A stretch of DNA of 50,519 bases from positions 1 to 50,519 of the forward strand of contig JAFZUS010000140.1 in NCBI GenBank assembly GCA_017618275.1, read 5' to 3'. Numbering within the stretch: position 1 is the first letter of the stretch; every line of letters starts with the position of its first letter. Source of the DNA: Prevotella sp. (GTDB lineage: Bacteria; Bacteroidota; Bacteroidia; Bacteroidales; Bacteroidaceae). Below the pieces are notes generated by a model, which was not told where the DNA came from, did not search any database, and saw only the letters and a list, made by a program, of their open reading frames with translations. The position numbers and the translations under genes are program-made. Positions 1 through 50,519 of this stretch are shown here, in pieces.

Positions 1-1230
1 GATACTGTATGGATGCTATTGGCAGCCATGTTGGTTTTCTGGATGCAGCCGGGCTTTGCGCTGTGTGAAGCAGGTTTTACGCGTAGTAAGAACACGGCCA
101 ACATCCTGATGAAGAACTTTGTCGACTTTATGTTCGGCTCGTTGCTGTTCTTCTTCCTCGGTTTCGGATTCATGTTCGGTAGCGAGGGTCTGGGTTTCAT
201 TGGCGCACCCAACTGGGGCGACCTGAGTTTCTATAAGGGCGACTTGCCCGTAGAGGGTTTTCTGATCTTTGAGACGGTGTTCTGCGCCACGAGTGCCACG
301 ATTGTCTCTGGTGCCATGGCCGAGCGTACGAAGTTCTCGATGTATATGGTCTATAGTGCTGTGATCTCGCTGTTCATCTATCCCATCGAAGGTCACTGGA
401 CTTGGGGTGGCGGCTGGCTCTGCAACGATGCGGCTGACAGTTTTATGATGTCAACGTTTGGCGATGTGTTCCACGACTTTGCAGGTTCTGCCATCGTGCA
501 TAGCGTGGGTGGTGTACTGGCCCTGATTGGTGCATTGGCACTGGGTCCCCGTATCGGTAAATACTCTAAGGACGGTAAGAGCCGCGCTATTCCTGGTCAC
601 AACCTGACGATGGCTGCACTGGGTGTGTTTATCCTCTGGCTCGGTTGGTTTGGCTTCAACCCGGGTTCGCAGTTGGCTGCCAGCGGTGAGGTAAACCGTA
701 TCGCCATCTCGCACGTATTCCTGACCACCAACCTCGCAGCGGCTGCCGGTGGTGTGGCCACGATGTTCCTCACTTATGTCAAATACGGCAAACCCTCGCT
801 CTCTCTGACGCTCAACGGTGTGTTGGCAGGTCTCGTGGGTATTACGGCAGGCTGTGACCTTGTATCGCCGGTAGGTGCTGTGATAATCGGCCTTGTGTGT
901 GGTATCGTATTGGTTTACGCCATCGAGTTTATCGACCACGTTCTGCATATCGATGACCCTGTGGGTGCTTCGTCTGTACACGGTGTCTGTGGTATTCTCG
1001 GCACTCTGATGACAGGTCTGCTGTCTACCAGCAACGGTGCCTTCTACGGTCACGGTTGGGGATTCTTCGGCGCTGAGTGCTTCGGTATCCTCGTTATCGA
1101 CCTCTGGGCTGCAGTCTGCGGTTTCGCCCTGTTCTATGGCATCAAGAAGGTGCACGGTCTGCGTGTAGGCAAGCGTGTGGAGGAAGAAGGGCTAGACATC
1201 TACGAGCATGGAGAGGCATGCTATAACTAA
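1..1230 (+). CDS. amt: Ammonium transporter (Amt family), 5' end outside the window
   Basis: Inner-membrane channel for ammonium/ammonia uptake. The frame is open from base 1, so the start lies upstream and about 409 codons are seen. The Amt N-terminal signature FWMQPGFALCEAGF is followed by about ten hydrophobic segments. Both pore histidines are present, in AIVHSVGG and in ASSVHGVCG. It differs from the second transporter at 2287 in its His-loop sequences, so the two are paralogues rather than a recent duplication. A P-II (glnK) partner would be expected close by but is not in the window. A porin-like gene follows after 70 bases with no terminator between, suggesting co-transcription. Family assignment is secure; substrate specificity is by homology. 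Confidence 0.95.
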   Translation, partial: DTVWMLLAAMLVFWMQPGFALCEAGFTRSKNTANILMKNFVDFMFGSLLFFFLGFGFMFGSEGLGFIGAPNWGDLSFYKGDLPVEGFLIFETVFCATSATIVSGAMAERTKFSMYMVYSAVISLFIYPIEGHWTWGGGWLCNDAADSFMMSTFGDVFHDFAGSAIVHSVGGVLALIGALALGPRIGKYSKDGKSRAIPGHNLTMAALGVFILWLGWFGFNPGSQLAASGEVNRIAISHVFLTTNLAAAAGGVATMFLTYVKYGKPSLSLTLNGVLAGLVGITAGCDLVSPVGAVIIGLVCGIVLVYAIEFIDHVLHIDDPVGASSVHGVCGILGTLMTGLLSTSNGAFYGHGWGFFGAECFGILVIDLWAAVCGFALFYGIKKVHGLRVGKRVEEEGLDIYEHGEACYN

Positions 1231-1298
1231 GTAGTTAAGTAGTTAAGTAGTTAAAGTAGTTAAGTAGATAAAGAAATTAAGAAGTTAAAGAAGTTAAG
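1231..1298. repeat. Degenerate tandem AGTAGTTA-type repeat between genes
   Basis: The whole spacer between the transporter and the porin consists of about eight imperfect copies of a 7-9 base unit (AGTAGTTA, then AAGAAGTTA). It has no hairpin and no recognisable promoter. Similar low-complexity spacers with other unit sequences occur at 3661, 20203, 32618 and 33168. Confidence 0.8.
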
Positions 1299-1300
1299 TT

Positions 1301-2011
1301 ATGAAAAAGATTGTTTTATTTGCAATGGGTTTGGTCATGGGAATGACGACCTTTGCACAGGATGAGATTGAGACAACGGTTAGTGGAGATATCGTGAGTA
1401 GTTATATCTGGCGTGGACAGGATCTGGGAAGCGCTGCCGTTCAGCCGACACTCGGCATCGGGTACAAAGGACTCTCGCTGTCGGCCTGGGGCAGTTATGG
1501 ACTGGTAAATCCTGCCGATACGAAGGAGTTTGACCTGACCCTGGCCTATGCTATCGGAGGTCTGAACATCGGTATTACAGACTATTGGTTCAGCGCTGGT
1601 CAAGACCCTGAGAACCGCTATTTCAAGTACGACGCCCATGGCACGAACCACGTGTTTGAGGCAAATATCGGCTATGACTTTGGACTGGCCAGTTTGCAGT
1701 GGTATACGAATATTGCAGGCAACGACGGAACAAACAAGGACGGCAAGCGGGCCTACAGCAGTTATGTTGAGGCGAATGTCCCATTCAAACTTGCCACAGT
1801 CGACTGGACTGCTACGGTCGGTGCCGTCCCCTTTGCCACGAGTGCATATAATGGCTGGACTTCGGGCTTTGCTGTTACCAATGTTTCATTGAAAGCGACG
1901 AAGGATATCAAGGTGACTGACTCATTCTCGATACCCATCTTCGGACAGATTGTCGGCAACCCTTGTTCGCAAATGGCTTACCTGGTACTTGGATTCACGT
2001 TACAGCCATAG
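1301..2011 (+). CDS. Small outer-membrane beta-barrel protein (TorF-like putative porin)
   Basis: A 236-residue protein with a clear signal peptide (MKKIVLFAMGLVMGMTTFA, cleaved before QDE). The mature part is short alternating strands rich in aromatic and Gly residues, ending in a hydrophobic strand (LGFTLQP), as in small outer-membrane barrels. The early motif SYIWRGQDLG resembles the TorF/Gcw_chp putative porin family often found beside nitrogen-assimilation genes. It lies between two ammonium transporters and ends in a strong terminator, so it is probably co-transcribed with the first. A role in letting small nitrogen compounds across the outer membrane is inferred from context only. Confidence 0.75.
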   Translation: MKKIVLFAMGLVMGMTTFAQDEIETTVSGDIVSSYIWRGQDLGSAAVQPTLGIGYKGLSLSAWGSYGLVNPADTKEFDLTLAYAIGGLNIGITDYWFSAGQDPENRYFKYDAHGTNHVFEANIGYDFGLASLQWYTNIAGNDGTNKDGKRAYSSYVEANVPFKLATVDWTATVGAVPFATSAYNGWTSGFAVTNVSLKATKDIKVTDSFSIPIFGQIVGNPCSQMAYLVLGFTLQP

Positions 2012-2025
2012 ATTCATAATGAAGT

Positions 2026-2066
2026 GCCCTCTCTTTCTGCCCTTGGGTAGGAGAGAGGGCTTTTTT
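2026..2066 (+). terminator. Rho-independent terminator after the porin gene
   Basis: A perfect 8-bp stem (GCCCTCTC at 2026-2033 with GAGAGGGC at 2053-2060) is followed by six T. It separates the first transporter/porin unit from the second transporter and its operon. Confidence 0.9.
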
Positions 2067-2118
2067 GTATTGTTGCTTTTGACGATTTGTAACGGAATGA
2101 TATGTTTTATGTGCAAAA

Positions 2119-2236
2119 TGTTAGCAAAATGAAAGTTGTTTTATGCTAAAACATTGCAAAGTGTCAGTTTGCTAATTTTTTAACAATCAAAAAGAAAGAA
2201 TAATGGCGAAATGTTATTAATATGCAGTACCTTTGC
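2119..2236 (+). promoter_or_regulatory. Promoter region of the amt-pyrG-purF-carAB-asnB operon
   Basis: The -7 box TACCTTTG lies at 2228-2235, with no good TTTG at -33, which suggests an activator is needed. Upstream, TTAGCAAA (2121-2128), its inverse TTTGCTAA (2168-2175) and a TGCTAA inside the palindrome GTTTTATGCTAAAAC (2138-2152) form a possible operator cluster. This is the only promoter-like sequence before asnB. The -7 box is a good match; the operator reading is inference. Confidence 0.6.
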
Positions 2237-2286
2237 AAAAAATTTGGTGAACGCAAAGCAAACAACACAAAAAAACAGATATATTT

Positions 2287-3687
2287 ATGAAGGTAAAAAG
2301 ACGTTGGATAATCCTGATGACGGCAATGACACTGATAGCCGTCTCAGGGCTGGCGGTAGGAGAGCCTACCTTTGATTGTGACTGGTCGGTGATCTCAGCG
2401 GCCGACGTGGCGTGGCTCATTACAGCCACGATTTTCGTTTTGATGATGACACCCGGTCTGTCATTCTTCTACGGCGGTATGGTAGGCGCGAAGAACGTGA
2501 TCTCGACGATGTTGCAGTCGTTCATCGCCATGGGACTGATATCCGTGCTTTGGGTGGTGATCGGTTTCTCACTTTGCTTTGGCGATGATATCGGCGGTGT
2601 GATTGGTAATCCGCTGACATTCCTGATGTTTCAGAATGTGGGTGCTGAGGTTTATACGACACCCGCAGGCAATATATTAGGTGGAGCCACCATTCCGTTG
2701 GCACTGTTTGCGCTGTTCCAAATGAAGTTCGCCATCATTACGCCGTCGCTGATTACGGGTTCGTTTGCAGAGCGTGTCAGGTTCTCGGCGTATATGTTCT
2801 TCATGATGTTCTTTTTCTTCGTCATCTACTGTCCACTGGCACATATGACCTGGCATCCGGAGGGCTTATTCCTACGCTGGGGAGTAGTCGACTTCGCGGG
2901 TGGTATCGTAGTACACGCCTCATCGGGTATTGCGGCATTGGCAGGTGCTATCTTCTTGGGACGGCGCAAGGCAGAAACACGTAAGAGCGAACCTGCTAAT
3001 ATTCCCTTTGTATTGTTGGGTGCAGCCATGTTGTGGTTAGGATGGTTCGGCTTTAATGCCGGTTCGTCGCTTCATGCCGACGGACAGGCCATCAAGGCAT
3101 TCCTGAATACAAATACGGCATCCGCCACGGCGATGATGACCTGGATATTCTTCGATTGCCTGCGTGGTCGTAAGCCCTCTGCCATGGGTGCTGCCGTGGG
3201 TTGTGTGGTTGGTCTGGTGGCCATCACGCCGTCGGCAGGCTATGTCACTGTCGGTCAGAGCATCTTCATCGCGTTTGTCATCACGCTCATCTGCAACGTC
3301 GCCGTCTATTGGCGTTCACACTCCCAGATCGATGATGCCCTTGACGTGTTCCCCACGCATGGTACTGGCGGTATCTTTGGTACCGTGCTGACGGGTATCT
3401 TCATCCAGGAAGGTCTCATCGCAGGCACGTGGGATGGTTTTGTGATTTTCCTCTATCATCTTCTGGCCATTGTCATCGTGTTTGTCTACACCTTCGCAAT
3501 GAGTTGGCTGGGATATAAACTCATTGACCGACTCATTCCTATGCGCGTATCAGCCTATAGCGAGAAAGTGGGTCTCGACTTCTCGCAGCATGATGAGCAC
3601 TACGGACTGGCGCACATCGGAGAACGAGAACTTGCGGAGTACGAGGAACACATTAGGGAGAAAGAAAGTGAGAAAGTGAGAAGGTGA
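2287..3687 (+). CDS. amt: Ammonium transporter (Amt family), operon leader
   Basis: A 466-residue Amt protein. An N-terminal cleavable-looking leader precedes SAADVAWLITATIFVLMM and the signature TPGLSFFYGGMVGAKN, typical of bacterial Amt. Pore histidines are in GGIVVHASSG and FPTHGTGGIFG. The charged C-terminal tail (from LIPMRVSAYSEKVGLD on) carries the conserved RV..EKVGLD region that contacts neighbouring subunits and P-II proteins, so P-II control is likely. It is the first gene of a tight run with pyrG 54 bases downstream and no terminator between, placing ammonium import with four glutamine-using enzymes. Confidence 0.96.
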   Translation: MKVKRRWIILMTAMTLIAVSGLAVGEPTFDCDWSVISAADVAWLITATIFVLMMTPGLSFFYGGMVGAKNVISTMLQSFIAMGLISVLWVVIGFSLCFGDDIGGVIGNPLTFLMFQNVGAEVYTTPAGNILGGATIPLALFALFQMKFAIITPSLITGSFAERVRFSAYMFFMMFFFFVIYCPLAHMTWHPEGLFLRWGVVDFAGGIVVHASSGIAALAGAIFLGRRKAETRKSEPANIPFVLLGAAMLWLGWFGFNAGSSLHADGQAIKAFLNTNTASATAMMTWIFFDCLRGRKPSAMGAAVGCVVGLVAITPSAGYVTVGQSIFIAFVITLICNVAVYWRSHSQIDDALDVFPTHGTGGIFGTVLTGIFIQEGLIAGTWDGFVIFLYHLLAIVIVFVYTFAMSWLGYKLIDRLIPMRVSAYSEKVGLDFSQHDEHYGLAHIGERELAEYEEHIREKESEKVRR

Positions 3688-3720
3688 GAAGGTGAGAAAA
3701 TCGTGATTAAGTGAGAAAGA
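3661..3720. repeat. Degenerate tandem GTGAGAA repeat at the amt-pyrG junction
   Basis: Six or so imperfect GTGAGAA(A/G) units start inside the last codons of amt (encoding the EKESEKVRR tail) and run through the spacer to pyrG. The same unit recurs at 33168-33190 before cobT and, on the other strand, inside cbiB at 32365-32395. Confidence 0.8.
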
Positions 3721-3741
3721 GCAAACTATCAAACAACTGAT

Positions 3742-5391
3742 ATGAATACAAAGTACATTTTCGTTACGGGCGGTGTGGTTTCCTCGTTAGGCAAGGGAAT
3801 CATCTCCGCCAGTATCGGTAAACTATTACAGGCACGCGGTTTCAAGGTCACCATCCAGAAGTTCGATCCCTACATCAACATCGACCCTGGAACGCTGAAT
3901 CCCTACGAACACGGCGAGTGTTATGTGACGGTGGATGGTATGGAGACCGACCTTGACCTGGGGCATTACGAACGGTTTACGGGTATTCACACTACTCGCA
4001 ACAACTCCATTACGACGGGGCGCATCTATAAGACCGTTATCGATCGTGAGCGTCACGGCGACTATCTGGGTAAAACGATTCAGGTGGTGCCACACATCAC
4101 CGACGAGATTAAACGTAGGATGTTGCGGGAAGGACTCGACGAGGGGTTGGATTTCGTCATCACAGAGGTTGGCGGTACGATTGGCGACATCGAGAGTGCG
4201 CCGTTTATGGAAGCCATCCGACAGTTGCGTTGGCAATTAGGTCGCGATGCGGTGTGCGTGCATCTAACGTACGTGCCGTATCTGAAAGCCGCTGACGAGT
4301 TGAAGACGAAACCCACGCAGCACTCTGTAAAAGAATTGCAGGGTATGGGTATCCAGCCCGACATCCTCGTACTCAGAACCGAACGCCACCTCAGCGACTC
4401 TATACGCCTGAAGGTGGCGTCGTTTTGTAATGTCGATCTGGAGTGCGTGGTGCAGAGTGAGGATATGCCCAGCATCTACGAGGTGCCAGTGAGTATGCAG
4501 CGACAGGGTCTTGATGCCGCTATTATGCGTAAGATCGGTATTCCTGTGGGAGAGACGCCAGCGATGCAGTCGTGGCATGATTTCCTTGACAAGCAGCGCA
4601 ATGCCAAGCGTGAGGTACACATCGGACTGGTGGGTAAGTACGACCTGCAGGATGCCTACAAGAGCATCCGCGAGAGTCTGAATCTGGCAGGTATCTATAA
4701 TGATGTGAAGGCCCGCTTGCACTTCGTGAACAGTGAGGGAATCACGAAAGAGAATGTCAGAGAGAAACTCGACGGTCTGCAAGGGGTAGTCATCTGTCCG
4801 GGTTTCGGACAGCGCGGCATTGAAGGCAAGATTATCGCTACCGAATACACCCGCACCCACGATATCCCAACCTTCGGTATCTGTCTGGGTATGCAGATGA
4901 TGGTGATCGAGTTTGCCCGCAACGTGTTGGGCTACAAGGATGCCAACAGTTGCGAAATGAATCCTGATACACCTCACAACGTGATTGACATTATGGAGGA
5001 GCAGAAGAGCATCACCCAGATGGGTGGTACGATGCGACTGGGTGCCTACGAGTGCGAACTGGTGAAAGGTAGCCGCGTTTATGAAGCATACGGCGAAGAG
5101 TCGCTGATTAGTGAAAGACATCGCCATCGCTATGAGTTCAACAATGCCTATAAAGAGGAGTACGAGAAGAAGGGTATGCAATGCGTGGGTATCAATCCTG
5201 CTGCCGATCTCGTAGAAATCGTCGAGATACCTGAGTTGAAATGGTATATCGGTACGCAGTTCCATCCAGAGTACTCGTCGACCGTGCTCCATCCGCATCC
5301 CCTGTTTATGTCGTTTATAAAGGCTGCGATTGTGCGAGTGCAGAGCCAAGCATGCTTGGGCTCTGCCGAGCGTGAGCAGGCTCGAATGTAA
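3742..5391 (+). CDS. pyrG: CTP synthase with a palindrome-encoded C-terminal tail
   Basis: Glutamine-hydrolysing CTP synthase (UTP + ATP + Gln to CTP), cytoplasmic, 549 residues. The synthetase domain starts with the hallmark KYIFVTGGVVSSLGKG and occupies about residues 1-270. The class-I glutaminase domain follows, with nucleophile C381 (FGICLGMQ) and H508/E510 (FHPEY). The enzyme homology ends at about residue 531 (LFMSFIKAA). The last 18 residues, containing GSAEREQAR, are encoded by a palindromic element at 5341-5384 and are not part of the usual family. The stop is 16 bases before the purF-like gene. Start chosen at the first ATG giving the conserved N-terminus. Confidence 0.97.
   Translation: MNTKYIFVTGGVVSSLGKGIISASIGKLLQARGFKVTIQKFDPYINIDPGTLNPYEHGECYVTVDGMETDLDLGHYERFTGIHTTRNNSITTGRIYKTVIDRERHGDYLGKTIQVVPHITDEIKRRMLREGLDEGLDFVITEVGGTIGDIESAPFMEAIRQLRWQLGRDAVCVHLTYVPYLKAADELKTKPTQHSVKELQGMGIQPDILVLRTERHLSDSIRLKVASFCNVDLECVVQSEDMPSIYEVPVSMQRQGLDAAIMRKIGIPVGETPAMQSWHDFLDKQRNAKREVHIGLVGKYDLQDAYKSIRESLNLAGIYNDVKARLHFVNSEGITKENVREKLDGLQGVVICPGFGQRGIEGKIIATEYTRTHDIPTFGICLGMQMMVIEFARNVLGYKDANSCEMNPDTPHNVIDIMEEQKSITQMGGTMRLGAYECELVKGSRVYEAYGEESLISERHRHRYEFNNAYKEEYEKKGMQCVGINPAADLVEIVEIPELKWYIGTQFHPEYSSTVLHPHPLFMSFIKAAIVRVQSQACLGSAEREQARM
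5341..5384. repeat. Palindromic element (family A) inside the pyrG 3' end
   Basis: An inverted repeat CAGAGCCAAG...CTTGGGCTCTG (5341-5365) is followed directly by a second small hairpin CGAGC...GCTCG (5367-5384). The right half CTCTGCCGAGCGTGAGCAGG is identical to the element at 18908-18953, and both are read in the same frame as SAEREQ. Relatives lie at 49811, 28089 and 31603. Confidence 0.85.
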
Positions 5392-5407
5392 TTCAAGACT
5401 TGTATCG

Positions 5408-7147
5408 ATGGAACAACTCAAGCATGAGTGTGGCGTGGCGATGATTCGTCTGCTGAAGCCACTCGACTATTACAAGCAGCGATATGGCACATGGCGCTAC
5501 GGTTTCAACAAACTCTACCTGATGATGGAGAAACAGCACAACCGTGGTCAGGAGGGTGCTGGTATCGCCTCGGTGAGTCTGAAAAAGGAACATGGCACGG
5601 AATATATGTTTCGCGAGAAGGCTGAAGGCAAAGATGCCATCACGGAAATCTTCAGTCGCGTGACGGAGCAGATGGCTGGTGAACTGTTGATGGGGCATCT
5701 GCGCTATTCGACTACAGGCAAGAGCGGACTGCAATATGTTCACCCGTTTTTGAGGCGAAATAACTGGCGTGCCAAGAACCTCTGTCTGTGCGGCAACTTC
5801 AACATGACCAACATCGATGAGGTCTTTCAGTTTCTGACGGAACAAGGTCAGTCACCGCGTATCTATGGCGACTCGTATATCACGCTCGAACTGATGGGTC
5901 ATCGTCTGGACCGTGAGGTGGAACGACTCTATGCCCTCGCCAAAGAACAGGGCCTGAAAGGTACGGACATCACAGACTATATTGACAATCACGTGGAGAT
6001 GGCAAATGTGTTGAAGACCACAATGAGCCATTACGATGGTGGTTACGTGATGTGTGGACTGACAGGCTCTGGCGAGATGTTCAGCGTGCGCGACCCCTGG
6101 GGCATTCGGCCTGCGTTCTATTATCGCGACGATGAGATGATTGCCTTGGCCAGTGAACGGCCTGTACTACAGACGACATTCGATTTGCAGGCAGAAGATA
6201 TCTGTGAACTCAAGCCTGGTGAGGCGTTGATTGTCCATAAAAACGGTGAGAGTCAACTGGAACAGATTATGCCAGCCCAACCCCTGAGTGCCTGCTCGTT
6301 CGAACGAATCTATTTCAGTCGTGGTTCAGACCACGATATCTATCAGGAGCGCAAGCGACTGGGTGAGCAACTCACGCCTGCTATCCTCAAAGCCGTTGAT
6401 GGAGATGTGGATCATACGGTCTTTTCTTATATCCCCAACACCGCTGAAGTGGCCTTCTATGGGATGACCGACGGGTTTAGAAAGTTACACGGGGAAGTAC
6501 GTACAGAAAAGGTGGTGTGGAAGGATATCAAGTTGCGCACCTTTATCGCTGACAACTCCGAGCGCAACGATCTCGCCGCCCACGTCTATGATATCAGTTA
6601 CGGTTCGTTGAAACCATACGAGGATAACCTCGTGATTATCGACGATTCGATTGTGCGAGGCACGACGCTGAAAGAGAGTATCTTCAAGATTCTCGACCGT
6701 CTGCATCCCAAGAAGATTGTGATGGTGTCGAGTTCGCCGCAGATTCGCTATCCCGACTACTACGGCATTGACATGTCGCACCTCGAGGAACTCTGTGCCT
6801 TCCGTGCAGCCATTGCACTTATTAAAGATAGAGGTATGCAGAAGTTGATTGCCGATACTTACAAGGCATGCAAGTATTCGCCTGCATCTTTGAATCACGT
6901 ACGCAACATCTATGCGCCGTTCAGTGTGGAAGAAATCAATGCGAAGATTGTGGAAATGCTTCGTCCTGAAGGTATGCAGGCCCCCATCAAACTGGTATTC
7001 CAGAGTATTGAGGGTCTTCATCATGCCTGTCCCAACCATCCGGGCGACTGGTACTTCACGGGACATTATCCTACGCCAGGCGGCATCCGACTGGTGAACC
7101 AAGCGTTTGTGAATTATGTAGAACAAGTTTTGAAAATGCAGTTGTAA
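5408..7147 (+). CDS. purF: Amidophosphoribosyltransferase-like glutamine amidotransferase
   Basis: A 579-residue class-II glutamine amidotransferase fused to a phosphoribosyltransferase domain. The ATG at 5408 gives MEQLKHECGV, so the nucleophile Cys8 follows a 7-residue propeptide as in B. subtilis-type PurF. EKQHNRGQEGAG and HLRYSTTG are glutaminase motifs. VIIDDSIVRGTT (about residues 409-420) is the PRPP-binding loop. It is longer than ordinary PurF (about 470-505), so it may be a second, specialised copy rather than the purine-pathway enzyme; whether another purF exists cannot be seen here. It overlaps the next gene by one base (TAATG), implying translational coupling in the nitrogen operon. 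Confidence 0.88.
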   Translation: MEQLKHECGVAMIRLLKPLDYYKQRYGTWRYGFNKLYLMMEKQHNRGQEGAGIASVSLKKEHGTEYMFREKAEGKDAITEIFSRVTEQMAGELLMGHLRYSTTGKSGLQYVHPFLRRNNWRAKNLCLCGNFNMTNIDEVFQFLTEQGQSPRIYGDSYITLELMGHRLDREVERLYALAKEQGLKGTDITDYIDNHVEMANVLKTTMSHYDGGYVMCGLTGSGEMFSVRDPWGIRPAFYYRDDEMIALASERPVLQTTFDLQAEDICELKPGEALIVHKNGESQLEQIMPAQPLSACSFERIYFSRGSDHDIYQERKRLGEQLTPAILKAVDGDVDHTVFSYIPNTAEVAFYGMTDGFRKLHGEVRTEKVVWKDIKLRTFIADNSERNDLAAHVYDISYGSLKPYEDNLVIIDDSIVRGTTLKESIFKILDRLHPKKIVMVSSSPQIRYPDYYGIDMSHLEELCAFRAAIALIKDRGMQKLIADTYKACKYSPASLNHVRNIYAPFSVEEINAKIVEMLRPEGMQAPIKLVFQSIEGLHHACPNHPGDWYFTGHYPTPGGIRLVNQAFVNYVEQVLKMQL

Positions 7148-9999
7148 TGAAAATAGCAAAGTTAATACTCGAAGATGGAACAGAGTTCGTCGGCTGGTCG
7201 TTCGGCTATGAGACTGAAACGGCTGGCGAGGTGGTGTTCAACACCGCTATGACGGGCTATCCTGAGAGTCTGACAGACCCCAGTTATGCGGGGCAGATAC
7301 TGGTGACGACATATCCCCTGATAGGCAACTACGGTGTGCCTGATACGGGCATGGGTAGCGACGGTCTCCCCCTGTTTATGGAGAGTGAACGGATTCATCC
7401 GAAGGCACTGGTCGTGGCCGACTATAGTGAGACCTATTCCCATTGGAATGCGAAGGAATCGCTAGCCTCGTGGTTGAAGCGCGAGAAGATTCCGGCCATT
7501 ACTGGCATTGATACAAGAAGACTGACGAAGGTGCTTCGCGAGCATGGTGTGATGATGGGGCGGATTGTCCTAGAAGGCTCCGTATGTCGCTGTGCCACAG
7601 CGACAAGCACAACAGAGGACTATGGCTCCGTCAATTGGGTGGAGCAGGTGAGTTGCAAGGAAGTGATACGCTATAATGAGGGCGCTGACAAAAAGGTGGT
7701 CCTCGTCGATTGCGGCGTGAAGGCGAACATCATCCGCTGTCTGATTAGGCGAGGCGTTGAGGTGATCCGCGTACCTTGGGATTACGACTTCAATCAGTTG
7801 GAATTCGATGGTCTCTTTCTGGCTAACGGTCCTGGTGACCCTGAGCGTTGCGAAAAGACGGTGGCACATATCCGTACGTTCCTGAACAATGAAAAAGTCC
7901 GTCCCTGCATGGGTATCTGTCTGGGTAACCAACTGTTGGCGCGTGCTGCAGGAGCCAAGACCTACAAGTTGAAGTATGGTCACCGCTCGCACAACCAACC
8001 AGTACAGCGGGTGGGGACCACCCAGTGTTTCATCACTTCACAGAATCACGGTTATGCTGTCGACGATTCGACATTGCCTACTGATTGGGAACCGCTGTTT
8101 GTAAATATGAACGATGGCTCCAATGAGGGTATCCGCCACAAGTCGAATCCCTGGATGTCTGCGCAGTTCCACCCGGAAGCCTGCTCAGGACCTACCGACA
8201 CCGAATGGATGTTTGATGAATTTGTAAACTGTCTGAATACAGTACGTACGGGACGTACTGAGAGTTCGCTCCTTACGGACCAAGAGTTCGTACGGGACGG
8301 ACTAAAGACGAGTGGCATATCTAAGGTTCTGTTGTTGGGCTCTGGTGCCTTGAAAATCGGTCAGGCCGGTGAGTTCGACTATAGTGGCGCACAGGCATTG
8401 AAGGCGCTGAAAGAAGAGGGTATCCACTCGGTGCTTATCAACCCGAATATTGCCACGGTACAGACTTCGAAAGATGTTGCCGACACGGTATATTTCCAGC
8501 CAGTTCAGGCTGATTTTGTAGAACGTGTCATAGAAAAGGAACGTCCTGATGGCATTTTGTTGTCGTTTGGTGGTCAGACAGCCTTGAACTGCGGTGTGGA
8601 ACTCTACCAGCGCGGTGTGTTGGAGAAATATGGTGTGAAGGTGCTTGGCACCCCTGTGCAGGCCATCATCGATACGGAGGATCGCGACCTGTTTGTGAAG
8701 CGCCTTGATGAGATTGGCGTGAAGACCATTAAGAGCGAGGCCTGTAGTACCGTTGAGGAAGTGCAGAAGGCAGCCCACGAATTGGGATTCCCCGTGATAC
8801 TAAGAGCCGCTTATGCCCTCGGAGGTCTTGGCTCTGGCTTCTGCGACAACGAGGAAGAGTTGCTTGCGCAGGCCGAGGAGGCTTTCTCGTTCTCGCCACA
8901 GGTATTGGTGGAGAAAAGTCTTAAAGGTTGGAAGGAGATTGAATATGAAGTAGTGCGTGACCGTTACGACAACTGTATCACCGTTTGTAATATGGAGAAT
9001 TTCGACCCTCTCGGTATTCATACGGGTGAGTCGATTGTGGTGGCCCCGTCGCAGACACTCACCAACAGCGAGTATCACAAATTGCGTGCTCTTGCCATCA
9101 AGATTATCCGTCACATCGGTATCGTGGGTGAGTGTAATGTGCAGTATGCTCTCGATCCCAATTCTGAGGACTATCGCGTCATTGAGGTCAACGCCCGTCT
9201 GAGTCGTTCGTCTGCTTTGGCATCTAAGGCAACAGGTTATCCGTTGGCTTTTGTCGCTGCCAAACTGGGACTCGGCTACGGTCTCTTCGACCTGAAGAAC
9301 TCTGTGACAAAGACCACCAGCGCTTTCTTCGAGCCAGCCCTTGACTATGTGGTGGTAAAGATTCCCCGTTGGGATCTGACGAAGTTCCAAGGTGTAAAGC
9401 GTCAACTCGGTTCGTCGATGAAGAGCGTGGGTGAGGTGATGGCCATTGGCCGTACCTTTGAGGAGTCGCTACAGAAAGGATTACGTATGATAGGACAAGG
9501 TATGCACGGTTTTGTGGAGAACCACCAAATCAAGATACCAGACATCGAGAAATCTTTGCATGAACCTACTGATATGCGCATCTTCGTGGTGTCGAAGGCT
9601 CTTAAAATAGGCTATACCATCGAACAGATTCATCAGTTGACGATGATTGACCGTTGGTTCCTGTACAAACTGAAGCATATCGTGGGTATCGACCAACAAC
9701 TCAAAGAGTATACCCATCTTTCCGAGATTTCTGAGTTCATGGAGCCGAGCGAGTTCAAGGAGTATTTGCAGTCGCCAGAGGTGGCTCTGCTACTGCGTGC
9801 CGCCAAAGTCTATGGCTTCTCCGATTTCCAGATGGCCCGTGCTGTCGGTCTGGAAAACCGTATGAAGATGGAACAGGCTGGTCTTACCATCCGTAAATGG
9901 CGCAAGATATTGGGACTCGTGCCCACCGTCAACCAGATTGACACCCTCGCAGCGGAATATCCCGCCCAAACCAATTACCTATATTTGTCGTACCTTTAA
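7147..9999 (+). CDS. CarA fused to the N-terminal half of CarB (carbamoyl-phosphate synthase-like)
   Basis: A 950-residue fusion. Residues 1 to about 365 are a complete CarA: the small-subunit domain (TAMTGYPESLTDPSYAGQ) plus a class-I glutaminase with C258 (GICLGNQ) and an AQFHPEA motif. After a short linker, residues about 389-950 match the first half of CarB: LLLGSGALKIGQAGEFDYSG, an ATP-grasp domain, and the oligomerisation domain with YGFSDFQMARAVG. It stops at TNYLYLSYL, the junction where the second (carbamate-phosphorylating) ATP-grasp domain should begin. That domain and the allosteric MGS-like domain are absent. asnB begins 12 bases after the stop. Separated CarB halves have been reported to work as homodimers, so activity is possible but untested; the native reaction is unknown. 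Confidence 0.88.
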   Translation: MKIAKLILEDGTEFVGWSFGYETETAGEVVFNTAMTGYPESLTDPSYAGQILVTTYPLIGNYGVPDTGMGSDGLPLFMESERIHPKALVVADYSETYSHWNAKESLASWLKREKIPAITGIDTRRLTKVLREHGVMMGRIVLEGSVCRCATATSTTEDYGSVNWVEQVSCKEVIRYNEGADKKVVLVDCGVKANIIRCLIRRGVEVIRVPWDYDFNQLEFDGLFLANGPGDPERCEKTVAHIRTFLNNEKVRPCMGICLGNQLLARAAGAKTYKLKYGHRSHNQPVQRVGTTQCFITSQNHGYAVDDSTLPTDWEPLFVNMNDGSNEGIRHKSNPWMSAQFHPEACSGPTDTEWMFDEFVNCLNTVRTGRTESSLLTDQEFVRDGLKTSGISKVLLLGSGALKIGQAGEFDYSGAQALKALKEEGIHSVLINPNIATVQTSKDVADTVYFQPVQADFVERVIEKERPDGILLSFGGQTALNCGVELYQRGVLEKYGVKVLGTPVQAIIDTEDRDLFVKRLDEIGVKTIKSEACSTVEEVQKAAHELGFPVILRAAYALGGLGSGFCDNEEELLAQAEEAFSFSPQVLVEKSLKGWKEIEYEVVRDRYDNCITVCNMENFDPLGIHTGESIVVAPSQTLTNSEYHKLRALAIKIIRHIGIVGECNVQYALDPNSEDYRVIEVNARLSRSSALASKATGYPLAFVAAKLGLGYGLFDLKNSVTKTTSAFFEPALDYVVVKIPRWDLTKFQGVKRQLGSSMKSVGEVMAIGRTFEESLQKGLRMIGQGMHGFVENHQIKIPDIEKSLHEPTDMRIFVVSKALKIGYTIEQIHQLTMIDRWFLYKLKHIVGIDQQLKEYTHLSEISEFMEPSEFKEYLQSPEVALLLRAAKVYGFSDFQMARAVGLENRMKMEQAGLTIRKWRKILGLVPTVNQIDTLAAEYPAQTNYLYLSYL

Positions 10000-10011
10000 A
10001 AGATTAAGAAT

Positions 10012-11676
10012 ATGTGTGGAATCGTAGCGATACTAAACGTACAGGAACAGACGCATGAGTTGCGTGAAAAGGCATTGAAGATGAGTCAGAAGATCCGTCA
10101 CCGCGGACCTGACTGGAGTGGAATATACTGTGGTGGTTCAGCCATCCTCGCCCATGAGCGACTGAGCATTGTTGACCCCGAGAGCGGCGGACAGCCGTTA
10201 TACTCGCCCGACCATAAACAGGTGTTGGCCGTCAATGGCGAGATATACAACCATCAGGAGATCCGTCGCCGCTTTGCAGGACAATACGATTTTCAGACGG
10301 GCTCTGACTGCGAGGTGATTCTGGCGCTCTATCGTGAGAAGGGTATCAATTTTCTCGAAGACCTAAGCGGCATCTTTGCCTTCGTGCTTTACGACGAGGA
10401 ACGCAATGAGTTCCTGATTGCCCGTGATCCCATCGGTGTGATACCTCTTTATATCGGCTACGATAGCGATGGCACGGTCTATGTGGCCTCAGAGTTGAAA
10501 GCCCTTGAAGGACAATGTGAGCGTTACGAGCCATTCCTGCCTGGACATTATTATTGGAGTGTCGACCCGGGAGTGAAGTGGTACTATCGTCGTGATTGGA
10601 TGCATTACGATGCCGTGAAGGATAATCCTGCCAGCGTTGAGGCCATCCATGATGCTCTGGAGGATGCCGTGAAGCGGCAGTTGATGTCAGACGTGCCTTA
10701 CGGTGTGCTGCTAAGCGGCGGTTTGGATTCCAGTGTTATCTCCGCCATTGCCGAGAAATATTCAGAGATGCGTATCGAGGACGATTCCAAGACAAAGGCC
10801 TATTGGCCCCGTCTGCATTCCTTCGCCGTAGGCTTGAAAGGTGCTCCCGACTTGGCAAAGGCCAAACTCGTGGCTGACCATATAGGTACTGTGCATCACG
10901 AGATCAACTATACCATTCAGGAAGGTTTGGATGCTATACGCGATGTCATCTATTTCATCGAAACCTACGATGTGACCACTGTCCGTGCTTCTACGCCGAT
11001 GTATCTGCTGGCTCGTGTCATCAAGTCGATGGGTATCAAGATGGTGCTCTCTGGCGAGGGTGCGGACGAGATATTTGGTGGCTACCTCTATTTCCATAAG
11101 GCACCAACAGCAAAGGATTTCCACGAGGAGACCGTTCGCAAGTTGGGTAAACTTTATATGTACGACTGTCTACGAGCGAATAAAAGTCTGAGTGCCTGGG
11201 GCGTAGAGGGCCGTGTACCCTTCCTCGATAAGGAATTCTTGGATGTCGCCATGCGTACAAACCCAAAGGCTAAGATGTGTCCAGGCTCGACTATGGAGAA
11301 AAAGATTGTTCGTGAGGCTTTTGCCGATATGTTGCCTGCTGAAGTCGCCTGGCGGCAGAAGGAGCAATTCAGCGATGGTGTGGGTTATTCTTGGATCGAC
11401 ACCCTCAAGCAAATCACGTCTGAAGCCGTCTCTGACGAACAGATGGCCCATGCTGCCGAGCGTTTCCCCATCAACCCGCCGAAGAACAAGGAGGAGTACT
11501 ACTACCGCAGCATCTTCGCCGAGCATTTCCCCAGCGATAGTGCTGCCAAGAGTGTTCCCAGCGAGGCCAGCGTGGCCTGTTCTACCGCCATCGCCCTCGA
11601 ATGGGATGCCGCCTTCAAAGGCATGAATGACCCATCTGGTCGTGCCGTCAAAGGCGTCCATGAACAAGCCTATTGA
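10012..11676 (+). CDS. asnB: Asparagine synthase B (glutamine-hydrolysing)
   Basis: Makes asparagine from aspartate, ATP and glutamine; 554 residues, the usual AsnB length. The start is fixed by MCGIVAI, because the mature enzyme needs Cys2 as glutaminase nucleophile. Other class-II glutaminase motifs are RHRGPDWSG and VNGEIYNH. The synthetase domain carries the PP-loop SGGLDSS (about residues 235-241) and the conserved LSGEGADEIFGGYLYFHKAP. It is the last gene of the operon, 12 bases after the truncated CarA/CarB fusion. No strong hairpin terminator was recognised after it. Confidence 0.97.
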   Translation: MCGIVAILNVQEQTHELREKALKMSQKIRHRGPDWSGIYCGGSAILAHERLSIVDPESGGQPLYSPDHKQVLAVNGEIYNHQEIRRRFAGQYDFQTGSDCEVILALYREKGINFLEDLSGIFAFVLYDEERNEFLIARDPIGVIPLYIGYDSDGTVYVASELKALEGQCERYEPFLPGHYYWSVDPGVKWYYRRDWMHYDAVKDNPASVEAIHDALEDAVKRQLMSDVPYGVLLSGGLDSSVISAIAEKYSEMRIEDDSKTKAYWPRLHSFAVGLKGAPDLAKAKLVADHIGTVHHEINYTIQEGLDAIRDVIYFIETYDVTTVRASTPMYLLARVIKSMGIKMVLSGEGADEIFGGYLYFHKAPTAKDFHEETVRKLGKLYMYDCLRANKSLSAWGVEGRVPFLDKEFLDVAMRTNPKAKMCPGSTMEKKIVREAFADMLPAEVAWRQKEQFSDGVGYSWIDTLKQITSEAVSDEQMAHAAERFPINPPKNKEEYYYRSIFAEHFPSDSAAKSVPSEASVACSTAIALEWDAAFKGMNDPSGRAVKGVHEQAY

Positions 11677-11741
11677 CGGCAGTCTTTGTGGACAATAAAT
11701 CAAAAAATCCTTGAATAATCTTAATTATGCCATAGGTTTTA

Positions 11742-11770
11742 ATTAGTTTTGTGATTTTGTAGTACCTTTG
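11742..11770 (+). promoter_or_regulatory. Bacteroidota promoter for the metal-receptor pair
   Basis: TTTTG (11744-11748) is followed at nearly ideal spacing by TACCTTTG (11763-11770). The predicted transcription start falls about at the first possible ATG (11776), so the mRNA is nearly leaderless or translation starts at the ATG at 11788. Confidence 0.75.
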
Positions 11771-11775
11771 TGCCC

Positions 11776-12126
11776 ATGAAACTGACGATGAAGAGACATA
11801 TTGCTTCATGGGTGCTATTGGCAGTGTTTGTGCCAATGCTGGTTCTATCGTCGCTTCATGTGCACAAGGCCAGTTCGTCAGTGACAGAGACGGAGTGTTC
11901 TAATTGTGTTCATCATAACTGTCATGGGCATTTGTCTCAGATGACAATTGCCATTCACGACTGTGTACTATGTCAGTTCCTAACACTAAAAATGCTGACA
12001 GTTGCCATTGTCGCTGTCACTTTATATATTCATGTATGTAGGATTTATTATGCCCAACTTTTACTTAGTGATTGTGTAGCCTGCTGTGGCATCATTGTGA
12101 CTCGGGGACCTCCAATAGTCAGGTAA
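11776..12126 (+). CDS. Small Cys/His-rich membrane protein upstream of a TonB receptor
   Basis: About 116 residues. An N-terminal hydrophobic segment (WVLLAVFVPMLVLSSLHVH) is followed by a loop dense in metal ligands: ECSNCVHHNCHGH, then CVLCQF, and after a second hydrophobic stretch DCVACC. It sits 54 bases before a His-rich TonB receptor and shares its promoter. The pattern recalls the small DUF2946-type proteins found beside copper or zinc receptors, so a role in metal sensing or handling is likely, but no family match could be confirmed. ATG at 11776 or 11788 are both possible starts. Confidence 0.6.
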   Translation: MKLTMKRHIASWVLLAVFVPMLVLSSLHVHKASSSVTETECSNCVHHNCHGHLSQMTIAIHDCVLCQFLTLKMLTVAIVAVTLYIHVCRIYYAQLLLSDCVACCGIIVTRGPPIVR

Positions 12127-12180
12127 CTGAGACATAAACAACATATATAAGCAATATAATCACATTTTATTGAATACAGA

Positions 12181-14343
12181 ATGAAAAAAATATCTATCAT
12201 TCTGCCATTGTTGTGTTTGAGCATGACATTGGCAGCACAGGAAAATGCAACACATCATCATGCGGATGACTCGACCGACGTGTTTTTCCGTCATCTGCAA
12301 CTGAACGAGTTGACGGTGACGGGTGTGACAGGTGACACGAAACTGAAACATGCGACCGCCCCGGTGAGTATCGTGACACCACAAATGTTGAGAGCGACGG
12401 CTTCTACTAACATCATTGACGCCATCGCCCGTCAGCCGGGCGTCAGTCAGTTGACTACTGGCAGCAGCATCTCTAAACCCATCATTCGCGGATTGGGTTA
12501 CAACCGTGTGGTAGTGATGAGCGAGGGTGTGCGACAGGAAGGTCAGCAGTGGGGTGACGAACATGGCGTTGAGGTAGACGGAAGCAGTGTGAACTCTGTA
12601 GAGATCCTCAAGGGACCTGCCTCGCTGATGTACGGATCGGATGCGATGGCAGGTGTCGTCATCTTACATGCACAGCCGACGCTGGCCGAGGGCGAGATGC
12701 AAGCCAACGTCAGCACGGAGTATCAAACCAACAACGGACTTTTTGGCTATCATCTCTCGATGGCTGGCAACCAACAGGGTTTTGTTTGGGATGCCCTTTA
12801 CAGTCAGAAACTGGCGCATGCGTATAAGAACAAGTATGATGGCTATGTGCCAGGTTCGCAGTTCCGTGAGCGTGCTGGTCGTCTGATGCTGGGCGTGAAC
12901 AAAGAGTGGGGACACTCGCGACTGACAGCGACGGCCTATCACCTGACGCCAGGTATCATCGAGGGTGAGCGCGACCCAGAGACGGGTGAATTGGAGTGTA
13001 GCACCGATAACATCAAGACCTATGGCAAGGCACTGCCTTTCCAGCAGGTGAAACACTACAAGGCTGTATGGGATAACTCACTGAATCTCCCGAAGGGCTA
13101 TCTCAAAGCCATCATCGGCTATCAGCAGAACCGTCGTCAGGAGTTTGAGGAATCGATGGATGAATACGAACTCTATTTCAAACTGCACACGCTGACCTAC
13201 GATCTGCGTTACGTCACCAACGAATTCAATGGGTGGAAACTCTCGACAGGTATCGGTGGTATGTACCAGAAGTCTGTCAATGAAGGCGAGGAGTATCTCA
13301 TTCCCGACTACCGACTGTTCGATTTCGGCCTCTATGCTACTGCCACGAAGACCCTTGGCGACCATTGGACACTGAATGGTGGAGTGCGTTATGACCATCG
13401 CCGACTGCATGGTGACGAACTCATTGAAGACGGTGAGGTGCGCTTCACTGATTTTTCCCGTCACTTCAACGGTTTGACGGGCAGCATAGGAGCCGTCTGC
13501 AATATCAACGAGCACTTCAACCTGCGCCTGAATGTGGCCCGTGGTTTCCGTACGCCTAATATGAGCGAGTTGGCCAGCAATGGTGTGCATGAGGGCTCTA
13601 TACGTTACGAGTTAGGTAGCCAACACCTCAAGGCAGAATACAGCCTGCAAGCAGACCTTGGCCTCGACTTCACCTCACAATACATCTCGGCACAGTTGGC
13701 ACTCTTTGCCAATCGCATCGACAACTACATCTTCACCCATCGCGTGCTGGAGGAGATGGAAGAAGGCTTTCTGACGTACGCTTATACCCAAGGCGATGCC
13801 CGTCTGTTGGGTGTTGAGGCAGGTTTCGACTTCCATCCTATTCATTCCGTGCATTTCTCCAATACATTCTCGTACGTAGATGCTCAACAGATGCATGCAT
13901 CGCAAGATACGAAATACCTTCCCTTCACACCTGCGCCGAAGTGGTCATCGGAGTTGAAGTGGGAGTTGTCGCACCACTCGCACAGTACCGTGGCCCATCA
14001 CCATGACCGTCATCCTTTCCACCGTTCTCTGCTCAACAATTTCTATGTGGCTGCCGGCCTCGACTGCTATCTGAAGCAGACACATGTCTATAGCGCTGAC
14101 GATACAGAGACTGCAACACCCGCATACGCTTTGCTCAGTCTTTCATCAGGTGCCGATTTGCAGATAAATGGTAAAAAGGTTGCCGAACTGTATATCACAG
14201 CCGACAACCTCTTGAACCGTGCTTACCAGAATCACTTGAGTCGTCTGAAGTATGCCGACGAGAACAATGTGACTGGTCGCCGAGGTGTCTATAACATGGG
14301 TCGTAACATCACTTTCAAGATCGTGGTGCCGATATCACTTTAA
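12181..14343 (+). CDS. TonB-dependent outer-membrane receptor, His-rich (probable metal uptake)
   Basis: A 720-residue receptor with a signal peptide ([20 protein letters not shown]), a plug domain (about 45-165, with [19 protein letters not shown] and [20 protein letters not shown]) and a 22-strand barrel ending in [11 protein letters not shown]. There is no carboxypeptidase-like or SusC extension. Histidine clusters occur at the mature N-terminus (THHHADD) and in a late loop ([17 protein letters not shown]), as in zinc/copper receptors such as ZnuD. With the Cys/His-rich partner upstream, zinc or copper import is the best guess; siderophore import is less likely. It ends overlapping cysK by 4 bases, convergently. 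Confidence 0.85.
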
Positions 14344-15287
14344 AGTGGATAATCCTCGAAGGCGTAGAGCACCGTTGAGAGGTAGCGCTCACCAGTATCG
14401 GGCAGGAGGACAACAATCTTCTTGCCCTTGTTTTCTGGGCGCTTGGCCACCTGAATGGCTGCGTAGAGGGCTGCACCTGCGCTGATGCCTACCAACAGAC
14501 CCTCTGACTGGGCAATCTCACGTCCTGTTCGGATGGCGTCGTCGTTCTCTACATCAAACACCTCGTCGATGACGTCAGCATCGTAGGTCTTGGGAACAAA
14601 ACCGGCACCGATGCCCTGAATCTTGTGGGGACCGCTCTGGCCGCCGTTCAGCACAGGGCTTGACTTCGGCTCTACGGCGATGATCTTCACGTTGGGGTTC
14701 TGCTCCTTCAGATACTTACCTGTACCACTGATGGTACCGCCAGTACCTACACCACCGATGAAGATATCTACCTGTCCGTCTGTATCGCGCCAGATCTCAG
14801 GACCCGTGGTGGCATAGTGCTTGGCGGGGTTGGCACCATTTTCGAACTGCTGCAGGATGACGCTGCCTGGGATGGAGTTACGTAATTCCTCGGCGGCGCG
14901 GATGGCACCTGGCATACCGTCCTTGCCTGAGGTGAGACGCACTTCAGCACCGTAGGCCTTTACGAGGTTTCTGCGCTCAATACTCATGGTTTCGGGCATG
15001 GTAAGGATAAGATGGTAGCCCTTGACGGCTGATACCAGTGCCAGTCCTACGCCCGTATTTCCTGAGGTGGGTTCAATGATGGTGGCGCCAGGCTTCAGGA
15101 TGCCTTTGGCCTCTGCGTCCTCAATCATAGCCAACGCGATACGGTCCTTCACGCTGCCGCCGGGATTAAAAAATTCTACTTTGGCAATGACTGGGGTTTC
15201 CAGACCCTTTGCCTGTGAATACTTGTTAAGTTCCAGTAATGGGGTGTTGCCGATAAGTTCGGTCAACTGTTTTGCAATCTTTGTCAT
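14340..15287 (-). CDS. cysK: Cysteine synthase A (O-acetylserine sulfhydrylase)
   Basis: Cytoplasmic PLP enzyme making cysteine from O-acetylserine and sulfide; 315 residues, full length. The PLP lysine is in NPGGSVKDR, the substrate loop is PTSGNTG, and the phosphate-binding loop is [25 protein letters not shown] marks the C-terminal PLP pocket. It is a single gene with its own promoter on the minus strand (15336-15343). Its last codon overlaps the convergent TonB receptor, leaving no room for a conventional terminator. Confidence 0.97.
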
Positions 15288-15335
15288 AATCCTTACCTTT
15301 ATTAATTAATTATTAGTTCATTTGAAATCACGGTG

Positions 15336-15343
15336 CAAAGGTA
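15336..15343 (-). promoter_or_regulatory. -7 box of cysK
   Basis: On the minus strand this reads TACCTTTG, about 49 bases before the cysK start codon. The leader between is AT-rich and holds no riboswitch-like structure that could be recognised. Confidence 0.75.
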
Positions 15344-15405
15344 CGGCGTTTTCCGCACCCTCACAATCCCATTCGTATGGCATTTCGTATACCATAAGTT
15401 TGGTA

Positions 15406-15876
15406 TCAAGACAAAATTATCTCCATTGTTGTCTTCTGTACCTTCATTCCCATATTCTTGTAGAATGACTGTGCAGGGTCGTTGCCTTCCCATACATTCA
15501 GGGTGATATTGTTGCAGCCTATAGAAATCGCATAATCACGTACATACTCATACAAAGCCTTTCCGACGTGTTTGCCTCGGGCCTTTTCATCCACGCAGAT
15601 ATCATCAATATACAGTGTCTTGATATTCTGAAGCAATTTATCATCCTTGACCTCCGTAATCAGACAGAAGGCATGCCCCAATACTTCTCCGTCTTCAAAG
15701 ACAAATATGGGTTTGCTGTCATCGTTGAGTAAGGTCTCAAGTTCTTGCTCGTTATATTTAGTCGTATTGGGCTTAAATAAGTCTGGACGTAACACATGAT
15801 GCACCATATCTACTTGATGCAACAGGGCAATGATACGCTCGATATCGTTTTTGTTTGCTTTTCTAACTATACTCAT
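15406..15876 (-). CDS. GNAT-family N-acetyltransferase
   Basis: About 156 residues from the ATG at 15876 (MSIVRKANKNDIERI). GNAT features run in order: the N-terminal strand/helix, DDICVDEKARGKHVGKALYEYV (the acetyl-CoA-binding Q/RxxGxG/A loop, here ARGKHVG), and the C-terminal NVWEGNDPAQSFYKNMGM typical of RimI-like and small-molecule acetyltransferases. The substrate cannot be told from sequence. It is a lone gene with a weak -7 box (TAACTTTA on the minus strand, near 15910), divergent from the hydrolase at 15965. Confidence 0.9.
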   Translation of the reverse strand: MSIVRKANKNDIERIIALLHQVDMVHHVLRPDLFKPNTTKYNEQELETLLNDDSKPIFVFEDGEVLGHAFCLITEVKDDKLLQNIKTLYIDDICVDEKARGKHVGKALYEYVRDYAISIGCNNITLNVWEGNDPAQSFYKNMGMKVQKTTMEIILS

Positions 15877-15964
15877 AATACCTAAAATCACTTAAAACTG
15901 GGTGTAAAGTTACGAATAATTACGGAATTATTGCTATCTTTGCAACCAAATTTAACGAAAAAAT

Positions 15965-16849
15965 ATGAAGAAGAATCTTACCTTTCTCTTGGCTGCTTTA
16001 CGACTGAACACAACTTGCGGTCAGCGAGTCGCCTTACTCAGTATGCTTTTCTTGCCATTGATGGCAATGGCACAAAAACAGTATTTCCTGCCCACGGCTG
16101 AATCTTCAGCAGATGAGAAGGACCGACCTATGATTGAGGTCTATCTGCCTCAGCATCCTAATGGTTGTGCCGTCGTGCTTTGTCCGGGCGGTGCCATGCG
16201 GTGGCTCTCATGGGAGAGTGATGTGGTGAAGATGGCTTCGTTCCTCAACGAACACGGTATTGCAGCCATCGGCTTGCGCTATCATCTCAATAAGGCGTCA
16301 ATGCCCCAGGGCATGCAGATGCCGCCGATGGTGGATGTGACACATCCTGAAACGTTCACACAGGCTGATGCCAATCCAATGCATAATGCCAGCGGCGACT
16401 CTATCATCCGACTCGCTGCACAGGATGCCAAGGCTGCCATCCGTATGGTGAGAGAGCATGCCGACGAGTGGCATATCAGCAAGGATAAGATCGGCTTCCT
16501 CGGTTTCTCTGCAGGCGGCGGTGTGGCTATCGCTGCTACCATGTCGGCTGACAGCATGGAACGTCCCAACTTCCTCTGTACTAACTTCGGCCCTTCGTTG
16601 ATGCCCGTCACAGTCCCACAGGATGCACCACCTCTGTTGATAATGACTCGTGCCGACCATCCCAATGTGGCAGCAGGGCTTGTTGCCCTGTTTATGGAAT
16701 GGAAAAAGGCAGGTGCGAATGCCGAACTACATATCTACGGTGACGGCAGGGGACCATACGAACTGATGCCGCAAACTGGTGAAACTACAACCGAGACATG
16801 GAGTAGTCAGATGCTTCAGTGGCTAAAGGCCAAGGGCTTCTGTTTATGA
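15965..16849 (+). CDS. Secreted alpha/beta hydrolase (esterase-like), catalytic His apparently lost
   Basis: 294 residues with a signal peptide and an alpha/beta-hydrolase fold of the BD-FAE/acetyl-xylan-esterase type. The oxyanion region CPGGAMRWLSWES and nucleophile elbow GFSAGGG (S182) are intact. Where relatives have the catalytic His in a GGHGFG-like motif near the C-terminus, this protein reads GDGRGPYELM, so the His seems replaced. The signal peptide is unusually long, with an apparent insert (LRLNTTCGQRVA, residues 12-23) splitting its hydrophobic core. Promoter TATCTTTG at 15935-15942. Either it is inactive or uses another residue; substrate unknown. Confidence 0.8.
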   Translation: MKKNLTFLLAALRLNTTCGQRVALLSMLFLPLMAMAQKQYFLPTAESSADEKDRPMIEVYLPQHPNGCAVVLCPGGAMRWLSWESDVVKMASFLNEHGIAAIGLRYHLNKASMPQGMQMPPMVDVTHPETFTQADANPMHNASGDSIIRLAAQDAKAAIRMVREHADEWHISKDKIGFLGFSAGGGVAIAATMSADSMERPNFLCTNFGPSLMPVTVPQDAPPLLIMTRADHPNVAAGLVALFMEWKKAGANAELHIYGDGRGPYELMPQTGETTTETWSSQMLQWLKAKGFCL

Positions 16850-16875
16850 TCAGTATTCCAACAAAACAACAATAT

Positions 16876-17430
16876 ATGATGCGGAAACTTTTATTTGCGT
16901 TTATGATGCTCTGTGCGTTGCTCTTAACAGCATGCGGAGGCAAGAAGGCACAGGGAGAGGGCGTTAACGCTGACTCTGTCAGTATGACCAGCGAGCGCCA
17001 GCAGTACATTAAGACCGAGAACGGAGAGTATGACAGTATCGTCGTGAAGGGATATGATCCTCAGGAACAGGAAATGGTTGACATCAAGGCTTTCGTGGAG
17101 CAGTTTTACATGGAATGGGACGATAGAGATCTGCTTGACTATGGCTATGTTAAACAGTACATTACCCCCAATCTCCTGAAATATCTTGCCGATGAGTACG
17201 ACTACGATTGTGAGGGTGAGTGCCTGGCTACATGGAAGTTCTTCTATGAGGGCGGCGGCGATGTCAGTGGGTTGAAGTCACGCCAGATAACGGCTCGCGA
17301 TGGGAGCCACGTTCTTGTTGAAAACAACTATGAAAACTATGAGTATGACGTGCTTCTGAAGGTGATTAAGGATGGCGATACCTTCAAGATCGACAGCCTG
17401 AAGCAAGAAAAATCAGAGTATATACATTAA
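16876..17430 (+). CDS. Lipoprotein, DUF3828-like
   Basis: About 184 residues from the ATG at 16876 (MMRKLLFAF). The lipobox LLLTACGG predicts a lipid-anchored Cys. The mature domain has an acidic N-terminal linker and then VDIKAFVEQFYMEWDD, a central LADEYDYDCEGECLATW, and C-terminal strands ending DGDTFKIDSLKQ, an NTF2-like arrangement seen in DUF3828 proteins. Two other lipoproteins in the window (45569 and 48491) share this architecture loosely. It starts 26 bases after the hydrolase, probably co-transcribed. Function unknown. Confidence 0.75.
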   Translation: MMRKLLFAFMMLCALLLTACGGKKAQGEGVNADSVSMTSERQQYIKTENGEYDSIVVKGYDPQEQEMVDIKAFVEQFYMEWDDRDLLDYGYVKQYITPNLLKYLADEYDYDCEGECLATWKFFYEGGGDVSGLKSRQITARDGSHVLVENNYENYEYDVLLKVIKDGDTFKIDSLKQEKSEYIH

Positions 17431-17456
17431 GGTCGAAGGGGATATAACGTGTAATA

Positions 17457-17541
17457 GTAAAACAACTTGTTTTACCACCATTAAGGTGCCTTTAATGAAT
17501 GGAAAAGATGCCTTCTAAGGAAGTAAAACAACTTGTTTTAC
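17457..17541. repeat. Pair of identical 19-bp palindromes
   Basis: GTAAAACAACTTGTTTTAC occurs at 17457-17475 and again at 17523-17541, start-to-start 66 bases, each a perfect odd palindrome. Between them is TTAAGGTGCCTTTAA, another near palindrome. After them AATAGTGTAAGAT occurs twice (about 17549 and 17616). They lie in the 250-base gap between two convergent genes, so they could be termination or operator structures, or remnants of a small transcript. Confidence 0.75.
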
Positions 17542-17683
17542 ATTAAGAATAATAGTGTAAGATTGCAAATAACATACACTACATGTAACAACCTGATTAT
17601 AAAAGAGATAATAGCAATAGTGTAAGATCAGGACGTTTCAGCCTCTGCGTGAAGTGTATCGGTATCGATGCCCCGAACTCTAG

Positions 17684-18646
17684 TCAGATTTTGACCGCAG
17701 AGATGTCTACCAGTCCGTTGACAATGGCGTAGATGGTGAGGCCTGCCGGACTGTGAATCTGCAGTTTGCGGGCAATATTGCGGCGGTGGGTGATGACGGT
17801 ATTGGTGGAGATGCAGAGGTGGTCGGCGATTTCCTTGTTCGACATGCCCTGAACGAGAGATACGATGACATCCTTCTCGCGGTCGGACAATGCCTCAGAA
17901 TTCTGACCGATGCCGCCTTTGAAAACCATATCTGATATGTTTTTCGTTACATCATTCTGCTTGACGATTTGCTCCAAACGGCGGATGGCAGGCACAAAGA
18001 TATGATCCTCTACCTCGGCGTGCTGTCGTAGCCACACCTCGTTCTCGTAGATGTCGTGAAGGGTGGCGGTCAACTGATTGTTATGCAAGCCGTCCTGTGG
18101 CAGGTATTTGATGATGAGCAACTTTAGTTCACGCAGTTTCTTGTCGGCTGCACCGTGATGCTTTGAGAAGGTCTCCACGTTGTAATCGTTTGTAGGATGT
18201 CCTTCCAGTAGCGACTCCACATAGGGGAAAAGGGTCTTCTGCTCGTATTTCATGTGCAGACGAATCTCGCGGGCATACTCGTCGTAAAAGCGAAGAATGA
18301 GACGTGCCAAGGAGTCGTTCTCGTTGAGCGACTCCGTTAGTTCCCTGCGGATATAGGGCAACTGGAAGTCGAGGAAATAGGCGTGGCTCGCTTCGAGATA
18401 GTGCAGTAGCGTGGGGACGCTGATCTTTTCGTCGGATTCAAACTCCCCGTAGCCATTGATAGTATAATTGACCACAGCGAGGAAGGTATAGGTGTCCACA
18501 CCATTGTCCTCGCAGGTCTCTTGCACAGTCTTGTCGCCAAAACCTAAGTTGATGCCGAAACTGCCTAACGACTGCAACAGGTCGTAATTATCGCGGATGA
18601 GCGAGATCATCTTATCGTCCGCCTCATACAATTTCTGATTCTTCAT
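17684..18646 (-). CDS. RIC-like hemerythrin domain fused to a LuxR-type DNA-binding domain
   Basis: 320 residues. Residues about 15-60 resemble the ScdA/YtfE N-terminal domain, but the usual CC pair is replaced (FGINLGFGDKT). Residues about 80-230 are a hemerythrin-type four-helix bundle with candidate di-iron ligands H88, H131/E135 (HMKYE), H163/H164 and H209/E213 (HAEVE). Residues 253-315 are a LuxR helix-turn-helix (LSDREKDVIVSLVQGMSNKEIA). YtfE/RIC proteins respond to nitric oxide and iron-sulfur damage, so this looks like a one-component iron, oxygen or NO sensor. It is divergent from a porin-imelysin operon, its likely target. The sensing role is inference. Confidence 0.85.
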   Translation of the reverse strand: MKNQKLYEADDKMISLIRDNYDLLQSLGSFGINLGFGDKTVQETCEDNGVDTYTFLAVVNYTINGYGEFESDEKISVPTLLHYLEASHAYFLDFQLPYIRRELTESLNENDSLARLILRFYDEYAREIRLHMKYEQKTLFPYVESLLEGHPTNDYNVETFSKHHGAADKKLRELKLLIIKYLPQDGLHNNQLTATLHDIYENEVWLRQHAEVEDHIFVPAIRRLEQIVKQNDVTKNISDMVFKGGIGQNSEALSDREKDVIVSLVQGMSNKEIADHLCISTNTVITHRRNIARKLQIHSPAGLTIYAIVNGLVDISAVKI

Positions 18647-18668
18647 ACCTACATTTGATTATCGGGTG

Positions 18669-18807
18669 CAAAGGTAGACATATTTTCCGACCTGTGCAAT
18701 AATCACAAGTAGGTATTTTTACAGTCTTTCCATATCCGAAAAGCCTTGAAATGGGGCTTTTCATCATTTTTAGGTATTGGTGCCCTATTCGAATCATATT
18801 ACCTTTG
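18669..18807. promoter_or_regulatory. Divergent promoter region between the hemerythrin regulator and the porin
   Basis: A minus-strand -7 box (TACCTTTG read at 18676-18669) serves the regulator and a plus-strand TACCTTTG at 18800-18807 serves the porin. Between them lie an inverted repeat GAAAAGCC (18738-18745)/GGCTTTTC (18755-18762), about 40-60 bases upstream of the porin box, and the repeat TAGGTATT at 18710 and 18771. TGTGCAATAATCACA (about 18693-18707) resembles a CRP/FNR-type site but is one base short. Confidence 0.65.
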
Positions 18808-18837
18808 CATCCGATTTTTGAAACAACAGAGAGAACG

Positions 18838-20205
18838 ATGAAAAGAATGATAGGTATTATGGCATTCGTCAGCATGGCGCTGACAGTCAATGCTGCGATT
18901 AAGCGAGGGCAGAGCGATGCTTGCATCAGCTCTGCCGAGCGTGAGCAGGTTCGACCAGAGGTCAATGCACAGGTCAACGCTGCTGATAGCGTGATGCAGC
19001 ACGCCAAGGGGCACAGGTTGAGCGTGGGTGGCTACGGCGAAGTGGCTTACTCACGCAACTTTTTTAGTGATCACGTAAGCCGTTATAGTCAGCCTGAGGA
19101 ACACAAGAACGACCCCAGTCACGGACGTTTCGACATTCCCCATGCCGTTATCTATCTGGGTTACGACTTCGGCAAAGGCTGGTCATTAGGTACAGAGATT
19201 GAGTTTGAACACGGTGGCGCCGGACTTGCCTACGAGAAGGAAGACGAGGAAGGCGGCGAGTGGGAACAGGAGACCGAGAAGGGTGGGGAAGTAGAACTGG
19301 AGCAGTTCTGGATTCAGAAGACTTTTTCTCGCGCTGCCAATCTCCGATTCGGTCATATCGTGGTGCCAGTAGGATTGAACAATGCCCACCACGAACCGTT
19401 GAACTTCTTCACCGTCTATCGTTCTGAAGGCGAGAACACCATCCTGCCAAGCACATGGCACCAGACAGGTGTGTCGTTCTTTGGTCGTTACGAAAAGTTC
19501 CGCTACGAGGCCCAACTGCTGGCAGGATTGAATGCCGACAACTTTACCAACACAAACTGGATTAAGAAGGGAACGGCCAGTCCACTGGAGTTCGAAGTAG
19601 CTAATAAATATGGTGTCGCACTTCGCCTGGATAACTATTCTGTTCCGGGATTACGTCTGGGACTGAGCGGCTACTATGGCGAGAGCATCGGCAACAGTTA
19701 TCCCAGAAATGCCAACGGTGTGGATGCGGAGTATAAGGGTCAGGTGCTCATTGGTGCCTTCGACTTTACCTACAACGCACACAACTGGATTGTCCGTGGA
19801 CAGGCTGACTATGGCTATTTGGGTGATGCGGAACAGTTGAAGTATGTTTATAACCGCACGAACAAGAAGTCGCCCTATCACCACTCTGCCTTTGTCAGCA
19901 AGAACGCTTACGCCGTGGGCATCGAGGCTGGCTACGATGTCTTCTCACAGATAAGCCGTCTGCGTAACAATGATCAGAAGTTCTACGTCTTCGGACGTTA
20001 TGAGCAGTATAACCCATACGCCAGCAAGACCAAGGGCACAGCCTACGATTACACCGAGGTGAAGCGCATGGCCTTTGGCGTGAACTATTATCCCGTGCCT
20101 GAGATTGCCATTAAGGCTGAGTATTCCAACCGTTTGCTGAAGAGCCAGTACAACAACGAGCCTTCTGTCAGCATCGGGGTAACCTATGAGGGATTCTTTT
20201 TATAA
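18838..20205 (+). CDS. Outer-membrane porin (phosphate-selective porin-like) of an imelysin locus
   Basis: About 455 residues from the ATG at 18838 (MKRMIGIMAFVSMALTVNA). The signal peptide is followed by an odd stretch (about residues 24-40, containing SSAEREQVR) encoded by a palindromic element. The barrel starts at LSVGGYGEVAYSRNF, with a strongly acidic Glu-rich segment (about 135-160) and NLRFGHIVVPVGLNN, and ends in VSIGVTYEGFFL, a typical C-terminal strand. It resembles the OprP/OprO-like porin family. It is followed by an imelysin lipoprotein and faces a hemerythrin regulator, so an iron or iron-complex pore is a reasonable inference. Confidence 0.82.
   Translation: MKRMIGIMAFVSMALTVNAAIKRGQSDACISSAEREQVRPEVNAQVNAADSVMQHAKGHRLSVGGYGEVAYSRNFFSDHVSRYSQPEEHKNDPSHGRFDIPHAVIYLGYDFGKGWSLGTEIEFEHGGAGLAYEKEDEEGGEWEQETEKGGEVELEQFWIQKTFSRAANLRFGHIVVPVGLNNAHHEPLNFFTVYRSEGENTILPSTWHQTGVSFFGRYEKFRYEAQLLAGLNADNFTNTNWIKKGTASPLEFEVANKYGVALRLDNYSVPGLRLGLSGYYGESIGNSYPRNANGVDAEYKGQVLIGAFDFTYNAHNWIVRGQADYGYLGDAEQLKYVYNRTNKKSPYHHSAFVSKNAYAVGIEAGYDVFSQISRLRNNDQKFYVFGRYEQYNPYASKTKGTAYDYTEVKRMAFGVNYYPVPEIAIKAEYSNRLLKSQYNNEPSVSIGVTYEGFFL
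18908..18953. repeat. Palindromic element (family A) in the porin N-terminal coding region
   Basis: A hairpin GGCAGAGC...GCTCTGCC (18908-18936, 8-bp arms plus GATGC/GCATC inside) is followed by CGAGCGTGAGCAGGTTCG. The right 20 bases are the same as in pyrG (5361-5380) and are read in the same frame. It lies directly after the signal-peptide codons. Confidence 0.85.
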
Positions 20206-20249
20206 TGCACAATTCACAATGCACAATTCACAATTATAACATAAAGCAA

Positions 20250-21563
20250 ATGAAAACGAAATTTATTCTATTAGTGGCGCTGATGATGGGCGCAATGACA
20301 TTCACATCATGTAGTAATGATGACGACAAGAACAACGATGAAACAGCGTTCAGTGTGACTGAGACAACACCACTTGTCGATGCCGACAACTACAACCAGA
20401 ACACCTCTGCTGCCAATTATTCGGTGAAGTCGTTTGGCGAGGGTGCTGTAGACGGTTGTGCCGATGTAGTCAGTCAGTTGGAGGCTGCTAATGCCGTCAT
20501 CGGCAGTGCCAAGCTCTCTGAGGCCCAGGAGACTTATCTCCGTGAGGTGCTTCGGAATCTGGTCAACAATGTCATCGTGCCCACTTACACCAATTTGGCC
20601 GATAATACCGAGGCGCTTGAAAAGACGCTGCACGGCCTGACCACCAGCACCATCACTCAGGCCCAGATCGATGAGGCTTGCAAGGATTTCAAAGCAGCTC
20701 GTATGTACTGGGAACAGAGCGAGGCTTTCCTTGGTGGTGCCGCTTCTGATTTCGATGTCGATCCCACCATCGACTCGTGGCCACTGAACCGCTCGTTGTT
20801 GCTCAGCTATTTCAACAATGGTATGAACGACGAGATGCTCGACGATGCGACCATCCTTGGCTTCCACGCTCTCGAGTTCATCCTCTTCCGCGATGGCCAG
20901 CCTCGTAAGGTGTCCGAACTGAAGGGCAACGATACCTACAAGAACTTTGAAAAAGTCTCTGGCGAACAGGAACTGGCCTACGCACAGACCATCTGCACCC
21001 TGCTCAAGCAACGCACCTTCCAACTGCAGTGTGCCTGGGATGGCGGCAAGAATGCAAACCGCATGGAGGTTGTAAAAGCTGCCGGTCTCGACTATCAGAC
21101 GGAGAAGGGTTTCTCCTTCGGTGATAACCTCATCAATGCCGGTATCAGCGGTGCCAACAGCAGTTTCCCGACATTGAAGGATGCCATTGCACAGGTTCTT
21201 TCTGACGATGAGGGCAGTTGTCTGGCCATCGCCAACGAGGTGGGCACAGCCAAGATTGCCAACCCATTCTCTGCTGGCGACGTGTCGTATGTGGAGTCGC
21301 CTTACAGCTACAACTCTATCGCTGACTTCCGCGACAATATCCGTTCTATCCGCAACGTATGGCTCGGCTCTACCGACAAGAAGGCCAACAAGTACAGCTT
21401 CCACACCTTCTTTGCCAGCGTCAATCAGGATGCCGTTAATAATAAGGTGGAAGGAGCCTATGTCAGTGCCATCGAGGGTATCAGTAACATGCCGTCGCCT
21501 TTCGTGAAGTACTGCTGCACCATTTGGAACATAGAATTCGAGGACGATGAGGACTGGGAATAA
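20250..21563 (+). CDS. Imelysin-family lipoprotein (iron-regulated, peptidase M75-like)
   Basis: 437 residues from the ATG at 20250; the frame extends upstream only through a CACAATT-type repeat (20203-20235), which is spacer. The lipobox is TFTSCSND. The imelysin signature GFHALE (residues 204-209; GxHxxE, binding iron in the family) sits between two helical repeats with DPTIDSWPLNRSLL. Imelysins (IrpA/ICMP-like) are surface or periplasmic proteins of iron acquisition. It is co-oriented with the porin and ends in a strong terminator. The di-haem protein at 25296, a usual partner, is 3.7 kb downstream beyond unrelated genes. Confidence 0.92.
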   Translation: MKTKFILLVALMMGAMTFTSCSNDDDKNNDETAFSVTETTPLVDADNYNQNTSAANYSVKSFGEGAVDGCADVVSQLEAANAVIGSAKLSEAQETYLREVLRNLVNNVIVPTYTNLADNTEALEKTLHGLTTSTITQAQIDEACKDFKAARMYWEQSEAFLGGAASDFDVDPTIDSWPLNRSLLLSYFNNGMNDEMLDDATILGFHALEFILFRDGQPRKVSELKGNDTYKNFEKVSGEQELAYAQTICTLLKQRTFQLQCAWDGGKNANRMEVVKAAGLDYQTEKGFSFGDNLINAGISGANSSFPTLKDAIAQVLSDDEGSCLAIANEVGTAKIANPFSAGDVSYVESPYSYNSIADFRDNIRSIRNVWLGSTDKKANKYSFHTFFASVNQDAVNNKVEGAYVSAIEGISNMPSPFVKYCCTIWNIEFEDDEDWE

Positions 21564-21596
21564 GCGCGATGCTTGCAGTAACACCATGTGAAATAA

Positions 21597-21635
21597 GCCA
21601 CCGACATCCATGATGAAGTGCCGGTGGCATTTTTA
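21597..21635 (+). terminator. Terminator after the imelysin gene
   Basis: GCCACCG (21597-21603) pairs with CGGTGGC (21622-21628) and is followed by ATTTTTAT. It ends the porin-imelysin transcript. Confidence 0.85.
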
Positions 21636-21649
21636 TATTGCCAAAGCCG

Positions 21650-21746
21650 CCCAATTGGAAAAAACTAAAAATCCAATTGGGAAATTATTTTTTTCCAGTT
21701 GGAAACCTGAAATCGGAGAAAATTGTGTACCTTTGCATCCAATTAG
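21650..21746. promoter_or_regulatory. Array of four CCAATTGG-type operators with 22-bp phasing, plus promoter
   Basis: CCAATTGG at 21651-21658 and 21673-21680, CCAGTTGG at 21695-21702 and CCAATTAG at 21739-21746 have centres 22, 22 and 44 bp apart, about two helical turns each. The first two extend to TCCAATTGGG-like palindromes. The -7 box TACCTTTG is at 21728-21735, so the last site covers the expected transcription start of the gene at 21763. This looks like a binding array for one dimeric regulator on one face of the DNA. The spacing is read directly from the sequence; the protein is unknown. Confidence 0.7.
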
Positions 21747-21762
21747 CAAATGAAGACGCAAA

Positions 21763-22311
21763 ATGAAGAGTGACATAAGGCAGATATTGTTGGAACTCCA
21801 TGCCCTACGTGGTGTTGACTTTGTGCGACAGCTCAAAGAGATTACAGCACGCAGAGAGTTCCGCCCTTATGGAACAGACACAGAAATATATTATGTAGGG
21901 GGCGATGACGATACTGACTTCCCGAGACTTGTTGATGCAGCCCGAAAGGCAGTTGCCCTTGGTTACCGCGTTTACATTCTTCCCAATCCGCATGGAATAA
22001 GAACTGCCGATTTCATCTTTGAGCGGAAAGGTGTATACAGAATGTATGATTTAAAAACCGTCTATGGCAAGAACTCCGTCGAATCACAGTTGCTTGATTC
22101 CATTGACCAGGCAAACCGCATCCTTCTCAATATGACCTCGGAATACAATCCTCGTCTGCTTGCAAAAGGCATAAGACGTTACTTTGAACATAATCCCAAT
22201 GCGCTCGAAGTATTGATTATGAAAGGCCGTCGCACCATATCCGTCATCAGAGAAGACACGGCAGGTCAGCACTACATTCGTAACTTCATGATGAAGTACA
22301 CACAAAAATAA
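21763..22311 (+). CDS. Orphan nuclease-like protein (CdiA C-terminal/PD-(D/E)XK-like)
   Basis: 182 residues, no signal peptide. After a helical N-terminus (about 1-35), the centre reads VGGDDDTDFPRLVDAA then YILPNPHGIRTADFIFE and YRMYDLKTVYGKNSVESQ. The ADF...E...DLKT pattern resembles the catalytic core of contact-dependent-inhibition toxin tRNases (CdiA_C) and PD-(D/E)XK nucleases. The C-terminus (ALEVLIMKGRRTISV) is a typical closing strand pair. No secretion gene or immunity protein was recognised beside it. Its promoter carries four phased operators. The nuclease reading is by pattern only, and toxin, repair or regulatory nuclease remain possible. Confidence 0.5.
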   Translation: MKSDIRQILLELHALRGVDFVRQLKEITARREFRPYGTDTEIYYVGGDDDTDFPRLVDAARKAVALGYRVYILPNPHGIRTADFIFERKGVYRMYDLKTVYGKNSVESQLLDSIDQANRILLNMTSEYNPRLLAKGIRRYFEHNPNALEVLIMKGRRTISVIREDTAGQHYIRNFMMKYTQK

Positions 22312-22412
22312 AGAGCCACCCAAAAGGGAATGACTCTTTTAAATTGGGCAGTATCGATAAGGCCTTACCCCACGCGGGATTCTACCCGGATAGCCAGAAC
22401 GAGTATTCTGAC
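22305..22412 (-). ncRNA. Probable small RNA (about 105 nt), identity unknown
   Basis: On the minus strand a good promoter (TTG near 22445, TATCTTTG at 22424-22417) is followed by about 105 structured bases. They include a CAGAA/TTCTG hairpin, a CGGG/CCCG hairpin and the palindrome TAAGGCCTTA. The transcript ends in a hairpin AAAAGAG...CTCTTT (22340-22310) followed by TATTTTTG, which also terminates the convergent gene at 21763. No open frame of note lies within. The compact promoter-structure-terminator unit argues for an sRNA. It is neither a tRNA nor the small SRP RNA, whose conserved loop is absent. Confidence 0.6.
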
Positions 22413-22564
22413 GGTGCAAAGATAAGCATTATTTCCGAATTATGCAAGTTTTTAGCCTCTTTTCTGCCTCTTATTACGTAAAATCGGTTAAATCTTGCTC
22501 TTCTTTAGAAGTTTTTTGCCAATGAAGGGCTAAATCTATGTTTTTTTGATTATATTTGCATCGT

Positions 22565-22755
22565 GTTTCCGTAAGGGGCACAAAATTTTGTTGGCTCAAT
22601 TTCCCATACGAATTGCGACCTCGAAAGAGAAAGAGAGTAAAACCAAATCTCCGTTGGAGTATGTGCTTTATAGCGCAGACTTCACCATAGGAGATTTGAG
22701 GCTGTCGCAAGCCTGTATGGGAATATGGCGGGGCTGCGCTATTTTTTTCCTAAAT
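22565..22755 (+). ncRNA. Structured RNA, candidate 6S RNA (Bacteroidales-1-like)
   Basis: The -7 box TATATTTG is at 22551-22558. The following ~185 bases fold into one long rod: TTCCCATAC (22601-22609) with GTATGGGAA (22715-22723), TTGCGAC (22613-22619) with GTCGCAA (22704-22710), an unpaired A/G-rich central region, then AAATCTCC (22645-22652) with GGAGATTT (22690-22697). It ends with a hairpin ATGGCG...CGCTAT and seven T (to 22748). A terminal stem, a central bubble and an apical stem with this length match the 6S RNA shape. A 78-codon open frame over it looks fortuitous. ncRNA status is well supported, 6S identity less so. Confidence 0.65.
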
Positions 22756-22803
22756 AATTGGCAATGCTTCAAAAATTATTGATTGAACGATAATGTGACG
22801 ATT

Positions 22804-23496
22804 ATGGATGCAAAGACTTTGAAGGAACTGCAAGCTGGCATGTCTGAGAGAATAAACGGAAGAGCAAAAGAACTTGGGCTTGTCAATGATAAAAGTGAGC
22901 CTGTAACGGATGGGGTCATGGACATTGACGAATATCTGAAATCATCGCCTCGCATCATGTGGGTATTGAAAGAGCCTTGGGATGATATTGATGAAAACGG
23001 AATCCCTTGCGGTGGGGGATGGGATATGTCGGAAGTTTTTGAGAAAGATGACGCTTGGAAGAACAGGACGTGGCAACCGATAATATATGCCTCATACGGC
23101 ATCACAAATCGCTGCTTGTGGAAAGACATGGACTGGATTCGTGACGATACAAGAATGGCAAATGTTCTAAAGAAAATCGCATATATCAATGTGAGCAAGA
23201 TGCCAGGATATACTAAAAGTGATGGTGAGAAAATTCGTTCAGCATATTCAAACTGGCGGGATGTTCTGCTGGAACAGATTAAAATGTACGAGCCACAAAT
23301 CATCATCTTTGGTTATACATTTGAATTGTTCAAGAATGATTTGATGGGTATGGATACTGAACCGATTTATCGAGAAGATGGCGTTATTCACGTATATGAA
23401 AAAGACGGAGCGAAGTTGCTTGATGTATATCATCCTAACCAGCGAATCATTAGTCGTGAATTGTATATTGATTCTATAATAAAGCAGTGCTTATGA
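22804..23496 (+). CDS. Uracil-DNA-glycosylase-superfamily-like protein
   Basis: 230 residues from the ATG at 22804 (a TTG at 22783 is the alternative). Motifs in order, IMWVLKEPWDD, a central AYINVSKMPGY, YEPQIIIFGYTFELF and the C-terminal LLDVYHPNQRI, follow the layout of uncharacterised UDG-superfamily proteins (beta1 loop, central strand, and the H-containing loop with HPN). Catalytic activity on DNA is not shown. It overlaps the next gene by ATGA, so the two are translationally coupled. The pair is more AT-rich than the neighbours, suggesting transfer. Confidence 0.6.
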   Translation: MDAKTLKELQAGMSERINGRAKELGLVNDKSEPVTDGVMDIDEYLKSSPRIMWVLKEPWDDIDENGIPCGGGWDMSEVFEKDDAWKNRTWQPIIYASYGITNRCLWKDMDWIRDDTRMANVLKKIAYINVSKMPGYTKSDGEKIRSAYSNWRDVLLEQIKMYEPQIIIFGYTFELFKNDLMGMDTEPIYREDGVIHVYEKDGAKLLDVYHPNQRIISRELYIDSIIKQCL

Positions 23497-25055
23497 AAAA
23501 GATTCTTTCTGTCGTTTGTCTGTTTGCTTGTATTCAGACCTGTCTTGCCCAAAAGTTCATTGAATATAATGGGCGGCAGTATTATCAGAATGTTTTTACT
23601 ATCAAAGACTCAATTCTTTCTTTTTACCCTGTTGACGAAACGAAAATTGCAGCAGTTGGCGGTGTATCAGCCGGTGATGTTACTATTCCTGTTTCAATCC
23701 CCAACTACCCCAAAGATCATTATAGGTTTAGCAATAGAATGGCAATCTATCCAACGCTTACTATAAAGAATGTGGAAGTTGAAGATACTGCGGCTAATCA
23801 GCGTAAAGTTGATGCGAAAAGACAATATGCTGAATATCGACTGGAAGTAGTACAGACGGTAAAGTCTCAAGTTGAAGCCATCAAAGCCCTAAAGGGAGAG
23901 AAACTGACAGATGATAAACTGATTTATGTCTTCAGTGACATAATGAAAAGGCACGGCGGTCCTTGGAGTGACAAAGAAAAGGAAAAACTTAAGGTTGGAA
24001 AGAACTGCATGAATGCCATACCCATATACATGAAGAAATTGGACGAAGAAGAGACCCTGCTTCAAGGATTTCTAAATCTGACAGATAGAGGGCAAATATT
24101 GGCAACGACCATTGCAAGAGACGGCTATACTGGCGATGGCAGGGAAATGGGAAATGCCCTTGGCTTGCCGAGTCCTATTGAAAGACATGAAAACGAGGCT
24201 TACAACTATGCCAATTACACGGAAAGATTGTTGAAAAAGAAGATAGACATAACCATCAAGAATCCGCTCTTAGCAGACGAACCCGTGACCGTTTTCAACC
24301 CTTGGTACGAAGGCATTGGAGCAGAAGAATGGAAGTGGTTACAGGATATTGAAAGGAAAGGAGGCTTGGAACATATCGTAACGACTTTTCCAAAGGAAGA
24401 GAATTATTACAAGTCAGAAGAATATCCTGATTACATATTTCACTTCAATGAAGATAGGCTTCTGTATGCTTTAGATAAGAACGGAAATCTAATTGGGGTT
24501 TCTGTAGATAATAGATTTGAGTGTTATGATGGAGCAACGATGCTTTATGATTTTGAGCATAATGCGTATAATATCAAGTCTGAAAGTGAAGGAGTTCGAA
24601 GATGGGCATACTATCTGATAAATAAGAAACTTGGTATAAATACTGAGCCTGGTTTTGAAAAGGACGCAATGGGGATGATGCTTGGAATAGGTGGCATCGG
24701 TTACGAAATGGAGGTCTTGAACAGATTATATGCTTATCGACAAATTACAAAAGGCGAATACAATCGGAAAATGTCTGAACTAAATGCGAAAACAAAGACA
24801 TTGAGCAAGAAAAATGATGTTGTTTTAAAGAAATATCCGTCAGATGCCGAAATGAAAAGAGCCGAGAAGTTTATTGAGCAATTAGAGAGCGATTACTATA
24901 ATTCTAAACTCTTCTCCAAAACCCATGTTGAGCGTTTGAACGGAATACAAGTCATGTTAGTATCAGATGACAGGAAACTAAAAATACTGAAGACATATTC
25001 AGTAGATGGCAAAGGAGAATTAAAAGCCAATTATGTGACATTGGAAAAGAATTGA
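23493..25055 (+). CDS. Secreted protein of unknown function
   Basis: About 520 residues with a signal peptide (MKKILSVVCLFACIQTCLA, cleaved before QKF). No family was recognised. The mature protein starts with a beta-rich part (to about residue 90). A long charged helical region follows (about 95-210, ending near LTDRGQILATTIARDGY), then a mixed part with FNPWYEGIGAEEWKWLQ and a Lys/Glu-rich C-terminal helix (EYNRKMSELNAKTKTLSKK). Codon use is AT-rich. It is coupled by a 4-base overlap to the UDG-like gene, an odd partnership of a cytoplasmic and an exported protein. A strong terminator follows at 25081. Confidence 0.6.
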   Translation: MKKILSVVCLFACIQTCLAQKFIEYNGRQYYQNVFTIKDSILSFYPVDETKIAAVGGVSAGDVTIPVSIPNYPKDHYRFSNRMAIYPTLTIKNVEVEDTAANQRKVDAKRQYAEYRLEVVQTVKSQVEAIKALKGEKLTDDKLIYVFSDIMKRHGGPWSDKEKEKLKVGKNCMNAIPIYMKKLDEEETLLQGFLNLTDRGQILATTIARDGYTGDGREMGNALGLPSPIERHENEAYNYANYTERLLKKKIDITIKNPLLADEPVTVFNPWYEGIGAEEWKWLQDIERKGGLEHIVTTFPKEENYYKSEEYPDYIFHFNEDRLLYALDKNGNLIGVSVDNRFECYDGATMLYDFEHNAYNIKSESEGVRRWAYYLINKKLGINTEPGFEKDAMGMMLGIGGIGYEMEVLNRLYAYRQITKGEYNRKMSELNAKTKTLSKKNDVVLKKYPSDAEMKRAEKFIEQLESDYYNSKLFSKTHVERLNGIQVMLVSDDRKLKILKTYSVDGKGELKANYVTLEKN

Positions 25056-25080
25056 ATAATAGGAAATTTGCAATATTATA

Positions 25081-25107
25081 GGCCGTCCATCATGGACGGT
25101 CTTTTTA
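25081..25107 (+). terminator. Terminator after the AT-rich gene pair
   Basis: GCCGTCCAT pairs with ATGGACGGT around a one-base centre and is followed by CTTTTT. It is a very stable hairpin. Confidence 0.9.
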
Positions 25108-25230
25108 CTGTATCCAAATAATGGTTGTAGAAGCCAATAATAAGGTCTGATTAAAAAGGTCTTATCTCTAAATGATTAGCCGCCGAAAGACTCTGTCAGA
25201 TGGGGTGTGTCGACGGCTTTCAGAATACCG

Positions 25231-25272
25231 ACTTTTGAGTATTGCAGGATTCAGGGAATCGCCGTACCTTTG
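25231..25272 (+). promoter_or_regulatory. Promoter of the di-haem protein gene, near-copy of the one at 28051
   Basis: ACTTTTGAGTATTGCA (25231-25246) contains the -33 TTG, and 20 bases later comes TACCTTTG (25265-25272). Thirty-eight of 42 bases are the same as at 28051-28092, upstream of a methyltransferase. The likeness stops at the -7 box, so the shared part is the control region itself. Confidence 0.8.
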
Positions 25273-25295
25273 CGGCTGAATTTGAATAATAATAT

Positions 25296-27050
25296 ATGAA
25301 CTATCGAAACATCATTAAAATGGTACTGGCAGGGCTTATAGTGGCGCCTGCCTTTACCGCTTGTTCGGACAGCAATGATCTGACCGAACTGGGTCCGTTG
25401 GAGACTGAGGAGCAGGCCTTCGGCAAGGCTACGGGTATCTTTACGGCTGAAGAATGGTTCCCTGGCGGAAAGCTGGGTACTACCGAGAAGGCCAGCTATT
25501 CGGCTCCGACACCAGCCGTGGAACAGATAGCAGGGATGGAAAGCGACTTTATGACGGGTAATGACCTCTTCGAGCACCTCTACACCTTTGAGCAGGCTCC
25601 TCGTCGCGGACTGGGTCCTGCCTGGGTGCGCAACAGTTGTATTGCCTGTCACCCGAGTTACGGACACGGCAAGCGTCAGACGGAGTATCGCGCCAACACC
25701 ATTGGCAACGGCTATCTGCTGGTCATCTATCACCCCAGCAACAATGCCTATATTTCTGAAGTAACGGGTATGCCGCAGACGCAGGCGATGGCACCTTTCA
25801 AGGCTCCTATCGACGAGACGCAGATACAGATAGACTGGAAGACGGTGACGGCTATGGAGAGTGGACTCGCGATGACCTTCCCCGATGGCGAGAGTTACTC
25901 ACTCATCTATCCTGAGGTGCGCATCCCGCAGTCGGCCTTCAATACCAATCCGAAGCCTACCGACTATGATGTTCGCCTGGAGTCAACTATCGGCGTCTAC
26001 GGTACGGCGCTGCTCGATGCCATCGACGATGAGGATATTGAGAAGCAGTGGGCGTCTGAGGGCAAATATGTGGAGTTGAATCCCGCCATGTGGGATAAGA
26101 AGGCGAATACCTTCAAGGCCAGCGCCTACTACTCTGCGCCTTACAACGATACGGGGTCGCATCGCGGCGGGCACGGTCCGCTGAAGCGTTTCACTTACGC
26201 CATGACGCGTGGCTCGTTGCAGGATGGTGCTGGTGCCAATGCCATCTGGAACATCACCAACGTCACCCGTAGCGACCGCCATTGGCTCTACACCACTACA
26301 GCGTGGGCTAAGGCGCAGAGCGAAGACCCTGAGGTGATCAGCTACATCAAGCAGCACGGTTCGTCACCAACCAGTATTCTTTATCCTTACTATGCCGACG
26401 GTACTGATGAGGGCATTGCCAATCGTGTTTACGAGGTGCTCAACACCCCATCTGTCGCCTATAAGGAGACTTTCGAGAAGTATCTGCTGAACAGCGCACC
26501 CTACAATGGGATAGAAGAGATGAGCGACAAGCAGTACTACCAGTTTATGGTGTGGCACCGTGGTTTGGCTGTACCTGCTGCCCGTAACTTGAACGATGCC
26601 GATGTACAGCGTGGCAAGCAACTGTTCAGCGAGATAGGTTGTGCCCAGTGTCACCGTCCGTCGTGGACTACCGGCTCTGACGATATGTGGGTTGATGCCA
26701 GTACGAAGGCTTATGCCAAGCAGATCGGCAAGAGCGCCAGCAGTATGCTGCCAAAGTACGCCCATCAGACCATCTGGCCTTACACCGACTTGGTTCAGCA
26801 CCGCCTGTTCATGGTTAACGACATCCGTACCGGTTGGTGCCGCACCACACCGCTGTGGGGTCGCGGTTTGAGTCGCCGTCTCACTGGTGCCGACGATCGT
26901 CTGCACGACTGCCGGGCCCGTACCGTCATCGAGGCCATCATGTGGCATGGGTACTCCAAGCAGTCTGATGGCTATCGTGCCACCGAGAAGTTCTACAATC
27001 TGCCGAAAGCCGATCGCGATGCCATCGTTAAGTTTATCGAGTCGATTTAA
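25296..27050 (+). CDS. Di-haem DUF1111 (thiol oxidoreductase-like) lipoprotein
   Basis: 584 residues with lipobox AFTACSDS, so exported and lipid-anchored. Two c-type haem motifs are present: CIACH (115-119) and CAQCH (449-453). The rest follows the di-haem oxidoreductase/DUF1111 family related to MauG and cytochrome c peroxidases, with RRGLGPAWVRNSC before the first haem and HGPLKRFTYAMTRG and TPLWGRGLSRRL later. Such proteins commonly accompany imelysins and porins in iron-regulated loci, as here (porin 18838, imelysin 20250). Haem attachment could use the ResB-CcsA protein encoded at 40692. Own promoter; the next start lies 5 bases past the stop. Confidence 0.92.
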   Translation: MNYRNIIKMVLAGLIVAPAFTACSDSNDLTELGPLETEEQAFGKATGIFTAEEWFPGGKLGTTEKASYSAPTPAVEQIAGMESDFMTGNDLFEHLYTFEQAPRRGLGPAWVRNSCIACHPSYGHGKRQTEYRANTIGNGYLLVIYHPSNNAYISEVTGMPQTQAMAPFKAPIDETQIQIDWKTVTAMESGLAMTFPDGESYSLIYPEVRIPQSAFNTNPKPTDYDVRLESTIGVYGTALLDAIDDEDIEKQWASEGKYVELNPAMWDKKANTFKASAYYSAPYNDTGSHRGGHGPLKRFTYAMTRGSLQDGAGANAIWNITNVTRSDRHWLYTTTAWAKAQSEDPEVISYIKQHGSSPTSILYPYYADGTDEGIANRVYEVLNTPSVAYKETFEKYLLNSAPYNGIEEMSDKQYYQFMVWHRGLAVPAARNLNDADVQRGKQLFSEIGCAQCHRPSWTTGSDDMWVDASTKAYAKQIGKSASSMLPKYAHQTIWPYTDLVQHRLFMVNDIRTGWCRTTPLWGRGLSRRLTGADDRLHDCRARTVIEAIMWHGYSKQSDGYRATEKFYNLPKADRDAIVKFIESI

Positions 27051-27120
27051 GATCATGGGGACGGTTCTGCGTGATACCATTTTCTCCGAAAATTGGATCA
27101 TCAGAACCGTCCCCGTGATC
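27051..27120. repeat. 70-base hairpin (GGGGACGGTTCTG type) over a start codon
   Basis: Arms of 19 bases (27051-27069 and 27102-27120; GGGGACGGTTCTG against CAGAACCGTCCCC) pair with one G-T mismatch. The 32-base centre is itself nearly self-complementary (TGATACCATTTT with AAAATTGGATCA). It looks like a REP/REPIN-type element of the kind moved by RAYT transposases. The predicted ATG of the next gene (27055) lies in the left arm. Confidence 0.85.
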
Positions 27121-27714
27121 CTCATCCTCATTGCAGGGTCAGCATCTTTGTCTGCATCTCCCCTTGTTATTCCACAAAAGCAGGCCACGCATTTCTGCCA
27201 GTTGTTTGCCTCCGATGGAGGCTCGCTGTCGCCCATTTCGGTCCATGCCCATCGTACTATACAGCCCGATGATAGCCTCAGCGTAGAACAGATATTTGCA
27301 GGCTATATTCTGTTGGCCGACGGCTGGCAAACAATGCGTCTGTTTCCTCATCAGGAGGATGGCGTGGTATTGTGGTATAGTGCCACCGACGAACTCCCTG
27401 CCTCCATCGATTCGGAGCACCAGAAATACATCCGCGAGGTGTTTCCCCGTCTTATTGCCGAGGTACAGGCAGGCCATTGGCAGACGGTGGATGATTACAT
27501 CGACCGTATGATACAGTACCAGTGTCAGTTCGGCAGCCAAAAACTCCCTCCTCGTCCGTCGTCCGCTGCCATCATCTGGATATTCATTCTGTTTTTGGTT
27601 TTGATAATCCTTGGGATAAATAAATCAATATTTACGCTTGGGATTTCGAGGAAACCAGCCTCTTTCTACTCGTTTCTTCTGTTCAAAAAGTTCTCCAATT
27701 CCCCAAAGGGCTGA
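27055..27714 (+). CDS. Membrane-anchored exported protein, faintly like a segment of Bacteroidota ResB-CcsA
   Basis: About 219 residues from the ATG at 27055, the only reasonable start. The N-terminal 22 residues are encoded by a 70-base hairpin, followed by a signal-like segment (VPVILILIAGSASLSA), a soluble part of about 130 residues and a C-terminal membrane helix (IIWIFILFLVLIILGI). The stretch SVEQIFAGYILLADGW...IDRMIQYQ recalls the periplasmic part of Bacteroidota ResB-CcsA proteins, but this is uncertain. It follows the di-haem gene by 5 bases, so haem handling is a plausible guess. The last 30 codons run antisense into the DUF4491 gene, suggesting a lost original stop. Confidence 0.6.
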   Translation: MGTVLRDTIFSENWIIRTVPVILILIAGSASLSASPLVIPQKQATHFCQLFASDGGSLSPISVHAHRTIQPDDSLSVEQIFAGYILLADGWQTMRLFPHQEDGVVLWYSATDELPASIDSEHQKYIREVFPRLIAEVQAGHWQTVDDYIDRMIQYQCQFGSQKLPPRPSSAAIIWIFILFLVLIILGINKSIFTLGISRKPASFYSFLLFKKFSNSPKG

Positions 27715-27912
27715 GGCACCAAAGACTCCTACAACGGCAGAGATAAGGGTGTTCTCAATAAACAAAGCAGCCACGATGGCGGCTAAACCTATTACTAAAT
27801 ACACAATCCAGGGGCGTGTACCCCAGTAGTACTCTGTCTTGATGACAATAGGATGCCAAATCCCTATGGTCAAGAAGGTACAAATAGCTATGATTATTCC
27901 TGTGAAATACAT
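27625..27912 (-). CDS. DUF4491 family membrane protein
   Basis: 95 residues from the ATG at 27912 (MYFTGIIIAICTFL). Three hydrophobic segments and the family's conserved ends are visible: IGIWHPIVIKTEYYWGTRPW near the start and ERGWFPRNPKRK at the C-terminus. DUF4491 proteins are small membrane proteins common in gut Bacteroidota with no known function. A minus-strand TACCTTTG lies at 27938-27931, about 19 bases before the start codon. Its 3' end overlaps the convergent gene at 27055 by 90 bases; its strong family match makes it the better supported of the two there. Confidence 0.88.
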   Translation of the reverse strand: MYFTGIIIAICTFLTIGIWHPIVIKTEYYWGTRPWIVYLVIGLAAIVAALFIENTLISAVVGVFGASALWGIGELFEQKKRVERGWFPRNPKRKY

Positions 27913-28050
27913 CGTCCGAAATTTTGCTTGCAAAGGTACGGATAAGTGAGCGAAAAAACAAATAAATATGGGGATAATTTAGAATTGATACCTACTTATG
28001 ATTAATTGGTTTAGGATGCTGTTTGGGTGATACGGCAAAGAAAAAGCCTA

Positions 28051-28092
28051 ACTTTTGAGTATTGCACAATTCTTGGAATCGCCGTACCTTTG
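28051..28092 (+). promoter_or_regulatory. Promoter of methyltransferase gene, near-copy of 25231-25272
   Basis: ACTTTTGAGTATTGCA and GGAATCGCCGTACCTTTG match the promoter of the di-haem gene, differing at 4 of 42 bases. The 5' leader begins with a family-A palindrome fragment (TTTGCCGAGCGAAAGCA, from 28089). The -7 box of the second methyltransferase (28785-28792) shares the shorter stretch TCGCCGTACCTTTGCGG with the di-haem promoter. Confidence 0.8.
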
Positions 28093-28133
28093 CCGAGCGA
28101 AAGCATCTTTGCAGTAAGTAAAAGAATCATGTT

Positions 28134-28745
28134 ATGGGACTTTTGAAATCGTTTTTCACCAATTGCGCCCACCCGAAGGGACGGATGGGACGCGCTATAT
28201 TGAAGTTTATGAACCTGTGTCATGCACCGCTGACAAATTGGGGATTGAGCCTTGTTGACATTCAGGACGGATGGACGATGCTCGACATCGGCTGTGGTGG
28301 CGGCGCGACACTGAAAAGGCTGCTCAAAAGGAGCCAAGGTGCCAAGGTCTATGGCATCGATATCTCTGAGGAGAGTGTGGCCAAAGCCACAAAGGTCAAT
28401 GCCGACGTGATAGACAAACAGGTATTTGTGCAACAGGGATCAGCGGCAGAACTGCCCTATGATGACGGAACGTTCGACCTTGTGACGGCTGTCGAGACGG
28501 TCTATTTCTGGCCAAACCTACCCAGTTGTCTGCAGGAGGTTCGCAGGGTTTTGAAGCCTAGTGGTCATTTCGCCATCATGGTAGAGGTGATCGATACGGA
28601 CTCTAAATGGACGAACGTAGTGGAAGGCATGACTGCCTATCCTCCTGAGCAGCTAAAGCAATTCCTCGATGATGCAGGCTTCACACAGACGGAAATCCAT
28701 CGGAAGAAGCCATCTTATGCTACGATTCTTGGTGTAAAACCATAG
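28134..28745 (+). CDS. Class I SAM-dependent methyltransferase
   Basis: 203 residues. The SAM-binding motif LDIGCGGGATLKRLL (about 50-64) is followed by YGIDIS (motif II), GSAAELPYDDGTFDLVTAVE (post-I and motif III) and EVRRVLKPSGHFAIM (motif IV), the layout of UbiE-like Methyltransf_11 enzymes. An N-terminal helical lid (FMNLCHAPLTNWGL) may bind the substrate, which cannot be named. It has its own promoter, almost a copy of that of the di-haem protein, hinting at co-regulation. A second methyltransferase with its own promoter follows; the two share little sequence. Confidence 0.92.
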   Translation: MGLLKSFFTNCAHPKGRMGRAILKFMNLCHAPLTNWGLSLVDIQDGWTMLDIGCGGGATLKRLLKRSQGAKVYGIDISEESVAKATKVNADVIDKQVFVQQGSAAELPYDDGTFDLVTAVETVYFWPNLPSCLQEVRRVLKPSGHFAIMVEVIDTDSKWTNVVEGMTAYPPEQLKQFLDDAGFTQTEIHRKKPSYATILGVKP

Positions 28746-28784
28746 CTGTTTTATGTTTGCAACCAAGTTGCGAGTCATTCGCCG

Positions 28785-28880
28785 TACCTTTGCGGTCGAA
28801 TTTCATTCAACCGCGAAACTCGGCGGCGCCTCAGCAATTCAAGCGAGCTTGATTGCATTCGGCTTGCACGAGCTTTGCAG
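28785..28880 (+). promoter_or_regulatory. -7 box and palindrome-bearing leader of the second methyltransferase
   Basis: TACCTTTG lies at 28785-28792. The ~110-base leader contains CAAGCGAGCTTG and a run TTCGGCTTGCACGAGCTTTG (28858-28877) whose reverse strand shares CAAAGCTCG with the family-A element at 49811. No open frame is present in the leader. Confidence 0.6.
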
Positions 28881-28903
28881 CGTCAAACAAATAAAGAAGA
28901 TAT

Positions 28904-29566
28904 ATGGCAGACAAGATTAAAAAATCGTACAAGTTTAGCAAGAGTTTCTATGATGATGCGATTACGCAAGGTAAATGGTGGAGTAAGTTGTATTTCAAAT
29001 TGCTTTGGGGTGGTGTCGATGACAACGAGATAGCCCGCAGGGTGCTTAGTTGGATTCCCGATGATTTTTCTGGTAAGTTGCTGGATGTTCCTGTAGGCAC
29101 AGCCGTATTCACAAAGGATAAGTACCGTCGGATGACAAAAGCCGACATCACCTGTCTTGACTACAGCCAGGATATGCTGGAACAGGCTGAAAGTCGATTT
29201 CGTGGTGCAGGCATCACCAATATCAAAACCATGCAAGGCGATGTGGGCGCACTTTCCTTTAAGGATGGGACATTCGACAAGGTGCTCTGCATGAACGGCC
29301 TCCATGTGTTTCCTGACAAGACCATAGCATACGCAGAAATCCTCCGCACGTTGAAACCTGGCGGCGAACTGCTGGCATGCTTCTATATCGCAGGGGAACA
29401 GAAAGTGGCCGACTGGCTCGCCCGTACTGTTATGACCCGCATGGGATGGTTCACGCCTCCCTTTGATACCGTTGAAACCCTCAAACAGCGTTTGGAGCCT
29501 TACTACGATATTATAGACTTCCACGTGGAGGGCGCAATGGTCTATTTCAGGGCAAGGAAGAAGTGA
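28904..29566 (+). CDS. Class I SAM-dependent methyltransferase
   Basis: 220 residues. The SAM loop is LLDVPVGTAVF (about residues 59-69; the usual GxGxG is reduced to VPVGTA). ITCLDYSQDMLEQAESR is motif II, GDVGALSFKDGTFDKVLCMNGLH motif III, and AEILRTLKPGGELLACFY motif IV. This fits Methyltransf_11/25 enzymes such as menaquinone or small-molecule methyltransferases. The substrate is unknown, and the modified SAM loop is the feature to note. It has its own promoter. A 29-codon gene lies just beyond on the other strand. Confidence 0.9.
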   Translation: MADKIKKSYKFSKSFYDDAITQGKWWSKLYFKLLWGGVDDNEIARRVLSWIPDDFSGKLLDVPVGTAVFTKDKYRRMTKADITCLDYSQDMLEQAESRFRGAGITNIKTMQGDVGALSFKDGTFDKVLCMNGLHVFPDKTIAYAEILRTLKPGGELLACFYIAGEQKVADWLARTVMTRMGWFTPPFDTVETLKQRLEPYYDIIDFHVEGAMVYFRARKK

Positions 29567-29579
29567 TATATTGGAGTGA

Positions 29580-29669
29580 CTATGCCTTGCTATTGTAATA
29601 CCGTATCAGGCAAGCCACACCAGCGAATGCAATCACGAACTCCAGGGCTACAATCAGGATATAATTCAT
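29580..29669 (-). CDS. 29-residue single-pass membrane protein (candidate)
   Basis: The frame begins MNYILIVALEFVIAFAGVAC and ends LIRYYNSKA: one hydrophobic helix with a short positively charged tail. A minus-strand -7 box TAATTTTG (29711-29704) lies 35 bases upstream, a typical leader length, with TAGGA before the ATG. It convergently abuts the methyltransferase (13 bases apart). No family was recognised; the compact promoter plus membrane-helix pattern argues for a real small protein. Confidence 0.5.
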   Translation of the reverse strand: MNYILIVALEFVIAFAGVACLIRYYNSKA

Positions 29670-29824
29670 ATTCCTACAAGTTTTATAGTTATTACTCTGG
29701 CTGCAAAATTAATGGAATAATCTGAGGAATCCGGCTCCTTGTTATTAGTTGTTGCGAACGTTACTATCGGAAAATCTAATGAACGATTTTTGGCCTGATT
29801 TTTTGTCATATCGAAGAAATTGTG

Positions 29825-29832
29825 TACCTTTG
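29825..29832 (+). promoter_or_regulatory. -7 box upstream of the cobalamin riboswitch
   Basis: TACCTTTG at 29825-29832 puts the transcription start near 29839, about 20 bases before the aptamer. Confidence 0.75.
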
Positions 29833-29860
29833 CCGCGCAATTCTGAAAAGAGTTGCCCGT

Positions 29861-30016
29861 AAAGGTGTGCTTAACTGCACTTAATTGGGAATGTGAGTGA
29901 GAATCTCCGACTGTCCCGCAGCAGTGAACTCCGTTATGGCTCCTAAGCATAAACGCCATTGAACTATTGTCCGAGAAGGCGCTTGGGAGTGGAGGAAAGT
30001 CTGAAGACCAGCCTTT
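29861..30016 (+). ncRNA. Cobalamin (adenosylcobalamin) riboswitch aptamer
   Basis: AAAGG (29861) and CCTTT (30012) form the closing stem. Inside are the family's conserved blocks: TTGGGAATGTGAGTGAGAATC with CCGACTGTCCCGCAGCAGTGA (the B12-box side), CCGAGAAGGCG, and GGAGGAAAGTCTGAAGACCAGCC (the 3' GGxAxxAGTCxGxAGACC block). The ligand is therefore a cobalamin. It leads the flavodoxin-like gene at 30198, with 180 bases of further structure between. Confidence 0.92.
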
Positions 30017-30080
30017 GTCGGAAAGAATGCCGTTGCATCACGATGTATGGTGCAATCTGGCGCAAACAGATTTTTGTTGG

Positions 30081-30168
30081 TGTAAACTCTTTTTTGACTC
30101 ATAGGGAGTCATACGTGTATTATTATATAAGTTTACAGGGGCAGCCTGTCGTGAGACAAATCTGCTCC
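30081..30168 (+). other. Structured expression platform after the riboswitch
   Basis: TGTAAACT (30081-30088) can pair with AGTTTACA (30130-30137), enclosing a TGACTC/GAGTCA hairpin (30095-30111). A second hairpin follows directly: GGGGCAG (30138-30144) with CTGCTCC (30162-30168) and TGTC/GACA inside. A T-run lies before, not after, these stems, so they are not a classical terminator. They probably control access to the start at 30198, or form the alternative fold of the switch. Confidence 0.6.
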
Positions 30169-30197
30169 TTCCTAAATGAATTGAATAGATACGAGAT

Positions 30198-30596
30198 ATG
30201 AGAAAAGAATCAATCCTTGTGGTTTATGACAGGTGTCAGGCCACGGCAGAAGAAATAGCAGATAAGTTGGGAGCAGAGCCCGTCAGTGTACAAGTACTGA
30301 ATCCTCGGATGTTGGAAAGTGCACGAAACTTCGTGCTTTGCATCACCTTAGAGGGAGATGGGCAAATACCAATTCTCTGGCTATATGAGTGGCAGACTCT
30401 TTTGTATAACAATATTAATAGCAAGGGAATTGCGATATTGGTAAATAGTGCTGGCTCTGTTAATAGTTGGGTTGTTGATAACTTTTGTGAGGATTTGAGG
30501 AAGAACGGTGCCCATATCGTGGGACAAGTGCTTTACACTGGTTCAAAACAATGGAGTCTGGATGACTGGATAGCCAGCATATCACCTAATCTTTAA
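30198..30596 (+). CDS. Flavodoxin-like protein with degenerate FMN loop, under B12 riboswitch control
   Basis: 132 residues with alternating strands and helices as in flavodoxins: ESILVVYDRCQATAEEIADKLG, ARNFVLCITLEGDGQIP, GIAILVNSAGS and GAHIVGQVLYTG. The FMN phosphate loop, normally TxTGNT, reads YDRCQAT, so cofactor binding may be lost. It is the first gene behind a cobalamin riboswitch and is followed 8 bases later by a LysR regulator. A role in cobalt/corrin reduction or electron supply is possible but inferred only from position. Confidence 0.65.
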   Translation: MRKESILVVYDRCQATAEEIADKLGAEPVSVQVLNPRMLESARNFVLCITLEGDGQIPILWLYEWQTLLYNNINSKGIAILVNSAGSVNSWVVDNFCEDLRKNGAHIVGQVLYTGSKQWSLDDWIASISPNL

Positions 30597-30604
30597 TAAG
30601 GTAT

Positions 30605-31510
30605 ATGGAAATCCGACAACTCAAATATTTCCTGAAACTCGCTGAGACGCTGAACTTCTCTGAGGCTTCGCGCGAACTTTTTATCACTCAAAGCACGCTC
30701 TCGCAGCAAATCCTGAATCTGGAGCGTGAACTCGACCAGCAACTCTTTATCCGTAATAGCCATGAGGTGGTGTTGACAGAAGCAGGTCATTTGTTAGTGC
30801 CAATGGCCCGTGAAAGCATCCATGCTGTTGACAACTGCCTCCAGCAGATGCAGGAATTGAAGCATCTGCTCACGGGAGAGTTGAATATCGGTGTCACCTA
30901 TTCGTTCAGCAGCATCATGGCTGAGACGATGATCGACTTCCTGAAGAAATACCCTAAGGTGAAGTTAAACGTCTGCTATTCTTCAATGGCAGAACTCATC
31001 GACAAGTTGCAGCGTCATGAACTCGACTTCGTGCTGGCCTTTAAGCCCTCTGAGCGGAACGACCGCATTGAGAGTCAGGTGCTGTTCAACAACCGCTTGG
31101 CAGCCATTGTCAACGACCGCCATGCGCTGGCCAAGGAGAAAAGCATCAATCTCGAACAATTGGAAAGATACTGTCTCGCCATGCCCGCCAAAGGTCTGCA
31201 GGCCCGTAATGCCTTCGACAAGGTGACAGGACATACCGACCATCATTATAAGATTAAGGTGGAAATCAATACCATCGGACTGCTCTTTAAATTAGTGTCG
31301 CAGACCAAATACGTTACCGTTCTTTCAGAATCAACAGTCATCGACGAACCTGCTCTTCGTGCCATACCCATTGATGTGCCTGGAAACGATATGGAAGGTT
31401 GCATCCACACATTGAAGAACGGCTACATGAAAGCATCTGCCCGTGAGTTCATCCATTTGCTCGGACAAAGCACAGCAATACTCAAGAACTCGACGCTGAA
31501 AGGGATGTGA
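30605..31510 (+). CDS. LysR-family transcriptional regulator
   Basis: 301 residues. The N-terminal winged helix-turn-helix is textbook LysR (EIRQLKYFLKLAETLNFSEA, then TQSTLSQQILNLERELDQQLF, residues 2-50). A periplasmic-binding-like effector domain follows, starting near GELNIGVTYSFSSIM. The effector is unknown. It shares the riboswitch-led transcript with the flavodoxin-like gene, so its own level should fall when B12 is plentiful. cbiB-cobU-cobT follow with a separate promoter and are plausible targets. Confidence 0.93.
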   Translation: MEIRQLKYFLKLAETLNFSEASRELFITQSTLSQQILNLERELDQQLFIRNSHEVVLTEAGHLLVPMARESIHAVDNCLQQMQELKHLLTGELNIGVTYSFSSIMAETMIDFLKKYPKVKLNVCYSSMAELIDKLQRHELDFVLAFKPSERNDRIESQVLFNNRLAAIVNDRHALAKEKSINLEQLERYCLAMPAKGLQARNAFDKVTGHTDHHYKIKVEINTIGLLFKLVSQTKYVTVLSESTVIDEPALRAIPIDVPGNDMEGCIHTLKNGYMKASAREFIHLLGQSTAILKNSTLKGM

Positions 31511-31577
31511 ACAGTTTTTTCCTTTATTTACGCCAAATATATTTGATAAAGTTGCTTGTTATATCAAAGAAAAACCG

Positions 31578-31621
31578 TACCTTTGCCACTGAAAAAACGA
31601 TGATGCTTACGCTCGGCAAAG
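31578..31621 (+). promoter_or_regulatory. Promoter and leader of cbiB-cobU-cobT
   Basis: TACCTTTG lies at 31578-31585. The leader carries TGCTTACGCTCGGCAAAG (31604-31621), the reverse complement of the family-A core CTTTGCCGAGCG. The 126-base gap after the LysR gene is too short for a second cobalamin aptamer and none is seen. Confidence 0.7.
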
Positions 31622-31636
31622 TTTGGATTCTTTCAA

Positions 31637-32638
31637 ATGACTAAAGTAATAACTCTCCTTATCGGCTGGCTGCTCGACCTATGGTTGGGCGACCCTGCAT
31701 GGTTGCCACATCCTGTTGTAGGCTTTGGCAAGATGATAGCCAGTGGTGAGAAGCATCTTAATAAGGGTAGTCATCGGATGCTAAAAGGAGCCTTATTGGC
31801 TGTTGGCCTGATTCTGTTGGTGTTTGGATTTGTTTGGGTCATCAGACATCTATTAGGCATCTTTGCGATTTTTATCTTTGACGGCACACATCAACAGGTT
31901 TATCAGTTGCCGGTATTTCTCTGGATTTTCGATGTGATAGCCATATTCTGCTGTCTGGCCGGAACGACGTTGATCCGTGAAGTTCGCGAGGTGTTTTATG
32001 CTGTAGATCGCTCCTTGGAAGAAGGTCGGAAGCAGGTGGCACGCATCGTAGGGCGCGACACCTCAGAACTCTCCGCCCAAGAGGTTCGTACAGCGGCCTT
32101 GGAAACGTTGGCAGAGAATCTGAGCGATGGGGTGATAGCGCCGCTGTTCTGGTTGGCGATTGGGGGCGTGCCTGCGATGGTAGCCTATAAGATGGTGAAC
32201 ACGCTCGACTCGATGATTGGCTACAAGACTGAGCGCTACAAGGACTTCGGTTGCTGGGCTGCCCACATTGATGATGTAGCAAATTACATCCCCGCCCGCA
32301 TCACGGCGCTCCTAATGATATTGCCAAGACTTGTTTCTGTAAACATTCATGGCGGTAGCAAATTTTTCACTTTTCACTCTTCACTTTTCACTTTCGTCCG
32401 TCGCTACGGACGAATGCATGCTTCGCCCAATAGCGGCTATCCTGAGGCTGCTCTGGCAGGCATCCTAGACTGTCGTTTTGGAGGACCTCACTATTATTTC
32501 GGAGAATTATTCAATAAACCCTATATTGGCGAGAACGCCCGTGAGTTGACCACTGCTGACATGCAGAAAGCAGTGCGCATCAACCGCACGGCTGAAGTGC
32601 TCGCCATCGTTATATTGTTTATTGTTTATAGTTTATAG
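31637..32638 (+). CDS. cbiB: Adenosylcobinamide-phosphate synthase CbiB
   Basis: Inner-membrane protein that attaches aminopropanol (phosphate) to adenosylcobyric acid in B12 synthesis; 333 residues, family-typical. Conserved motifs: the N-terminal DLWLGDPAWLPHPVVGFGKMI, AAIETLAENLSDGVIAP-like AALETLAENLSDGV, GGVPAMVAYKMVNTLDSMIGYK, and PNSGYPEAALAG with FGGPHYYFGE. Residues about 240-252 (KFFTFHSSLFTFV) are encoded by a tandem TTTTCACT repeat (32365-32395) lying just where a variable loop is expected. cobU starts 25 bases downstream, across another AT-rich repeat. Confidence 0.95.
   Translation: MTKVITLLIGWLLDLWLGDPAWLPHPVVGFGKMIASGEKHLNKGSHRMLKGALLAVGLILLVFGFVWVIRHLLGIFAIFIFDGTHQQVYQLPVFLWIFDVIAIFCCLAGTTLIREVREVFYAVDRSLEEGRKQVARIVGRDTSELSAQEVRTAALETLAENLSDGVIAPLFWLAIGGVPAMVAYKMVNTLDSMIGYKTERYKDFGCWAAHIDDVANYIPARITALLMILPRLVSVNIHGGSKFFTFHSSLFTFVRRYGRMHASPNSGYPEAALAGILDCRFGGPHYYFGELFNKPYIGENARELTTADMQKAVRINRTAEVLAIVILFIVYSL
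32365..32395. repeat. Tandem TTTTCACT repeat inside cbiB
   Basis: Four imperfect units of TTTTCACT/CTTCACT are read in frame as FFTFHSSLFTF. The complement, AGTGAAAAG/GTGAGAA, is the intergenic repeat seen at 3661-3720 and 33168-33190. Confidence 0.8.
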
Positions 32639-32662
32639 TTTACTGTTTATAGTTTACAGTTG

Positions 32663-33172
32663 ATGAAGAAAGTGATATTGATAACAGGCGGCGCCCGTTC
32701 AGGCAAAAGCCGCTACGCTGAGGAACTTGCTCTGTCGCTAAGCAAAAACCCCGTCTATGTGGCTACGGCCCACGTGTGGGACGAAGAGTTCGCTGAACGG
32801 GTGAAAAAACATCAGGAGCGCCGCGGTCCGGAGTGGACGAACATTGAGGAGGAGATGTTGCTGAGCCGTCATGACCTGACAGGGCGTGTGGCTGTCATTG
32901 ACTGTATCACACTCTGGTGTACCAATTACTTCTTCAAGATGCAGGAAGTTGATACCGCTCTCGAAGCCCTCAAGGCTGAGTTCGACAAGTTTACAGCCAA
33001 GGATGCCACCTATATTTTCGTGACCAACGAGATTGGTATGGGTGGCGTGAGTGATAATGCCGTACAACGGAAGTTCACAGACCTACAAGGCTGGATGAAC
33101 CAATACGTGGCCAGCAAGGCAGACGAGGTGATACTGATGGTGAGCGGAATCGCGGTTAGAATTAAGAAGTGA
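32663..33172 (+). CDS. cobU: Bifunctional adenosylcobinamide kinase / guanylyltransferase
   Basis: 169 residues. The P-loop GGARSGKSRYAEELA is at the N-terminus. VYVATAHVWDEEFAERVKKHQ matches the family's active-site helix (the guanylylated His lies in this region), and WTNIEE and VAVIDCITLWCTNYF follow. It phosphorylates adenosylcobinamide and activates it as the GDP derivative for loop assembly. ATG at 32663 is preferred to the TTG one codon earlier. It lies between cbiB and cobT in one unit. The spacer upstream (32618-32661) is a GTTTATA-type tandem repeat. Confidence 0.95.
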   Translation: MKKVILITGGARSGKSRYAEELALSLSKNPVYVATAHVWDEEFAERVKKHQERRGPEWTNIEEEMLLSRHDLTGRVAVIDCITLWCTNYFFKMQEVDTALEALKAEFDKFTAKDATYIFVTNEIGMGGVSDNAVQRKFTDLQGWMNQYVASKADEVILMVSGIAVRIKK

Positions 33173-33191
33173 GAGGTGAGAAGTGAGAGAT

Positions 33192-34301
33192 ATGAAAGAT
33201 TTTAAGATCATAAGGCCTGATGAGGCAATGCGGCCTTCTATTCAGGACAAGATAGACAACCTGAACAAGCCCAAAGGGTCGTTGGGTGTGCTGGAGGAAC
33301 TGGCGATGCAGGTGTGTCTGATCCATCAGACGCTCACACCTTCGTTGGCTCATCCCTGTCATCTGCTCTTGGGTGGCGATCATGGCATAGAGCGCGAGGG
33401 TGTCAGCGTGTCACCAAGAGAGGTCACTTGGCAGCAGATGATCAACTTTACCCATGGTGGTGGCGGTGTGAATATGTTCTGTCGTCAGCACGGTTTCAAA
33501 TTGCGTATTGTCGATGTGGGCGTGGATTACGATCTCTCTGCTGTGCCTGGTATCATTCATCGCAAGATAGCGCGAGGTACGCGCAATTTCCTCTATGAGC
33601 CAGCGATGACGGAGGAAGAGTTTGACAAGGCTATCGAAATAGGAACTTCGTTGGTGGATGACTGTATTGCTGAAGGATGCCGTGTGCTCAGCATTGGTGA
33701 GATGGGCATTGGCAATACCTCGCCATCGAGCATCTGGATGAGCCTTTTCTGCAATATTCCTCTCGACGAATGTATTGGTGCCGGTGCCGGACTCGACACC
33801 CCAGGCATCCGCCATAAGCGCGAAGTGCTCCATCTGGCCGTGGAAAGATTCACCGCACAGGGGGTCACCGCACAGGGGGTCACCGCACAGGGGGTCAGGA
33901 ACGATGTGACATCTGAGATATCACACGCGTTCCTGACCCCCTGTGCGGTGCTCCGCTACTTCGGCGGCTTCGAGATGATTGCGGCTATCGGAGCAATGTT
34001 GCGAGCAGCCGAGCAACACCTTATTATATTAGTTGACGGTTTCATCATGACGGCCTGTGCCCTTGCCGCCTGCCGGCTCTATCCCGCAGCACAAAGTTAT
34101 ATGGTCTTCGGACATTGTGGCGATGAGAGCGGACATCGTCGCATGCTCGATGCGATGGGTGCCAAGCCGTTACTCTCATTAGGTTTGAGGTTAGGCGAGG
34201 GGACAGGTGCCCTCTGTGCCTTCCCCATCCTCGACTCTGCTGTACGAATGATGAACGAAATGAATAATTTCGATCATGCAGGCATCACAAGATACTTTTA
34301 A
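33192..34301 (+). CDS. cobT: Nicotinate-nucleotide--dimethylbenzimidazole phosphoribosyltransferase with hairpin insert
   Basis: 369 residues against a usual length near 350. It activates the lower B12 ligand as its ribotide. Family motifs include KPKGSLGVLEELA, GDHGIEREGVS, FTHGGGGVNMFCRQ, GEMGIGNTSPSS and the C-terminal GHCGDESGHRRML with LGEGTGA containing the catalytic Glu. Between HLAVERF (about 215-221) and LRYFGGFEM an extra ~33 residues (three TAQGV units, then VRNDVTSEISHAF, LTPCAV) are encoded by a tandem repeat plus a large hairpin. The frame survives. The expected next gene cobS is missing; a convergent fucosidase ends 4 bases away. Confidence 0.95.
   Translation: MKDFKIIRPDEAMRPSIQDKIDNLNKPKGSLGVLEELAMQVCLIHQTLTPSLAHPCHLLLGGDHGIEREGVSVSPREVTWQQMINFTHGGGGVNMFCRQHGFKLRIVDVGVDYDLSAVPGIIHRKIARGTRNFLYEPAMTEEEFDKAIEIGTSLVDDCIAEGCRVLSIGEMGIGNTSPSSIWMSLFCNIPLDECIGAGAGLDTPGIRHKREVLHLAVERFTAQGVTAQGVTAQGVRNDVTSEISHAFLTPCAVLRYFGGFEMIAAIGAMLRAAEQHLIILVDGFIMTACALAACRLYPAAQSYMVFGHCGDESGHRRMLDAMGAKPLLSLGLRLGEGTGALCAFPILDSAVRMMNEMNNFDHAGITRYF
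33851..33950. repeat. 15-bp triplication plus 70-base hairpin inside cobT
   Basis: CACCGCACAGGGGGT occurs three times head to tail (33851, 33866, 33881). The third copy starts a perfect 23-bp inverted repeat (33881-33903 with 33928-33950), and the 24-base centre is itself almost palindromic (TGTGACATCTG with GATATCACA). The structure resembles a REP/REPIN element by size and GC-rich tip, like the one at 27051-27120 but with a different sequence. Confidence 0.9.
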
Positions 34302-34305
34302 ATCC

Positions 34306-36102
34306 CTAATGTAGGACTTCTATATCGCCGAAAGCCATGCGCTCGCCTTCTGCGAGGCGGTCGGCATCAAGACGAAGCATTTTGGCCTTCGTGGGGGCAA
34401 ACTTGATGGTCTGCCAGATGGGGTTGTTAACGATGTTCGAGAACTCGCCCGAGGCAAGTTTTGTCCAGTTTGACCAATCGGTAGAGGCCCAAAGGGAATA
34501 GTGAGTGACAGTACCTTCGCGCGTCGTTTGTGGCGGCAGATAGCGGAAGGCGGTGATGGTCTGTTCCGAGTCCCAGTCGATCAGCATCTGCTTGGGACTG
34601 CTGAAGAAATAGTGGAGGTTGCTGCTGCGCTTCTCGCCGCTGTCGGGGATGTCGGGGGTCAGTTCTGGAGCCAGATAGACGGACGTGCGCTTGATGATGG
34701 GTTCGCATTTCGCATCAAGAACGGTGAAACGCAGACGGGTAGCCGTGACGGTGGGGAAACATATAATACGACGATGACCGATGGTGGTTAATCCATCACC
34801 ATTTTCCACGAGTTCGTCCTTCAGAGGAATCCATTTCCCGTCGACAAGAGCCTCCAGCGAGAACTTCTTCACGCGCTGACCATAGCGGATGTCCTCTTCG
34901 ACGACAAAGCGGTTAAAGGCGGTAGGCCGATTAAAGTGTAGAGTGTAGAGTGTAGAGTTTGCTGCCGCCTTAGAGTCTGCGTTCCCATCAGTGGCGGTAG
35001 TAAACTCTACACTCTCCGTTCTACACTCTCCATTAACAAACACCTCGTGAATCATCTTGTTGAACGCGATGCCTCGCAGCGAGTCGGTGGGATGGATGCG
35101 GCCGTTGGGAGCGATGGGGAAGTTGAGCAGTAGGGTAGAGTTGCGCCCCACCGATTTATAATAGGTGTCCATCAGTTTCGACAGACTCTTCACGTGTTCG
35201 TTCTCGGTGTCGTGGTAGAACCAGCCCGGACGGATGCTGGTGTTCGTCTCGCCAGGCACCCATGAGTCGCCGTCTTCCAGACCATAGTGCAGCATGGGCC
35301 ACGTCACCTCGCCGTCGTGGTTCAGCAGGCTCCAGTTGGTCTCGCCTACATTGCCTGCTTCGGTGCCCACCCAACGCAGGTCACCACGGTCGCTGCCATC
35401 GTTCCAGATGAGACATTTAGGCTGCAATTCACGAATTATGCGGTAGGTCTCAGGCCACTCGTAGTAAGTCGTGCGGTCTATCTTGCGCGTCTCGTTAGCC
35501 CCACCATACCAGCCGTCACCACCGTTGGCCCCGTCGAACCACACCTCGAAGATGTCGCCATACTCCGTCAGCAGTTCGCGCAGTTGGTTGCGGAAATAGG
35601 TCACGTATGCAGGTCGTCCGTACTCAGCATGGTTTCTGTCCCACGGTGAGAGATAGACGGCAAACTTCAGACCTTCCTCCCGACAGGCATCGGCCAGTTC
35701 GCGAACCACATCACCCTTGCCCTGTTTCCACGGCGAGTTCTTCACGGAATACTCCGTATATTTCGAAGGCCACATACAGAAGCCGCAGTGGTGTTTGGCG
35801 GTGAAGATGATGCCCTTCATACCTGCCTGTTTGCAGACACGTGCCCACTGCCGACAATCGAGGTCGCTGGGGTTAAACAACTGCGGGTCTTCGTTGCCGA
35901 AGCCCCATTCCTGGTCGGTGTACGTGTTCAGCGAGTAATGGATGAAGGCGTACATCTCCATATCCTGCCAGCGCAACTGGTCCTCCGTCGGCACTGGGCC
36001 GCAGGGACTTTGAACAACGGATTGCACGGATTTAACGGATTGAGCACAGGCAATCCCCGTCAGTAGGAAGCATACGGTGCATACCGTAAATAGTCTTTTC
36101 AT
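34306..36102 (-). CDS. Secreted alpha-L-fucosidase (GH29)
   Basis: 598 residues with a signal peptide (MKRLFTVCTVCFLLTGIACA). The GH29 TIM barrel covers about 40-360: MYAFIHYSLNTYTDQEWG, IFTAKHHCGFCMWPSKYTEYS, and the nucleophile D190 in FEVWFDGANGGDGWYG. The tryptophan-rich loop and sequence suggest the alpha-1,3/4-specific subfamily. The C-terminal ~230 residues form discoidin-like beta-sandwich sections (FNRFVVEEDIRYGQRV; RYLPPQTTREGTVTHYSLW). Codons near 34937-34960 and 35001-35030 contain GTGTAGA tandem repeats in opposite orientations, able to pair. Divergent from a beta-galactosidase, it probably releases fucose from host or plant glycans. Confidence 0.94.
   Translation of the reverse strand: MKRLFTVCTVCFLLTGIACAQSVKSVQSVVQSPCGPVPTEDQLRWQDMEMYAFIHYSLNTYTDQEWGFGNEDPQLFNPSDLDCRQWARVCKQAGMKGIIFTAKHHCGFCMWPSKYTEYSVKNSPWKQGKGDVVRELADACREEGLKFAVYLSPWDRNHAEYGRPAYVTYFRNQLRELLTEYGDIFEVWFDGANGGDGWYGGANETRKIDRTTYYEWPETYRIIRELQPKCLIWNDGSDRGDLRWVGTEAGNVGETNWSLLNHDGEVTWPMLHYGLEDGDSWVPGETNTSIRPGWFYHDTENEHVKSLSKLMDTYYKSVGRNSTLLLNFPIAPNGRIHPTDSLRGIAFNKMIHEVFVNGECRTESVEFTTATDGNADSKAAANSTLYTLHFNRPTAFNRFVVEEDIRYGQRVKKFSLEALVDGKWIPLKDELVENGDGLTTIGHRRIICFPTVTATRLRFTVLDAKCEPIIKRTSVYLAPELTPDIPDSGEKRSSNLHYFFSSPKQMLIDWDSEQTITAFRYLPPQTTREGTVTHYSLWASTDWSNWTKLASGEFSNIVNNPIWQTIKFAPTKAKMLRLDADRLAEGERMAFGDIEVLH
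34937..35030. repeat. Inverted pair of GTGTAGA tandem repeats inside the fucosidase gene
   Basis: About three GTGTAGA units (34937-34957) are followed 45 bases later by CTCTACACTCTC-type units (35003-35030) in the opposite orientation. In the protein this is the weakly conserved join between the catalytic and C-terminal domains (ESVEFTTATDGNADSKAA). Confidence 0.7.
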
Positions 36103-36176
36103 CGGTTCTTTTTATTGATTTTGCTTGCAAAGGAAATAAAAAATACAATAACTTCCAAACTTTTTCAAAAAAATAG

Positions 36177-40202
<4,026 letters not shown>

Positions 40203-40371
40203 ATCTTGCTGTTTTTATTGTCTTCATTACCCCACACGGTAACGCTATTTGTTCCTAAATTCGCTGCAAAGATAATAAAAGCGGTTGATATAATGCTCTT
40301 TTTGTGTAGAAAACGAACAAAAAGAATATTTTTTGCGTTGTATGGGTAGCATATATTTCGTAATAAAACTA

Positions 40372-40379
40372 TATCTTTG
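40372..40379 (+). promoter_or_regulatory. -7 box upstream of the small ABC-2-like frame
   Basis: TATCTTTG at 40372-40379, 18 bases before an ATG; a minus-strand box for the DUF418 gene lies 98 bases to the left. Confidence 0.7.
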
Positions 40380-40397
40380 CACCAACAAATATAAATA

Positions 40398-40571
40398 ATG
40401 ATTATGAGACGGATCATTTTAGGACTCCTATTGCTGCCGATGATGATGCAGGCGCAATCAGGCATCTTTACCCCTGCGCGCTCCATGCCTTACTGGGCCT
40501 ATCTGACCACTTACATCAATCCTATGCACTACTTTGTCGATGCCATCCGCACGGTCAAGAAAAACAACTGA
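40398..40571 (+). pseudogene. Signal peptide joined to an ABC-2 permease C-terminal remnant (57 codons)
   Basis: The frame begins with a good Bacteroidota signal peptide (MIMRRIILGLLLLPMMMQAQ) and continues SGIFTPARSMPYWAYLTTYI, then NPMHYFVDAIRTVKK. The second part is the well-known ABC-2 permease ending (SGLFTPxxSMPxWAQxLTxxNPxxYFxxxxRxV). Normally this follows about 330 residues of permease, not a signal peptide. The promoter is intact. It is either the scar of an internal deletion or a newly made small exported protein. The remaining ~120 bases to the next gene hold no other frame. Confidence 0.6.
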
Positions 40572-40691
40572 AGATATTTCTGCTCTTTCATACGTCAATA
40601 ATTGTTGAGGATTTCCTCGAACTCCTTAAATGTTGTTAATATAGCGTGAATTAATCAGCAAATATCGGGTTTTCTTCGTAATTTTGTAAAC

Positions 40692-42152
40692 ATGTGGACT
40701 AAGCCATACGGAATGAAAGAAGGCTTCCTCATTGGAGGAGGCCTTATCATTGCTGGGCTGATGCTCGAACTGAGCAGTGGTCCTGTCGATTGGGATGCCT
40801 TCCGCTGGCCTGTCAACGGCATTGTACTGGCAGGATTCCTCGCACTTATTGCCATCTTCTTTCTGTTGCGGAAGCGGGTTTATGTTTTTCAGTTCATTGG
40901 CACCTATAAGGCTGCAATACCAGCGTTGGTCTATGCCGTCGTGCTGACCATCATCATGGGCCTGACGCGACAAAAGAGCCTCACCCCCGGCCTCTCTCCA
41001 ATGGGCGAGGGGAGTTTATGGATCAACTACATGCTGTATTTTTGGCCCTTCGTACTCATTTACGTCTATATCGCCGTGATTCTGGGGCAGATCATCCTCC
41101 GACGCACTCTAAACTCTAAACTCTCCGCTCTCAACTTGAAAAGGGACATCCCTTTTCTCTTGAATCACCTTGGCTTGTTTCTCGCCATGACAACCGCCAC
41201 ATTGGGCAATGCCGACATGCAGCGGCTGAAAATGATTACTATGAAGGGAGAACCCGAATGGCGTGCGCTGACCTCGCAACAGCAGATTGTGGAGATGCCC
41301 TTCGCCATCGAACTGAAGGAATTTGTCATGGAGACCTACGACGACGGCTCGCCCCGCCGTTTTGCCTCCGATATCCAGATTCTGCCGAAGACAGGTGATA
41401 ATATCCAGACCATCGTCGAAGTAAACAAGCCCGTAGAGGTGGACGGTTGGAAAATCTACCAGTACGGCTACGACACGCAGATGGGGTCCATGAGCCAGAC
41501 AAGCATCTTGGAACTGGTGAGCGACCCGTGGCTACCGTTGGTCTATATGGGCATATATCTGATGCTCGCAGGAGCGGTATGTTTCATTCTGCTTTCTATA
41601 CCTTGGGCAGGCGGATGGCGACAGGCGAGAAAGCATCCCAAGAGTGCGCTCTCGATTGCTATAGTGATAACCGCTGCCTTCTTCTGCGTACACCATTTCA
41701 TGCCCATCCTCCATTCCGACACACTGGTGCCCGCCCTGCAGAGTCCGTGGTTCAAACCTCACATCATTGCCTACATGCTGGCCTATACGCTGATGGCATC
41801 AGCCGCCGTTATTGCCCTGTATCTGCTGTTGCGCTCGAAGCAGGGTAACTTGGACAACCTTGTCTTCGTCGGCATATCGTTAATAACCATCGGTATGCTC
41901 TTTGGCGCATTATGGGCCAAGGAGGCATGGGGCCATTACTGGTCGTGGGACCCCAAGGAGACGTGGGCTGCTATCACCTGGTTTGCCTATCTCGTGTATG
42001 TGCATTACCGACAAATACCCACACACCAGCCTCGTCTCGCTCTGTGGGTCTTGCTCATTTCGTTTGTACTCTTGCAGATGTGTTGGTGGGGTATTAAATT
42101 CCTGCCTGCAGCCCAAGGCGCCAGCGTCCATGTCTATAGTATGCCGTCATAA
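40692..42152 (+). CDS. Cytochrome c synthase, ResB-CcsA (CcsBA) type
   Basis: 486 residues. The N-terminal half is ResB-like (membrane segments, then the periplasmic part with MPFAIELKEFVMETYDDGSPRR and KPVEVDGWKIYQYGYD). The C-terminal half is CcsA, with the haem-binding WGHYWSWDPKETW (413-425). Periplasmic His residues flank it (HHFMPILHSDTL; the C-terminal part). It attaches haem to CxxCH proteins such as the di-haem lipoprotein at 25296. Codons 139-148 lie in an ACTCTAA tandem repeat (41105-41131). The -7 box TAATTTTG (40679-40686) is so close that the mRNA would be leaderless, unless the start is the ATG at 40713. Confidence 0.93.
   Translation: MWTKPYGMKEGFLIGGGLIIAGLMLELSSGPVDWDAFRWPVNGIVLAGFLALIAIFFLLRKRVYVFQFIGTYKAAIPALVYAVVLTIIMGLTRQKSLTPGLSPMGEGSLWINYMLYFWPFVLIYVYIAVILGQIILRRTLNSKLSALNLKRDIPFLLNHLGLFLAMTTATLGNADMQRLKMITMKGEPEWRALTSQQQIVEMPFAIELKEFVMETYDDGSPRRFASDIQILPKTGDNIQTIVEVNKPVEVDGWKIYQYGYDTQMGSMSQTSILELVSDPWLPLVYMGIYLMLAGAVCFILLSIPWAGGWRQARKHPKSALSIAIVITAAFFCVHHFMPILHSDTLVPALQSPWFKPHIIAYMLAYTLMASAAVIALYLLLRSKQGNLDNLVFVGISLITIGMLFGALWAKEAWGHYWSWDPKETWAAITWFAYLVYVHYRQIPTHQPRLALWVLLISFVLLQMCWWGIKFLPAAQGASVHVYSMPS
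41105..41131. repeat. ACTCTAA tandem repeat inside the ResB-CcsA gene
   Basis: Three to four imperfect ACTCTAA/CTCTCCG units are read in frame as LNSKLSALN at the cytoplasmic edge of a membrane helix. The type matches repeats inside cbiB and the fucosidase gene. Confidence 0.65.
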
Positions 42153-42186
42153 ACAGAAAGTGACATACTGAGCGTAGAGGATATTG

Positions 42187-42480
42187 TCATGTCCAAAACT
42201 CCTTTTCTCCAGTATCTTCCATTTCGCCCTGACACTTAGGGCAAGTCTTACCATCCCATTTTCTGATATTATCGCTGCCGCATTGCAGGCATAGACGGCC
42301 CACCTCGCTTCTGTAGGATGGAGCCACGTCGGCAATGATACCACCTACTACGATATTCTGGATGGTTTTGCAGTCAGGGCAGAGCATAGGCGTAATCTGT
42401 TGACGGAACAAGCCGCGTCCCTCATACACCTCGGCTTCATAACCACAGACCTTACAGCGATATTTCAGTTTCCAAGCCAT
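42187..42480 (-). CDS. Small zinc-ribbon protein
   Basis: 97 residues with four CxxC pairs: CKVCGY, CPDCKT, CLQCGS and CPKCQG, i.e. two predicted zinc ribbons separated by a ~25-residue linker (NIVVGGIIADVAPSY). Function unknown; such proteins may bind nucleic acid or other proteins. Unlike most genes here it has a strong Shine-Dalgarno sequence (GGAGGAGG, 6 bases before the ATG on the minus strand), fixing the start. A weak -7 box TAACTTTA lies just upstream. Confidence 0.8.
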   Translation of the reverse strand: MAWKLKYRCKVCGYEAEVYEGRGLFRQQITPMLCPDCKTIQNIVVGGIIADVAPSYRSEVGRLCLQCGSDNIRKWDGKTCPKCQGEMEDTGEKEFWT

Positions 42481-42515
42481 ACTACCTCCTCCGTAAAGTT
42501 ATGATATCATTCTTT

Positions 42516-44105
42516 TTAAAACTTAAAGTCTGTCCAATCAAAATCAGCGTGGCTGATGGTTTTGGAGAGTGTATGTGCAAAGATGCCGAGGTGAACACCA
42601 CAGAAGCCACCGATGGTCTCGGTGCTTAGATAACGATAGTCCTGACGGGCAAGATGCGTATAGTGCTCGTTATCCGTTGAGTAATACAGATGATAGAACT
42701 GTGGATCGGCTGTGATGCGCAGATAGACGATATCGGTTGTGAGCGGAATCTCTTTTTCGATATGTTCTATCTCACCGATGCGGATTTTGGCCTGAATGTA
42801 GCGCTGTCCATCTCGCGCTACTACCTGCACATCGTAATGATTATGGTGGGCAGCGTAGGCCGTAATGCCTGCCACTCCACCATCTTTCAATCCAGACACA
42901 TCAACCTTGGTGGTAGCCGTGAAGTTCGGTTCCGATTGGCGATGTCCGATGAAGGTGGGATTGCCCACCTCGTCGAGTGTGACAGTAGAGGTTTTCATAC
43001 GGAGCCATCCCTGGCGGGCTGTCAGCGAATAGTTTTCCCGTTGCGGCATATTCAAGTGGCTCCAATAGAGCGACAGTTTGTTGGCATCGAATTCATCCTT
43101 TGATGGTTCCAAAGGCATCGGTACCTGTGGGAGCGTCTGGCATTGCATGTCGAGTTGCAGAGTGCCGTCGCCGTTTACTACAGGCCAACCTCCTTTCTCC
43201 CATACGACAGGAGCCAGGAACGTCTCGCGCCCCATCACGTGCTGAAGATAGCCGTGAGTGCGATAGCCGAGGCAAATCATCCACCACGAACCATCAGGAG
43301 CCTGTACCAGATCAGCATGTCCCAAACCTTGGATGTTACTGTTCTGCATCTTCATGCTGAAATGCGAGAGGATGGGATTGGCAGGATTCGATTCGTAGGG
43401 ACCAAACAGACTCTTGCTGCGCAGGATGTTTACGTGGTGTCCGTGCTCCGTGCCGCCCTCTGCCAGCATCAAATAAAAAAAGCCATCCTTCTTATAGATA
43501 TGCGGTCCTTCGGGATAGCGTCCACCAAGACCTGTGCCCAGATGATGTATCTCACCGAGTTGTTTGCCTGTCTTCACGTCTATCTCGCAGATCTTGATAT
43601 CGCCCTCTTTCCAAAGGAAATAGCACTTACCGTCGTCGAAGAACAGCGTCGGGTCGCAACTGCCCACACAGAAGTCGATGTAGATGGGGTCAGACCATTC
43701 TCCATTAGGATTGTCCGTATAGACATAAAAATGTTTGCGCGAGGGATAGACCGTCGTCACCATATAGAACCGGCCTTCATGGTAGCGGATGGTGGGGGCA
43801 TAGATACCGCTTTGTTCGTGCATGTTCTCTATCCTGACCTGCGAGTCGCGGGTAAGACAGGCACCCACCTGTTCCCAATGAATCAGGTCCTTGCTGTGGA
43901 ACACGGGTACACCAGGATAGTACTGGAAGGTGCTATTCACCAAATAGAAATCATCGCCAGCACGACAGACGGAAGGATCGGCATGAAAGCCGGGCAATAC
44001 CGGATTACGGAATCCCTGTGCCCATCCGCAGAGCGCCAACGCTATAAATGTTATGATTAGGGTTAGTTTCTGACCGATGGCCTTTTTGGGCGATTGGTGA
44101 TTCAT
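42516..44105 (-). CDS. GH43 glycosidase (beta-xylosidase / arabinofuranosidase)
   Basis: 529 residues with a signal peptide (ending ALCGWAQ). The five-bladed propeller carries the GH43 triad: base D43 (GFHADPSV), D151 (GSCDPTLFF) and acid E199 (RYPEGPHIYK). The C-terminal ~200 residues form the beta-sandwich typical of GH43 xylosidases (from PSKDEFDANKLSLYWSHLN). It acts on plant xylan or arabinan side chains, outside the cytoplasm. It is 15 bases downstream of the M28 peptidase gene on the same strand, so the two form an operon. The exact substrate cannot be fixed from sequence. Confidence 0.94.
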   Translation of the reverse strand: MNHQSPKKAIGQKLTLIITFIALALCGWAQGFRNPVLPGFHADPSVCRAGDDFYLVNSTFQYYPGVPVFHSKDLIHWEQVGACLTRDSQVRIENMHEQSGIYAPTIRYHEGRFYMVTTVYPSRKHFYVYTDNPNGEWSDPIYIDFCVGSCDPTLFFDDGKCYFLWKEGDIKICEIDVKTGKQLGEIHHLGTGLGGRYPEGPHIYKKDGFFYLMLAEGGTEHGHHVNILRSKSLFGPYESNPANPILSHFSMKMQNSNIQGLGHADLVQAPDGSWWMICLGYRTHGYLQHVMGRETFLAPVVWEKGGWPVVNGDGTLQLDMQCQTLPQVPMPLEPSKDEFDANKLSLYWSHLNMPQRENYSLTARQGWLRMKTSTVTLDEVGNPTFIGHRQSEPNFTATTKVDVSGLKDGGVAGITAYAAHHNHYDVQVVARDGQRYIQAKIRIGEIEHIEKEIPLTTDIVYLRITADPQFYHLYYSTDNEHYTHLARQDYRYLSTETIGGFCGVHLGIFAHTLSKTISHADFDWTDFKF

Positions 44106-44120
44106 TTTTACTATTGTTTT

Positions 44121-45419
44121 TTAGTACTTGTCTATGAAATCCGTCACCAGATGGAATACTGGCTCATAACTGTCGAAGACAGCGTGCTGCCAGTTGTCAT
44201 AAATGGTGTGGTAATAAGGGAAGGCTGTACCTTCTTGATTCTCGAGGAAGATGCAAGGGACATGGCGCTTTGCAAAGGGATAGTGGTCGCTGTTGGCTGC
44301 CAGTTCACCACGGTTCAGTGCCTTGAAATACTGCTTCTCGCTATTTGTCTGCTCAAAGATCTGATAGCCTCGCATACCCTCGTCGCTAACCTCACAATAC
44401 TGTACAGGATTATCGTCACCAATCATGTCGATATTAAAGAGGTATTTGATCTGCTCCAAGGGTACTATGGGATTATTCGCAAAGAACTCAGACCCGCGGA
44501 GGTTGGCATCTTCACCTGAGAACGACAGGAAATACATGTCGTATGGAGGACGATGTTTGGCATAATAGGCCGCTAATGTGACGATGGCAGCCGTACCTGA
44601 GGCATTGTCGTTGGCACCTGCATAATAGACCTTCTTGCCCAGATTGCCCAAGTGGTCATAATGGACCGTAAAGACGTAGCAACTGTCGTGGCGCTCGCCT
44701 GAGACCTTGGCAATCACGTTGAACAGTTCGTAGCCCTTCAGGAACTTATTGTCGACGTTCAGACGGACGCTCTTCACCCCTTTGATGGCCTCTGGTGTTA
44801 CCCAGATGATGGGTTTATCCACCACCTTCTCGCCGTATGCCTTATAAAATTTAATTGGAGAAGTCCAAGTCTGTAGCAGACCGGCATTGGTGCACTCTCC
44901 GACCTTTTGCAGGCGGGAGAACTCTTTTTTATGCTTGTAGGAGAACCAGAAATCGCAGCATACTAAGGCATTGGCGTATTCAGGTTTCTGAAGGTCGGCA
45001 AACATCTGGTCGGCATTGAAGTTCAGAGTATCCACATGATACACAGGGAATTCACCGTGAACACCGGGTGAATACTCGCGCATGGAGAAATCCACACCCG
45101 CCTGCAGTTTTTTGCCATCGGCCCACATATCCATCTTTCCACAGAAGGTATTGATGTCGATGGTGAACGGCTGAAGGATCACCTCGTCCACACCTGCCTT
45201 CACATATTCCTTCTGAAGGAACTTTCCTGCCTTATTTGCTCCGTTTTTGGCAAAGCCGCGTCCCTGATACTTGGCTGAACTAAGTTCTTTGACTATATGT
45301 TTGTAATGTGCTATGTCTTGCGCTTGTAGTTGCATTGCTGGACTGACCAGCAACAATACAAATAACAAAATCGCTCCCGTAATCAGGGCCACTCTGTCCT
45401 TTATTCCGTAATCAACCAT
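44121..45419 (-). CDS. Secreted M28-family zinc aminopeptidase
   Basis: 432 residues from the ATG at 45419; an N-terminal hydrophobic segment (ITGAILLFVLLLVSPAMQ) serves as signal or anchor. The M28 metal ligands are visible: H in VHYDHLG, bridging D in AGANDNASGTA, catalytic/ligand Glu in FSGEDANLRGSEFF, D in NIDMIGDD, and a C-terminal H in YYHTIYDN. A PA-like insert (about 100-200) lies before the catalytic part, as in many M28 proteins. Predicted to release N-terminal residues from peptides outside the cytoplasm. It shares its transcript with the GH43 gene. Confidence 0.93.
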   Translation of the reverse strand: MVDYGIKDRVALITGAILLFVLLLVSPAMQLQAQDIAHYKHIVKELSSAKYQGRGFAKNGANKAGKFLQKEYVKAGVDEVILQPFTIDINTFCGKMDMWADGKKLQAGVDFSMREYSPGVHGEFPVYHVDTLNFNADQMFADLQKPEYANALVCCDFWFSYKHKKEFSRLQKVGECTNAGLLQTWTSPIKFYKAYGEKVVDKPIIWVTPEAIKGVKSVRLNVDNKFLKGYELFNVIAKVSGERHDSCYVFTVHYDHLGNLGKKVYYAGANDNASGTAAIVTLAAYYAKHRPPYDMYFLSFSGEDANLRGSEFFANNPIVPLEQIKYLFNIDMIGDDNPVQYCEVSDEGMRGYQIFEQTNSEKQYFKALNRGELAANSDHYPFAKRHVPCIFLENQEGTAFPYYHTIYDNWQHAVFDSYEPVFHLVTDFIDKY

Positions 45420-45462
45420 GTCTCTAATCAAACAAATACATAAATACACTTAAATTTATCGG

Positions 45463-45500
45463 CAAAGATAGTGATTCTCTGGGAATTTTCGCTATATTTG
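45463..45500. promoter_or_regulatory. Divergent promoters for the M28-GH43 operon and the lipoprotein at 45569
   Basis: The minus-strand -7 box TATCTTTG reads at 45470-45463 and a plus-strand TATATTTG is at 45493-45500. The two boxes are 22 bases apart back to back, so polymerase binding at one should compete with the other. Confidence 0.75.
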
Positions 45501-45568
45501 CACCAAAAATTAACAATAGTTGATTCTCGTCACGACATCCGTGAATAATAAACTATAATCCAATCGTT

Positions 45569-46660
45569 ATGAGAAAAAGCATTTTGATGATTTCCGCTTT
45601 GCTGATGCTTCTGGCATGCGGAGGACAAACTAAGAATGAGGCTTCGGATGCCGATAGTACACAGGTGTTTGAAGTGCCCGACACGCTGAACACAGTGGAG
45701 GCCGTCGTTAAACAGGTGAATGCCGTCTATGATTACTGGAATGAGTTGAGGGAGAATTATGACGAGAAGAAACCTACTGTCGACGAGCGTTTCGGTACTA
45801 AGGAGTGGCAGCAGGTACGTGAGGATGCATGGGCTGCCGACAGAGACTGCGAATGCGGAGGCTTCTTTGACTTTGGCGACGAAGGTCCGTTGGATCCTTG
45901 GACTTACGACTGTTATGAAGGTTATGTGAGTGCCAACGATATTGAAGCGAAGATTCTGCCCAACGGTATGGCGGAGGTGAAGTTCCTGGTGAAGGATGCC
46001 GTCACCCCCAAAGGTGTCCCCATGCGCTGGCAGATGCGGGTAGAGGATGGTGAGTGGCGTGTGGCTAACATCATCTTCGAGAAAGATGGCGGTATCGACC
46101 TCTTGGAGAGTCTCAGAAACTATGGCTGGGAGTTCAAGACCGATAAGCAGTTCGATATATCCAAGTGGTATGCCGAACTGGTGGAGTTGGCCGAACCCTT
46201 GTTCGCTGGCTACGATCCCGTTGAATTCCACGAATATGCCCTCATCGATGTTGACCGCGACGGCAAAGCGGAGTTGTATATGCGTAATGCCGATCACTAT
46301 GAGGCTATCTTTACGCTTGATGACAAAGATCCTCATGTCCTCATTGATGCCGACTTTCATCGTTCTATCTCCTTCTTCAAGAATGCCATCCAGTCGAGCG
46401 GAAGTTGTGGAACCTGTTGCAACATGATTGAGGTAGCCGTATTGAAGGACAGCAAGTTAGCATATACCCTCAACAACATGGAACAGTATGACATGGCGGG
46501 AAACCTGTCTGAGAACAATTGGTCGAAGGATGACAAGGACATCCCGACAGAGGAAGGAGAGAAACTGTACAAGAGCCTTGGCGATCCCATAGATCTTTAT
46601 ATCAACTGGCACGGTATCAATATCGAGCATAACCTCAATCTCACTGAATATGCAGAATAA
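45569..46660 (+). CDS. Lipoprotein, DUF3828-like, with shared C-terminal tail
   Basis: 363 residues with lipobox LLMLLACGG. An acidic linker precedes the domain (about 45-190) with CGGFFDFGDEGPLDPW and WQMRVEDGEWRVANIIFEKD, as in DUF3828/NTF2-like lipoproteins. A second part (about 215-350) contains EYALIDVDRDGKAELYMRN, a calcium-loop-like FG-GAP/VCBS-style segment often found in gut bacterial lipoproteins. It ends NLTEYAE, almost the ending (NLSDYAE) of the lipoprotein at 48491. Function unknown. Confidence 0.78.
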   Translation: MRKSILMISALLMLLACGGQTKNEASDADSTQVFEVPDTLNTVEAVVKQVNAVYDYWNELRENYDEKKPTVDERFGTKEWQQVREDAWAADRDCECGGFFDFGDEGPLDPWTYDCYEGYVSANDIEAKILPNGMAEVKFLVKDAVTPKGVPMRWQMRVEDGEWRVANIIFEKDGGIDLLESLRNYGWEFKTDKQFDISKWYAELVELAEPLFAGYDPVEFHEYALIDVDRDGKAELYMRNADHYEAIFTLDDKDPHVLIDADFHRSISFFKNAIQSSGSCGTCCNMIEVAVLKDSKLAYTLNNMEQYDMAGNLSENNWSKDDKDIPTEEGEKLYKSLGDPIDLYINWHGINIEHNLNLTEYAE

Positions 46661-46663
46661 ATA
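46644..46663. repeat. Left copy of a 20-bp inverted repeat flanking the acyl-CoA synthetase gene
   Basis: CTGAATATGCAGAATAAATA here matches, inverted, 48507-48488 (18 of 20 bases). Both copies encode the last codons and stop of lipoprotein genes pointing at the synthetase gene. A minus-strand TATCTTTG at 46793-46786 and the palindrome GCAAATTTATTTGC (46773-46786) also lie in this spacer without an assigned gene. Confidence 0.7.
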
Positions 46664-46815
46664 GCACTACATACGGGCTTTCTGTTTCCATATTTCTTCT
46701 ATTGTGTTATCTGTTTGAACCAGATATTCCAAGGCCAAGGGGTGGTGCACTTATATCTTTATGTCAATTCTCGCAAATTTATTTGCAAAGATACACATTA
46801 TTCTCCGTTTTTTCG

Positions 46816-46823
46816 TATATTTG
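46816..46823 (+). promoter_or_regulatory. -7 box of the acyl-CoA synthetase gene
   Basis: TATATTTG at 46816-46823, 23 bases before the ATG at 46847. Confidence 0.75.
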
Positions 46824-46846
46824 CAGCCATATTTAACAAATGGAGT

Positions 46847-48487
46847 ATGGCCAAGGAACAATTAACGATAAAACATTATCTGAAAACATTGGAGGAAACC
46901 GTCTGCCAACAATGGAATCAGAAAGCACTCTGTGACTACGGGGGTGACTCATTTACGTATGCAGATGTGGCAAGGAGCATTGAAGTGTTTCGGGTTTTCC
47001 TAAACGAGGCAGGTATTACAAAGCGCAGCAAGATGGCTATCTGTGCACGGAACTGTGCCCGTTGGGCCATGACCTTCTGGGACATCAATGTCAACGAATG
47101 TGTGGCAGTTCCCCTCCTGGCCGATTTCCACCCCAATAGCATCTCCACCTTCACACATCACTCCGACAGCGTACTACTTTTCACCGACAAGGAAATCTGG
47201 GAAAAACTCAATCCCGGGCAGATGCCTAACCTCAGGGCTGCCATCGACGTGAAGGACCGACAGATGCTCTGGCATCGTGACGAGAAGGTGGCCGAAGCAT
47301 GGGAGAATCGCGAGAAAGCATTTGCACAGAAACATCCCACGGGTTTTTCGAAGGAACAGGTTTCCTATCCTTCGGACAATATGGACAAACTGGCCATCAT
47401 CAACTATACCTCTGGAACTACTGGCAATCCCAAAGGCGTCATGCTCACCTATGGTGCCATTTCTGATACCGACGCTTTCAGCAACAGCCATTTCCCCAAC
47501 CATCCTGGTGAGACCATCGTCTCCATGCTCCCCATGGCCCACATGTACGGACTGGCTATTGAGTTCATCCATCCCAATGTCGATGGTGTGACGGTCTATT
47601 TCCTTGGCAAGACCCCCTCGCCATCGACGCTGCTGAGAGCCATGCAGGAAGTAAAGCCTTATATGGTGGTCACGGTTCCGCTTGTGATGGAGAAGGTGTA
47701 TGCCAATTCCATCAAGCCTGCACTCGACAAGATGAAATGGCTGACAGCCATACCCCAAGCCCGAAAAGCGATTTACAAGATCGTCCGCAAGAAGGTGCTA
47801 TCAGCCTTTGGCGGTCAGGTGCGTGGTTTTATCATGGGTGGTGCTGCCCTGAAGCCCGAGGTGGAGGATTGCTTCACCAAGATACGTCTGCCTTATACCG
47901 TAGGCTATGGCATGACGGAAGCCTGCCCGCTGCTGGGTTGGGAATGGTGTACGGAGTTCGTGCCGGGTTCCTGCGGCAAACCTGTACACGACCTTCGTAT
48001 CAATTCCGACGATCCAAGGAACGTCCCAGGGGAAATACAGGTACGGGGCAACAACATTACCATCGGCTATTACAAGAATCCTGAAGCCAATGCTGCTGCG
48101 TTTACTGATGACGGATGGTTCCGCACAGGCGACTTGGGTCTGTTGGACGAAAATAACAACATCTTCATTCGAGGTCGCATCAAGTCGATGATTCTGAACT
48201 CTTCCGGTCAGAACATCTATCCCGAGGAACTGGAGGCCGTATTGTCTGGCTGCCCATACGTGAACGAATCGCTGGTCGTGGAGCGAAAGGGTAGGTTAGT
48301 GGCTCTGGTATATCCTGAGATCCCCGATGACCTGGACATGAACAGACGTTCCGAGATTCCTGAAATCATTCGCACCACAGCCAACAAGTCACTTCCTGTC
48401 TACAGTAAGATCAACGAAGTGGAATTTGTTGACGAGCCATTTGAAAAGACTCCGAAAATGAGTATCAAACGCTATTTGTATCGGTAA
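46847..48487 (+). CDS. AMP-forming acyl-CoA synthetase (long-chain fatty acid--CoA ligase)
   Basis: 546 residues from the ATG at 46847, chosen because the upstream extension runs through the promoter. The adenylation motifs are complete: YTSGTTGNPKGVML (P-loop, about 187-200), GYGMTEACPLLG (A5 motif), GWFRTGDLGLLDENNNIFI and GRIKSMILNSSGQNIYPEELE (hinge and C-terminal lid), and KTPKMSIKRYLY with the catalytic Lys near the end. It activates fatty acids with ATP and CoA in the cytoplasm. It is a single gene flanked by two inward-pointing lipoprotein genes with matching 3' ends. Confidence 0.94.
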   Translation: MAKEQLTIKHYLKTLEETVCQQWNQKALCDYGGDSFTYADVARSIEVFRVFLNEAGITKRSKMAICARNCARWAMTFWDINVNECVAVPLLADFHPNSISTFTHHSDSVLLFTDKEIWEKLNPGQMPNLRAAIDVKDRQMLWHRDEKVAEAWENREKAFAQKHPTGFSKEQVSYPSDNMDKLAIINYTSGTTGNPKGVMLTYGAISDTDAFSNSHFPNHPGETIVSMLPMAHMYGLAIEFIHPNVDGVTVYFLGKTPSPSTLLRAMQEVKPYMVVTVPLVMEKVYANSIKPALDKMKWLTAIPQARKAIYKIVRKKVLSAFGGQVRGFIMGGAALKPEVEDCFTKIRLPYTVGYGMTEACPLLGWEWCTEFVPGSCGKPVHDLRINSDDPRNVPGEIQVRGNNITIGYYKNPEANAAAFTDDGWFRTGDLGLLDENNNIFIRGRIKSMILNSSGQNIYPEELEAVLSGCPYVNESLVVERKGRLVALVYPEIPDDLDMNRRSEIPEIIRTTANKSLPVYSKINEVEFVDEPFEKTPKMSIKRYLYR

Positions 48488-48507
48488 TTTTTATTCTGCA
48501 TAGTCAG
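48488..48507. repeat. Right copy of the 20-bp inverted repeat flanking the synthetase gene
   Basis: Read on the minus strand as CTGACTATGCAGAATAAAAA, it differs from 46644-46663 at two bases and encodes the same DYAE-stop ending. Confidence 0.7.
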
Positions 48508-49453
48508 ATAAATTACGTTTTGCGTCATCACGATATTTGAAGTAGCCCTTACGTAGAGTGAGTGGGCCTACGTAATTCCTGCTGGCTATTGGATGTCTGA
48601 TACGGCAGTTGCCTCTCAAATCCCCATTCTTGTCCAAGTGAGCATCGAAATGGAACTCATGGTTGAGTTCCTGAGACTCCTCGTCGTAATCTAGTTCATC
48701 AACAGAAAGGTCGGTGCCATTGTAGGTGGCTGTGGCTTTGTCGAAACCATAGAGGCGATAGATGTTACACTCCGTGACCTCCAATCCTTTGCCGTTCATC
48801 TCCAGACGTAGCAGCAACTCAGGACCGTCATCGCCTACCCATCCCCAATAGCCGACGAGTGCCTTGGCTTTCTCACGGATTATCAAGCCCTGACGGATGG
48901 TTTCACGCAGGTATTTCTTGTCGTCATTGCCGTCTTTCGAGGGCGAGAAGTCATCGATATACCAATCGTCGCGCTCAAAGCGGAGGGCAATGGTGGTCTC
49001 TGTATCGCCGAAATTATGGATGATTAAATCCACAAGGGCTGTAGAATCTGTGATTTCATAGACTTTTGCCACCTTGTAACTCCAGTCGTCAGACCAGTCC
49101 TGTCCGCACACCCAGTAATCGTAGTCGTACAAAATATCGCCCGTCTCGTTACACAACTGGGTAGCCTCCTTCATCAGCGCATAGTAACGCTGTGAACAAT
49201 AGGCGCTGTCGCGGTTGAAGGGGTTGTGGATATAGTCCACCTCTTTCCCTTCGCTGTCATAGGTCGACTTACCAACACCTTTGTAAATGGTGTCGATGCG
49301 TTGGCGGATATAGGCCTCGGAATGTTTGTCTATCCCAGCATCTGCTACGGAGTCAGTTGACAGCGAGTCTGTGTCGCTGATGGCTTTTCCTGTCTTGTTG
49401 CCACAATTAAGCATCAAAGTAGCGGCGAGAATAAAAAACAGAATCTTCTTCAT
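48491..49453 (-). CDS. Lipoprotein, DUF3828-like
   Basis: 320 residues with lipobox TLMLNCGN. A Ser/Asp-rich linker (SDTDSLSTDSVADA) precedes the domain starting HSEAYIRQRIDTIYKGVG. The domain has CSQRYYALM, DYDYWVCGQDWSDDWSY and IALRFERDDWYIDDFSP, which follow the DUF3828 layout. A second C-terminal beta-rich part (about 200-310) is unassigned. It ends NLSDYAE, like the lipoprotein at 45569. A minus-strand TAACTTTG (49519-49512) is the probable promoter. Function unknown; exported and lipid-anchored. Confidence 0.8.
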   Translation of the reverse strand: MKKILFFILAATLMLNCGNKTGKAISDTDSLSTDSVADAGIDKHSEAYIRQRIDTIYKGVGKSTYDSEGKEVDYIHNPFNRDSAYCSQRYYALMKEATQLCNETGDILYDYDYWVCGQDWSDDWSYKVAKVYEITDSTALVDLIIHNFGDTETTIALRFERDDWYIDDFSPSKDGNDDKKYLRETIRQGLIIREKAKALVGYWGWVGDDGPELLLRLEMNGKGLEVTECNIYRLYGFDKATATYNGTDLSVDELDYDEESQELNHEFHFDAHLDKNGDLRGNCRIRHPIASRNYVGPLTLRKGYFKYRDDAKRNLSDYAE

Positions 49454-49633
49454 ATTGTCTGTAATCCTTATAGTTAATCTCTTGCATTGTCATATCTCCT
49501 TAATAATGTTGCAAAGTTAGGCATTTAGAACGAATTCTGAGGAATAATGCTTGTTTTTATGGCTGATTTTGAGAATAATTAAGGTATGTTTAGAATCTTG
49601 TTTCGGACTCCTTTTACGGCAGCGAAGCAGAAA

Positions 49634-50003
49634 TCAAGGAAGTCCGTCCGTAAATCGTCTTACACTACTAAAAGCATGAAGATAATTGCCCATGATTGTT
49701 TTGAGCGTGGCGAAGACTTTATCACCCGTACAATGGCTGGTGAAGAACTGAGTATTGGGATATTTGGTTTTCAGCCTTTGAGCCAAAGCCGCCAGTTCTA
49801 ATTCGCTCTCGAGCTTTGTCGAGCGAAAGCAGGCTCGGTCGAGGACCAACGCCCAATCGCTCTGCATTGCGGATGAAGACATCGCTTGCTCCTGTATCAA
49901 GCAAGATATGATACTTCTCTGTCTCTAACAGAATAGACAGCCCATGCTCCGTTTGTAGCAGGTCGTTGCAAGTGCGATTATCAGATAATACAGTCCACGT
50001 CAT
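49634..50003 (-). pseudogene. Decayed metallo-beta-lactamase-fold hydrolase (internal deletion)
   Basis: The start (MTWTVLSDNRTCNDLLQTEHG, TEKYHILLDTGASDVFIRNAERLG) matches the N-terminus of small MBL-fold hydrolases. The metal-binding HxHxDH region and the middle are missing. Homology resumes in another frame with AALAQRLKTKYPNTQFFTSHCTGD and ends near 49634. Between the two halves lies a family-A palindrome (49811-49836). Both the deletion and the frame change inactivate it. It started directly after msrA (the msrA stop is 2 bases before this ATG), so they were one operon. Confidence 0.8.
49811..49836. repeat. Palindromic element (family A) at the deletion junction
   Basis: GAGCTTTGTCGAGCGAAAGCAGGCTCG-like sequence; GAGCG..AGCAGGCTCG matches the pyrG copy, and CGAGC/GCTCG form the small second hairpin of the family. 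It sits exactly between the two surviving parts of the hydrolase gene. Confidence 0.75.
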
Positions 50004-50005
50004 AT

Positions 50006-50519
50006 TCAATACAACTTCCTCGCTGATTCGCTGCTTTTAGTTTTTCTTGCAAACTCGAATAGTGACTCTGGCAGATGGCAGTAGCCTGTAGGATTCTTGT
50101 CAAGGTAGTCCTGATGATACTCTTCTGCTGAATAGAAGTTCTGCAACGGAAATTTTTCGACAGCCAGAGGCTGCTGATACTTCTTTTGCTCTTCGGCATA
50201 CACTTTTTCGATGACAGGCAAATCCTCGGTATTGGTATAGTAGATGCCCGTGCGGTAACGGGTACCCTCGTCATGTCCCTGTTTGTTGAGACTTGTGGGG
50301 TCGATGGCCTTGAAGAACATCTGCAAAAGGAATTCGAGGCTCACTATATCAGGATTGTACTTCACATGTACCGTCTCCGCATAGCCCGTCGTGTCGGTAT
50401 AGACCTCCTTGTACGATGGATCTGCCGTATGACCGTTGGCAAATCCCACTTCTGTTTCCACTACGCCCTCTATCTGTTTGAAGTAGTGCTCAGTTCCCCA
50501 AAAACAGCCTCCGGCAAGA
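50006..50519 (-). CDS. msrA: Peptide-methionine (S)-S-oxide reductase MsrA, 5' end outside the window
   Basis: Repairs oxidised methionine. The frame stays open to the window edge and includes the active-site motif LAGGCFWGTEHYF, so the start lies only a little beyond. Further family motifs are ETEVGFANGHTADPSYKEVYTDTTGYAE, DPTSLNKQGHDEGTRYRTGIYY and FYSAEEYHQDYL. About 171 codons are seen, ending ESARKLY; there is no MsrB domain at the C-terminus. The decayed MBL hydrolase follows at once on the same strand. Confidence 0.95.
   Translation of the reverse strand, partial: LAGGCFWGTEHYFKQIEGVVETEVGFANGHTADPSYKEVYTDTTGYAETVHVKYNPDIVSLEFLLQMFFKAIDPTSLNKQGHDEGTRYRTGIYYTNTEDLPVIEKVYAEEQKKYQQPLAVEKFPLQNFYSAEEYHQDYLDKNPTGYCHLPESLFEFARKTKSSESARKLY

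Follow-up and report, generated by a model that had tools for sequence, protein, structure and literature searches.

Can a complete CarA make carbamoyl phosphate with only one half of CarB? The question is raised by an open reading frame at 7147..9999 on the forward strand of contig JAFZUS010000140.1 from Prevotella sp. (assembly GCA_017618275.1), whose 50,519 nucleotides make up the window analysed here. The equivalence of the two CarB halves, and the notion of a carbamoyl phosphate synthetase (CPS) formed by a dimer of one half, have rested partly on engineered pieces, and also on the split enzyme of Aquifex and on a methanogen protein that is itself doubted. Guy and Evans reportedly obtained activity, as dimers, from half-CPS constructs consisting of GLN and one synthetase half; those constructs were laboratory-built, whereas the half-length CarB described below is a natural, conserved lineage.

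A complete CarA joined to the N-terminal half of CarB

The frame encodes 950 amino acids, from an ATG start to the C terminus ...QTNYLYLSYL. A sequence-only reading had described it as a whole CarA followed by the N-terminal half of CarB (CarBN) and ending at NYLYLSYL, and this description is confirmed by the reading frame and by Pfam and NCBIfam profiles (Table 1). Pfam places CPSase_sm_chain at residues 6-140, GATase at 185-361, CPSase_L_D1 at 392-507, CPSase_L_D2 at 512-713 and CPSase_L_D3 (oligomerisation) at 803-898, all five domains being complete or nearly so. The NCBIfam CarA profile is matched over 1-359 of its 361 positions, and the CarB profile TIGR01369 only over positions 3-542 of 1052 (855.6 bits, below its cut-off of 1027). 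The CarA domain carries the Cys motif GICLGN and the His/Glu motif QFHPEA, both of which are present in every one of the 30 fused half-type proteins whose 5' end is complete. Read-through into a hidden second half is ruled out by the start of asnB 12 bases past the stop codon; the annotated half-type loci likewise showed no CarB C-half.

Table 1. Features of the nitrogen operon and of the fused gene within it
Feature	Position	Strand	Evidence or remark
amt, ammonium transporter	13..1230	+	TIGR00836, above cut-off
236-aa ORF beside amt	1301..2011	+	Adjoins amt also in L251, L252, L254, L265 and L266
amt, second ammonium transporter	2287..3687	+	TIGR00836, above cut-off
pyrG-like gene	3742..5391	+	Same neighbour in many half-type loci
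purF-like glutamine amidotransferase	5408..7147	+	TIGR01134, below its cut-off; start taken at an ATG within the listed ORF 5330-7147
CarA domain (small-subunit domain and class-I glutamine amidotransferase)	7147..8223	+	Pfam, NCBIfam; about residues 1-359
Linker between CarA and CarBN	8224..8325	+	34 aa, unconserved between species; close relatives G031 and G090 (L057, L058) unfused
CarBN (pre-ATP-grasp, ATP-grasp and oligomerisation domains)	8326..9996	+	Pfam CPSase_L_D1, D2 and D3
Oligomerisation-domain insertion, EFMEPSEFKEYLQSPEV region	9730..9783	+	About 17 residues, limits approximate; half-type CarBs only
Stop codon at the domain border	9997..9999	+	Right after NYLYLSYL
asnB, glutamine-dependent asparagine synthase	10012..11676	+	NF006949, above cut-off

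The gene lies in the order amt - 236-aa ORF - amt - pyrG - purF-like - carA::carBN - asnB. This operon holds two ammonium transporters and four glutamine amidotransferase genes, if we count pyrG, which we take from its translation to encode CTP synthase. The 236-aa ORF, without an NCBIfam match at 1e-15, is possibly an outer-membrane protein, judging from its sequence. Across half-type loci amt, pyrG, purF-like, carA-carBN and asnB tend to stay together, in an order that varies by species and genus (window 13-11676; L063, L065, L295-L314), the carA-carBN pair lying 3' of asnB rather than before it in L041, L063, L065, L295, L297 and L300, and likewise in L302, L303, L305, L309 and L311. Three irregularities were observed in these clusters. 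AsnB, usually 554 residues long, has 635 in L046 (4115-6022) and 652 in L050 (4020-5978), an extra stretch of about 80 residues following residue 109; CarA of G042 is divided between two ORFs (L096:5732-6818), as is the purF-like gene of G775 (L295), each being either a true break or an assembly error.

Half-type CarB is widespread

The sequence-only reading had suggested that the stop at a domain border marks a stable architecture, and its distribution agrees: within the genus the half type was found in at least 94 genomes out of 398, and outside it in 33 rows from five other genera, which, together with its presence in a collection of named genomes, rules out a unique recent deletion. In the genus, at least 98 half-type rows were present among the matches listed, of which 43 were unfused (frames of 560-620 aa), 52 were fused to CarA (900-1160 aa) and three were cut by contig ends; this is a lower bound, since half types with a broken alignment, such as that of G049, scored lower and fell outside the list. 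A survey of 399 genomes of the family gave 36 half-type rows, three of them in the genus and 33 in the five other genera, so that confinement to the genus is ruled out; 20 of the 33 were fetched, all 20 being half-type, and the remaining 13 were judged by frame length and score. Full-length CarB was also listed in at least two of these five genera. Among the 80 best loci of the named collection, 15 were half-type; the titles of five refer to sheep, goat or yak stomach compartments and two are run-number bins, and eight loci carry RUG names, which we take to denote a rumen genome series. Several carriers of half-type CarB among Prevotella-like bacteria thus come from ruminant stomachs. A literature search, confined to open papers, returned no described half CarB in Prevotella or Bacteroidetes, and nothing relevant on Prevotella nitrogen genes.

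The missing half was sought in the 94 half-type genomes. A C-half match with a CarB1-like score was present only in G111 (7% contamination), eight genomes (completeness 54-91%) had no C-half match, and in the other 85 the matches lay below CarB1 scores, six of these being fragments that score alone cannot type.

A common end point, a common insertion and conserved ligands

The search for homologues with the same end point, suggested by the sequence-only reading, was productive: all 46 half-type rows (window included) stop 3-7 residues past NYLY, and the 20 rows obtained from other genera, of which three repeat sequences already in the set, terminate there too. An end point common to 46 and 20 rows excludes chance truncation.

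Residues were compared between 58 distinct half sequences (five identical rows having been dropped) and 93 full-length CarBs. The ATP-grasp ligands R129, R169, E215, H243, Q285, E299, N301 and R303 (E. coli (Ec) numbering), on whose integrity the earlier proposal hung, are kept in 58 of 58 half sequences, and A23, E25, R306 and E383 of the tunnel region are equally invariant. At Ec E208 the half forms have Lys or Arg, and 81 of 93 full forms have Lys. More broadly, of the 260 columns with at least 97% conservation in full CarBs, 237 show the same residue in at least 97% of half forms and only 10 do so in fewer than 80%, even though the entire C-terminal half is missing. Two column shifts are almost fixed in half forms (Ec 155 from A to V, Ec 67 from L to Q). 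At Ec Q22, which presumably lies near the interface, Gln is found in 55 of 58 half forms, the other three having the Glu that is present in 90 of 93 full forms; this change is not taken as proof.

An insertion in the oligomerisation domain, about 17 residues long, is also common to all 58 half sequences and missing from the 89 full-length CarBs measured. The spacing between flanking anchors is 50-63 residues in 56 half rows read by pattern and 50 in two read by eye, against 32 in E. coli CarB and 32-41 in the 89 full-length rows (of 93) that the measurement covered, nine of which are at 37-41 rather than 32-34.

Purifying selection on the half form is strong. The window gene compared with three half relatives with pS under 0.62 gave dN/dS of 0.024-0.048, where synonymous sites approach saturation (dS about 1.2); for pairs with dS from 0.05 to 1.2, the median was 0.099 over 55 half pairs vs 0.142 over 42 full pairs. 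By sequence, half-type CarB is a single, strongly selected lineage with intact glutaminase motifs and ATP-grasp ligands.

One origin of the half form and repeated fusion to CarA

A tree built from 98 CarB N-halves groups all 43 half forms in a single clade (SH-aLRT 100, stem 0.38) that lies among the Bacteroidales CarBs. Adding the other genera still requires a single change between half and full; the distant CarB2 outgroup (see below) roots this larger tree inside the half forms, and the direction of change therefore rests on the 98-sequence tree.

Fusion to CarA, which the sequence-only reading had made a key feature and had called rare in bacteria, lost both distinctions. A minimum of 11 changes of state is needed among the 43 half forms and of nine among the 58, fused and unfused forms interleave, and the linkers, of 12-90 residues, are unconserved; fusion is thus ruled out as the defining trait and is, as far as these sequences tell, incidental, having been made or broken at least 9-11 times. 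Full-length CarA-CarB fusions occur in 10 of 80 named loci, and so are not rare in this group (other Bacteroidales: L117, L127, L137, L143, L144, L148, L149, L150, L151 and L173). As a separate observation, the linkers of L044, L046, L047, L048, L050, L054 and L105 share a pattern of the type SLTP..S..GEGS...TPL...GGVGGEA, as though gene fusion had brought an intergenic repeat element into the reading frame.

A second, full-length CarB accompanies the half form

The window's own assembly (3.6 Mb, 92% complete, 4.9% contamination) holds a separate full-length CarB of 1104 aa, here called CarB2 (G000:C157), which has no carA beside it and is 63% identical to CarBN over the N-half. Of the separate complete carA and carB that the sequence-only reading had thought worth seeking, the genome therefore supplied the CarB; at E 1e-40 the assembly gave no separate CarA, the fusion being the sole CarA match. 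When this 92%-complete assembly was searched for the C-half of CarB1, as known from a relative, no CarB1-type C-half was found; the matches were the C-half of CarB2, both N-halves (as cross-hits) and two weak ATP-grasp sequences on contigs C118 and C139, the former of which, by eye, presumably resembles PurT. Neither a second CarB half apart from that within CarB2 nor a split CPS of the Aquifex type, with both halves as separate genes, was found in this genome.

Among high-quality genomes of the genus (at least 95% complete, at most 5% contaminated), CarB2 was found in 19 of 19 half-type vs 28 of 86 full-type genomes (Fisher p 2e-8, a value that ignores relatedness), where two C-half matches in a full type were read as CarB1 plus CarB2 (with identity checked for part of them), G379 was counted as full-type from its C-half alone, and the count was made apart from half-type genomes of other genera, from G247 and G251 (probably half type with CarB2, though not among the rows listed), from G061, G366 and G367 (CarB2 only) and from G120 (neither). 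Six genomes have CarB2 without a CarA match, namely G061 (L217), G366, G367, G232, G345 and G383, the first three being 99% complete; for G294, G177 and G143 such a status was not borne out, CarA being present. Since CarB2 is present without a CarA match, it probably runs on free ammonia. The CarB2 of CarA-less genomes is a candidate bacterial ammonia-dependent carbamoyl phosphate synthetase. The literature search returned nothing relevant on CarB without CarA. If an antisense ORF within carB2 is set aside, none of the genes that neighbour carB2 in the window genome recurs in more than six of 41 CarB2 loci.

The constant company of CarB2 leaves room for other explanations of the half form, which may not be sufficient alone. 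One is that CarA-CarBN serves CarB2 as a partner, for instance handing glutamine-derived ammonia or carbamate to it or co-assembling with it through the oligomerisation domain. The 19 of 19 association agrees with this, as do the location of the half-specific insertion in that very domain and the single CarA of the half-type genomes tested (all but two bins, each 6% contaminated). Nevertheless, we regard a partnership as unlikely: CarB2 occurs without CarA in the six genomes above and so seems to need no partner, the CarB2 of half-type genomes is not a group apart from that of full types, and we know of no channel between separate CPS chains.

An alternative that takes its cue from the operon, with its two ammonium transporters and three other glutamine enzymes, holds that synthesis was given up and that the protein became a bicarbonate/ATP-sensing glutaminase or a nitrogen regulator, while CarB2 could cover the supply of carbamoyl phosphate. 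The eight ligand positions kept in 58 of 58 sequences and the strong selection fit catalysis better than sensing, which makes such a role decidedly improbable.

The half form where the native carA-carB is missing

Neither of two other trees follows the half trait. A UvrD-type helicase, used as a species marker, was searched in 30 genomes and matched in 28; the tree has 25 rows, that of the window genome included, leaves out the fragments of G013, G018, G070 and G072, and contains some long rows, above all G098. On it the half and full states need at least five changes, and a clade with support of 100/99 unites the window genome, G031 and G090 (half) with G088 and G020 (full). Shuffled labels attain the value of the half label in 27 of 500 cases, so that this label is only weakly clustered on the tree. 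In the CarB2 tree of 41 genomes the two types are likewise mixed, with at least eight changes. Tracking of the species tree by the half trait is thereby ruled out.

The layout of the genomes is reciprocal. In G088 and G020 the nitrogen operon reads amt - ORF - pyrG - purF-like - asnB, without carA or carBN (L265, L266), and a full carA-carB sits between glmS and a response-regulator gene (L248, L249). In the window genome, glmS and the response-regulator gene lie 147 bases apart with no carA-carB between them (L285), and the same two neighbours without carA-carB are found in G090, G013, G031, G018, G055, G007 and G324. Of the 12 half-type genomes in which the glmS stretch could be read, eight thus have an empty native carAB site; in the other four (G346, G044, G081 and G063) neither that response-regulator gene nor carA or carB adjoins glmS, and G083 gave no glmS match. 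Not one of the 12 has carA or carB beside glmS.

From sequence, this pattern looks like transfer of a carA-carBN cassette together with loss of the native genes, and the half form seems to have replaced the full-length enzyme on more than one occasion. The pattern may instead stem from an ancestor that held both old copies, which were then lost differentially; of the 94 half-type genomes, G111 (7% contamination) is the only one to show both at CarB1-like score. The same layout bears on the idea that the half form is a decaying, truncated remnant, tolerated since CarB2 makes carbamoyl phosphate. The presence of CarB2 and the long stem of the half clade (0.38) would accord with decay, yet 237 of 260 conserved columns are kept, dN/dS is low, the insertion and the end point are common to sequences from six genera, and the half form is present where the native genes are missing; we consider decay scarcely credible.

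How a half-length enzyme might work

We put the chance that the gene encodes a minimal glutamine-dependent CPS, made of CarA and one CarB half and acting as a homodimer of halves, at about even. The two halves of the full-length enzyme form a pseudo-homodimer, from which we infer that CarBN could pair with itself. Two CarBN halves would meet through the face that normally binds the C-terminal half, and the insertion in the oligomerisation domain may help or strengthen the pair; the conservation of the 237 columns in half forms is indirect evidence for such a dimer. CarA would supply ammonia, one active site would make carbamate via carboxyphosphate, and the CarBN site of the partner would phosphorylate carbamate to carbamoyl phosphate, the inputs being glutamine, bicarbonate and two ATP. 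The covalent link between CarA and CarBN would be an optional extra, and the full-length CarB2, probably driven by ammonia, would make carbamoyl phosphate in parallel. Several points pull the other way: the half enzyme is the sole CPS in none of the 19 high-quality half-type genomes, which would fit a role short of a full CPS, and the long stem branch of the half clade (0.38) would also fit a changed function. The loss of the allosteric domain, the disputed methanogen precedent and the column shifts at Ec 155 and Ec 67 count against it as well.

A somewhat less than even chance is given to a wider reading of the sequences, according to which a lineage of Bacteroidaceae has undone the ancient internal duplication of CarB, and a carA-carBN cassette encoding a secondarily single-domain, homodimeric, glutamine-dependent CPS passes from species to species and replaces the two-domain enzyme, with an ammonia-driven CarB2, independent of CarA, at work beside it.

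Another destination for the retained half would be a new carboxyphosphate chemistry, in which bicarbonate is activated and carbamate or a carboxyl group is passed to some other acceptor, compare PurK and biotin carboxylase. The half that was retained is the bicarbonate-activating one, the next PDB relatives by sequence are biotin-dependent carboxylases, and the carbamate-phosphorylating half was not found nearby, occurring in the own genome only in CarB2. Yet half forms keep almost every residue that is conserved in full CPS, CarA adjoins or joins CarBN in those half-type loci that reach that far, and the window operon, when scanned, held no obvious acceptor gene beyond the glutamine enzymes; we judge this chemistry quite unlikely.

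Relation to known enzymes and implications

The protein resembles E. coli-type CarA/CarB in its complete CarA with Cys and His/Glu motifs, in the equivalents of CarB 3-547 with the bicarbonate-phosphorylating ATP-grasp half and the ligands tested, and in the 44% identity of CarBN to E. coli CarB 1-550. It differs in the absence of the carbamate-phosphorylating second half and of the C-terminal allosteric (MGS-like) domain, in about 17 extra residues of the oligomerisation domain, and in the joining of CarA to CarBN, seen in 52 of the 98 half-type rows listed. With the allosteric domain lost, regulation must differ. The two missing domains set the protein apart from ordinary CarAB; what would be left of its membership is that CarA-CarBN may work like a CPS.

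The closest PDB sequence is human CPS1, in which a CarA moiety likewise precedes a CarB moiety; CPS1 has both halves and the allosteric domain, whereas the window protein lacks the second half and keeps the Cys motif, the glutaminase Cys of CPS1 being replaced by Ser according to PMC4655335. The same paper describes the phosphorylation domains of CPS1 as a pseudohomodimer with near two-fold symmetry. In Aquifex, CPS.A is a polypeptide of its own and both halves are kept as separate genes, whereas here a CPS.B-type half of this lineage was not found in the genome; in isolation, CPS.A as well as CPS.B can carry out both of the ATP-dependent partial reactions (PMC6022934). That paper also presents the 41-kDa 'smallest CPS' of Methanobrevibacter smithii, a protein with a single ATP-grasp unit that reportedly forms carbamoyl phosphate as a dimer. 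According to PMC11915815, trees never place this protein with CarB, and its role as a CPS is disputed; the present proteins, by contrast, derive from CarB itself.

Given the dispute over the single-domain CPS of the methanogen, a natural half enzyme derived from CarB would offer a real test. A half CarB that occurs where the full enzyme is missing and has a conserved structural change of its own would let expression and assay settle whether the halves are equivalent and whether a dimer of one of them is a CPS. These bacteria may be carrying out naturally the half-enzyme experiment for which biochemists once had to make their own constructs.
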